Part shown: positions 1 through 36,505 of the stretch, piece by piece
How the letters are laid out: each line of letters opens with the position of its first letter
Position numbering within the stretch: position 1 is the first letter of the stretch
Source of the DNA: a virus
Direction: 5' to 3' (one strand)
DNA: 36,505 nt
IMG/VR virus record: IMGVR_UViG_3300033156_000786
Span: 1 to 36,505 of that record
Translations under genes and position numbers: made by a program
The notes under the pieces: model-generated
Database searches by the model: none
Seen by the model: only the letters and a program-made list of their open reading frames with translations
What the model was told of the DNA's origin: nothing

Positions 1-114
1 ACCTTCACCGATAAAAACTTTAATAAGGTTTGTTCCTTTAGGACGCCAGATTGGGGCGAGAAGGAAGGGTCAAAGGTTGAGAGGTTTATTCAGGACGCCA
101 TCAATAAACTAAAT
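1..114. repeat. Terminal direct repeat, left copy
   Basis: The first 114 bases are identical to the last 114 bases of the window (36392-36505). A reading frame continues through the join, so the simplest reading is overlap at the ends of a circular assembly of 36,391 bp. A true direct terminal repeat of a linear virion genome, as in T7-like phages, is the alternative. Confidence 0.95.
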
Positions 115-249
115 GAGGCGGGAATTTCCAATGAGGATATTAGAATAATTGATTGGGAAAATAAGCGTTTGTTTCATCTTAAAGATTTTAGTTTAGATAA
201 ACTTTATGGCAACACCAAAACAAGAAAAAGCAATGAAACTAAAACTTGA
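1..249 (+). CDS. Small hypothetical protein before terminase (3' part; gene wraps from 36377)
   Basis: Frame 1 is open from the first base to TGA at 247-249. Joined to 36377-36391 it gives an 87-residue protein starting MIICLTFTDKNF. It is mixed alpha/beta in character, ends in a lysine/threonine-rich tail, and has no motif I recognise. It overlaps the small terminase start by 44 bases, which suggests translational coupling. Its position just before terS is typical of small DNA-packaging or regulatory proteins, but that is only context. Confidence 0.55.
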   Translation, partial: TFTDKNFNKVCSFRTPDWGEKEGSKVERFIQDAINKLNEAGISNEDIRIIDWENKRLFHLKDFSLDKLYGNTKTRKSNETKT

Positions 250-532
250 GAATCCAACCGCACCAATGAGAAAGATAATGCGAATGGCTGGTTATTCAGA
301 AGATTCAGCCAGATACCCAAAAAGATTAACAGAGAGCAAGGGTTGGAAAGAATTGCTCAATAAATACTTTCCTGATGATAGATTGCTTCAGGTTCATAAT
401 GAATTACTTGAGAGTAAAGACCAGAGAGTGAGGCGGGAGGCTTTGGATATGGCATATAAACTTAAAGATAAATATCCAGCAACCAAAACAAAAGTTCAGG
501 GGCTTTTTGGCAACATAATTAAGAATGAATGA
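206..532 (+). CDS. terS: Terminase small subunit
   Basis: Encodes 108 residues. The N-terminal half (about 1-50) has the helix-turn-helix pattern of phage TerS proteins, with repeated lysine/proline steps (ENPTAPMRKIMRMAGYS), followed by KRLTESKGWKELLNKYFPDD and a helical segment that would drive oligomerisation. TerS recognises the phage packaging site and regulates the large subunit. Its end overlaps the large subunit start by 8 bases (ATG at 525, stop at 530-532), the usual coupled terS-terL order. The family call rests on this pattern and on the neighbour. Confidence 0.85.
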   Translation: MATPKQEKAMKLKLENPTAPMRKIMRMAGYSEDSARYPKRLTESKGWKELLNKYFPDDRLLQVHNELLESKDQRVRREALDMAYKLKDKYPATKTKVQGLFGNIIKNE

Positions 533-1853
533 GAAGGAATTTCAAAAAGCAATTAATTGGACGCCTCATAAAGCCCAAAAAGAGGTATTGAAGGCGTTAA
601 ATAAGGGATTAAGAGAGATTGTAATTGCCGCAGGAAAGGGCTTTGGGAAAAGTTCTATATGTGGTTATATTGTTGCCAGAACATTTATCAATTATTATGA
701 GGAACTTTTAAAAGGCAAAAGGGATTCAATTAAGATATGGGTTGTTGCTCCAACATACGATCTATCAGATAAAGTATTCACTTATGTGGTTGAGTTCTTA
801 CGAAGGGCAGAGCCAAAGATAATGAATTTTCTCCGAAATAGACCATTTCCTCAAATAGAACTTTCAAAAAATGTTTGGATTCAGTGTAAATCGGCAGAAA
901 ATCCAAAATCATTAATTGGTGAGAGATTAGACCTTTTAGTTGTTGATGAGGCGGCATTTATTCCACCATCAATCTGGTATGATAATTTATTACCAACTAC
1001 TGCCTCAAAGACAAAAAAGGGTGTAACAATCTTTATTTCAACTCCACAAGGCAAGAATTGGTTTTATGAGTTATATCTAAAAGCAAAAGAAAAAGGAGGA
1101 GCATTTCATTTTACCTCATTAGATGGCGTAGAAATTGATAAAAAAGAGTGGGAGAGATTAAAAGAAATATGCCCAAAAGATTTATTTGCCCAAAATTATG
1201 AGGCAGTATTCCTTGAAGATGCGGTAAGTGTTTTTAGAGGAGTAGATGAAATAATTAGACCAAATATATTAAGAGAGCCAGAGCCAGGTAGAAGTTATGT
1301 TGGTGGTTTAGATTTAGCACAGGTTAGAGATTTCACTGTCTTAACAATTTTTGATAAATTTAAGCACGAGCAGGTTTATTTTGATAGATTTCAAAAAATT
1401 CCATATACTCTCCAACTAGAAAGAATTGAAAATGCCGCAAAAAAATATAACGCCACCTTAATAGTAGAAATAAACAATGTTGGTTTAGCAATTGCTGATG
1501 AATTAAGAGCAAGAGGAGTAAAAGTAGAGGATTTCAAAACAGTAGGAACAGTATCAAAAGATTTCAACAAAAAGGGAACAAAGCAGCAACTTATTGAGAA
1601 ATTATCTCTTGATATTGAGAATAAAAACATATTTTTAGCACCAATTGAGGTTCAAATAAACGAATTAAAAGCGTTTACTTATATTTATACGCCATCAAGA
1701 AATATAAGTTATGGAGCGCCAGAGGGGTATCACGACGACTCTGTGATGGCGATAGCCCTCGCTAATTGGGGATTAAGAGGCAAAACAAGAGAAGAAAGAA
1801 TAAGAGAAAAATTAAAAGAACCAGTAAGAAAGCGAAAATTCCAATACTTCTAA
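525..1853 (+). CDS. terL: Terminase large subunit (packaging ATPase/nuclease)
   Basis: A 442-residue packaging motor. Walker A is GKGFGKSS (37-44), Walker B is LLVVDEA (about 137-143), and an ATPase coupling-type motif ISTPQGKNWF lies at 171-180. The C-terminal RNase-H-like nuclease is complete: D263 in GGLDLAQ, E315 in IVEINN, and the aspartate pair at 404-405 in YHDDSV. The length is normal for the family. It cuts concatemeric DNA and pumps it through the portal. It follows terS with an overlap and is followed by two basic small proteins and the portal. Confidence 0.97.
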   Translation: MNEKEFQKAINWTPHKAQKEVLKALNKGLREIVIAAGKGFGKSSICGYIVARTFINYYEELLKGKRDSIKIWVVAPTYDLSDKVFTYVVEFLRRAEPKIMNFLRNRPFPQIELSKNVWIQCKSAENPKSLIGERLDLLVVDEAAFIPPSIWYDNLLPTTASKTKKGVTIFISTPQGKNWFYELYLKAKEKGGAFHFTSLDGVEIDKKEWERLKEICPKDLFAQNYEAVFLEDAVSVFRGVDEIIRPNILREPEPGRSYVGGLDLAQVRDFTVLTIFDKFKHEQVYFDRFQKIPYTLQLERIENAAKKYNATLIVEINNVGLAIADELRARGVKVEDFKTVGTVSKDFNKKGTKQQLIEKLSLDIENKNIFLAPIEVQINELKAFTYIYTPSRNISYGAPEGYHDDSVMAIALANWGLRGKTREERIREKLKEPVRKRKFQYF

Positions 1854-1858
1854 AGGTC
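1852..1858 (+). promoter_or_regulatory. AAAGGTC element before the 1887 gene
   Basis: AAAGGTC overlaps the terL stop codon region and lies 28 bases before ATG 1887, separated from it by an A-rich stretch. It lacks the following GG seen in the best copies, so this is a partial match. Confidence 0.4.
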
Positions 1859-1886
1859 TAAAAAGTAAAAAAAACTAACTAAAATT

Positions 1887-2093
1887 ATGGCAAGAAGAAA
1901 GAAAAAATTCATTCAAAAAGCAATAAAACGACCTGGCTCTCTTACAAGGTTGGCAAAAAGAGCAGGAACTAGCATTAACAGATATTGTGCCAAAGTTCTA
2001 AAAGCGGGTAGAAAAAAATACCCAAAATCTTGGTATAAATGCCATCTTTATGTAAGAGTGCTTAAAAAGGTTGGCAGAAAAAGAAAAAAATAA
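1887..2093 (+). CDS. Small basic phage protein (KFIQKAIKRPGSL motif)
   Basis: A 68-residue, very basic protein with the motif KFIQKAIKRPGSLTRLAKRA followed by a cysteine-containing middle and a KKVGRKRKK tail. I associate the F/WIQKAI(K)RPGAL motif with small proteins of phages and large viruses encoded near packaging and virion genes; the exact role is unknown to me. The charge suggests nucleic-acid binding, perhaps as a minor virion protein. It begins in the common AAAATTATGGC context. Confidence 0.65.
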   Translation: MARRKKKFIQKAIKRPGSLTRLAKRAGTSINRYCAKVLKAGRKKYPKSWYKCHLYVRVLKKVGRKRKK

Positions 2094-2105
2094 ATTTGGC
2101 TTATT

Positions 2106-2267
2106 ATGCCTTATAAGAATATCCCAAAAAGGTTGTGGCCCAAAATGGAAAGGTGTGTAGCCAAGGTGAGAAGGAAAAATAAGGGCATAAACCCCTATGC
2201 TGTTTGCTATAAAGCAATAATGGGCAAGAAAAAAAAGAGAAAAAGAAGAAAAAAGCGAAAAAAATAA
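2106..2267 (+). CDS. 53-residue basic protein (WPKMERCVAKV motif)
   Basis: A short gene immediately after the preceding basic gene and one base before the portal ATG. It encodes MPYKNIPKRLWPKMERCV, then a segment with GINPYAVCYKAIMG, and ends in an almost pure K/R tail of 13 residues. The pattern W-x-x-M-E-x-C-V-x-x-V...AVC-x-A is one I recognise from small phage and archaeal proteins of unknown function. The two conserved cysteines and the polybasic tail suggest nucleic-acid contact. Tight packing against the next gene supports it as real. Confidence 0.7.
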   Translation: MPYKNIPKRLWPKMERCVAKVRRKNKGINPYAVCYKAIMGKKKKRKRRKKRKK

Positions 2268-2268
2268 T

Positions 2269-3993
2269 ATGGAGGTAGTAGAACAAATCAAAAACGAAAT
2301 AGAAAATTACAAAGAAGGAACATTTGAGATTGTTCCCAATCTTACCTATAATCCGTATCAGATACTTAATCGGGTTTACTTCTATTACAATTCCAAGTTT
2401 GAGACGGGAGAGATAGATGAGGACGGAGATAAAAAGTATTTCTTTAACATTAATAGAGCACCTTGTAATGTGGCGACAAAGATGATTGATTTTGACACGA
2501 AAGATATTAGGATTTTAACAGCAGAGGGGGGTTCATTGATTAAAACCTGGCTCTTTGAGAGAGATTTAAGGTTCTGGATGAAAGATAAAGGGTTTGGTTT
2601 GGTTTTGAATAGATTGTTTTATGAGTTGCCGATTTTTGGAACAGTTGTTCTGAAAATTGTTAACAACGATATTTACTTTGTTGATTTAAGAAACTTCTTT
2701 GTTGACCCAAATGCCGATGATTTAGATAAAGCCAGTTATATTATTGAGGTTCATTATTATACCTCGCTTCAATTCCAAAGAATTGCCCAAGAGAAAAAAT
2801 GGGAAAACTGGCAAGAAGTAATTGATGTTTTTGGTGAGAGCGAGGAAGAAAGTATTAAGGTTTATGAGAGATACGGAGAAACAGGAGACGAAAACGGCTT
2901 TACTTACAAAAGGTCGATATTAGCACAAATAGAAGATAAATGGATTTTATTAGAAGAAAAAGAAGTAGATAAACACCCATATTGGGAATTTCATTGGGAA
3001 AAAATACCAGGCAGGTGGCTTGGAGTTGGAAGGGTTGAGATTTTATTTGACCCACAGATAAGATTAAATGAGGTTTCAAATCAGCAAGTAAAATCATCTT
3101 ATTGGTCAACATTGAGATTATGGCAAACCAGAGACCCAGGAACAAATAGAAATCTCTTAACCGATGTAAGAAATGGTGAGGTATTAACAGTTGATTCAGA
3201 AATTATTCCGATAGATATGGCAGATAGAAATTTGAGTTATTATAGCCAAGAGATTACAAAATGGTTGACTAACAGAGATGAAGTTACTTTCTCTTATGAT
3301 GTTTTAAGAGGAGAAAGATTACCAGCAGGAACACCATTAGGTTCTGCTCAATTGGCAGCAGGAATGGCAACATCTTACTTTGACCAAATAAGAGAGAATA
3401 TCGCAATGAGAATTAAAGAGTTGTTTTATGAGGTTATTATTCCACAATTTGCCAAAGAAAGGTCGCAAGAACATATTTTAAGAATTGCTGGCGAGGATTT
3501 AGATAAAATGAATACTCTTTGCGAAACGCTGGTTTTCAACAACTTGGTGTTTGATTATATTAGCAGAACAGGAAAATATCCAAATTCAGCAGAATTAAAA
3601 TTATTTAAGGGAATTGCTAATGAGAAAATAAAGAGAAGCAAGGAAAAGTTTGTAAAAATTCCAGCCGACTTTTACGAAGACATAAAATACAAAATTGATA
3701 TTGATATTGTTGGTGAAGCAATTGACACAAGGGTAAGAGCGGTGAATAGATGGCTTGCTCTCCAAGCAATTACTGCTGACCCAACATTATTGAGTGACCC
3801 AACAAAGAGAAAGATATTTGCCAAATATCTTGAAGATGGTGGAATTTCTCTGTATGACTTGGAAGTTGAAACTCCAACTACTGAATTAACAGAGGTGGCA
3901 GAAGAGGTTAGGGTGAAAGGAGCAGGCGGAGGAGTTTCAAGACCAACCGTGCCAACATTACCAGTAGCAGGACCAGTAGAAAGAAGAGTATAA
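2269..3993 (+). CDS. Portal protein
   Basis: A 574-residue protein directly after the terminase and before scaffold and capsid genes, the canonical portal position. The N-terminal half includes NPYQILNRVYFYYNSKFETG and a long alpha/beta region; the middle (about 330-400) has DVLRGERLPAGTPLGSAQLA followed by helices, as in portal stems. The acidic/proline-rich C-terminus (after about 540) is probably disordered. Portals form the dodecameric ring through which DNA enters and leaves. The assignment depends on length, synteny and overall character rather than a catalytic motif. Confidence 0.85.
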   Translation: MEVVEQIKNEIENYKEGTFEIVPNLTYNPYQILNRVYFYYNSKFETGEIDEDGDKKYFFNINRAPCNVATKMIDFDTKDIRILTAEGGSLIKTWLFERDLRFWMKDKGFGLVLNRLFYELPIFGTVVLKIVNNDIYFVDLRNFFVDPNADDLDKASYIIEVHYYTSLQFQRIAQEKKWENWQEVIDVFGESEEESIKVYERYGETGDENGFTYKRSILAQIEDKWILLEEKEVDKHPYWEFHWEKIPGRWLGVGRVEILFDPQIRLNEVSNQQVKSSYWSTLRLWQTRDPGTNRNLLTDVRNGEVLTVDSEIIPIDMADRNLSYYSQEITKWLTNRDEVTFSYDVLRGERLPAGTPLGSAQLAAGMATSYFDQIRENIAMRIKELFYEVIIPQFAKERSQEHILRIAGEDLDKMNTLCETLVFNNLVFDYISRTGKYPNSAELKLFKGIANEKIKRSKEKFVKIPADFYEDIKYKIDIDIVGEAIDTRVRAVNRWLALQAITADPTLLSDPTKRKIFAKYLEDGGISLYDLEVETPTTELTEVAEEVRVKGAGGGVSRPTVPTLPVAGPVERRV

Positions 3994-3997
3994 AATT

Positions 3998-4243
3998 ATG
4001 ACAAAAGAAGAAAGAATTAAATATCTTAAAAGGTTGGCAAAATCCAAAGAAGGCGAGGCATTAAAAGAACACTTCAACGAACTGATAGAAAAAATGGTTG
4101 ACGCCAGAGGCTTTAGCAAGGAAGATTTTGAGTTAGAAGGAAAAGCAAGTTTAAAAGCAGTAGCAGTTCTTGAAAAAATTTTAAGAGATTTAGAACTCCT
4201 CGCCAAAGATAAATCATCAAAACCTAAAAACCAATATATCTAA
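3998..4243 (+). CDS. Small helical protein
   Basis: An 81-residue, charged, helical protein beginning MTKEERIKYLKRL. It starts four bases after the portal stop and ends one base before the next ATG, so it belongs to the capsid operon. The position between portal and scaffold suggests an assembly accessory. No recognisable domain. Confidence 0.6.
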   Translation: MTKEERIKYLKRLAKSKEGEALKEHFNELIEKMVDARGFSKEDFELEGKASLKAVAVLEKILRDLELLAKDKSSKPKNQYI

Positions 4244-4244
4244 T

Positions 4245-4442
4245 ATGGATTTAGAAAAAAGGCAAAAAGAAATAATACAAGAATATCAAAAAAACCAACA
4301 ACTAATTCAACAATTGCTAAACAGGCAACAGCAATTGTTGGGAATGCTATCTTTAATTGAAGAACAAAAAAAAGAGAATTCTTCAAAGGTCGAGGGGAAG
4401 GAAAACCCCGTTAAAAAAACCAATGAGGCTAAAAAGCCGTAA
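4245..4442 (+). CDS. Glutamine-rich coiled-coil protein
   Basis: A 65-residue protein whose first 45 residues form a likely coiled coil rich in Q, E and K (YQKNQQLIQQLLNRQQQLL), followed by a charged tail. It starts right after the preceding stop and ends five bases before the scaffold-like gene. Probably a small assembly partner; no family recognised. Confidence 0.55.
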   Translation: MDLEKRQKEIIQEYQKNQQLIQQLLNRQQQLLGMLSLIEEQKKENSSKVEGKENPVKKTNEAKKP

Positions 4443-4447
4443 TTAAA

Positions 4448-5038
4448 ATGGAAGAAGAAATTAAGGAAACCGAAACTCAATTAAACGAGGAGGGGTCCGT
4501 AGAAACCCCAGAGGAGGAGACCTCTGAAAAAATCTCCAATGAGGGTCAGGAGTCCGTCAAAGAACAAAAGGGCGACGAGGTGGAGTTGCCACAAGAGATA
4601 AAAAGTAAGGTCGCCGCTTTCGACCGCATCTATGCCGAAAGAAAGGAGTTGAAGGAAAGGGTTAAAAAAATGGAGGAGGAACTTCAAAACTTTAAAAGAA
4701 AAGAGGAACTTCCTCCAGAAGAAAAAGAAATTGAAAAAATCGTAGAAATTACTTCAGCTCTTGAAGGTTTAGATGCGGAAGAAAGAAAAGAACTCCTGTT
4801 GAGAGCCAGAGCAAAGGGAGTATCCCTTGCTGAGGCTCGCAAAGACCCAAACTTTGTCTTGTGGCAACAGGCACGAAAAGCAAAGGTCGAAAAAGAAGCG
4901 TTAGAACCTACCTCTCCTCGGGGAACTACTAAACCCAAAGAGGAAATCCTCTCTGATGAGGAAATTAAGAAAAAATGGGGAGAGTTAGTTCCTCGAGCCG
5001 TTAGAGAGGGTAGGAAAAAAAGATTAGAACAGATATAG
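4448..5038 (+). CDS. Scaffolding-like protein
   Basis: A 196-residue, strongly charged protein. Residues 1-50 are acidic and low in complexity, 53-90 form a coiled coil (ERKELKERVKKMEEELQ), and the C-terminus has a basic helix (RAVREGRKKRLEQI), as in many phage scaffolds whose C-terminal basic helix touches the coat protein. It ends one base before the major capsid start. The role in procapsid assembly is inferred from composition and position. Confidence 0.7.
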   Translation: MEEEIKETETQLNEEGSVETPEEETSEKISNEGQESVKEQKGDEVELPQEIKSKVAAFDRIYAERKELKERVKKMEEELQNFKRKEELPPEEKEIEKIVEITSALEGLDAEERKELLLRARAKGVSLAEARKDPNFVLWQQARKAKVEKEALEPTSPRGTTKPKEEILSDEEIKKKWGELVPRAVREGRKKRLEQI

Positions 5039-5039
5039 T

Positions 5040-5966
5040 ATGACCCTAACAAACACCTTTAGTGCTACTGACCTTCAGTATATCATTAACGAGATTTGGT
5101 CACCAAAGGTAGAGAGAGAATATCAGGCAAACCTGTTATTCGCCGACTTCGTGACTGATATGTCTGATATGTTTGCTGGCGGAGGTGATACTCTGAATAT
5201 AACCGAAATCTTTACTAATCAGTTCAGTGCAAATGACAAGAGCAACGCTACACAGGTTACCTTACAATCTCCAGCACAAGGGTCTCTTACCTTGGCTGTG
5301 AACACCTGGAAGGAAGTGAGTTGGTTGATTGAGGACAAAGAAATTCAATTAGCACTGCAATCCGCTGATTACTTGAGAGCTTATTCAGAGCAAGCAGAAT
5401 ACATCATTGCTAAAGCTCTGGATAGTTCTCTTGCTGGTTTATATTCAGGGTTATCTCAAAGTGTAAACGATACCGCCAGTGATGTATCAGACGCAGACAT
5501 TAGAAGTGCGATAGAGACAATTCTTGACGGTGATGCTCCTTTTGAGGGCTTGGCTTTCTTCTTTCACCCAACCGTTATCTGGCACGATTTGATGGGTATC
5601 AGCAAATACACTAATGTGTATCAAGCTGGTCCTACAAATCAAGCTGGTCCAGTAATTACTGGAGCTTTCGGTGGTGGAAGGGCAGGAAAGGCTTTGAGGG
5701 GTTACCTTTACGGAATTCCTGTATATGAAACCACTCAAGTGCAGGAAGATGGAGCAAGCTCTGCTTACTTCAACTTGCTCATTACTCCTCGAACCTTCTG
5801 CTACGCCGTCAGAACTCCTGGTGGCAAGAGAGTAAGAAGCCAAGCTCACTATTGGCCTGAATCCCTTGGAACTCTTTGGACTACTGACATCATTTACGGT
5901 GTCGCAGAATTGAGAGACGCTGAAGGTGTAGTGATTAAGAGCCGACAAACTGGAATTGTTAGCTAA
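5040..5966 (+). CDS. Major capsid protein (HK97-fold type)
   Basis: A 308-residue protein in the coat-protein position after portal and scaffold. The N-terminus FSATDLQYIINEIWSPKVER, the central helix with LRAYSEQAEYIIAKALDSSL, the AFFFHPTVIWHDL strand and the GYLYGIPVYETTQV region match the general pattern of HK97-fold coat proteins. Codon use differs from neighbours: more C-ending codons (GAC, AAC, TTC, TAC), as expected for the most highly expressed gene. No Shine-Dalgarno precedes the start. It is followed by strong RNA hairpins. Confidence 0.85.
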   Translation: MTLTNTFSATDLQYIINEIWSPKVEREYQANLLFADFVTDMSDMFAGGGDTLNITEIFTNQFSANDKSNATQVTLQSPAQGSLTLAVNTWKEVSWLIEDKEIQLALQSADYLRAYSEQAEYIIAKALDSSLAGLYSGLSQSVNDTASDVSDADIRSAIETILDGDAPFEGLAFFFHPTVIWHDLMGISKYTNVYQAGPTNQAGPVITGAFGGGRAGKALRGYLYGIPVYETTQVQEDGASSAYFNLLITPRTFCYAVRTPGGKRVRSQAHYWPESLGTLWTTDIIYGVAELRDAEGVVIKSRQTGIVS

Positions 5967-5983
5967 TTAGGATAAAATCCTAA
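5967..5983 (+). other. Hairpin directly after capsid stop codon
   Basis: TTAGGAT-AAA-ATCCTAA is a perfect 7-bp stem with a 3-base loop that begins on the base after the capsid TAA. It has no U-tract, so it is more likely an mRNA 3'-end stabiliser or pause element than a classical terminator. Confidence 0.6.
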
Positions 5984-6002
5984 CCTCTCGGTTCTCCTTG
6001 TG

Positions 6003-6066
6003 GCCGCTGGTTGCTCGACTTGGTGGCACTCTGCCAAAGTTGAGCACCAGAGTGCCAATCAGCGGC
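6003..6066 (+). ncRNA. Structured RNA with two mutually exclusive hairpins
   Basis: An outer stem of up to 11 bp pairs 6003-6013 with 6056-6066 (one G-U pair). Inside, 6012-6023 can pair with 6034-6046 (12 bp, one G-U, one bulged A, 10-base loop), or 6024-6033 (TGGCACTCTG) can pair perfectly with 6048-6057 (CAGAGTGCCA, 14-base loop). The arms interleave with almost no linker, so they cannot both form fully. It is GC-rich in an AT-rich genome. A switch, attenuator or processing signal after the capsid gene fits, but no homologous RNA family comes to mind. Confidence 0.6.
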
Positions 6067-6082
6067 TGAAAATTAAAAAATT

Positions 6083-6490
6083 ATGAGATTTGACGGACCA
6101 CCACAACCAAGAAAAAAAGTTTATTATTATCGCAACCATCACGGAAAAGTTATTGCTTTAAATGAAGATGTTGCTTTTGAACAGCATCATCTTCATCCAG
6201 AATATCTGGGGAGTTCAGAGGATTTGATTAGAACAGGATACGACCCATTAGAAGCGATAGCAAAACATTTGAAAGAAAATGTTCCAAATCCCGCACTTCC
6301 CCCAGATAAAAGAAAGGTCACTAACTATGTAGAGAGAAAATCAGATGTTGATGTTTCTCAATTAAGAGAGCAAATTAAACAAGAATTATTAAGAGAAATT
6401 CAATATGGTCTACATAATAAAGAGCAAAAAACAGAGGATGAAGGAGTTAAGCGAGGTGATGACCAAACATCATCTGGGGAAACTGCCTAA
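6083..6490 (+). CDS. Hypothetical protein with a YYYRN-GKV module
   Basis: A 135-residue protein. Residues 10-50 (KKVYYYRNHHGKVIALNED) resemble the second domain of the glycosyltransferase at 6674 (AKTYYVKNKYGKVYPV), so the genome holds two copies of this short module. I associate it with small phage proteins near the capsid gene, but know no function. The C-terminus is charged and probably disordered. It follows the RNA structure after the capsid gene. Confidence 0.65.
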   Translation: MRFDGPPQPRKKVYYYRNHHGKVIALNEDVAFEQHHLHPEYLGSSEDLIRTGYDPLEAIAKHLKENVPNPALPPDKRKVTNYVERKSDVDVSQLREQIKQELLREIQYGLHNKEQKTEDEGVKRGDDQTSSGETA

Positions 6491-6677
6491 AAGTTATTAT
6501 TCACCAAAGGGGCATTTATACCCAAAGGCAGTAATTTGGGGCGAATCAAAAATTGCTTGTGAGAGAAAGGACGAAAAAAATATGAAAGAAGCAAAAGAGA
6601 GGGCAATGGAAAAAATTAAAAACGCCCCAATTAAAAAAGAAACAGTTAAATTAAAAACTGAGGATTTGAAAAAATGA
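6459..6677 (+). CDS. Small basic hypothetical protein
   Basis: A 72-residue protein if started at ATG 6459 (MTKHHLGKLPKSYY), preceded by GAGGTG; in-frame upstream starts at 6438 and 6405 are possible. It overlaps the end of the previous gene in another frame and overlaps the next start by four bases (ATGA), as coupled genes do. Contains KSYYSPKGHLYPKAVIWG and then a lysine-rich helix. Unknown function. Confidence 0.5.
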   Translation: MTKHHLGKLPKSYYSPKGHLYPKAVIWGESKIACERKDEKNMKEAKERAMEKIKNAPIKKETVKLKTEDLKK

Positions 6678-7663
6678 AAATAGTCGGATACTGTATAGTT
6701 GGTTCAAATGAAGCAGATAGATATTTAGACAAAACATTGAGCCAATTATCTGAGTTATGCGACGAAGTAATTATTGCTTTAAATGCGAAAGATGAGAAAA
6801 CAAGATTGGCTGTATTGAAATATCCAAAAGTAAAAGCATACGACCTTTCAGAATACGAATGGGGCAAAGAGCAATGGAAAATTAAAGAATTGTTCTTTAA
6901 AAAATGTGTAATTCCTACTAAACCAGATTGGGTTGTTTGTTTAGACGCTGATGAGGTTTTTGAGAAAAGAGTAAACAGAGAAGTATTAGAGGAATTAGCA
7001 AAAAGAGGAGAAATAGCATTTACATTTTACTGCGTTCAATTATGGGATAGAGAAGACCAAATGAGAGTAGATGGTGGCTGGGGAAATTTTAGAAATGTCA
7101 GATACTTCAAATATATTCCAGAAGCCCAAATAATGTGGCAGAGAACACCGCTTCACTGTGGATTAGCCCCAATTTACGCTTATAGGTGGGCATCAGATTC
7201 AGAATATCTTTTCAAACATTACGGCTATTTGAAAAAAGAGGATAGATTACAAAAGGTCGAAAGATATAAGAAATATGACCCAGAAGGGCGTTATAGAACA
7301 AAGCAATGGTATGATAGTATTTTAGGAGAGCCAGAATTGAGAAAATTTGATGAAGACGAATTTGGAAAAAAATTAAGATATAAACCAAAACGCCCCTTAA
7401 TGAGTAAGGTTGTTAAGAAAAAAATTATGGCAAAAACATATTATGTAAAAAATAAATACGGAAAAGTATATCCTGTTTCTGAAGGTTTGCTTGAAGAGAC
7501 CCTAAGAAGACCAGGTATGGAATTGGTTGAAGAGAAAGATTATCTGAAACAAGAAAAAAGAATACCATTGGTAGAACCAAATCCATTACAATGTCCAATT
7601 TGTGGATTTGTGGCAAAGACAAAATCAGGATTAAACCTTCATAAGAAAAAGCACAAAAAATGA
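6674..7663 (+). CDS. GT-A glycosyltransferase fused to a YYVKN module and C2H2 zinc finger
   Basis: A 329-residue protein in three parts. Residues 1-240 look like a family-2-type GT-A sugar transferase: a beta strand and nucleotide-binding start (MKIVGYCIVGSNEADRYL) and a metal-binding DxD (D91-A-D93). Residues 252-290 repeat the YYVKN-GKV module seen at 6083. Residues 307-327 form a canonical C2H2 finger, C-x2-C-x12-H-x3-H. A second ATG at 7427, in the same AAAATTATGGC context used by true starts, could release the last 78 residues separately. The sugar and acceptor are unknown. Confidence 0.75.
   Translation: MKIVGYCIVGSNEADRYLDKTLSQLSELCDEVIIALNAKDEKTRLAVLKYPKVKAYDLSEYEWGKEQWKIKELFFKKCVIPTKPDWVVCLDADEVFEKRVNREVLEELAKRGEIAFTFYCVQLWDREDQMRVDGGWGNFRNVRYFKYIPEAQIMWQRTPLHCGLAPIYAYRWASDSEYLFKHYGYLKKEDRLQKVERYKKYDPEGRYRTKQWYDSILGEPELRKFDEDEFGKKLRYKPKRPLMSKVVKKKIMAKTYYVKNKYGKVYPVSEGLLEETLRRPGMELVEEKDYLKQEKRIPLVEPNPLQCPICGFVAKTKSGLNLHKKKHKK
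7427..7663 (+). CDS. Possible internally started YYVKN/zinc-finger protein
   Basis: In-frame internal start of the glycosyltransferase gene. The preceding AAAAAAATT and following GGCAA match the starts at 1887 and 28638. The product would be 78 residues: the YYVKN-GKV module plus the C2H2 finger (C56, C59, H72, H76 in this numbering). Without protein data it is equally possible that only the fusion is made. Confidence 0.35.
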   Translation: MAKTYYVKNKYGKVYPVSEGLLEETLRRPGMELVEEKDYLKQEKRIPLVEPNPLQCPICGFVAKTKSGLNLHKKKHKK

Positions 7664-9279
7664 AAATACTATTAATTGGAGATTTCAGTAAGCCATACGC
7701 TACCTTTAATTGGGTTGCCAAGAGTTTGAAACAATTAGGACAGCAAATAAGGTGTGTTTCAGAAAATAAAAGAGATTTCAAGATTATAGAGAAAATAAGA
7801 CAATTTAAGCCAGATGTTTTGCTCTTTTCAAAGGGAAATATTGGAGGAAGGTTAGAAGCAGTATTGAATTGTGCCAAAAATGAAGGAGTTTTAACTGTTT
7901 GCTGGTTATTTGACCTTTATTTTAAGACACCAAGAGAACCGCAGGTTTATTCTCACCCAAGATTTAAAGCAGATATTGTTTTAACTACTGATGGGGGGCA
8001 TCAGGAGAAATTTGAGGAGTTAGGAATAAATCATATCTGTTTGAGGCAAGGAATTTTTCAAGATGAAGCATATATTTCAAAAGAGAAAATAAAAGCCCCA
8101 GAGATAGTATTTATTGGTTCAGATATTCCCTGGTATCCTAATCGGGAGAGATTAGTAAATTTTTTAGAGAGAACCTATAAAGATAAATTTGGCAGATATG
8201 GAACAAAAGACAAGATTATAAGAGGAAAAAATCTGAATAGATTACTTGCCTCAACCAAGATAGTTGTGGGAGATACAGTTCCTTCACCAAATTATTGGTC
8301 TAATAGAATTTATGAGGTTTTGGGTAGAGGAGGATTTCTAATTCACCCGAAAATTCCAGGGCTTGAAAAAGAATTTGAATACTGGAAACATTTTGTGCCA
8401 TACGACCAATTTAATTTCAACCAGTTAAAAGAAATAATTGACTTCTATCTAACCCACGATGAGGAAAGAGAAAAAATAAGATTAGCAGGGCATAAATTCT
8501 GTAAAGAAAATTACACCTATCTTAAAAGATGTGAAAATTTTTTAGAAATTGTGAGAGAGTATTTAAATAAAAAAGAGATTAATATCCAAGAAAAGAGTAA
8601 TTTACCAGAAGTTACAGCAATTCTGCTTCCTTACACGAGAGCAGAGCAATATGATAATTGGTTAGAGAACATTAAAAGCCAAGAAGGGGTATCTTTAACA
8701 ATTTGGACTTGGGATAGTTTAGGAACATTACCAGAGAAAGATGGGGTATTAACATTTAGAGACCCATACAATTTTGGAGTATATTGGAGATGGGAATTAG
8801 CAAAATATGTGCCAACAAAATATGTGCTTTTAATAGATGATGATGTATTTTTCAAGGATAAATATGTTTTAAGAGATACAATTGAGGCAAAAAAGAAATA
8901 TCCAGAAGATAGCGTGGTTGGTTGGAAGGGAGTAATTTTAAAAGGAAAATATAGCGAGAGCATACATATCCGTTCTGAAAGAGTAAAAAAGGATACCAAA
9001 GTGGACTTTGTTAAGGTTAATTATCTGCTTTTTGAAAGAGATGGGTTAAGAAAAACAAAAATCTTACCCTTTGAAATTTTAGAGATAGACAGAAAAGCAG
9101 ATGGAGAATTCTGGTATATGCCTCAAATGGGAGACCATTATGTGATTAGATGTTTAGCAAATAGATTAGATAATTCAAGGACGCTTGGAAAAGGAAAAGA
9201 AACAAGAAAAGACCATTTTGAAAAACAAGACGCCCTTGTAGAATATTCATTAAAATGCCACAAACATCAGAAGACATAA
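7660..9279 (+). CDS. Double glycosyltransferase (GT-B followed by GT-A)
   Basis: A 539-residue protein. Residues 1-305 resemble GT-B transferases with a glycosyl-transferases-group-1 C-terminal half: an MKILLIGDFSKPYATFNWVA start, FKPDVLLFSKG, and SNRIYEVLGRGGFLIHPKIPGL, followed by a helical end with HDEEREKIRLAGH. Residues 313-539 start a second, GT-A-like unit (LPEVTAILLPYTRA) with an acidic metal-binding cluster in YVLLIDDDVFF near 392. One protein could therefore add two successive sugars. It overlaps the preceding gene by four bases and the next by 25. The acceptor is unknown. Confidence 0.75.
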   Translation: MKILLIGDFSKPYATFNWVAKSLKQLGQQIRCVSENKRDFKIIEKIRQFKPDVLLFSKGNIGGRLEAVLNCAKNEGVLTVCWLFDLYFKTPREPQVYSHPRFKADIVLTTDGGHQEKFEELGINHICLRQGIFQDEAYISKEKIKAPEIVFIGSDIPWYPNRERLVNFLERTYKDKFGRYGTKDKIIRGKNLNRLLASTKIVVGDTVPSPNYWSNRIYEVLGRGGFLIHPKIPGLEKEFEYWKHFVPYDQFNFNQLKEIIDFYLTHDEEREKIRLAGHKFCKENYTYLKRCENFLEIVREYLNKKEINIQEKSNLPEVTAILLPYTRAEQYDNWLENIKSQEGVSLTIWTWDSLGTLPEKDGVLTFRDPYNFGVYWRWELAKYVPTKYVLLIDDDVFFKDKYVLRDTIEAKKKYPEDSVVGWKGVILKGKYSESIHIRSERVKKDTKVDFVKVNYLLFERDGLRKTKILPFEILEIDRKADGEFWYMPQMGDHYVIRCLANRLDNSRTLGKGKETRKDHFEKQDALVEYSLKCHKHQKT

Positions 9280-10223
9280 AAAATGTTTATTCAGAAGAGT
9301 ATTGGAAAGCGAAAAAGGTTGATTATGAGAACCTTATTGATAGATTAAAATTGCCCTTTGAAATGGCAGATATAAAGAAAGGAGAGTTAATTCTGGATTT
9401 AGGTGGCGGGTTAGGAGAAATATCATATCAGTGCCTTAAAAAAGGAGCAAGGGTTGTATATGTTGATTATTCAGATTATGCCATAGAACAAGCAAAAAAG
9501 ATAAAAGGATTAGAAGTTCACGGTTGCTCTATTCTGGATTTCATTAAGAAAGAAAAAAGAGTTTTTGATAAGACATTTTTGGTAGATGTTTTTGAGCATT
9601 TATCAAGAGAAGAAAACGAAAAATTGTTTAGATGGTTAGCAGACCATACCAAGAGAGTGATAATCCAGACACCGATTTATAAAAGTTACCTTAAAGAGAC
9701 GGGACATATTTTTGTCTTACCGCTGGAAGAATTAAAAGAATTTTTAAATAAACACGGCTTTATTATAGAAAAAGAGGTTGTAAAAGAAAAACTAACAGCG
9801 ATTTGTAAGAGAAAAAAGAAGGTTGTGGCTGTTTCTGGATACTTTATTTGGCTTCACGCTGGACATTGTGAGTATTTTGAGAAAGCAAAACAATTAGGAG
9901 ATGAATTGGTTGTAATTTTAAATAATGATATTCAGCAAAAAATAAAATACGGAAAAGTTATAGTTCCTTATAAAGAGCGAGAAAAAATAATAGAAAGCAT
10001 CAGGTATGTGGATAGAGTAATGGAGAGTATAGATAAAGATGAAAGTGTTTGTGCCTCATTAGAAGCATTAAAACCAGATATTTTTGCTAAAGGGGGAGAT
10101 AGAACAATTTATAATATCCCAGAGAAAAAGGTCTGTGAAGAAAATAAAATTAAAATAGTTTGGGGCTTGGGTAAAAAAATCCAAAGTTCCTCTTGGCTAA
10201 TGAATAAAACAAAAAATTTATGA
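9255..10223 (+). CDS. Bifunctional SAM methyltransferase / nucleotidylyltransferase
   Basis: A 322-residue fusion. The N-terminal half is a class I methyltransferase with motif I DLGGGLGE (48-55), an acidic residue after strand 2 (D71) and FLVDVFEHL (108-116). The C-terminal half from about 188 is a cytidylyltransferase-like adenylyl/cytidylyl transferase: VSGYFIWLHAGH carries the HxGH site (201-204), KGGDR is at 279-283 and a SSSW motif near 311 replaces the usual ISSS/TSS motif. This domain resembles RfaE-C/TagD enzymes that make ADP-heptose or CDP-glycerol-type donors. It would supply an activated sugar to the neighbouring transferases. Confidence 0.75.
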   Translation: MPQTSEDIKNVYSEEYWKAKKVDYENLIDRLKLPFEMADIKKGELILDLGGGLGEISYQCLKKGARVVYVDYSDYAIEQAKKIKGLEVHGCSILDFIKKEKRVFDKTFLVDVFEHLSREENEKLFRWLADHTKRVIIQTPIYKSYLKETGHIFVLPLEELKEFLNKHGFIIEKEVVKEKLTAICKRKKKVVAVSGYFIWLHAGHCEYFEKAKQLGDELVVILNNDIQQKIKYGKVIVPYKEREKIIESIRYVDRVMESIDKDESVCASLEALKPDIFAKGGDRTIYNIPEKKVCEENKIKIVWGLGKKIQSSSWLMNKTKNL

Positions 10224-10426
10224 CAAAAAAAGAACTAATTGAAAAACTTATTGAAAGAAATGAAATTGCCTTGATGGAAACAGAAATAGATGAGAGATAT
10301 TTACAAAGAAAAGTTTTATCAGGACAAAAGAAACTTGAACCACTTTTGGTTCAACAGCAATCAAGAATAAGAGAAATTAAAGATTATCTTGAATTTTTAA
10401 GAGAAATCTTAAAAGAGGAAAAATAA
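10220..10426 (+). CDS. Small coiled-coil protein
   Basis: A 68-residue helical protein (MTKKELIEKLIERNEIALME) with ATG overlapping the previous stop and its own stop one base before the next ATG. Probably a coiled coil along its length. No family recognised. Its first residues, MTKKE, resemble the shared N-terminus of the small-gene cassette at 31311-34108. Confidence 0.55.
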   Translation: MTKKELIEKLIERNEIALMETEIDERYLQRKVLSGQKKLEPLLVQQQSRIREIKDYLEFLREILKEEK

Positions 10427-10427
10427 T

Positions 10428-11138
10428 ATGAAATCAATAATTTTGGGAGCAGGACAAGTAGGAAAGTCGCTTTATAATGTGTTGAAAGAAACATACAAGG
10501 ATACCCTTATTCAAGATAAAGAAATAGAATACTTTGGAGAATTTGACATAATTCATATTTGTTTCCCATACTCAAAAACATTTATTGATGATGTAAAGGA
10601 TTATCAGACCATTTACAGACCAAAATATACTGTTATTCACTCAACTGTTCCAGTTGGAACAACAAGACAATTACAAGCATTTCACTCTCCAATAAGGGGG
10701 ATTCACCCTCATTTGGAGAAATCATTAAAGGTCTTTGTAAAGTATTTAGCACCAAAAGACAAGAAATTAAAAAAGTATTTTGAGAAAGCGGGCATAAAAA
10801 TAAAACTTATTGAGAAACCAGAAGATACAGAAGCATTAAAGATTTGGTCTACAACATTATACGGTTGGAATATAGTTTTTGAGAAAGAAGTGTATAAGTG
10901 GTGTAAAGAAAATGGTTGCGATTTCAATATAGTTTATAGAGACGCCAATAAAACATATAACGAAGGATACGAAAAACTTGGTTATCCGCAGTATAAGAAA
11001 TATATTTTAAAAGAAATACCAGGTTCTATCGGCGGAACTTGCGTAATACCTAATTGCCGATTATTAAAACACCCAATAACAAGGTTGATACTAAAATTTA
11101 ATAAAAAATATGGAATTCTCAAACACTTCACAACTTAG
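10428..11138 (+). CDS. Short UDP-sugar (UDP-glucose/GDP-mannose) dehydrogenase-like protein
   Basis: A 236-residue protein; the family is usually above 400 residues. The Rossmann start is GAGQVG (7-12), STVPVGTT (72-79) is a hallmark of UDP-glucose and GDP-mannose dehydrogenases, and residues matching the catalytic Lys (K138) and Asn (N148) and the GGTC cysteine (C205) are all present. The C-terminal sugar-nucleotide-binding domain is missing. It may oxidise a sugar nucleotide for the adjacent transferases, or have changed its substrate. It overlaps the adaptor gene by 29 bases. Confidence 0.7.
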   Translation: MKSIILGAGQVGKSLYNVLKETYKDTLIQDKEIEYFGEFDIIHICFPYSKTFIDDVKDYQTIYRPKYTVIHSTVPVGTTRQLQAFHSPIRGIHPHLEKSLKVFVKYLAPKDKKLKKYFEKAGIKIKLIEKPEDTEALKIWSTTLYGWNIVFEKEVYKWCKENGCDFNIVYRDANKTYNEGYEKLGYPQYKKYILKEIPGSIGGTCVIPNCRLLKHPITRLILKFNKKYGILKHFTT

Positions 11139-11838
11139 TGGTCTAATCCAAGATTGCGAAACCTTATTAGGAATGGACGATGGGACAATTTCAGGAGACA
11201 GCACCCTTTTGAAAACATTTACAAGATTGATAAATGCTTGGTATAGAAGGGTGAATTCTTGGATTTGGGAAGTTACAGGAACTTGGGAATATGATGACAC
11301 AAACTATACTGATTTACCAGAAGCAACCACAGATTTGGTTGACGGACAAGAGGATTACACTATTCCATCAACTGCTCAAAAGATAATAAGAGTAGAGGTT
11401 TTAGATAAGGATGGAAATTATAGAAAAGTAGAACCGATAGACCAGAGCATGGTTGATGTTGCCTTATCTGAATTTCAGGAAACAGATGGATTGCCAATGT
11501 ATTACGATATAAGAGGAAACTCAATTTTTCTTTATCCTGCTCCATCATCTGATGATGTAACACTAACTAAGGGCTTGAAAGTATATTTTTCAAGAGATAT
11601 TGATGAGTTTTCTTCAACTGATACAACGAAAGAACCAGGATTTGTTATAAACTTCCATAGAATTCTATCTCTTGGAGCGTCTTATGATTATGCTATTAGC
11701 CACGAAATGTTTAGCAAAGCAAATTATATTAAGGGAGAATTGAGAGATTTGGTAACAGAATTAAAAAACTTTTACGGAGCAAGACCAAATAGAGAATTAA
11801 AAACAAGATTTAATCCTAAAAGGTATAATTACAAATAA
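11110..11838 (+). CDS. Head-tail adaptor-like protein
   Basis: A 242-residue protein. A helical N-terminus with LLKTFTRLINAWYRRVNSWIW is followed by a beta region with VDGQEDYTIPSTAQKIIRVEVLD, DGLPMYYDIRGNSIFLYPAP and GLKVYFSRD. This order is typical of the adaptor (gp11-like/SU10 adaptor-like) proteins of podoviruses, which sit below the portal and hold the nozzle. The start lies within the end of the dehydrogenase gene. The family call is from pattern memory and needs a profile search. Confidence 0.65.
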   Translation: MEFSNTSQLSGLIQDCETLLGMDDGTISGDSTLLKTFTRLINAWYRRVNSWIWEVTGTWEYDDTNYTDLPEATTDLVDGQEDYTIPSTAQKIIRVEVLDKDGNYRKVEPIDQSMVDVALSEFQETDGLPMYYDIRGNSIFLYPAPSSDDVTLTKGLKVYFSRDIDEFSSTDTTKEPGFVINFHRILSLGASYDYAISHEMFSKANYIKGELRDLVTELKNFYGARPNRELKTRFNPKRYNYK

Positions 11839-11840
11839 TT

Positions 11841-12020
11841 ATGGCAACTTGGTCTAATAGAAGTAAAAATACCGCAACTTGGTCTAATAGAAGTAAGCCG
11901 CGTTATGGGCGTATATTGTTAGAAAGCGGTTTAGGTTTCTTATTAACAGAAGCAGGAGAATATTTGCTTCAAGAAAATGCTTCTTATCAAATAACTTGGA
12001 CAAAAAGGTCTAAATCTTAA
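11841..12020 (+). CDS. 59-residue virion-type protein with tandem ATWSNRSK repeats
   Basis: A short gene two bases after the adaptor stop. It reads MATWSNRSKNTATWSNRSKP and then RILLESGLGFLLTEAGEYLL. ATWSNRSK occurs twice with a 10-residue period, and the DNA repeats exactly for 23 bases at 11844-11866 and 11874-11896. TW(S/T)NRSK and LLLESG-type motifs are common in small structural proteins of tailed phages. Probably a tail or neck component. Confidence 0.65.
   Translation: MATWSNRSKNTATWSNRSKPRYGRILLESGLGFLLTEAGEYLLQENASYQITWTKRSKS
11844..11896 (+). repeat. Two exact 23-bp direct repeats (30-bp period)
   Basis: Copies at 11844-11866 and 11874-11896, inside the coding sequence, duplicate the ATWSNRSK peptide. 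Exact identity at DNA level suggests recent duplication. Confidence 0.85.
12004..12010 (+). promoter_or_regulatory. AAAGGTC element before the 12039 gene
   Basis: Lies in the last codons of the preceding small gene, 28 bases before ATG 12039, with an AT-rich stretch in between. Spacing equals that of the 1852 site; the trailing GG is absent. Confidence 0.4.
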
Positions 12021-12038
12021 AGGATATAACAAAAAAGT

Positions 12039-13451
12039 ATGGCAGAAGACAAAAAAATAACAGAATTAACAGCATTAACAGAGGCGGCATCAGATGATGT
12101 TTTGCCTATTGTTGATACTTCCGCCTCTGAAACGAAAAAGATTACTTTCTCTAACTTAATGAGTGGGAAGGCTGATGTTGATGTAGATGAGACCATTACG
12201 GGAAACTGGATATTCAATAACCCAATCACTTATGATTCTGGTAGAAGTTTTACCGATTTGTATCACTTAGTTGATAAAAAATATGTAGATGAAGCAGTGA
12301 CAGCATTGGGAGCAAGGTATTATATGCTTGATACCGATTCTGGAACAGAGGATTATAAAAACACTTCTATTACCGCTTCAACAGGAGCAGAACAAAGTAT
12401 TAGTAAATCAGACCTATCAGATGATGATTATATCGCAGGTTGGATTGCTCCAAACCCAAATGAACCAGATAAACTAATAGCAGGGGTTTATAATTGGAGA
12501 ATTTATGCTGCAAAAACGGGCGGAAATAAAACATTAAGATTATACTGGAAACTGGTTGAAAGAAAAAGCGATAATTCAGAGGTTGTTATTGGAACTTCTG
12601 TTGTTAGTAATGAAATAGTAGAAGGCAAGAATTCTTATATTATTCCTCTAACATTATCAGCAGACCACGATATAGCAAGCGATAGTTATGTGGTTGGAAA
12701 AATTTATGCTGATGTAAGTGGTTCAGGAAACGACCCAAGCATTACAATATACTATGAAGGAGATTCTGATTCTCATTGGGAAATTCCTGTAAACTTGGAG
12801 ATATTAAACGATAGATATGTTCAAAAGAGCGGAGATACAATGACTGGAACATTAACTGTTCCCACCTTGAACCTTACTAATCCTTTGGAGGCTGAATATG
12901 GTGGAACAGGCATAGATACTTCATCATCAACTGGAATTCCAAAAGTAAGTTCTGGAACTTGGTCAATAGACGCTGAATTAAACGATTTAGCCGATGTTAA
13001 TGCTGGTTCTCCATCTGATGGTGAGGTTTTAACTTGGGACGCTGGAACATCAAAGTGGGTCCCTACGGCAACTGCGGTTTCAGATAACATTAAAACTGCT
13101 TCTATAACTTTTGTAATAGATGGTGGCAGTTCGGCGATAACAACTGGTCAAAAGGGACACTTGAGAATACCTTTTGGTTGTGAAATTCAGAGTGTAACTC
13201 TTTTAGCCGACCAAACAGGCTCAATTCAGGTTGATATTTGGAAGGATACTTATGGCAATTTTCCACCAACAGATGGTGATAGCATTACTGGAGGTAATGA
13301 GCCAGCAATTTCATCGGCTCAGAAATATGAGGATACTACTTTAAGTGGTTGGACTAAAACTATAAACGCTGGTGATGTTTTAGCATTTAATGTAGATAGT
13401 TGCTCAACCATTACAAGGGTGACTATAGCATTAAAAGTTAAGAAAACATAG
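12039..13451 (+). CDS. Tail fibre protein
   Basis: A 470-residue protein whose N-terminus KKITELTALTEAASDDVLPI is the common virion-attachment start of phage tail fibres. The centre has LEAEYGGTGIDTSSSTGIPK, the GGTG motif of fibre shafts, then ELNDLADVNAGSPSDGEVL. The C-terminus (from about 350) is a beta-rich head, probably the receptor-binding part. It is expected to trimerise and recognise the host surface. Confidence 0.75.
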   Translation: MAEDKKITELTALTEAASDDVLPIVDTSASETKKITFSNLMSGKADVDVDETITGNWIFNNPITYDSGRSFTDLYHLVDKKYVDEAVTALGARYYMLDTDSGTEDYKNTSITASTGAEQSISKSDLSDDDYIAGWIAPNPNEPDKLIAGVYNWRIYAAKTGGNKTLRLYWKLVERKSDNSEVVIGTSVVSNEIVEGKNSYIIPLTLSADHDIASDSYVVGKIYADVSGSGNDPSITIYYEGDSDSHWEIPVNLEILNDRYVQKSGDTMTGTLTVPTLNLTNPLEAEYGGTGIDTSSSTGIPKVSSGTWSIDAELNDLADVNAGSPSDGEVLTWDAGTSKWVPTATAVSDNIKTASITFVIDGGSSAITTGQKGHLRIPFGCEIQSVTLLADQTGSIQVDIWKDTYGNFPPTDGDSITGGNEPAISSAQKYEDTTLSGWTKTINAGDVLAFNVDSCSTITRVTIALKVKKT

Positions 13452-13455
13452 TTAT

Positions 13456-14184
13456 ATGGTAATAAATACACACTCAACAAAACTTGTTATGAGTTCTAAT
13501 CAGGCGTGGTCAATTAGTGATGCAGACCAAACAGGATTAGATTTTACTACTGCACTAACAATTACAGCTTGGGTTAAACCATATAATTGGGGAAGCACTT
13601 ATAACGATATTATTTCAAAGGTAATATCAACCTCAGATAACTTTTCGTATTCACTGCTAGTAAAAAGGTTTAATGGAAACAGGTATCTTACATTTACAAA
13701 GTCAAAAACTGGTGTATTGGCGACAGGACAATGGCAGGGTAGGGGCAGCACACCTCTTTCTTTAAACAACTGGTATTTTGTAGCAGTAACATTTAGCACA
13801 ACTAATGGGGTAAAACTTTTTATTAACGGACAAAAAGAAACCCTTACAGAGGTGAGCACATCTGATTCTGCAACAGATGAGATTTATTCAGGAAGTGCAC
13901 CTTTTAAGGTTGGAATGGAAGGCTCGGTAATTCCCTGGGATGGTTTAATAGATGATGTAAGAGTATGGAGTAGAGAATTAAGCGAAACAGATATAGAAAA
14001 TTTATACAAACGACCAGATATATTCAACAATGGAGCAAATTTGGAGGGTTGGTGGAAATTTGATAACAATGGAAATGACTCTTCTTCTAATGGAAACGAC
14101 CTTACTGGAGAAAATTCACCAACATTTGTAGAAGAAGTTGCTTGGAGGGCTAAAATTTTTAATTATGGCTACATTTTTGGATAA
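13456..14184 (+). CDS. LamG/concanavalin-like lectin tail protein
   Basis: A 242-residue protein with the laminin-G-like jelly-roll pattern: ALTITAWVKPYNWG, LNNWYFVAVTFS, GVKLFINGQKE, WDGLIDDVRVWSRELSETDI and LEGWWKFDNNG. Such domains bind sugars and often occur in receptor-binding tail proteins. It lies between the fibre and the propeller-like protein, so it is probably a host-recognition subunit. Confidence 0.8.
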   Translation: MVINTHSTKLVMSSNQAWSISDADQTGLDFTTALTITAWVKPYNWGSTYNDIISKVISTSDNFSYSLLVKRFNGNRYLTFTKSKTGVLATGQWQGRGSTPLSLNNWYFVAVTFSTTNGVKLFINGQKETLTEVSTSDSATDEIYSGSAPFKVGMEGSVIPWDGLIDDVRVWSRELSETDIENLYKRPDIFNNGANLEGWWKFDNNGNDSSSNGNDLTGENSPTFVEEVAWRAKIFNYGYIFG

Positions 14185-14198
14185 AATAATTAAAACCT

Positions 14199-15659
14199 AT
14201 GGCAAAATGGATACTTGAAATACCAAACTTTTTAGGAGGATACGCACCTGCTTATTGGAAAAGCATTTATCCTGCCTATGGTAACAAGAATATGGCAGGA
14301 GATATGAAAAATGTTGATTTGACATATCCTGATTTTATTACGCAAGGACCAGGATTAGCAACATTAACAGATGGAGATGAAAGCGGAAAAGTAACAACAC
14401 TGATTAAAGGAATTTTAGATGCGGCAGTAGAACTTTCTTATGCGGCACACTCTTATTCTTATGCTGTTGGTGGCAACAAATTTTACACTATTCACGAAGG
14501 TGCGGTTATGGACGCTCATACGATAACTAACGCAGATGATGGAGAGGATGTCGCTTATTACAATGGAGCAGCCTATTATTCTTACAATTATACAACTGGA
14601 GCAGATGTTGGGAAATTTGATGGTTCAACCTATGATGACGATTTTATGTCTACCGTGCCTACCGACGGAACAACACTACAAAGCGATGTTCCTCACCCGC
14701 TGTTAGCAGCGGGAAATGATGTTTTGTATATTGGCAACGGATATTATATTAGTTCTTATTCAGCAACAAACAATACATTTACCGAAGCAGCATTAGATTT
14801 ACCAGATGATTTTTATACCGTAGATTTAGAGTGGGCTAATAATAGAATATATATTGCCGCTAATAGATTTTGGTCATCTGATAATGAATTTAGTTTTACA
14901 AAAGCAAATCCAGGTGGTTCTATATTTATCTGGGACGGAGCATCTCCATCTTGGGAGTATGAGATTAAAACAACAGAAATAACCGCCTTATTTGTAAAAA
15001 ATGGAATAGTATTTGTATTCAGACGAGACCCAGACAGTACAGCAAGATATAAACTGGGATATATTTCAGGAACTCAAATAGTAGATGTAGCAACATTTGC
15101 CGATAAAGGACCTAATTATTATCAGGTAACAGAATATAGTAATTTCATTATTTGGGTTTCTCCAGAATCAGGAAAAATATACGCTTGGGGAGCAGTAGAT
15201 AAAAGTTTGCCAACATTGTTCTTTCAATTAGCACATAGTGATTATGATACGAAAGTAGGTGGACTGGCTTCTCCTTTTGGGACACCAATGATTGCTTCTT
15301 ATCAATCTTCAAAATACAAAATAGCAAAATTCTATGATTACACCACTGACTGTTACTGGAAATCATTATTATTTGATGTTACTGGCGATGGTAGAAAATC
15401 AATGATTGATAAGATAGTTTTCAATTTTAAGAAAATGGGCACTGGTTCAAGAGTAGATTGGACATTAAGAAATGACAATGGAGTTGCTTTAAAAACAGGA
15501 ACAATATCTTATTCAGGAGATGGAACAGCAACCCAAAAAATATCTTATCCAAAAATAAAGACAGAGAATTTTAGAATAGAACTGGATTGGTCTAATGGTT
15601 CTACCTCTAATCCTGTTGCGATAAAAAACATAAAAATTTATGGACACACAATCCAATAA
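14199..15659 (+). CDS. Beta-propeller-like tail protein (nozzle candidate)
   Basis: A 486-residue, beta-rich protein. Repeating strand motifs such as GGNKFYTIHEGA, GNDVLYIGNGYYISSY, ANNRIYIAANRFWSS, VKNGIVFVFRR and SPESGKIYAWG look like propeller blades, as in podovirus nozzle proteins (T7 gp12-like). The last 100 residues form a different beta domain. Its place after the adaptor and among tail genes supports a short-tail role, though a fibre or stabilisation protein is possible. Confidence 0.6.
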   Translation: MAKWILEIPNFLGGYAPAYWKSIYPAYGNKNMAGDMKNVDLTYPDFITQGPGLATLTDGDESGKVTTLIKGILDAAVELSYAAHSYSYAVGGNKFYTIHEGAVMDAHTITNADDGEDVAYYNGAAYYSYNYTTGADVGKFDGSTYDDDFMSTVPTDGTTLQSDVPHPLLAAGNDVLYIGNGYYISSYSATNNTFTEAALDLPDDFYTVDLEWANNRIYIAANRFWSSDNEFSFTKANPGGSIFIWDGASPSWEYEIKTTEITALFVKNGIVFVFRRDPDSTARYKLGYISGTQIVDVATFADKGPNYYQVTEYSNFIIWVSPESGKIYAWGAVDKSLPTLFFQLAHSDYDTKVGGLASPFGTPMIASYQSSKYKIAKFYDYTTDCYWKSLLFDVTGDGRKSMIDKIVFNFKKMGTGSRVDWTLRNDNGVALKTGTISYSGDGTATQKISYPKIKTENFRIELDWSNGSTSNPVAIKNIKIYGHTIQ

Positions 15660-16686
15660 CAAAAACCAAGAGGAGGAAATTTTGGAAATAGTAGAAGACC
15701 AAGTAAAACCTCTAACATTTGACGAGGAGGTAAAAGTTGAAAATGTTTTTGATTACCCTATTTTAAACGCTCCAACAATTAGAGGCGGAAAAATAGTTAG
15801 TGGTTCTGGGGATAAAACATTTAGATTTGAGGAAGATAAAGGGATTTGGCTTGGAAGTGCTGATTTTGATAATGCTCCTTTTAAGGTAGATATGGACGGA
15901 GAGATGACAGCAACAACTGGGACTTTTTCTGGAGATGTTGTTATTGGTTCTGGAGACAATGTATTTAAGGCGGACTCTAATGGGATTTATTTGGGAGATG
16001 CGAATTTTAATGATGCTCCATTTAGGGTGAATATGAGTGGAGAAGTAATTGCTTCTCACTTTCAAACAGGAACGAGCGCTGATGAAGATTGGATTGATTT
16101 ATCAGAAGGGAGAGTATCTCAAAAAAGATATGATAAAGAGGTTGTATATACTGATGTTGTTGGCGATGGAGGACTGTTTGGTATAAACGATGATTTTGGT
16201 AATCATATGTTACAGATGTCTGTTTCAGATTTTGGTACAATATATGGTATAGGAAAGGCTATAGTGTTTAATTTTGATATGAGCGAGCCTGATTCATTGC
16301 TCTTTGAGCAAGGAAGCAAGGAAGTTATTTTTAGGATAAGCAGTGATGGGGTAATTAGACCAAACGATGATAATCTTGGTAGTTTTGGAACTAGTACTTG
16401 TGCTTGGGCAGATATTTATGCTTATGATTTTCACGACCAATGTTCTGTTTATGATGATTTAGACGCCGTAAAACTAATTAAAAAAATTAAACCACATAAA
16501 GAAAAAAAAGACAAACACGGACACCCAAAAATGGATTTAAGAACCCTACCTGATTTTGCAAGAGACGAAGATAAAAAAACAGGAAAAACAGCAAGAAACT
16601 TGGGGCGGGTAGTAGATTTATGCCTATCGGCAATAAAACAATTATCTCAAAAGGTTGAGCAATTAGAAAAAAAATTAAATAAATAA
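15640..16686 (+). CDS. Tail spike/fibre with C-terminal chaperone-like domain
   Basis: A 348-residue protein. Two similar ~43-residue modules (about 48-90 and 91-135) contain GIWLGSADFDNAPFKVDMDG and GIYLGDANFNDAPFRVNMSG. A repeated shaft of this kind is usual in spikes. The C-terminus (from about 270) with DDLDAVKLIKKIKPHK, a DLRTLPDF segment and a final coiled coil resembles the intramolecular chaperone (peptidase S74-like) end of fibres, which trims itself after trimer folding. It overlaps the previous gene by 20 bases. Confidence 0.7.
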   Translation: MDTQSNNKNQEEEILEIVEDQVKPLTFDEEVKVENVFDYPILNAPTIRGGKIVSGSGDKTFRFEEDKGIWLGSADFDNAPFKVDMDGEMTATTGTFSGDVVIGSGDNVFKADSNGIYLGDANFNDAPFRVNMSGEVIASHFQTGTSADEDWIDLSEGRVSQKRYDKEVVYTDVVGDGGLFGINDDFGNHMLQMSVSDFGTIYGIGKAIVFNFDMSEPDSLLFEQGSKEVIFRISSDGVIRPNDDNLGSFGTSTCAWADIYAYDFHDQCSVYDDLDAVKLIKKIKPHKEKKDKHGHPKMDLRTLPDFARDEDKKTGKTARNLGRVVDLCLSAIKQLSQKVEQLEKKLNK

Positions 16687-16687
16687 T

Positions 16688-18277
16688 ATGGCATCACTAA
16701 GAGAACAATTTAAGGAATTATACGGAAGAAGCCCGAAAAGCGGAGATATTTTAGTTTCGGGTGGTTCTACTTATCGCTATAAAAGTGGAACATGGATAAG
16801 AGTAAAAAAAACAAAGACGAAAACGCAAGACGCTGAATGGATGCAAGAAATGTCTAGTGAATTAGAGCGAATTCGGAGAAGAGCAGAAAGTATAAAGAAA
16901 GACCTTTCAATATTAGAACAAGCAAAAAAGGCAGGAATGAAAATTACTCCGAAAACAACTGTTGAGGAAGCAGAGGAATTTTTAGTTTCAGCAAAAGATT
17001 TAACAAAAAAAACAAAGACGAAAGTGCCAGAGGTTAGATATGGAGACGATTATACAGTAGACGGGGCGAAAACAGCGGCAGACAGGATTAAATCAGCATC
17101 AGAGGGTCTTACAGATTTTTATAAGACAGTTTTGCTACCAAAATTAGAAGACATTGAAAAAGAAAAAGAGGAAATAAGAAAGGAAAAGAAAGAAGTTGTT
17201 GAAAAATTAACAGCAGAACCAGAAGAAACAAGAGAAGAAGCGTTAGAAAGGTTAAGAAAAGAATATGGTATTCCAGCAAAGATGGAACAAGTTGAGCAAC
17301 AGAATATAAAAGTTGCCCAATTAAGAGAACAGATAAATCAGTTAGATGACCAGAGACAAAGAGAAATAGATATGGCTTATCAGATGAAAGCCCCAATGGA
17401 ATCAATAAGGGCAAATATAAGCGAAATTAACAGGAGATACGATTCAGAAAAAGCAAAACTATCTTATCAATTAGGAACAGAAGTGGCTTTACTACAAGCA
17501 TATGTTGGAAACTTTGAAATGGCAGAAAGTATGATAGATGATGCTATTACCGCTTGGATGTGGGATTACGAAGACAACAGAAGAAGATGGGAAACATTAT
17601 ACACTTATTACTCAGATGTTTTAGATGATTTAACAGATGAGGAAAAACAGTTAATAAATACTGCTTACCAAGAAACATTAAGAGCGGAAGAAGCGGTAAG
17701 AGAAGAAAAAGAATTTATCAGAGATTTAGCAATAAGTTTGGCTCAAAATGGCATAGTTGTAGATTTTGGAAAGATGTTGGAGATGGGCGTAGACGATGCG
17801 GTGGATTATTATAATAAGAAGATAGGGGAGATAGCAAGCACTGTTGCTCCTGATGTAAGCGAGTATTTCTCTCCTGAACAATTAAGACAACTTAGAAGGG
17901 CTGGTATAGACCCAACCACTCCAGAAGGGTTTCAACAAGCATTAGAAATGTTTCCTCCTGAATCAGACAAATGGGAAAGGGCAGAAAATTATATTCTCCA
18001 AAACCTTAAAACATTTGGTGAGGAGGTAGATATGGCAGGGCTTTATGCAACACTTATAGCCGACCCGCCAAAAGGAATTGGTTTAAATTCAACTGACGCT
18101 CGTGCTCTAATGGCTCAGTATGGAATGGTGAATATAAGTGGACAATGGATATATTATCCAACAGAAATTCCTACAACCGAAGAGGGAGAGGTAACAGAAG
18201 AAACCGAAGAAAAAAAACAACCCTGGTGGAAAAAAGTTGTATCAGAAATTTGGCACAGATTACCATTTGTAAAATAA
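16688..18277 (+). CDS. Long coiled-coil virion protein
   Basis: A 529-residue protein. Residues 1-38 form a small beta region (GDILVSGGSTYRYKSGTWIR), and most of 45-310 is predicted coiled coil with very high K/E/R. A second helical region follows, and a short end WWKKVVSEIWHRLPF carries aromatic and hydrophobic residues. The position before the 1407-residue protein suggests an internal core or ejection protein of the podovirus kind. No family recognised. Confidence 0.6.
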   Translation: MASLREQFKELYGRSPKSGDILVSGGSTYRYKSGTWIRVKKTKTKTQDAEWMQEMSSELERIRRRAESIKKDLSILEQAKKAGMKITPKTTVEEAEEFLVSAKDLTKKTKTKVPEVRYGDDYTVDGAKTAADRIKSASEGLTDFYKTVLLPKLEDIEKEKEEIRKEKKEVVEKLTAEPEETREEALERLRKEYGIPAKMEQVEQQNIKVAQLREQINQLDDQRQREIDMAYQMKAPMESIRANISEINRRYDSEKAKLSYQLGTEVALLQAYVGNFEMAESMIDDAITAWMWDYEDNRRRWETLYTYYSDVLDDLTDEEKQLINTAYQETLRAEEAVREEKEFIRDLAISLAQNGIVVDFGKMLEMGVDDAVDYYNKKIGEIASTVAPDVSEYFSPEQLRQLRRAGIDPTTPEGFQQALEMFPPESDKWERAENYILQNLKTFGEEVDMAGLYATLIADPPKGIGLNSTDARALMAQYGMVNISGQWIYYPTEIPTTEEGEVTEETEEKKQPWWKKVVSEIWHRLPFVK

Positions 18278-18291
18278 AGCCGTAAAATAAT

Positions 18292-21200
18292 ATGGCATTA
18301 CCCTTTAATTGGAAAACAACTTCAGATGATGAGGTTGGTAAGAAAAAACTTTTACCTTTTAACTGGAAAGAACCTCTTGAAGAAAAAACTGGTAGAAAGA
18401 GGAAAATTTTACCATTAACAGAAGAAACCATTAAACCATTAAGCACCGTTGAAGTTGCTGAAATGATTGGTTATCCTGTTTTAAGAGCCGCTCCACCAGA
18501 AAAAGAAAAAAAAGATACTTGGCTTAAAAGAGTAGCGAGATTTATCTTGCCAAGAAGTTTAGAAATAAAATTAGGTATTACAGAACCAACCGAATGGGAG
18601 TTAATGATGCAACACGAAGATGATAGATTGAATTATTTACGAAGGCAGCACTTTAAAGAGTTATATCGGAAAGAAATTATTAAAAACCCAAAAGTTCCAA
18701 AAGAGTATAAAGAACCTACCACCTTTATTGGACAATTTTTAGAAGGGATAAAAGAAGGATACATTTCTATGAAAAGTAGTTTTGGTTATTTTGTGGAAAG
18801 CTTGGGTAGACAAATTGGTAGTCCAAAATTATTACAATGGGGAGCCAATTTAGGAGATAAAGCAACAATAGAACTAATAAAAAAACCAGAGTTATTAGAA
18901 CCAGAAGATTTAAAACCCTTTTTTAAGGGTGGTTGGGTAGATAGAAGGTGGTGGGGTAGAAGAATAGGGCAAACCCTTCCCACTATAGGAACAATGCTTG
19001 GGCTGGCTACTTTTGGTGGATTTACAGGAGGAATACCTGGTGCTCTTACTGGTGGTTTTGTATCGGCAGCAGCATTAGAAAAAGGTGCTGCTTATAAAAG
19101 ATATATTAACGAAGGGGTGCCACCAGATAAAGCAGATATTTATTCAAATGTTTATGGGACAATAGCAGGGTTAATTGAAAATGCGTTTGGTATATCTCCT
19201 GCCAAAATTGGAACCCAAATCGCAATACGAGGAATAGAAAGAGTGGTTTATAACAGTTATAAACAATTTTTATTAAGAGAAGTTCCCAAAATAGGATTTA
19301 AAACATTAAAACAAGCAATAGCAGAAGGAGGAGAAGAGGTTGCTCAAAGTATTGCCGAAAATCTTGTTTTAAAATTTTACAAAAAAGAAACCCCTGTTTT
19401 TAGCAAAGGTTTAGCAGAAGAATTTGCTGGTGGGTTTGCGGCTGCTATTCCTTTTGGAGCAATTAACATTAGAATACCAGAAATCAAAAAAATAACACCA
19501 AAAGAGGTAAAAGCAATAGAACAAACCATTAAAGAGGCAGACGAGGTTTTAAAGAGGGAAATTAAGAAAAAGCCAACAGAAATCAAAATAGAGGGAATTC
19601 CAGAAGACCTGAAAAGGGATTTAAATAAAGCATTAGAGAGAGCAAAGCGCCTTAATTATTCCTTTGATGAATTTCGTTCATTTGTTAGAGGGGGAGCTAC
19701 ACAAGGAAAAGAATATTTGGTCGGTTTACGAAAATATGGATTATCGCCATATTCTGAAAGAATAAGTAAATTAGGGGTAAATCCAGAGAGAGAGGTCATT
19801 GTTTATAGAGGAATTGACTTTCTCACTGAAAAACCAGTTAAAAAAATAAGAGACGGAGATTTTGTTACAACTGATTATGAACACGCACTTGAATTCGCAG
19901 GAATGGAATCAAAATGGGTAGTTAAAAAGAAGGTTAAAGCAAAAGATTTGATTGTTAAAGATAAAAGAGATTTTAATCCAAAAGAACCTTTTTATAAATA
20001 TGATGAATTTATTTATTCTCATCATCGTAATCCTCTTATAAGATTAACGGACGAACAACTCAAATATTTCTACAACCAAGCAGTCAAAGGAGTAAAAGAA
20101 GCCAAACTCCCAAAATTCCCAGAAAATAAATATAAACTTGAACTTTTAGAAGAAATAAGAAAATTGGAAGAATTACCTAAAATTGACCCAGAGGCTTTTG
20201 AATTTACCCCTAAAACTGTTAGTTATAATAACCCTTATACAAGGGTAATGACAAAAGTTTGGAATAGAATTTTAAAAATTTGGGATTCTAAAGCCCCTCG
20301 TGTTGTAAAAGAAGCTCAAACCCAAGAAATAGCCCGTCTTTTAAGAGAAAGACAAAGAGTTTATGATGGTTTGGTCAAAAAATATTACGAAGAAATTATT
20401 AGACCTTTAACAAAACTCACCACAGCAGAAAAACAAAAAATTGGTAATATGATTTTTAAGAGGATAGATGTTCCAGAAGAGTATAAATCAGTTATTAAAG
20501 ACATTGATGTAAAGATAGGACAATTAGGAGAAGCAATAGTTAATTTAGACAAAGAAATGATTAAGAAGGGATTGCTTCCCAAAGAAATGACATTATTAAC
20601 CGAAGAAACTTGGTTGTCTCATTTAGGAGAATATGCCAGAACTCTATATGTTAGAGTTGACCCTAAAACTGGTAAACCAGTTATAGTTCCTCGTTCTGTT
20701 TTGACAAAAGAAGGGGTAATAGATAGGTCGGCTTTTAAGAGGAAACTAACAGACGAAGAATGGGGAGCGAACGCTTTACAATTTGAGGGTAAAACATTAG
20801 ATGAAATTAAACAATACACAATAGAGGAACTGCGAGCAATTGGGCAAGAAGCAAAAGAAAAATATGGTTGGGTTTTTCAAGCAGATTATATTTTAGCCAG
20901 AACATTTAAAGATTTATCAAAAGCATACGCTACGAGATTATTTCAAAAAGCCATTGTAGAAAACCCAAGATTATTTACGAAAGATGTTAAGTTAGCAGAA
21001 GAGTTAGGATTTGTTTCAGTAAGAAATATTTTACCGAAAGGAGTTGAAAAAGATGTAAGGTTGGGACCACTAAATTATGGTTATATTCACCCAGGGCTTC
21101 AAGAAGAATTAAGAACCTTTGTTTTGGAAAGTGGACGAGATACTGTAATGTCCATTTTTCAAGAACCTCTTTCTTGGTGGAAAGCATTTAAGGTTGCTGG

Positions 21201-22515
21201 TAATCCACCTACGATAATTAGAAACTGGTTATCTGGTATGTTTTTCCAAACCGATATGGCTGGTTATCCAGTTTGGACGCCCAAAAATTCAGCGAGATAT
21301 ATAAAGGCAGTAAAATCATATCTTACCAAAGATAAGGTCTATAAAAAATTTAGAGATAATGGTTTATATGGAACAGATTATTTTACAGTAGAAATTGAAA
21401 CTGATGAGTTAGCAAGAATTATTACTAAAGCAGAAAAATCTAACAATCCATTACGAGCTTATTCAGAAGGATTATTAAGTAAATTAGGAACAAAATTAAA
21501 AGATGCTAAACAAGTATTTAGTTATTATGGACACATAGACCACATTCAAAGAACTTATTTAGCGTTGTGTACTGTAGAAGATGGAGCATCTATTCCGCAA
21601 GCAGTTCATTTTGCTAATAAGTGGGAGTTAGATTATAGGTTTGTTCCTCAGATAATAGAGAAATTACGAACAGGGATAGGTGGTTGGTTATATCCGTTTT
21701 TATCATTCTATACCTTAATAGCTCCAAGAATTGCTGAAGTTTTAATTACGAGACCCTGGGTTTTATTGAAATATCCGATTATTATTGGAGTATTCAATGC
21801 TATTGCTGTTGCGATGCTTGGAGCAGATGAAGATGAGATAGAAAACGCAAAGCCAGAATGGTTAAAAGATAGGGATTATGTTTTAATTTTACCATTTAGA
21901 GATAATCAAGGAAATTTTGTATTTATGGATTTAGATTATACTTTACCATTTGGTGGACCAGAAAGTTTATTTATGGACTGGACCCAGGTTACAAATATGG
22001 CAAAGTTTCCAGGACTGATGAATATAATGATAAACATTTTTAACAATTACGATACTTACACCCAAAGAAAAATTTATAACGAAACGGATTTACCAGAAGA
22101 GAAAAGAAAAAAAATCGCTGAATATGTAGCAAGAAGCTTGGGTCCTGGTGCTGTGCCCCACGCTTTAAATATCTATAGAGCAGCAACAGGAGAGATTATT
22201 GGTTTTCCTATGCGAAGAGAAAGAGATTTGGCTCAATCCATTGCTAGAACTTTGGGAGTTTCAGTATATTCTGGTGGCTTTAATGAGGCGTTCTGGAAAA
22301 TAAGAAATCTTCAACAAGAAATTAAAGATATTCAATGGGCTATGGTATTGTTAATGCAAAATCCAAATATTCCACCAGAAAAGAAAAAAGAAAAAGTAAT
22401 TGAATTTCAAGACGAGATTAGAAGAAGAACAGAAAAAATACAAGAAATTGCAAAAGCGATGCCCTCAACTGCTCCTATAAAGGAAAAAGGTAAAAAACTC
22501 CTTCCTATTAAATAA
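18292..22515 (+). CDS. Large ejection-type virion protein with ART-like segment
   Basis: A 1407-residue protein, the largest in the genome. The N-terminus has two LPFNWK copies. Around residues 228-262 lies a Gly/Ala-rich hydrophobic stretch that could enter a membrane. At about 500-575, EVIVYRGIDF, GDFVTTDYEHALEFAG and YDEFIYSH resemble the R, S/T-T and E parts of an ADP-ribosyltransferase fold. Hydrophobic helices follow at about 1140-1185 (YPFLSFYTLIAPRIAEVLI). Such polyvalent proteins are injected with phage DNA. The product ends KGKKLLPIK. Confidence 0.65.
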   Translation: MALPFNWKTTSDDEVGKKKLLPFNWKEPLEEKTGRKRKILPLTEETIKPLSTVEVAEMIGYPVLRAAPPEKEKKDTWLKRVARFILPRSLEIKLGITEPTEWELMMQHEDDRLNYLRRQHFKELYRKEIIKNPKVPKEYKEPTTFIGQFLEGIKEGYISMKSSFGYFVESLGRQIGSPKLLQWGANLGDKATIELIKKPELLEPEDLKPFFKGGWVDRRWWGRRIGQTLPTIGTMLGLATFGGFTGGIPGALTGGFVSAAALEKGAAYKRYINEGVPPDKADIYSNVYGTIAGLIENAFGISPAKIGTQIAIRGIERVVYNSYKQFLLREVPKIGFKTLKQAIAEGGEEVAQSIAENLVLKFYKKETPVFSKGLAEEFAGGFAAAIPFGAINIRIPEIKKITPKEVKAIEQTIKEADEVLKREIKKKPTEIKIEGIPEDLKRDLNKALERAKRLNYSFDEFRSFVRGGATQGKEYLVGLRKYGLSPYSERISKLGVNPEREVIVYRGIDFLTEKPVKKIRDGDFVTTDYEHALEFAGMESKWVVKKKVKAKDLIVKDKRDFNPKEPFYKYDEFIYSHHRNPLIRLTDEQLKYFYNQAVKGVKEAKLPKFPENKYKLELLEEIRKLEELPKIDPEAFEFTPKTVSYNNPYTRVMTKVWNRILKIWDSKAPRVVKEAQTQEIARLLRERQRVYDGLVKKYYEEIIRPLTKLTTAEKQKIGNMIFKRIDVPEEYKSVIKDIDVKIGQLGEAIVNLDKEMIKKGLLPKEMTLLTEETWLSHLGEYARTLYVRVDPKTGKPVIVPRSVLTKEGVIDRSAFKRKLTDEEWGANALQFEGKTLDEIKQYTIEELRAIGQEAKEKYGWVFQADYILARTFKDLSKAYATRLFQKAIVENPRLFTKDVKLAEELGFVSVRNILPKGVEKDVRLGPLNYGYIHPGLQEELRTFVLESGRDTVMSIFQEPLSWWKAFKVAGNPPTIIRNWLSGMFFQTDMAGYPVWTPKNSARYIKAVKSYLTKDKVYKKFRDNGLYGTDYFTVEIETDELARIITKAEKSNNPLRAYSEGLLSKLGTKLKDAKQVFSYYGHIDHIQRTYLALCTVEDGASIPQAVHFANKWELDYRFVPQIIEKLRTGIGGWLYPFLSFYTLIAPRIAEVLITRPWVLLKYPIIIGVFNAIAVAMLGADEDEIENAKPEWLKDRDYVLILPFRDNQGNFVFMDLDYTLPFGGPESLFMDWTQVTNMAKFPGLMNIMINIFNNYDTYTQRKIYNETDLPEEKRKKIAEYVARSLGPGAVPHALNIYRAATGEIIGFPMRRERDLAQSIARTLGVSVYSGGFNEAFWKIRNLQQEIKDIQWAMVLLMQNPNIPPEKKKEKVIEFQDEIRRRTEKIQEIAKAMPSTAPIKEKGKKLLPIK

Positions 22516-22524
22516 TTAAACCCT

Positions 22525-22815
22525 ATGGAACAGCAAGTATTTTTAGAACTAATTAAATACGGTGGCGGAACAGCAATTATTGTTGCTCTGGTTTTCTTAT
22601 TTAGAGAAATTAGTAAATTGATTTCATTAAACAAAAGAAACGGAGCAATAGATAAATTGGTTAGAAAAACAGATTATTTAGAGACCAAAATAGACAATGA
22701 ATACTTCCATCTACTTGACAAGTTGTCTTGCGATGTGAGAGAATTAAGAGAGGACATCCAAGACCTTCAACAAAGGGTATCCAGATTAGAAACAAAGGTT
22801 TTCAATAATAAATAA
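22525..22815 (+). CDS. Membrane-anchored coiled-coil protein (holin candidate)
   Basis: A 96-residue protein with one transmembrane segment (about 12-29, GGGTAIIVALVFLFREIS) followed by a charged linker and a C-terminal coiled coil (REDIQDLQQRVSRLETKV). This design is found in some holins and in spanin-like or structural membrane proteins. Its stop shares one base with the next start. A second membrane protein beside the lysin at 27727 is the stronger holin candidate. Confidence 0.55.
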   Translation: MEQQVFLELIKYGGGTAIIVALVFLFREISKLISLNKRNGAIDKLVRKTDYLETKIDNEYFHLLDKLSCDVRELREDIQDLQQRVSRLETKVFNNK

Positions 22816-23990
22816 TGGCAAATCAACACACCCACGGGTGGACAAAAGAAGAAAGGGAGTGGCTAAAAAATAATTATCCATATCTTACCAGAGAAGAAAT
22901 TATAAAATGGTGCGAAAAACATAATCGCTCCTATAAGGCAGTTATTAACCAAGCATCATATTTAGGAATTAAAAAAGATAAACAGCACCTTAAAAAATCA
23001 AAAGGAGGTGATAAAATGAGTAAGGTGTTAGTTGATTTAGAGGAGTTCGTTGATACCTTATTGGAGAAATTTAAAGAGAAACCGCCAAGAGTAAGAATTC
23101 CAAAAGCGAAACCGTCGTCAGGAAAACTGAAAGAGGATGCCATTCTTGTTCTTTCTGATATTCACGTTGGGAAAAAGAATGTCTTTGTTGATTTGAGAAC
23201 TGGAAAAGCTGTAGAGACCTATAACAAAAAGATAATGTGGAAAGAAGCTGGTAGATTAGTAGAAAGTATCCAAATGATTAACGATTTGCTGAATAAGAGT
23301 TATAACCTAGAAACGCTTTGTATCTTCTGCTTAGGAGACATAGTTGATAACGATATTATATACAGCGGTCAGAGATTCTTTGTTGAAGCGGGAGCTGGGG
23401 CCCAGGTGATTGAAGCGGTTAAGCTACTGTCTTTCCTTATTAAAGAGTTCCTAAAGATGTTCAAAAAAATTCACATAGTTGTGATAGGCGGAAACCACGG
23501 AAGGTTATCAGGAAACTCAAGAACCGCTCATCCGTGGTATAACAACTTGGATTGGCTGGTTGGTCAAATGCTCCAAATCTCTTTCAAAAATATAGATAGG
23601 GTAAAAATTGAAACCCCAGAAAGTTGGTTCTTTATTAAACAAATCAATGGCTGGAAATATCTTTTACATCACGGAGCAGGAATTCCTGCCTGGATGGGCT
23701 TTCCATATTATGGTATTTCAAGACGAGCTTTAGCAAGAAAAGCTGAAATGGATATTGATGTTGAGATAATTGGTCATTTCCATCGCATTTTTGAAATTCC
23801 AGTCAGTTCAAGGTCTATTACTTTTGTGAATGGTTGTTGGATTGAAAAAGACGAATACTCTTGGCAGAAGTATGGTTATCTAACCTATCCTCAGCAACTT
23901 TACTTTGGTTCATCAAAGAAAAGACCAGTTACTTGGCAGTTTAAGTTAGACCTGAAAAAGAGGTTAGATGTTAATTATTGGTTTAATTAA
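22815..23990 (+). CDS. HTH-calcineurin-like metallophosphatase
   Basis: A 391-residue protein. Residues 8-55 form a Myb/SANT-like helix-turn-helix (WTKEEREWLKNNYPYL... SYKAVINQASYLGIKK). From 68 on is a calcineurin-like phosphoesterase with SDIHVG (about 114), LGDIVDN (about 173), GGNHGR (about 225), HHGAG (about 284) and GHFH (about 319), so the two-metal site looks complete. It may act on phosphodiesters in nucleic acids or nucleotides. A strong internal ribosome site allows a second, shorter product. Confidence 0.85.
   Translation: MANQHTHGWTKEEREWLKNNYPYLTREEIIKWCEKHNRSYKAVINQASYLGIKKDKQHLKKSKGGDKMSKVLVDLEEFVDTLLEKFKEKPPRVRIPKAKPSSGKLKEDAILVLSDIHVGKKNVFVDLRTGKAVETYNKKIMWKEAGRLVESIQMINDLLNKSYNLETLCIFCLGDIVDNDIIYSGQRFFVEAGAGAQVIEAVKLLSFLIKEFLKMFKKIHIVVIGGNHGRLSGNSRTAHPWYNNLDWLVGQMLQISFKNIDRVKIETPESWFFIKQINGWKYLLHHGAGIPAWMGFPYYGISRRALARKAEMDIDVEIIGHFHRIFEIPVSSRSITFVNGCWIEKDEYSWQKYGYLTYPQQLYFGSSKKRPVTWQFKLDLKKRLDVNYWFN
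23016..23990 (+). CDS. Internally started metallophosphatase (short form)
   Basis: AAAGGAGGTGATAAA precedes an in-frame ATG at 23016, a near-perfect Shine-Dalgarno at good spacing in a genome that mostly lacks them. The product, MSKVLVDLEEF..., has 324 residues and keeps the entire phosphatase domain without the DNA-binding N-terminus. Either this is the original start and the first 67 codons are a later fusion, or both forms are made. Confidence 0.6.
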   Translation: MSKVLVDLEEFVDTLLEKFKEKPPRVRIPKAKPSSGKLKEDAILVLSDIHVGKKNVFVDLRTGKAVETYNKKIMWKEAGRLVESIQMINDLLNKSYNLETLCIFCLGDIVDNDIIYSGQRFFVEAGAGAQVIEAVKLLSFLIKEFLKMFKKIHIVVIGGNHGRLSGNSRTAHPWYNNLDWLVGQMLQISFKNIDRVKIETPESWFFIKQINGWKYLLHHGAGIPAWMGFPYYGISRRALARKAEMDIDVEIIGHFHRIFEIPVSSRSITFVNGCWIEKDEYSWQKYGYLTYPQQLYFGSSKKRPVTWQFKLDLKKRLDVNYWFN

Positions 23991-24004
23991 CGAACTCCTC
24001 GCAA

Positions 24005-24029
24005 GGGGAGGGAATAATTCTCCCTCCCC
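24005..24029 (+). terminator. Strong hairpin after the phosphatase gene
   Basis: GGGGAGGGA (24005-24013) pairs perfectly with TCCCTCCCC (24021-24029) around a 7-base loop. The following sequence is ATTAAAAATTT rather than a T-run, so it may be a partial terminator or an RNA-stability element. The next gene's Shine-Dalgarno follows 15 bases later. Confidence 0.5.
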
Positions 24030-24056
24030 ATTAAAAATTTAATAAGGAGGTGAATT

Positions 24057-24236
24057 ATGAGGGGATATGTAAAGATTATTGAATTGGTAAGAAAAGAATA
24101 CGAAAACGAAACCGATTGGATTTTGAGAGTTCTTGGTTGTAAAAAAAGCCTTGATGGTTTGTTTGGAGAAAACTTAAAGGTTGTGCTTAGCGGCAATAAA
24201 GCAAAACTTTTTGTGAGAAAGGAGGTGATGAAATGA
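24057..24236 (+). CDS. 59-residue hypothetical protein
   Basis: Preceded by AATAAGGAGGTGAATT, a textbook ribosome site. Product begins MRGYVKIIELVRKEYENETD and ends KLFVRKEVMK, an alpha/beta mini-protein with one cysteine. The last codons double as the ribosome site of the next gene, which overlaps it by four bases. Unknown function. Confidence 0.7.
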   Translation: MRGYVKIIELVRKEYENETDWILRVLGCKKSLDGLFGENLKVVLSGNKAKLFVRKEVMK

Positions 24237-24400
24237 GAAAAAAAGAGATGATTCTTAAAACGCTGAGGCTGAGAGAGTTAAAGAAAAGAATTGAGGAACT
24301 AAAGAAAAGTGGAAAACCAAGCGATATGGCAGAGGTTAGCAGACTAAGAAAGAGAGTGATAATGCTTTTAAAAGATATTCTTGAGGAGGTGGAAGAATGA
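24233..24400 (+). CDS. 55-residue helical protein
   Basis: Begins MRKKEMILKTLRLRELKKRI, a basic helical hairpin or coiled coil. Its ribosome site GAAAGGAGGTGATGAA lies inside the preceding gene, and its own last codons (GAGGAGGTGGAAGAA) form the ribosome site of the protease, so the three genes are tightly coupled. Unknown function. Confidence 0.7.
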   Translation: MRKKEMILKTLRLRELKKRIEELKKSGKPSDMAEVSRLRKRVIMLLKDILEEVEE

Positions 24401-24951
24401 GGGATATCTTGGTCGCAATGGGGATAGGGCTTCTCCTTTTTTCCTCTGTTAGTGTTAATCCCCGTGCGAATCTTATCCGCAAGATTACAAGCCAGGTTGT
24501 AAGAGTTAACACCTATAAGAGTTTTGGCGGTGGCGTAATAATTGATTACTGCTATGTTCTTTCTGTTGCTCATTTAATAGATGGAGAAATTTTTGTGAGC
24601 GGCTTGGCAAGCAGAGCAATAAGAATGACTGATGACTTGGTATATATTCGTGTTCCTCATAGTTTTGAAAGAAAGGTTAAGTTTGCTAAAAAAGCCGACC
24701 TGTTAGAAAAGGTTTATATTGTTGGTTATCCGCTGGGCAAGAAAATGATAATTCCTGCTACTATTTGTGGAATTCACGGCTATACTATTTTTCTTAATGC
24801 GAAGGTGGTTGCTGGTATGTCTGGTGGCGGTGTATTTAATGAGAAAGGCGAATTGGTTGGAATAGTACACGGAGGTAGTGGCACCCCTGAAAAACTTTTG
24901 GTTGCTACCTCATTCGTGGCTATTAAGAGATTCCTCAATACTGAGGAATAA
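24397..24951 (+). CDS. Secreted trypsin-like serine protease
   Basis: A 184-residue protein. Residues 4-20 are hydrophobic (ILVAMGIGLLLFSSVSV), a signal peptide or membrane anchor. The chymotrypsin/HtrA-type triad is complete: H59 in SVAHLID, D80 (or D79) in MTDDLVYI and S142 in GMSGGGVFN. No PDZ domain follows, so it is shorter than DegP/HtrA. A phage-encoded exported protease may process surface or virion proteins, or attack the host envelope. It starts four bases inside the preceding gene and ends at a terminator. Confidence 0.85.
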   Translation: MRDILVAMGIGLLLFSSVSVNPRANLIRKITSQVVRVNTYKSFGGGVIIDYCYVLSVAHLIDGEIFVSGLASRAIRMTDDLVYIRVPHSFERKVKFAKKADLLEKVYIVGYPLGKKMIIPATICGIHGYTIFLNAKVVAGMSGGGVFNEKGELVGIVHGGSGTPEKLLVATSFVAIKRFLNTEE

Positions 24952-24981
24952 GGGGAGAAGACCTCTCCCCTCTTTATTTCC
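24951..24981 (+). terminator. Rho-independent terminator after the protease gene
   Basis: AGGGGAGA (24951-24958) pairs perfectly with TCTCCCCT (24964-24971) around a 5-base loop and is followed by the T-rich CTTTATTTCC. It marks the end of the late transcription unit just before a new promoter. Confidence 0.75.
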
Positions 24982-24984
24982 CTC

Positions 24985-25014
24985 TTGACAAGCATTTTTG
25001 CTTTTTGGTAAAAT
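24985..25014 (+). promoter_or_regulatory. Promoter P1 (leaderless) for the papain-like protease
   Basis: TTGACA at 24985-24990 and TAAAAT at 25009-25014 with an 18-base spacer. The predicted start point, about seven bases past the -10, is the A of ATG 25021, so the mRNA would have no leader. It shares the TTTTTGCTT spacer element and the TAAAATGGAA block with two other promoters here. Confidence 0.75.
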
Positions 25015-25020
25015 GGAAGT

Positions 25021-25923
25021 ATGAAGAAATCTCTCTTTCAAACAGGGTTAGTCCCTTCTCCCTTTGATAAAAGGGACGTTCTAACTGCCGAAATTGCTCC
25101 TGATGTTAAGAGGATACCAAAGGAAATTCCTTGTCCTTTTGATTTGACTGTGGTTCAGCAGGTTGGTCCGAATTGTGTGGGGCAATCAGTGGCTTCAATG
25201 AAACAATATCTTGAAGCAAAAGAAAAAATCTGGAAAAGATTTGATGGTGATTGGGTTTATAGAAAATGTAAAGAAATAGATGGTATTCCAAATGTTAGAG
25301 GCACCTTTTTTAGGGTTGGATTAAAAGTGGCTCAAAGATATGGAGCAAAACCAATAAATGAACCAGAAAGCGAAGCAGAGAAGTATAAAATAGGAGGATA
25401 TGCCAGAGTAGAACCACTAACATTTAATGAACTTAAAAAAGCCATATTCTTATATGGCGTTGTTTTATTAGGGTTTAGAGGAAGTAATAAAGGTTGGAGA
25501 AAGGCACATATAAGACCGCCAAGAGCAGGAGAAAGGATTTTTGGGCATGCGGTTTTGGGAATATCTTATGATGAGAACTATGTTTATTTTTTGAATAGTT
25601 GGGGCTTAGATTGGGGCAATAATGGAATTGGTTATTTTGATAAAAACTATCTACCCTTTGAAGCGTGGGTTCCTTTATTAGATTTTCCTACTAAAGCCCA
25701 ATTATTAGAAATTGTAGATGGTTGGGTAGCAAAAAAATATCTTACTCCTGATAAATATCACCCAGGGCAGATAGCCAGAGTAAATGTTTATCGCTTAAAT
25801 TTAAGAAATGCTCCTTGGGGTTTAAAAGTTGGCTCTCTTAAAAAGGGAGACAAAGTAATGGTTATTGAGGACGAAAACCTATATAAAGATGGCTATAAGT
25901 GGGTAAAGATTAAAAAACTATGA
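25021..25923 (+). CDS. Papain-like cysteine protease with C-terminal SH3b domain
   Basis: A 300-residue protein. The C1-type site is complete: Q46, C52 in GPNCVGQS, H176 in FGHAVLG and N192 in FLNSWGLDWG. Residues 250-300 (ARVNVYRLNLRNAPWGLKVG) resemble a bacterial SH3 domain that binds cell wall or peptide. No signal peptide is visible, so it may act in the cytoplasm, in the virion, or through the holin. Wall or S-layer lysis, host-protein cleavage and activation at entry are all possible. It starts at the predicted transcription start. Confidence 0.85.
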   Translation: MKKSLFQTGLVPSPFDKRDVLTAEIAPDVKRIPKEIPCPFDLTVVQQVGPNCVGQSVASMKQYLEAKEKIWKRFDGDWVYRKCKEIDGIPNVRGTFFRVGLKVAQRYGAKPINEPESEAEKYKIGGYARVEPLTFNELKKAIFLYGVVLLGFRGSNKGWRKAHIRPPRAGERIFGHAVLGISYDENYVYFLNSWGLDWGNNGIGYFDKNYLPFEAWVPLLDFPTKAQLLEIVDGWVAKKYLTPDKYHPGQIARVNVYRLNLRNAPWGLKVGSLKKGDKVMVIEDENLYKDGYKWVKIKKL

Positions 25924-26201
25924 AAATAGAAAAAATTAAACCTTATCAAAAAATAGAAGTTGAGTGGTTTGATAGTTTAGGTAGTAGTGGGTGGTTATCA
26001 TTAAAAAGTGCGGAAACTGAAATGGGCGACATAGAACGACTTACTAATTATAGCGTTGGATATTTTATAAAAAAGACCCCGTTTTCTATTGTAATTTGCC
26101 AATCTTATCAGAAAAAGATATTTGAGGAGGGAGACAGAAATATAGATAATCGTTTGGAAATTCCATTGGGAGCAATTAGAAAAATTAAAAAACTTGCTTA
26201 A
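25920..26201 (+). CDS. Small beta-type hypothetical protein
   Basis: A 93-residue protein starting inside the preceding stop (ATGA overlap). The pattern KIEVEWFDSLGSSGWLSLKS and YSVGYFIKKTPFSIVICQSY suggests a small beta-barrel. I associate this type with widespread phage proteins of unknown function near replication genes. Likely co-transcribed with the protease. Confidence 0.65.
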   Translation: MKIEKIKPYQKIEVEWFDSLGSSGWLSLKSAETEMGDIERLTNYSVGYFIKKTPFSIVICQSYQKKIFEEGDRNIDNRLEIPLGAIRKIKKLA

Positions 26202-26207
26202 AGGTCG
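26200..26207 (+). promoter_or_regulatory. AAAGGTCG element before 26238
   Basis: Begins within the TAA of the previous gene and ends 30 bases before ATG 26238. Confidence 0.5.
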
Positions 26208-26237
26208 TTAATTAAAAACTAAAGCCCAAAAACTACT

Positions 26238-26351
26238 ATGATGAAAGCATTTCTCCAAGATGTTGAAACCGAAGAAACCCCAGGGGTTGAAGAAGAAACC
26301 AAAGAAGAAGAAACAGAAGAAACAGAGGAAGAAGAAACAGAAGAAGAGTAG
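26238..26351 (+). CDS. 37-residue acidic peptide
   Basis: Begins MMKAFLQDVETEETPGVEEE and ends as an E/T repeat. The DNA is a GAA/ACA purine repeat that is also open in the next frame: ATG 26260 to TAA 26377-26379 would encode an almost pure K/Q/R peptide of 39 residues. The acidic frame is preferred because its start follows an AAAGGTCG element at the usual distance. It could be a charged adaptor or mimic; function unknown. Confidence 0.45.
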   Translation: MMKAFLQDVETEETPGVEEETKEEETEETEEEETEEE

Positions 26352-26410
26352 TAAAATTGGCTGGGCTACTGCTGGTTAATAAGCTTGGCAATAGGTTCTT
26401 TAGCAGGGAA

Positions 26411-26429
26411 GGGTTATCCTTGATAACCC
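26411..26429 (+). other. Perfect 8-bp hairpin in leader
   Basis: GGGTTATC and GATAACCC separated by CTT; the flanks CAGG (26404-26407) and CCTG (26430-26433) extend it after a 3-base bulge. Confidence 0.6.
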
Positions 26430-26477
26430 CCTGGACTACAAAAATGAACAAAAAGCCGTATGGCTTATTAACACAGG

Positions 26478-26494
26478 GTAGCCTGGCTACTTTT
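26478..26494 (+). terminator. Weak terminator or attenuator candidate
   Basis: GTAGC-CTG-GCTAC followed directly by TTTT. Short stem and short T-run; it could terminate or attenuate transcripts coming from P1 before the replication gene. Confidence 0.35.
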
Positions 26495-26628
26495 GCTACT
26501 TAAAAAACATATAAATTAACCTAAACTTTAAAAATCAGAGAGTTTTAAATATATAAAAGTATTATCTAACCCCAAAAACGGCTGAGAGAGGCATTTTTGT
26601 GCGAATTAGGGGCATTTCTATAAACTTT

Positions 26629-27426
26629 ATGGCAAAACAAGATTTTAATAAAATATACGATTTATATTCTTTTGACGCTGTTATTCCGTCTTGGTTGCTT
26701 TTAGATAAAAAAATCCCAAATAGGGCTAAATTGTTATATGCCCACATAAGAGCATTATCAAAGAAAAATGGTTATTGTTTTGCTACAAACGAGTTTTTAA
26801 GTGAAATAATAGGTGTTTCTATTAGAACAATTAAGACATATCTACGAAAATTAGAAAAAATAGGAGTTATTGAGACAGAAATAAAACCAAGAAAAGGAGG
26901 TGGTTGGGAGAGAAAAATTAGGTTAAACCAAGGGGTAAATTTTTCCCCTCAACAGGAAGAAATGTTCCAAAATACTTCCTCTCAAGGGGAAGCCTATAGG
27001 ACTTCCCCTCAAGGGGAAGCAGTTACGAATAACGACTTCCCCATATATAAAAATATAAATAAAAAATATAATAATATCTCTAAAGAGAGCGATTCAAAAG
27101 AATCGCAGAATTTAAAAGATTTTAATTTTTATGAGAAATTAGAAAAACTATCTTCTTCTAACCGCCGAGATTTACAAATAATTGCTCTTTACTGGAAATA
27201 CAAAGATTATAAATTCCGCAACGAGAAACAATACCAAGCGGCGCTGAAGCGAGAGTTGCGCCCCGCCCGAATGCTTGAAGGTTATACAGATGAAGAAATT
27301 ACTCAAACAATGGACTGGCTTTGCGAAAATACTGACATTAAATGGACATTAGAAACCGTTCATAAATTTATAGATGAGCCGCTTGATGATATTGAACCAA
27401 TTAAAGGTCGTAAAAATGGTGGATAA
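26629..27426 (+). CDS. Replication initiator-like protein (winged helix; DnaD/lambda O-like layout)
   Basis: A 265-residue protein when started at ATG 26629 (MAKQDFNKIYDLY); the upstream GTG at 26599 is less likely. Residues 20-90 form an HTH_36-type winged helix (IPNRAKLLYAHIRALSKKNG... VSIRTIKTYLRKLEKIGVIE). Residues 103-160 are a low-complexity linker encoded by palindromic repeats and a very AT-rich tract. The C-terminal 100 residues are helical (WKYKDYKFRNEKQYQAALKR), a likely helicase or helicase-loader contact. This domain-linker-domain plan with repeats in the linker matches lambda O-type initiators. Confidence 0.7.
   Translation: MAKQDFNKIYDLYSFDAVIPSWLLLDKKIPNRAKLLYAHIRALSKKNGYCFATNEFLSEIIGVSIRTIKTYLRKLEKIGVIETEIKPRKGGGWERKIRLNQGVNFSPQQEEMFQNTSSQGEAYRTSPQGEAVTNNDFPIYKNINKKYNNISKESDSKESQNLKDFNFYEKLEKLSSSNRRDLQIIALYWKYKDYKFRNEKQYQAALKRELRPARMLEGYTDEEITQTMDWLCENTDIKWTLETVHKFIDEPLDDIEPIKGRKNGG
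26941..27106. other. Candidate replication origin inside the initiator gene
   Basis: Related units lie at 26943-26957 (degenerate), 26975-26992 (CTTCCTC-TCAA-GGGGAAG) and 27002-27019 (CTTCCCC-TCAA-GGGGAAG, perfect 7-bp arms), with a half-site ACTTCCCC near 27035. They are followed by about 40 bases of A/T only, apart from a final C (27043-27080), and then a perfect palindrome GCGATTC-AAAA-GAATCGC at 27089-27106. Iterons next to an AT-rich unwinding region within the initiator gene is the lambda ori layout. Confidence 0.65.
27403..27410 (+). promoter_or_regulatory. AAAGGTCG element before 27432
   Basis: Located in the last codons of the initiator gene, 21 bases before the next ATG. Confidence 0.4.
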
Positions 27427-27431
27427 AACAA

Positions 27432-27761
27432 ATGCCATACAACTGGCGAAAAGGTGTGAAAATTTATTGGGTTAAAAAAGAAATAGGAAGCAAGGAGTGG
27501 AAAGATGTCTACTCCCAAAATTCGTCTTATCATAAATTGGGAGTTGAAGGAATTGGGAGAGGAAAAAGAATAATTGTTGGCTTTTGTGTGGCAAATGAAA
27601 TTCCACCAGATTGCGAGTTATTAAATGAGCAAGAATTATTAGAAGTTTACGCTCAACGGCAGGCAACAAATACTAAACCATTACCAACCATTCAAAGGTC
27701 GGAAAATAATAATCCTAACTTAAACTATGAGAGTTTTAACCAGTATTCCAAAAGCAGTTGA
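27432..27761 (+). CDS. Hypothetical protein
   Basis: A 109-residue protein starting MPYNWRKGVKIYWVKKEIGS with a beta-rich first half (KRIIVGFCVANEIPP) and a Q/N-rich, probably disordered tail. It follows the initiator by five bases and overlaps the holin-like gene by 35. No family recognised; context suggests replication or a link to the lysis module. Confidence 0.6.
   Translation: MPYNWRKGVKIYWVKKEIGSKEWKDVYSQNSSYHKLGVEGIGRGKRIIVGFCVANEIPPDCELLNEQELLEVYAQRQATNTKPLPTIQRSENNNPNLNYESFNQYSKSS
27694..27702 (+). promoter_or_regulatory. AAAGGTCGG element before 27727
   Basis: A full nine-base copy inside the end of the preceding gene, 24 bases before the holin-like start. Confidence 0.5.
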
Positions 27762-27948
27762 AACAAAAGGGTTCTGGAAAGCCTTGTTTTATTCGTTTGG
27801 TTCTTGGTTGGCGGCTTGGGTTATTACCTGGTTGGCATCAAGTGAGGCATATGTTTATCTTGGAAAATACGGCTGGGTAATTCCATTACTCAATACTATT
27901 GCTGTATTTTTCAAGCAGTATTTTGATAGTTTGTTGGGAAAACAGTAG
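27727..27948 (+). CDS. Holin-like membrane protein
   Basis: A 73-residue protein with two hydrophobic segments (about 22-38, YSFGSWLAAWVITWLA, and 45-62, YLGKYGWVIPLLNTIAVFF) and charged ends, the size and topology of a class II holin. It lies directly before a lytic transglycosylase, the expected partner. Its last sense codons before TAG contain GGGAAAA in slip phase, so some ribosomes may shift -1 into the lysin frame. Confidence 0.65.
   Translation: MRVLTSIPKAVETKGFWKALFYSFGSWLAAWVITWLASSEAYVYLGKYGWVIPLLNTIAVFFKQYFDSLLGKQ
27936..27942 (+). promoter_or_regulatory. Candidate -1 frameshift heptamer G GGA AAA
   Basis: GGGAAAA is in the X XXY YYZ phase of the holin-like frame, two codons before its TAG. 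A -1 slip leads into the transglycosylase frame, which is open back to 27930 and has no ATG of its own at its start. Lambda uses the similar GGGAAAG. A strong stem-loop (27968-27976 with 27995-28003) lies downstream, but its 25-base spacing is longer than usual. Confidence 0.45.
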
Positions 27949-27956
27949 CCCTAATC

Positions 27957-28337
27957 TTGATTTTTTCGGGGCTTGGGTTCTTGCCGATTTCGGCTCAAGC
28001 CCCTGCCCCTTTTGGGGTAGAAACGCAAGGGCTGATAGTAATTGAGAAGAATTCTTTGTTAGGAGTGTATAACCAGACAGGATTAGAAATAGATGAGACG
28101 CTTCGCAAAATTATTGAGTGTGAATCTAATTGGAGATGGTGGGTGAAAAACAAAAAATCAACCGCTTACGGTTTGTGCCAAATGATTAAATCAACAAGAG
28201 AAAGAGTAGAAAGAGAATTAGGAGAAATAAACTGGAATGACCCAAAAGAACAATTACTTGCTTGTAAGTGGTTATATGAGACAGAGGGAACCAAACACTG
28301 GAAGGCTTCCAGAAAATGTTGGGAGAACAGAGATTAA
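27957..28337 (+). CDS. Lytic transglycosylase-like endolysin (SLT domain)
   Basis: From TTG 27957 the product has 126 residues. Hydrophobic residues 1-14 (MIFSGLGFLPISAQ) look like a weak signal or anchor. The SLT-type core has the catalytic glutamate E56 in ECESNW and the AYGLCQM motif (70-76); the end contains a Cys pair. It would cleave peptidoglycan glycan strands for lysis or entry. There is no ATG and no ribosome site; expression may be by re-initiation after the holin stop nine bases upstream, or by the -1 shift that would add VALIL ahead of the hydrophobic part. Confidence 0.75.
   Translation: MIFSGLGFLPISAQAPAPFGVETQGLIVIEKNSLLGVYNQTGLEIDETLRKIIECESNWRWWVKNKKSTAYGLCQMIKSTRERVERELGEINWNDPKEQLLACKWLYETEGTKHWKASRKCWENRD
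27968..28003 (+). other. Strong stem-loop at the start of the lysin gene
   Basis: GGGGCTTGG (27968-27976) pairs with TCAAGCCCC (27995-28003) with one G-U. An inner stem GCCG-ATTT-CGGC lies at 27983-27994. A second hairpin CCCC-TTTT-GGGG follows at about 28006-28017. It may stimulate frameshifting or control re-initiation. Confidence 0.6.
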
Positions 28338-28364
28338 GAATCGGTATTAGGGCTTAAAAAGACA

Positions 28365-28380
28365 CCTGTGGAAAACTCAA
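28365..28380 (+). repeat. 16-bp repeat CCTGTGGAAAACTCAA, copy 1
   Basis: Lies 13 bases before the -35 of promoter P2. Contains TGTGGAAAA, the complement of TTTTCCACA, a DnaA-box-like 9-mer. An exact copy is at 35717-35732 beside promoter P3. Confidence 0.7.
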
Positions 28381-28397
28381 GGGTTTTAACCTCTTGA
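28377..28397 (+). promoter_or_regulatory. Operator-like dyad overlapping the P2 -35
   Basis: TCAAG-GGTT-TT-AACC-t-CTTGA is an inverted repeat with one bulged base. The right arm overlaps TTGACA, so a bound dimer would block the promoter. Confidence 0.45.
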
Positions 28398-28422
28398 CAG
28401 GTTTTCTTGCTTGGATTAAAAT
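28394..28422 (+). promoter_or_regulatory. Promoter P2 for the rightward early genes
   Basis: TTGACA at 28394-28399 and TAAAAT at 28417-28422, 17-base spacer containing TTCTTGCTT, followed by GGAA. Predicted start near 28429, about 22 bases before ATG 28451. It would drive the SSB-like and small-gene cassette. Confidence 0.8.
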
Positions 28423-28450
28423 GGAATAAGAATAATAAAACAAAAAAATT

Positions 28451-28633
28451 ATGCCAAGAAAAATATCATTACCAGAAAAAAGATACAGACAACTTTTAAG
28501 AAGCGAAGAACGCCTTTTAGAATTAAAAAAACGCTGGAAAGAGTTTAGGAAGGCCTTTAGCCAACACCAAAAACTTCTTTCCAGTATTTTATTACGCACC
28601 CATTTTAATCAAAGGTCGGATAATAAAAACTAA
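28451..28633 (+). CDS. Small helical protein, first early gene
   Basis: A 60-residue, basic helical protein (MPRKISLPEKRYRQLLRSEE) in the first position after P2. Probably a coiled coil over 15-45. First early genes often encode regulators or host-takeover factors; nothing in the sequence decides this. Confidence 0.6.
   Translation: MPRKISLPEKRYRQLLRSEERLLELKKRWKEFRKAFSQHQKLLSSILLRTHFNQRSDNKN
28611..28619 (+). promoter_or_regulatory. AAAGGTCGG element before 28638
   Basis: A full copy in the last codons of the preceding gene, 18 bases before ATG 28638. Confidence 0.5.
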
Positions 28634-28637
28634 AATT

Positions 28638-29048
28638 ATGGCAAGAGATTTTCATTATTATTTAAAACTGGCAGCCCATCTACAAAGAGACGGCATCTTG
28701 TTTCCGCTGGTATATTCATTGGAGAAATTTAGGGAGAAAGAGAATTATCCGTTTCAGCAAGAGCAAAAAAGAATTGTAAGACAGAGTGTTTTTTCAAGTT
28801 TATGTAATGATAATACAACCAGAACTGGAAAAGATAAACTTTCAAGAAAGGAGTTAGTTAAACTGGCTTGTGAGATTGCTGATATATTTTATTCAGAAGG
28901 AGAGGAATTAAAAGGGTCTCAAAAAATTGCTCAAGAAATAGTGGAGGACTTGAAAAAAGAAAAAGAAATTGAGGAGGTAAATAAAGAATTAGACGCTGAA
29001 ACAAACAAACAAATAGAGAAAGAACAAGAAAATTTAATTGTTGAATAA
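28638..29048 (+). CDS. Hypothetical early protein
   Basis: A 136-residue protein (MARDFHYYLKLAAHLQRDGI), helical, with a very acidic/basic coiled-coil tail after 95. It precedes the SSB-like gene by four bases. No family recognised; probably a DNA-metabolism accessory by context. Confidence 0.6.
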   Translation: MARDFHYYLKLAAHLQRDGILFPLVYSLEKFREKENYPFQQEQKRIVRQSVFSSLCNDNTTRTGKDKLSRKELVKLACEIADIFYSEGEELKGSQKIAQEIVEDLKKEKEIEEVNKELDAETNKQIEKEQENLIVE

Positions 29049-29052
29049 AACT

Positions 29053-29421
29053 ATGGAAACATTAGAAGAATTCATCAAAAACAAATCAGATTTTCTAACC
29101 CTTAAATCAGGAGAGTTGTTTAAGGGAATTTATAAGGGCTACGAGATAATAACAAGAGAAAGGTTTGGCAGAATAGAAAAAGTTGTTTGTTATTCTTTCA
29201 AAGAATTAAGTGGTGATAAGGTTTGGAAACTGAATAGTGCTTCTATTTCTTTGGCTCGGCAAATGAAAGATGTTAAAGAGGGAGATGTGGTGGCAATTAA
29301 GAAAATTGGAGACGGTAGAAATACAAGATATGAAGTGTTAACAGAAAAGAAACAAGCAACCACTGATGATATTCCAGTTGTTGAGGAAAAAGAAATAAAC
29401 CCAGAGGACATTCCGTTCTAA
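29053..29421 (+). CDS. SSB-like single-strand DNA-binding protein
   Basis: A 122-residue protein from ATG 29053. The body (about 10-95) is beta-rich, with GIYKGYEIITRERFGRIEKV and VKEGDVVAIKKIGDG, as expected for an OB fold. The acidic C-terminus ends NPEDIPF, closely matching the DDxIPF tip through which bacterial SSB recruits replication proteins. It would protect single-stranded DNA and call host factors, useful for a phage without its own polymerase. It does not look like canonical Ssb over its length. Confidence 0.65.
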   Translation: METLEEFIKNKSDFLTLKSGELFKGIYKGYEIITRERFGRIEKVVCYSFKELSGDKVWKLNSASISLARQMKDVKEGDVVAIKKIGDGRNTRYEVLTEKKQATTDDIPVVEEKEINPEDIPF

Positions 29422-29423
29422 CT

Positions 29424-29666
29424 ATGGACTTGGAGGAGTTCATAGAAAAGAAAGAAAACGAGTTTTTAAAAGAAAGAATTGAGGAAGTAAAAGATTTTTG
29501 GAGAGTAAGGTCATTTTCAAACCCAAGAGAGCATTATACAGTGGTTTTATACAAAAATGGCAGAATGAGTTGTGAATGTTGGGATTACTTGGTTCACGCC
29601 AAAAACCCAAATTATGAGTGTAAGCATATCAAAAAAGTCAAAGAGTTTATTGGTAAAGATAAATAG
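29424..29666 (+). CDS. SWIM zinc-finger protein
   Basis: An 80-residue protein with the SWIM pattern C-x-C-x13-C-x-H: C50, C52, C66 and H68. SWIM domains bind DNA or protein and accompany recombination or helicase factors. It starts two bases after the SSB-like stop. Confidence 0.75.
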   Translation: MDLEEFIEKKENEFLKERIEEVKDFWRVRSFSNPREHYTVVLYKNGRMSCECWDYLVHAKNPNYECKHIKKVKEFIGKDK

Positions 29667-29928
29667 ATTGTGGAAGGGTAAATATGCCTCATTGAGGGAT
29701 TATCAGGTAAAGAAAGCCCTTCAAGAGAAAAAAGATTTAAGGATATTATTGCTTTCAAATGGCGAAACAATGACTATTCCTTATCAACAGATTAGACAGC
29801 GAGCGATAAAAAGCAACCAGAAATTTAAAAGCAGAATTGATGGAAAAGAGTATAGTTTAATAGATTTTTACTGGCAAAGAGATTTAGATTTAAGCAACCC
29901 GCAAGATTTTTCAAAAATGGTATTATGA
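29614..29928 (+). CDS. Hypothetical basic protein
   Basis: A 104-residue protein from ATG 29614, preceded by AAATT as at many starts here; an upstream in-frame ATG at 29572 also exists. It overlaps the SWIM gene by 53 bases in another frame and ends overlapping the next start. Contains LRILLLSNGETMTIPYQQIR, a small beta segment, and a W/D-rich end. Unknown. Confidence 0.55.
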   Translation: MSVSISKKSKSLLVKINRLWKGKYASLRDYQVKKALQEKKDLRILLLSNGETMTIPYQQIRQRAIKSNQKFKSRIDGKEYSLIDFYWQRDLDLSNPQDFSKMVL

Positions 29929-30077
29929 GCCAAAAAACAAAAACAAAAGTCGTGTGTGTATTGTGCGGAAAAGAACTAAAAGAGGAGGAGATATACGATG
30001 AAAAAATTGAAAGAATTTGGCAACCTTGCTGTAAAGAGTGTTGGGAAAAATTAAAAACAAATGAGGAAAAAGAATAA
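29925..30077 (+). CDS. 50-residue zinc-ribbon protein
   Basis: Begins MSQKTKTKVVCVLCGKELK and has two C-x2-C pairs (CVLC, and CKEC preceded by a further C), the ligands of a small zinc ribbon. It shares ATGA with the previous stop and overlaps the HNH gene by 17 bases. Likely a nucleic-acid or protein adaptor. Confidence 0.65.
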   Translation: MSQKTKTKVVCVLCGKELKEEEIYDEKIERIWQPCCKECWEKLKTNEEKE

Positions 30078-30447
30078 AAAAAGAGAACTTAAAAAAGAAG
30101 CAGAGCGGTTAATGTATCAATTAGCGTTTAAGTTATACGGCGATAGGTGTGAAATATGTGGGAGCAAAAAAGGAGTAGTAGTTCACCATTTCATTTTTAG
30201 AAGCAAGTGTAAAGCCCTTTCGTATTGTAAAGATAACCTAATCGTCCTTTGCCGAGATTGTCATTTCAAATTACATCATACAAAATCATCAAGTATAATT
30301 GAACTGAAAATAATTCAAAAAAGAGGAGAAAAGTGGCTTAAAAGATTATTAAAAAAATACGAGAAGGCAAAGAAACTAACAAGTTATTATGGTGTGCGAT
30401 GGTTAGAGGAGCAGATTAAAAAATTAAAAAGAGAAATTAAAAAATGA
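30061..30447 (+). CDS. HNH endonuclease
   Basis: A 128-residue protein. Zinc ligands C30-x2-C33 and C64-x2-C67 flank the HNH site: VVHHFI (H42/H43), N59 in KDNLIVLC and H68/H72 in CHFKLHH. The C-terminal third is basic and helical. In phages, HNH proteins act in packaging, as homing nucleases or in recombination. Here it sits with early DNA-metabolism genes far from terL, so a recombination or homing role is more likely. Confidence 0.85.
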   Translation: MRKKNKKRELKKEAERLMYQLAFKLYGDRCEICGSKKGVVVHHFIFRSKCKALSYCKDNLIVLCRDCHFKLHHTKSSSIIELKIIQKRGEKWLKRLLKKYEKAKKLTSYYGVRWLEEQIKKLKREIKK

Positions 30448-30797
30448 AAAAAATCAAATGTAAAACTTGTTTCTGGAGACGAAAAAGCGAGTATGATGGT
30501 AAGGATTATTGCTACCTGATAGTAGATGAAACAGGTAGAAATATTGAGGCAAACCAAACAGAATGTGATTTCTATTTAAAGAAAGGCACCGAACCAAAAT
30601 GGATATGTTCTACTTGTGGAAAAAATGCTTTTGGTAAGACCGCAATATTTGAAAACGGAAAACAATACTGTAGCGACTGTTATTGGAAAGAGAAAGAAAA
30701 AGAAAGAAAAATAGAAAGAGCCAAAAAAATTAAGAAACTAAAAGAATTGGTTGGCAAAGAAAAAGCAGGGGAAATAATAAAACTGTTTAACTTATAA
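30444..30797 (+). CDS. Double zinc-binding protein
   Basis: A 117-residue protein. N-terminal KCKTCFWRR with further cysteines (DYCYL, ECDFY) forms one zinc site, and CSTCG...YCSDCY forms a zinc ribbon at about 54-78. The end is a basic helix. It shares ATGA with the HNH gene stop, so the two are coupled. Confidence 0.7.
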   Translation: MKKIKCKTCFWRRKSEYDGKDYCYLIVDETGRNIEANQTECDFYLKKGTEPKWICSTCGKNAFGKTAIFENGKQYCSDCYWKEKEKERKIERAKKIKKLKELVGKEKAGEIIKLFNL

Positions 30798-30804
30798 AGG
30801 TCGG
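30796..30804 (+). promoter_or_regulatory. AAAGGTCGG element before 30823
   Basis: A full copy overlapping the previous stop codon, 18 bases before ATG 30823. Confidence 0.5.
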
Positions 30805-30822
30805 TCTAAATTAAATAAATTT

Positions 30823-30966
30823 ATGGCTAAAAAGCAAATAGAAAACCCAAAAGAAGGACACGGAGAGAAACTGGACAAAATTATACAGATGCTGGAAATG
30901 GTTTTAGAGGAACTTGATAGTATTCGGTATTATGCGGAGGAGGTATATAATAATCAAAAAAAATAA
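30823..30966 (+). CDS. 47-residue helical protein
   Basis: MAKKQIENPKEGHGEKLDKI followed by a helix with LEMVLEELDSIRYY. The MAKKQ start resembles the later cassette proteins. Unknown function. Confidence 0.6.
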   Translation: MAKKQIENPKEGHGEKLDKIIQMLEMVLEELDSIRYYAEEVYNNQKK

Positions 30967-30972
30967 AAAACT

Positions 30973-31062
30973 ATGCCACGAGGTCGTAGAAGAAAAATTT
31001 GTAAAAAAACTGGCAAAAAGCCAACTTGGGCAAGAAAAAGAAGGCACTGGAGAGAGGATTAA
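30973..31062 (+). CDS. 29-residue arginine/lysine-rich peptide
   Basis: Begins MPRGRRRKICKKTGKKPTWA and continues RKRRHWRED. A small, strongly basic peptide six bases after the preceding stop, with ACTATG start context like its neighbours. Probably nucleic-acid binding if made. Confidence 0.45.
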   Translation: MPRGRRRKICKKTGKKPTWARKRRHWRED

Positions 31063-31086
31063 TTAAATAAAAAACCAAACAAACCT

Positions 31087-31281
31087 ATGAAGAACTATCT
31101 TAATCCTTACAAAATTGTTGCGATTTTCTTATGGGTGTTTGCTCTTATACTTTTTATTGCGGGCTTATACGGAATACTAACCCCTGATTATCCCTACCGT
31201 GATGGAGCAATAAGAAATTTTGTCATAAATGCTCCCTTGTTTGTTTTAAGTGGTTTTCTTTTTTGGTCTTTATCCAGATAG
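31087..31281 (+). CDS. Two-segment membrane protein
   Basis: A 64-residue protein with hydrophobic segments at about 9-30 (VAIFLWVFALILFIAGLYGI) and 44-62 (FVINAPLFVLSGFLFWSL). A small inner-membrane protein of the early region; superinfection exclusion or membrane takeover is possible but not shown. Confidence 0.65.
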   Translation: MKNYLNPYKIVAIFLWVFALILFIAGLYGILTPDYPYRDGAIRNFVINAPLFVLSGFLFWSLSR

Positions 31282-31310
31282 GCTGACAAATAAAATCCAT
31301 TATTAAAACT

Positions 31311-31550
31311 ATGACCAAAAAGCAAAACAAAACAATTAAAGAGGAGATATGTTTACACGAAAAATATCTAACACCTAAATATATGGTGATAGCCTTTGGA
31401 AGCTTTAAATATTCACGTCCAAGATATTTTATTCACAGAAAAAGTTTGTTTAAATATCTTGATGTTCTTTGTAAAAAGAAAATAAATCACGAAATAAAAG
31501 AATTACCCCCTCTTGTTAATTTAAATAATTATGACCAAAAAACTAAATAA
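31311..31550 (+). CDS. Cassette small protein 1
   Basis: 79 residues. After the shared MTKKQNKTIKEE the body is basic and aromatic (KYMVIAFGSFKYSRPRYFIH). Its tail NYDQKTK is the next gene's start element read in another frame; overlap is 20 bases. No domain recognised. Confidence 0.65.
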   Translation: MTKKQNKTIKEEICLHEKYLTPKYMVIAFGSFKYSRPRYFIHRKSLFKYLDVLCKKKINHEIKELPPLVNLNNYDQKTK

Positions 31551-31731
31551 ACCCACGAAGAAAGAAAAGAAAATTAAATATTTTACTAAAAAGTTTAAAA
31601 CCGCCTATAGGGAAATAGAAAAAATGCCTCGATTGTCTTGGTTTCAAAAAAAGGCTCTTCAGCATCGGTTAGTTTACGATTGCAAATTTAGATATGATTT
31701 TTATAAAACCTTAAAAGATAAACAACAATAA
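31531..31731 (+). CDS. Cassette small protein 2
   Basis: 66 residues starting MTKKLNKPTKKEKKI, then a basic helical body with PRLSWFQKKALQHRLVYD. Very high positive charge suggests nucleic-acid or membrane-surface contact. Unknown function. Confidence 0.65.
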   Translation: MTKKLNKPTKKEKKIKYFTKKFKTAYREIEKMPRLSWFQKKALQHRLVYDCKFRYDFYKTLKDKQQ

Positions 31732-31744
31732 CCAAAGATAACCT

Positions 31745-31987
31745 ATGACCAAAGACCAAAAGAAAATCATAGAAGAGATTTTAAACTTAATAGAGGCAGA
31801 CGCCTTAGAGGAAGCGGTAGAAATTATTAGAAAAAAAGCAGAGAGAGCCTTTCATAAGTATTTTAAGGCTCGCCAAAAGAGAAAAATAATGGAGGCTGTA
31901 AGATATATGGAGGAATACGAGATGTTGTCTAAAAAAGAATATGAATTACTTAAAAAAATAAATAAATTGCGTGGATATAGCACCTAA
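31745..31987 (+). CDS. Cassette small protein 3
   Basis: 80 residues starting MTKDQKKIIEEILNLIEADA. Entirely helical and probably a helical bundle or coiled coil. Starts 13 bases after protein 2. Unknown function. Confidence 0.65.
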   Translation: MTKDQKKIIEEILNLIEADALEEAVEIIRKKAERAFHKYFKARQKRKIMEAVRYMEEYEMLSKKEYELLKKINKLRGYST

Positions 31988-31995
31988 TTACACTT

Positions 31996-32196
31996 ATGAA
32001 AAAACAAAACAAAACAATTGAAGAATTAACCCTTTATGATTTTCTGACAAATTATGATTTATATGGTGAGCCCGTAGAAATAAAACTTGATGCTACTAAT
32101 TTTGAAGTTTTGATGAATAAATTAAATGAGGTTATAAGGAAAATCAATGAGTTTTATGACCAAAAACCAAAAGAAACCAACCAAAAAAACCTATAA
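31996..32196 (+). CDS. Cassette small protein 4
   Basis: 66 residues starting MKKQNKTIEELTLYDFLTNY, with a short beta segment (EPVEIKLDATNFEVL) and a helix. Its tail, FYDQKPKETNQKNL, is the next start element read out of frame over a 41-base overlap. Confidence 0.65.
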   Translation: MKKQNKTIEELTLYDFLTNYDLYGEPVEIKLDATNFEVLMNKLNEVIRKINEFYDQKPKETNQKNL

Positions 32197-32362
32197 CTGC
32201 GAAGATTTAAACAGAATTAAGGTTTTATACAACATAATGACAGCCAGAATGAATGCCTTAATTGATGAAGTAGAGGAGTTAAATTCTTATTTGCGATATT
32301 TAAAACCCATTTTACCTGATGATAATCGGACAAAAAATGAAAAAGCAAAACAAAACAATTAA
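32156..32362 (+). CDS. Cassette small protein 5
   Basis: 68 residues from ATG 32156 (MTKNQKKPTKKTYNCEDLN); the in-frame ATG nine bases earlier is less likely because the shared element starts at 32156. Helical coiled-coil body (MNALIDEVEELNSYLRYL). Tail NEKAKQNN comes from the next start element. Confidence 0.65.
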   Translation: MTKNQKKPTKKTYNCEDLNRIKVLYNIMTARMNALIDEVEELNSYLRYLKPILPDDNRTKNEKAKQNN

Positions 32363-32579
32363 AGAATTCTCCGAGTGGCTCAATGAAGAAGACCGCCAAA
32401 ATTGGGAAATTGAAAGATATGTTGAGGAGTTAATTGCCCAAACTAAGAGAGAAACCCTAAAAGAAATTTTAAAAAAATTAAAACAAATACAGGTTCTTGC
32501 CGATAAAGAGCAAGCACTTGAAACAGATTTGGCTATACAAGAGTTATTGGCGTTGGTAAACAACAAAAAAGATTATTAG
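32337..32579 (+). CDS. Cassette small protein 6
   Basis: 80 residues from ATG 32337 (MKKQNKTIKEFSEWLNEEDR). A long helix with leucine-rich heptads (TLKEILKKLKQIQVLADKEQ) suggests dimerisation. First ten residues nearly identical to those of protein 4. Confidence 0.65.
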   Translation: MKKQNKTIKEFSEWLNEEDRQNWEIERYVEELIAQTKRETLKEILKKLKQIQVLADKEQALETDLAIQELLALVNNKKDY

Positions 32580-32583
32580 ACCT

Positions 32584-32949
32584 ATGCCAAACCAAAAGAA
32601 AATAATTAAAGAGGAGATAATAGAGATTTTAGAGGATTTTTACTCGGGTTATACACCAAACTCTGGAAGAAGGGGAATGTATAACTGGAGAGACAAAATA
32701 TTAGATGTTTTCCGCCAAACCCTCCAACGCTTTATAGAGGAGACAAGAATACCAGAAATAAGGTTAAGAATGGATGAAAATTGTCCTTTTTGTGGAAAGA
32801 AAAAATGGGAATGTGAAGCAGAATTAGCAATAGATAAAGAAATTGGGTTTGAAAAATTAAATGAGTTTGATTGTCATCGTATTACCTATAATCAGGTTGT
32901 AAGAAAACTTAACCAAAAACAACAACAATGGCTCAAAGAAAATCTATGA
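32584..32949 (+). CDS. Cassette small protein 7, cysteine-containing
   Basis: 121 residues, the longest of the cassette, starting MPNQKKIIKEEIIEILEDFY. CPFCGKKKWECE with a later C and H (FDCHRI) may bind one zinc. The end has KLNQKQQQWLKENL. Overlaps the next gene by four bases. Confidence 0.7.
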   Translation: MPNQKKIIKEEIIEILEDFYSGYTPNSGRRGMYNWRDKILDVFRQTLQRFIEETRIPEIRLRMDENCPFCGKKKWECEAELAIDKEIGFEKLNEFDCHRITYNQVVRKLNQKQQQWLKENL

Positions 32950-33134
32950 GTAAAAAAGAATTACAAAAATTAAAATATAGAATTTTGGCACACTTAGACG
33001 AGCTTGAAGACTTAGAAGACGATGAAAAAAGAAGCAATAAAGTAATAGAGCTTTTTGAGGCGGTAATATCAGAACAACAATGGCTAAAAGAAACTCATGA
33101 AAAAACAAAAGAAAAGGATTCTTGGTATTATTGA
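32946..33134 (+). CDS. Cassette small protein 8
   Basis: 62 residues from ATG 32946 (MSKKELQKLKYRILAHLDEL), with a weaker version of the shared start. Acidic helical body (LEDLEDDEKRSNKVIELFEA). Tail THEKTKEKDSWYY is partly the next start element read in another frame. An upstream in-frame ATG at 32928 is possible. Confidence 0.6.
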   Translation: MSKKELQKLKYRILAHLDELEDLEDDEKRSNKVIELFEAVISEQQWLKETHEKTKEKDSWYY

Positions 33135-33288
33135 TAGCTTTAATGATGCGTATTGGGAGTTAGGAGGAGATAGTTTTTTGTTTCACTTAGTCTGTTTCCC
33201 CATTTTTCTTATTAGTTTTTTCTTTCTACACATAATTTTGATGCCATTGATGATTATAGAAGTAATAACCGACCTGTTTGGAAACTAA
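33097..33288 (+). CDS. Cassette small protein 9, membrane
   Basis: 63 residues starting MKKQKKRILGIIDSFNDAYW, then a long hydrophobic region (FLFHLVCFPIFLISFFFLHI and LMPLMIIEVI), one or two membrane passes. Overlaps protein 8 by 38 bases. The shared start thus precedes both soluble and membrane bodies. Confidence 0.65.
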   Translation: MKKQKKRILGIIDSFNDAYWELGGDSFLFHLVCFPIFLISFFFLHIILMPLMIIEVITDLFGN

Positions 33289-33293
33289 AACCT

Positions 33294-33500
33294 ATGAAGA
33301 AACAAAAGAAAATTGAAGGGATTACTTATGGAAAACTAACAAAATTTTATCTTTGGCTTAGAAGAATTTTAAAGAAAGATAATTATATTATTGGTATTGA
33401 TTATACCAATAATAGAGATTATACTTGTATTTTTCAAAAAGTTGGAGATAAATACTATCTCATTAAAACCTATGACCAAAAAACAAAAGAAAATTTTTGA
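33294..33500 (+). CDS. Cassette small protein 10
   Basis: 68 residues starting MKKQKKIEGITYGKLTKFYL, with a small beta end (NYIIGIDYTNNRDYTCIFQK). Tail TYDQKTKENF is the following start element read in another frame (29-base overlap). Confidence 0.65.
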   Translation: MKKQKKIEGITYGKLTKFYLWLRRILKKDNYIIGIDYTNNRDYTCIFQKVGDKYYLIKTYDQKTKENF

Positions 33501-33780
33501 TGACGAAAGTATGGAAGGACAAATATCAAATCTTTTGTCCGAATATATGAAAGATATTTTTGCCTACATTAATGGAGAAAAGAAAATAACCCCTCTTGAC
33601 TTTCCCGTTTTCGATTGCTTTGCTGTGACCGAGAAAATAATGGCTATAGTAAGAAGAAATGAACAAAAGAAAATGGAAAATAAAATAGATTATTTTTCTC
33701 CCTACCAGCAATGGACGAGATGGGAACAACAACTTAAGGGGATTGATAATTATGGAGAAACTTCTTATAGCAATGGCTAA
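33472..33780 (+). CDS. Cassette small protein 11
   Basis: 102 residues from ATG 33472 (MTKKQKKIFDDESMEGQISN); the same frame is open upstream, but the shared element marks this start. Helical body (NLLSEYMKDIFAYINGEKKI). Ends with YGETSYSNG. Unknown function. Confidence 0.65.
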   Translation: MTKKQKKIFDDESMEGQISNLLSEYMKDIFAYINGEKKITPLDFPVFDCFAVTEKIMAIVRRNEQKKMENKIDYFSPYQQWTRWEQQLKGIDNYGETSYSNG

Positions 33781-33790
33781 AACAAAACCT

Positions 33791-34108
33791 ATGACTAAAA
33801 AACAATTCCTAAAAAACAAAATCAATGAACTCCAAAAACTTATCTGGGAAACAGAATTAGAAATAAAAAGAGGAGAACTTTTAATAGACGACCTAAAAGA
33901 AAAACTAAAAGAGTTTGATAAAACTCCTATAATTACTAAACCAAACGAAAACCCATTAAGTGCCGTTGATGAGAAAAAGAAAACCATTGAAAAAACAAAC
34001 AAAGAACTATCAGAAATGGAAATAATGGTAGAGTTATTAAGACACAGATTAAAAGTTGATGAGGAGTTTTTATCGGTTCTAAAAAAAGAATTAAAGAGGG
34101 AGAGATAA
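33791..34108 (+). CDS. Cassette small protein 12, coiled coil
   Basis: 105 residues from ATG 33791 (MTKKQFLKNKINELQKLIWE), preceded by AAAACCT. Two coiled-coil helices separated by a proline/asparagine link (TPIITKPNENPLS). Last gene of the rightward early transcript; it converges on the leftward genes. Confidence 0.65.
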   Translation: MTKKQFLKNKINELQKLIWETELEIKRGELLIDDLKEKLKEFDKTPIITKPNENPLSAVDEKKKTIEKTNKELSEMEIMVELLRHRLKVDEEFLSVLKKELKRER

Positions 34109-34129
34109 ATAATTTACCCCTCCCCCTTT
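34109..34129. other. Convergent gene junction
   Basis: 21 bases between the ends of opposite-strand genes: C-rich then T-rich (CCCCTCCCCCTTTTT). The 3' end of the + gene (GGGAG) can pair with the CTCCC block ahead of the T-run, giving a short possible terminator for the rightward transcript. Confidence 0.35.
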
Positions 34130-34330
34130 TTAGTTCTCCAACATTTTTTTCATCAGTTTCGCATATTTTGTCATTGCCCACAACTCGCACTTATATCTTT
34201 TCACCTTTTCTAAAAATCTGTCTCTGGTTTTTATATACTCGTCCTCCTTTTCAAAATAAACCCCGTTTTTAATATCAGTTAATAATTTTTTCATTTCTTT
34301 TTCAAGTTCGGCTTTTTGTTTTGCTGTCAT
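34130..34330 (-). CDS. Small helical protein (leftward)
   Basis: 66 residues, MTAKQKAELEKEMKKLLTDI, helical throughout. Its MTAKQK start resembles the rightward cassette. Last gene of the leftward early transcript; an AAAGGTCGGC element lies 24 bases before its start. Confidence 0.6.
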   Translation of the reverse strand: MTAKQKAELEKEMKKLLTDIKNGVYFEKEDEYIKTRDRFLEKVKRYKCELWAMTKYAKLMKKMLEN

Positions 34331-34349
34331 AGTTTTGAGAGTTTTTTAA

Positions 34350-34907
34350 TTAAAGCCGACCTTTAATAAAATCAGCGGTTCTTAATTTATCTCTCCACTT
34401 TTGCCAAACCTGAAAGAATAATCTACCATTTTTTAATTGCTCCAAATCGTATTCCTTAATTATTTCTTCCCATTTTTTAACCAACAAATTGAAATATCCC
34501 CTTTTAACTGCTTCCAGTTTTCTAACCTGCCAGTCAAATTTTTCAGGATAAAAACTTGAAGGACTTTGTTTTCCTCTAATTGTAGCAATTCCAATTACTT
34601 TTCCGCCTTTGGTGGCAAAAGTGCCACCGCAAAAATCAATATATTTTATCTTTTTAAGTTCGCCTGTATCAATTAAATAATCGTCAAGCGTTCCCTTTCC
34701 TTCTTTTCTGGCTTTTCCATATCGCCCAATGCCTACATTTTTGAGGATAGCATAATAAGTAGCAACCCCAATTGCCAAACTTTTGGCTAAGTTTTCATTG
34801 AAACCGCATTTTTTAGCCACTGCGTAGGCATAAGTAGCCATTATTGGGTAGCGGTTAATTAAGTAAGTATTCCAGATTTTACCATAATTATGGTATTTTT
34901 TAGCCAT
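34350..34907 (-). CDS. Hypothetical protein, 185 residues (leftward)
   Basis: Starts MAKKYHNYGKIWNTYLINRY. The N-terminal half is helical (YAVAKKCGFNENLAKSLAIG), the middle has a small beta region (YIDFCGGTFATKGGKVIGIA), and the end is helical and basic. Largest gene of the leftward set. No family recognised; position in the early region suggests host takeover or regulation. Confidence 0.65.
   Translation of the reverse strand: MAKKYHNYGKIWNTYLINRYPIMATYAYAVAKKCGFNENLAKSLAIGVATYYAILKNVGIGRYGKARKEGKGTLDDYLIDTGELKKIKYIDFCGGTFATKGGKVIGIATIRGKQSPSSFYPEKFDWQVRKLEAVKRGYFNLLVKKWEEIIKEYDLEQLKNGRLFFQVWQKWRDKLRTADFIKGRL
34355..34364 (-). promoter_or_regulatory. AAAGGTCGGC element before the 34330 start
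   Basis: Perfect ten-base copy on the - strand, 24 bases before the ATG; it overlaps the end of the 185-residue gene. Confidence 0.55.
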
Positions 34908-34931
34908 AATTATTAAATTGGTTTAATTTTA

Positions 34932-34941
34932 GCCGACCTTT
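34932..34941 (-). promoter_or_regulatory. AAAGGTCGGC element before the 34907 start
   Basis: Perfect copy, 24 bases before the ATG, overlapping the stop codon of the preceding leftward gene by one base; AT-rich sequence fills the gap. Confidence 0.55.
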
Positions 34942-35141
34942 TATTTTTCAGGATAAATATCAAACTGGGCACATTGTAAAATCTGCCACTTTGTCCAATA
35001 AAAATCTGGAAATTCTTTTTCGTATCTTTTCCATTTTAAGCACTCAATCTTTTCGGTTTTTTTAAGCCCAATATGGAGACCATAGAAAAAGAGAGCAAAG
35101 AGTAGAAGAATAAGTAAGAAAGTTAAAAATTGTCTAAGCAT
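34941..35141 (-). CDS. Small membrane-anchored protein (leftward)
   Basis: 66 residues. One N-terminal membrane segment (about 4-24, QFLTFLLILLLFALFFYGL), then a charged domain with ECLKWKRYEKEFPDFYWTKW and a second cysteine. The C...L..W...FP.FY.T.WQ...C pattern is one I recall from small phage proteins of unknown function. Confidence 0.65.
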   Translation of the reverse strand: MLRQFLTFLLILLLFALFFYGLHIGLKKTEKIECLKWKRYEKEFPDFYWTKWQILQCAQFDIYPEK

Positions 35142-35167
35142 GGTTTTGGTGTTTTTTTAATTTAATT

Positions 35168-35177
35168 GGCGACCTTT
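35168..35177 (-). promoter_or_regulatory. AAAGGTCGCC element before the 35141 start
   Basis: One base differs from the best copies; 26 bases before the ATG. Confidence 0.5.
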
Positions 35178-35185
35178 TAGTTTTG

Positions 35186-35374
35186 TTATTTTTCTATTTT
35201 GTTTCTGAACCTCCCAGCCATAAAAATTGCCACTGATATTAACAAATCGTTTAAATCGTGCTCGTTTATTCCTTTATCTATCCAATAATTTTTTTCGTCC
35301 TCGTCTTTTAGAAACCCTTTTGCGTATTTAACAAAATAGCGGTCTGTTAAAATGTTTTTAATTTCTTTTGTCAT
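35186..35374 (-). CDS. Hypothetical protein, 62 residues (leftward)
   Basis: Starts at ATG 35374 (MTKEIKNILTDRYFVKYAKG); a TTG three codons upstream is unlikely. Contains DKGINEHDLNDLLISVAIFM, a helical amphipathic segment. Unknown. Confidence 0.6.
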   Translation of the reverse strand: MTKEIKNILTDRYFVKYAKGFLKDEDEKNYWIDKGINEHDLNDLLISVAIFMAGRFRNKIEK

Positions 35375-35405
35375 AGTTTTCAATTGTTTTTTTAATTTTA
35401 AGAGG

Positions 35406-35415
35406 CCCGACCTTT
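35406..35415 (-). promoter_or_regulatory. AAAGGTCGGG element before the 35374 start
   Basis: Lies 31 bases before the ATG, just after the stop of the preceding leftward gene. Confidence 0.5.
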
Positions 35416-35422
35416 GAACAAA

Positions 35423-35632
35423 TTACCCGCTTATGTTTTCTTCTCTTCCGAGCGGGTCAAACCTAAATAGAGGCCTCTCTTCTTTGTTTTTATTGATGTA
35501 GCATAGCATTACCTCGTCAACTCTTTCAATTGCCTCCTGTTTTGCTTTTTTCTTTGCCTCTACAAAATTGTTAATTTCAAAGAGCGGTTTAAGATTGTCA
35601 GAAGAAACTAAATAAACTTTGAACTTTGCCAT
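35423..35632 (-). CDS. Hypothetical protein, first leftward gene
   Basis: 69 residues from ATG 35632 (MAKFKVYLVSSDNLKPLFEI): a beta-alpha-beta start (NNFVEAKKKAKQEAIERVDE) then VMLCYINK. First gene after promoter P3, a place where phages often keep a regulator. No motif decides its role. Confidence 0.6.
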   Translation of the reverse strand: MAKFKVYLVSSDNLKPLFEINNFVEAKKKAKQEAIERVDEVMLCYINKNKEERPLFRFDPLGREENISG

Positions 35633-35660
35633 TTTCAATTATTTTTTTAATTTATTCACT

Positions 35661-35670
35661 GCCGACCTTT
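35661..35670 (-). promoter_or_regulatory. AAAGGTCGGC element before the 35632 start
   Basis: Perfect copy, 28 bases before the ATG and only a few bases after the predicted P3 start point, so it is near the very 5' end of the transcript and must act in RNA or as a downstream operator. Confidence 0.55.
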
Positions 35671-35680
35671 TACCACTTCC

Positions 35681-35708
35681 ATTTTAGCAAAGCAAAAACA
35701 CTTGTCAA
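35681..35708 (-). promoter_or_regulatory. Promoter P3 for the leftward early genes
   Basis: On the - strand: TTGACA (35703-35708) and TAAAAT (35681-35686) with a 16-base spacer containing TTTTTGCTT, followed by GGAA. Predicted start near 35674. Confidence 0.8.
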
Positions 35709-35716
35709 GACCCCAA

Positions 35717-35732
35717 CCTGTGGAAAACTCAA
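35717..35732 (+). repeat. 16-bp repeat CCTGTGGAAAACTCAA, copy 2
   Basis: Exact copy of 28365-28380, eight bases outside the -35 of P3 and in the opposite orientation relative to the promoter. Contains a DnaA-box-like TTTTCCACA on the - strand. Confidence 0.7.
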
Positions 35733-35813
35733 AAATAAACAAAAAATAACCAAAAACCGCCCTAATATATATGTATATATAAGCCCCAAACCTGTCCCAA
35801 AAACTAAAACCCC

Positions 35814-35842
35814 TTGATTTTTTTTCAAAATTATGCTATATA
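35814..35842 (+). promoter_or_regulatory. Late promoter candidate (extended -10)
   Basis: TTGATT at 35814-35819, a 17-base spacer and TATATA at 35837-35842 preceded by TGC, which is an extended -10. Start near 35849 would produce a purine-rich leader of more than 500 bases before the first late gene at 36377. It does not share the spacer element of P1-P3, as expected for a different temporal class. Confidence 0.6.
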
Positions 35843-35895
35843 GAAAAAAAGAAGCAAGAAATAACTAAAAACTTGCAGGATTTAGAAGGAGACGT

Positions 35896-35968
35896 CAAAA
35901 GATAAAAAACTGGGCCCAAAAGATAAAAGTAAAGCGTTAAAAGAAAGAAAAAGGAGCAAAAGATAAAA
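35896..35968 (+). repeat. Helically phased CAAAAGATAAAA repeats
   Basis: Exact copies at 35896-35907, 35917-35928 and 35957-35968, with a degenerate copy at 35938. Spacings are 21, 21 and 19 bases, about two DNA turns each. Phased A-tracts of this kind bend DNA and could be iterons for TerS or an initiator. Confidence 0.65.
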
Positions 35969-36075
35969 AGGTGCTAAATAAAAAAAGGAGTAAGAAGAGT
36001 AAAAAAAACAAAAAGAGAGAAAACAAAAGAAAGAGAAAAGAGAAAAAAAGAGAAAGAAAAGCCCTTGTTAATTGG

Positions 36076-36096
36076 TAGATATTCACCCACACACAC
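36076..36096 (+). repeat. TAGATATT-CACCCACACACAC repeat, copy 1
   Basis: 21-base sequence nearly repeated at 36337-36358; it interrupts the purine-rich tract with a CA-rich block. Confidence 0.55.
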
Positions 36097-36336
36097 AAAC
36101 AAAAAGACAAAAACCCAAAAACCTTTCACCTATCCTATACTTCGCATAATATACGTTAATAGAAATAAAACAACAAAAAAAGCGTCATAATTAAAAAAGA
36201 ACAAGCATTTTACAAGAAAAAATAAGCCAAAAAACTAAAAAAAATAAGCGTAAAAAATAAAAAGAGACACTTAAAAGAGATAAGGAAAGAAGGAAAAGAG
36301 GGGGGGAGAGGAGGCAAGCTGAGGAGGTTGAAATTT

Positions 36337-36358
36337 TAGATATTTACCCCACACACCC
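36337..36358 (+). repeat. TAGATATT-TACCCCACACACCC repeat, copy 2
   Basis: Second copy with a few differences, ending 18 bases before the first late ATG (36377). Confidence 0.55.
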
Positions 36359-36376
36359 TAAACTGGTTTTAGACAT

Positions 36377-36505
36377 ATGATAATCTGTCTCACCTTCACC
36401 GATAAAAACTTTAATAAGGTTTGTTCCTTTAGGACGCCAGATTGGGGCGAGAAGGAAGGGTCAAAGGTTGAGAGGTTTATTCAGGACGCCATCAATAAAC
36501 TAAAT
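36377..36505 (+). CDS. Small hypothetical protein before terminase (5' part; continues at base 1)
   Basis: ATG at 36377 is the only start in this frame after the in-frame TAA at 36359. The frame runs to the end of the window and continues without a break at base 1. There is no Shine-Dalgarno sequence ahead of the ATG, as for most genes here. It is the first gene after the long purine-rich leader and so is probably the first gene of the late transcript. Confidence 0.5.
   Translation, partial: MIICLTFTDKNFNKVCSFRTPDWGEKEGSKVERFIQDAINKLN
36392..36505. repeat. Terminal direct repeat, right copy
   Basis: Exact second copy of bases 1-114. It contains codons 6-43 of the small gene that starts at 36377 and finishes at 249 after the wrap. 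Confidence 0.95.

Follow-up and report, generated by a model that had tools for sequence, protein, structure and literature searches.

A repeated start element in a row of small genes

The window analysed here, a 36,505-nucleotide stretch of viral DNA (IMG/VR record IMGVR_UViG_3300033156_000786), contains a row of twelve small genes preceded by a small membrane gene (Table 1). Within 31311-33791, 11 gene starts carry copies of AAAACCTATGACCAAAAAACAAAAGAAAACAATTAAAGAGGAG, one of them truncated, and the twelfth is marginal, which bears out the first-pass annotation that the shared starts are real, with ten clear and two weak copies. The element extends from about -10 to about +35 relative to the ATG, and therefore places roughly 45 bases across the start codon, while some copies (32923, 33075 and 33768) are extended upstream by a further ~25 nt. 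At several starts the element overlaps, in another frame, the end of the gene before it. Because stops are present in both remaining frames (...KENL* and YDQKTKENN*), upstream genes often terminate inside the element, either as YDQ(K/N/E)xKENN* or as KENL* at the ATGA.

Table 1. Small genes and start element copies of the array, in order of position.
Feature	Position	Strand	Remark
Small membrane gene preceding array (ATG 31087)	within 31078..31332	+	head reduced
Element copy 1 (ATG 31311)	31301..31345	+	MTKKQNKTIKEE
Small gene 1	31311..31550	+	tail YDQKTK* encoded by next element
Element copy 2 (ATG 31531)	31521..31565	+	diverged
Small gene 2	31531..31731	+	
Element copy 3 (ATG 31745)	31735..31779	+	
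Small gene 3	31745..31987	+	
Element copy 4 (ATG 31996)	31986..32030	+	MKKQNKTIEE
Small gene 4	31996..32196	+	body LTLYDFLT, also in G006, G011, L065 with other heads/neighbours
Element copy 5 (ATG 32156)	32146..32190	+	left part resembles left part of chimeric G006 element (32584)
Small gene 5	32156..32362	+	missing in G006
Element copy 6 (ATG 32337)	32327..32371	+	
Small gene 6	32337..32579	+	body FSEWLN, also in G009; missing in G006
Element copy 7 (ATG 32584)	32574..32618	+	right part resembles right part of chimeric G006 element (32584)
Small gene 7	32584..32949	+	IKEEI...LQRFIEET...QQQWLKENL paralogue family; CxxC motif in window copy
Extended upstream junction (QQQWLKENL* / MAQRKSM) and marginal element (ATG 32946)	32917..32960	+	
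Small gene 8	32928..33134	+	start 32928 or 32946; tail ETHEKTKEK from next element
Extended junction and element copy 8 (ATG 33097)	33073..33131	+	
Small gene 9	33097..33288	+	membrane protein; body also in L065 with other head
Element copy 9 (ATG 33294)	33284..33328	+	
Small gene 10	33294..33500	+	tail YDQKTKENF* encoded by next element
Element copy 10 (ATG 33472)	33462..33506	+	nearest to consensus
Small gene 11	33472..33780	+	
Remnant extended junction and truncated element (ATG 33791)	33766..33812	+	right border of array
Small gene 12	33791..34108	+	ortholog G006 33930

The similarity of these starts is not a matter of composition alone, since they are more alike than both shuffled sequences and other starts. 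Twelve other starts of this phage have a mean pairwise identity of 0.447 (sd 0.020, maximum 0.515), whereas the 12 window starts (-7..+26) have one of 0.617, and on a similar measure the real starts reach 0.611 and base-shuffled copies 0.493 (sd 0.007, maximum 0.519). The composition-only reading, for which the first-pass annotation had proposed the shuffle check, is ruled out by these comparisons. Furthermore, the lysine after glutamine is encoded by AAG in 28/28 element copies versus 20% elsewhere, and conservation therefore acts on the DNA and not on a protein tag.

Behind the element the genes share nothing detectable. In blastp the bodies in the window (residue 14 on) display no paralogy, the sole hit covering 17 residues at E=0.04, so that the described complete divergence holds. 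A membrane protein and Cys-motif proteins are among them. None of the bodies has a convincing match in Pfam, PHROG or PADLOC. The 32584 gene belongs to a true paralogue family across other phages but has no second member in the window; a structure model of this IKEEI family consists of three helices at moderate confidence, and a fold search with it gave no significant match.

Distribution of the element across phages

An HMM of the element, run on 14 contigs and the window, gave 64 matches at the cut-off of at least 8 bits and 0 in reversed sequence, where the control maximum was 5.8. Nearly all of them lie on a single strand at the ATG starts of small genes. The isolated matches in G012-G014 are probably due to chance, and so, it seems, are other occurrences of the core pattern, seen in genome_contigs and L060. 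The 56 element-headed genes were sorted into 45 body families, and the search of related phages proposed earlier thereby found the element ahead of about 45 different bodies in about 12 metagenomic phage contigs, many of which have almost no other DNA in common. In addition, several bodies recur with different heads, namely LTLYDFLT, the membrane protein at 33097, WKVELRCRGC, ITLWD and KKIGYTLPDG.

Exact common runs of at least 16 nt are found in 405/1633 element pairs versus 0/1653 pairs of other starts, and runs of at least 23 nt in 75 element pairs; the minimal pairing length of Red-beta is quoted as 23-27 bp (PMC3945230). Within the window most element pairs share fewer than 20 identical nt, which suggests that a recent exchange would need copies from another phage or fresher ones.

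Searches found no close isolate phages of the window phage, and the array family had no match. L063, the sole array contig from a genome collection, is 3 kb long and was placed in an archaeal MAG, possibly by misbinning; a search of this MAG for archaeal SSU rRNA found none.

Shared blocks, the chimeric element and their interpretation

The only DNA common to the window and G003 is a single-gene cassette (window 33287-33493, G003 5151-5358, + strand, 92.3% identity) that begins at -7 of one element and ends at +21 of the following one. Similarly, a block shared with G004 (window 31078-31332, G004 9118-9372, + strand, 77%) has its right end at +21 of element 1. G006, a close relative, and the window are 93-94% identical in the flanks of the array, and only matching islands are left inside it, until collinearity restarts at the array's right border. 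Two islands that lie two genes apart in the window are fused in G006 within one element. This G006 32584 element is chimeric, as its left part matches the copy at 32156 and its right part that at 32584, and it stands in place of two elements and the two intervening genes.

Among the blocks that the window array shares with other contigs, 13/16 ends fall in element zones, which cover 25% (P=3.7e-6), although the element copies are not independent and binomial P values are therefore optimistic. Outside the arrays, block ends near gene starts are mildly enriched (37/173 versus ~15% expected; both-sided 10% versus 1%), which means that ordinary mosaicism at gene boundaries accounts for some of the endpoint enrichment. 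For this reason the both-sided endpoint test (P=2e-4), which does not separate an element effect from such mosaicism, is retained but not relied on.

Taken together, the element is likely to serve as a homology joint at gene boundaries, through which cassettes are exchanged in a hypervariable small-gene array. Of the three options left by the first-pass annotation, the recombination site that brings in new gene bodies has the most support, from the block ends, the chimeric element and the swapped bodies. The exchanged unit would be an element followed by its own gene body and stop, reaching into the next element, and homologous recombination between copies, whether these lie in one genome or in co-infecting phages, would delete, insert or replace whole cassettes. 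Crossovers in the element may have caused the exchanges; RecT or ERF recombinases were found in none of the 12 records tested. With the start codon and first codons lying inside the joint, any incoming body would receive a working unstructured start, with a presumed benefit for expression, and as the joint holds stops in the remaining two frames, it would close the upstream gene wherever it enters. The element thus appears to offer phage genomes a ready-made socket into which new genes can be plugged. It probably originated in a tandem gene family, at the junction where the tail of one member met the head of the next; the putative ancestral junction would have read IKEEI...RFIEET...QQQWLKENL* followed by M(AKRKP)MTKKQKKTIKEEI.

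A more far-reaching version, which we regard as tentative, is that the element is an evolved gene-capture platform: a frame-independent joint that ends upstream and starts downstream genes, is kept for single-gene trade between unrelated phages, and is perhaps served by a dedicated nuclease or annealing protein. The genes traded through such a platform are possibly anti-defence genes.

Selection on translation could likewise conserve the sequence of the element. It is rather unlikely, however, that selection keeps the element because its region from -10 to +30, A-rich and unstructured, initiates strongly in a host that makes no use of SD sites, with cassettes moving by ordinary illegitimate recombination at gene borders. 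SD sites in these phages are not above shuffles and an SD-type element is absent, the folding of element starts is weaker (mean -1.86 versus -4.54 kcal/mol, P=3e-11), and there is an excess of A at -6..-4 and of T at -1. In SD-less Flavobacterium, A-rich, unstructured starts favour initiation (PMC6847099). On the other hand, other genes favour A at -3 (190/283) and the element seldom has it (14/57, P=4.5e-9), CCT precedes the ATG in 37.5% of element starts versus 1.5% elsewhere, and in the HMM search the element is nearly confined to array genes. Selection for A-richness alone would also leave the invariant AAG and the chimeric element unexplained. The earlier suggestion of a translation-initiation module hence survives as a possible second role in view of the open, SD-less starts, although the A at -3 that these phages otherwise prefer is missing.

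Plain gene-family duplication, with bodies that diverged past recognition, is very improbable. The IKEEI/RFIEET/WLKENL proteins are indeed genuine paralogues headed by the element, and remnants of the family's tail are found upstream of other genes; full-length alignment of bodies, which the first-pass annotation had taken as the mark of duplication, is nevertheless confined to this family across phages and does not occur in the window. The membrane protein, Cys-motif proteins and other bodies lack detectable similarity, the nucleotide-similar head stops abruptly, and a given body can be met with other heads or none. Even less credible is an N-terminal tag, e.g. for localisation or binding, shared by varied effectors. 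The short basic M(T/K)KKQKK stretch opens all proteins, but this option is rejected by the codon pattern: the five core codons contain ~26 amino-acid-changing versus 10 synonymous differences (codon-table count), synonymous sites such as AAG are fixed, and the element is also read as C-terminal tails in other frames. The least probable alternative is a dedicated mobile system in which putative cleavage at or close to elements by an endonuclease, e.g. the HNH protein encoded nearby (30061-30447), would drive cassette capture, for although HNH homologues lie within a few kb of an array in the window (G000), G006, L063, L064 and G008, and the homing endonuclease SegB offers a precedent by driving tandem amplification of phage loci (PMC13096335), the gene is absent or distant in most other array contigs, and HNH genes are common among phages.

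Comparison with known systems and significance

The element falls within an already known class, the conserved boundary sequences of mosaic phages. In lambdoid phages, according to work cited in PMC3029335 and as summarised there, homologous recombination takes place at short conserved sequences between modules. In both cases short sequences lie at gene borders, mosaic joints occur there and the genes in between are unrelated; here, too, a similar short sequence borders unrelated genes, and exchanged blocks end in it, which is partly a general gene-boundary effect. Unlike the lambdoid sequences, the element stands in about ten copies in a single array, extends over the first codons, closes the remaining two frames, and turns up in phages that have hardly any other DNA in common.

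The SAS of cluster K mycobacteriophages is a 13-bp GGGATAGGAGCCC upstream of the start (PMC3203893). SAS/ESAS are likewise repeated, strand-specific and located at starts of small genes from different families, and some SAS copies also overlap the upstream stop codon, whereas the present element reaches into the coding sequence and marks the borders of cassettes. Directly upstream of the starts there were 0 matches to GGGATAGGAGCCC with up to 2 mismatches, and a search for ESAS-like 17-bp imperfect inverted repeats upstream gave no recurrent inverted repeat at starts. The mycobacteriophage parallel drawn earlier is therefore apt in position, but the SAS sequence itself is absent.

T4-type phages reportedly possess mobile regulatory cassettes, said to have been described by Arbiol et al. 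in 2010, in which repeated short elements between small genes, each with an early promoter and a stem-loop, favour modular shuffling. Short repeats between small genes and shuffling in hypervariable regions are common to both systems; the element, in contrast, has promoter-like sites at shuffle level (11 versus 14.0 in shuffles, with promoters of unknown type still possible) and nearly unfolded starts, and a promoter or stem-loop element is thus without signal. Integrons are rows of exchangeable promoterless small-gene cassettes sharing one joint, and the array resembles them in its working, but its joints have no consistent inverted-repeat site of the structured, attC-like type.

To conclude, the element bears on the long-standing question of how mosaic phage genomes acquire single genes with clean borders, for which boundary homology has been set against random recombination followed by selection. 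Most mosaic joints have no detectable boundary sequences (PMC3029335). The element offers a joint that is repeated, can be recognised and lies within coding sequence, together with a chimeric product and a single cassette common to otherwise unrelated phages, and it makes the boundary-homology model directly testable. Besides its possible use as an open, SD-less start, it provides a handle for accessory-gene discovery in metagenomes, and points to a start region that doubles as a recombination site.

The start element and its copies in the window

The window, which comprises an entire IMG/VR virus record (36,505 bases, 34% GC), codes for a terminase large subunit, a portal-type protein and a major head protein, and also for a DnaD-like replication protein, an exonuclease and an HNH endonuclease. 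Its array consists of twelve small genes, eleven of which open with an element of about 45 nt (about -10 to +35 of the ATG; consensus AAAACCT-ATG-ACC-AAA-AAA-CAA-AAG-AAA-ACA-ATT-AAA-GAG-GAG). As one of these copies is partial and the twelfth is marginal, the count of ten clear and two weak copies in the first-pass annotation was fair.

The twelve array starts have a mean pairwise identity of 0.617, as compared with 0.447 (sd 0.020) for twelve starts elsewhere in this phage and 0.493 (sd 0.007) for base-shuffled copies. Thus, shared base composition, which had been raised as a way to explain the likeness, does not suffice, and neither does duplication of whole genes, since no paralogy was found among the bodies (residue 14 onwards) within the window. 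When element starts before unrelated bodies are paired across contigs, 405 of the 1,633 pairs have an exact run of at least 16 nt in common, versus 0 of 1,653 when other starts are paired. Family searches for the small proteins gave no convincing match; a structure model of the IKEEI family, the paralogue family that includes window gene 32584, is helical, and no match to it was found.

The element is conserved as DNA. Among the copies not picked by the search pattern, the Lys codon after Gln is AAG in 28/28, while AAG accounts for 20% of the Lys codons in bodies, and the next Lys is AAA in 30/31. In our count of the element codons amino-acid-changing differences exceed silent ones, which, together with the fixed AAG, is not the pattern of a conserved protein tag.

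Coordinates of the array, the element copies and other observed features (G- and L-numbers are other metagenomic phage contigs with arrays)
Feature	Contig	Position	Remark
Gene run resembling glycosyltransferases	window	6674-10223	by eye; inside structural region
Methyltransferase/nucleotidyltransferase fusion	window	9255-10223	by eye; in the same run
Protease gene (phrog_9683)	window	24397-24951	strong Shine-Dalgarno sequence GAGGAGGTGGAAG, other phage genes mostly without one; may have been acquired recently from a different host group
HNH endonuclease gene	window	30061-30447	also near the array in L063, L064 and G008
Array	window	31311-34108	all genes rightward
RFIEET repeat CAACGCTTTATAGAGGAGACA	window	32723-32745	DNA-level repeat inside the IKEEI family; also in homologues
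Marginal element copy	window	32946	start besides the eleven with copies
Cassette shared with G003	window	33287-33493	
Cassette shared with window	G003	5151-5358	
QQQWLKENL-family tail remnant	window	33768	non-coding, before unrelated gene
QQQWLKENL-family tail remnant	G011	6142	non-coding, before unrelated gene
Partial element copy	window	33791	first part of element only
Terminator-like hairpin	window	34093-34129	between array and convergent leftward genes
Internal element-like stretch, then body of another element gene	L032 (G007)	1738 and 2841	apparently an in-frame cassette fusion
Inserted gene relative to window	G006	about 30900-31680	left of array; highly repetitive body (VGGFIKVDGYIKV repeats)
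Repeats	G008	19521-20001	
GC-rich non-coding insert (CGCGCTCGGCAAGTCCTCGAGG...)	G006	about 33630-33720	directly before element; array otherwise AT-rich

Spread across phages and probable exchange at the element

Pattern scans of viral contigs found a dozen contigs, chiefly from metagenomes 3300033145-33156, 3300014886 and 3300033388, and further contigs were gained by family search. An element profile gave 64 matches of at least 8 bits, whereas reversed sequence gave none; almost all lie on one strand and span the ATG of a small gene, apart from one minus-strand match in G009 and two G005 starts outside the array. By their bodies, the 56 element genes group into 45 families. Several element contigs have almost no other DNA in common, and a recognisable relative of the window phage's head protein is present in only 3 of 14, which argues that the element crosses phage lineages.

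The following observations speak for exchange at the element. The window and G003 share exactly one cassette, which begins at -7 of one element, ends at +21 of the next and has an identity of 92.3%; they have no other DNA in common, and the neighbouring genes differ. The close relative G006 (IMGVR_UViG_3300014886_000001) shows 93-94% identity to the window on both array flanks and only islands inside the array. Two islands that are two genes apart in the window meet in G006 within a single element, its left part matching window copy 32156 and its right part window copy 32584, which is the product expected of a crossover in the shared core, by deletion or insertion. The membrane protein at 33097 starts with MKKQKKRILG in the window and MAKRKPMKKAID in L065 before the same body, the LTLYDFLT body occurs with several heads, and gene 25920, outside the array in the window, has a homologue within the L065 array that is joined in the element tail.

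Ends of blocks common to the window array and other contigs fall in element zones, which cover 25% of the region, in 13 of 16 cases (P=3.7e-6), but part of this signal is ordinary phage mosaicism, since outside arrays, too, block ends are enriched near gene starts, though less (37/173 versus about 15% expected), and P values assuming independent copies are too small because the copies are related by descent. Five right-hand block ends lie at +20 to +24, within the next, unrelated coding sequence. The element copies of the window mostly have fewer than 20 identical nt in common; the minimal pairing segment of Red-beta has been quoted as 23-27 bp (PMC3945230), a length that 75 pairs of copies across contigs attain. 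A search of 12 records for RecT and ERF recombinases found none, and the nearby HNH endonuclease could promote exchange.

Reading frames and proposed origin of the element

Each of the three frames of the element has a reading: the new start MTKKQKKTIKEEI, YDQKTKENN*, and ...KENL*, whose TGA overlaps the ATG (ATGA). The stop of the upstream gene lies inside the element in 16/58 copies, at the ATGA in 5/58 and in the dozen bases before the ATG in 8/58. Longer copies reach further upstream as CAACAACAATGGCTAAAAGAAAACCTATGA, which serves both as the QQQWLKENL* tail of a gene family and as an earlier start, MAKRKPM. This family (IKEEI...LQRFIEET...QQQWLKENL) has the element as its head, and we infer that the simplest origin would be the head-to-tail junction of tandem IKEEI-family copies, into which other bodies may have been exchanged. 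The RFIEET repeat is possibly a second exchange point, because the similarity between the window and G006 stops there.

Known systems and translation

The start-associated sequences that cluster K mycobacteriophages carry (PMC3203893) occupy a similar position, but the element does not belong to them. In outcome it resembles the T4 mobile regulatory cassettes, although no promoter or stem-loop signals were found in it.

No Shine-Dalgarno signal was found in these phages, and their other genes favour A at -3 and -6, which matches the description of Flavobacterium (PMC6847099). Compared with other starts, those with the element show less folding (P=3e-11), and they are A-rich at -6 to -4, therefore the element can plausibly initiate translation; however, it does not just reproduce the start context that other genes favour, since A at -3 is found in 14/57 element starts versus 190/283 other genes. 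The CCT before the ATG is the end of the KENL* reading. In our view, start function is a needed second role of the element and not the reason for the repeat.
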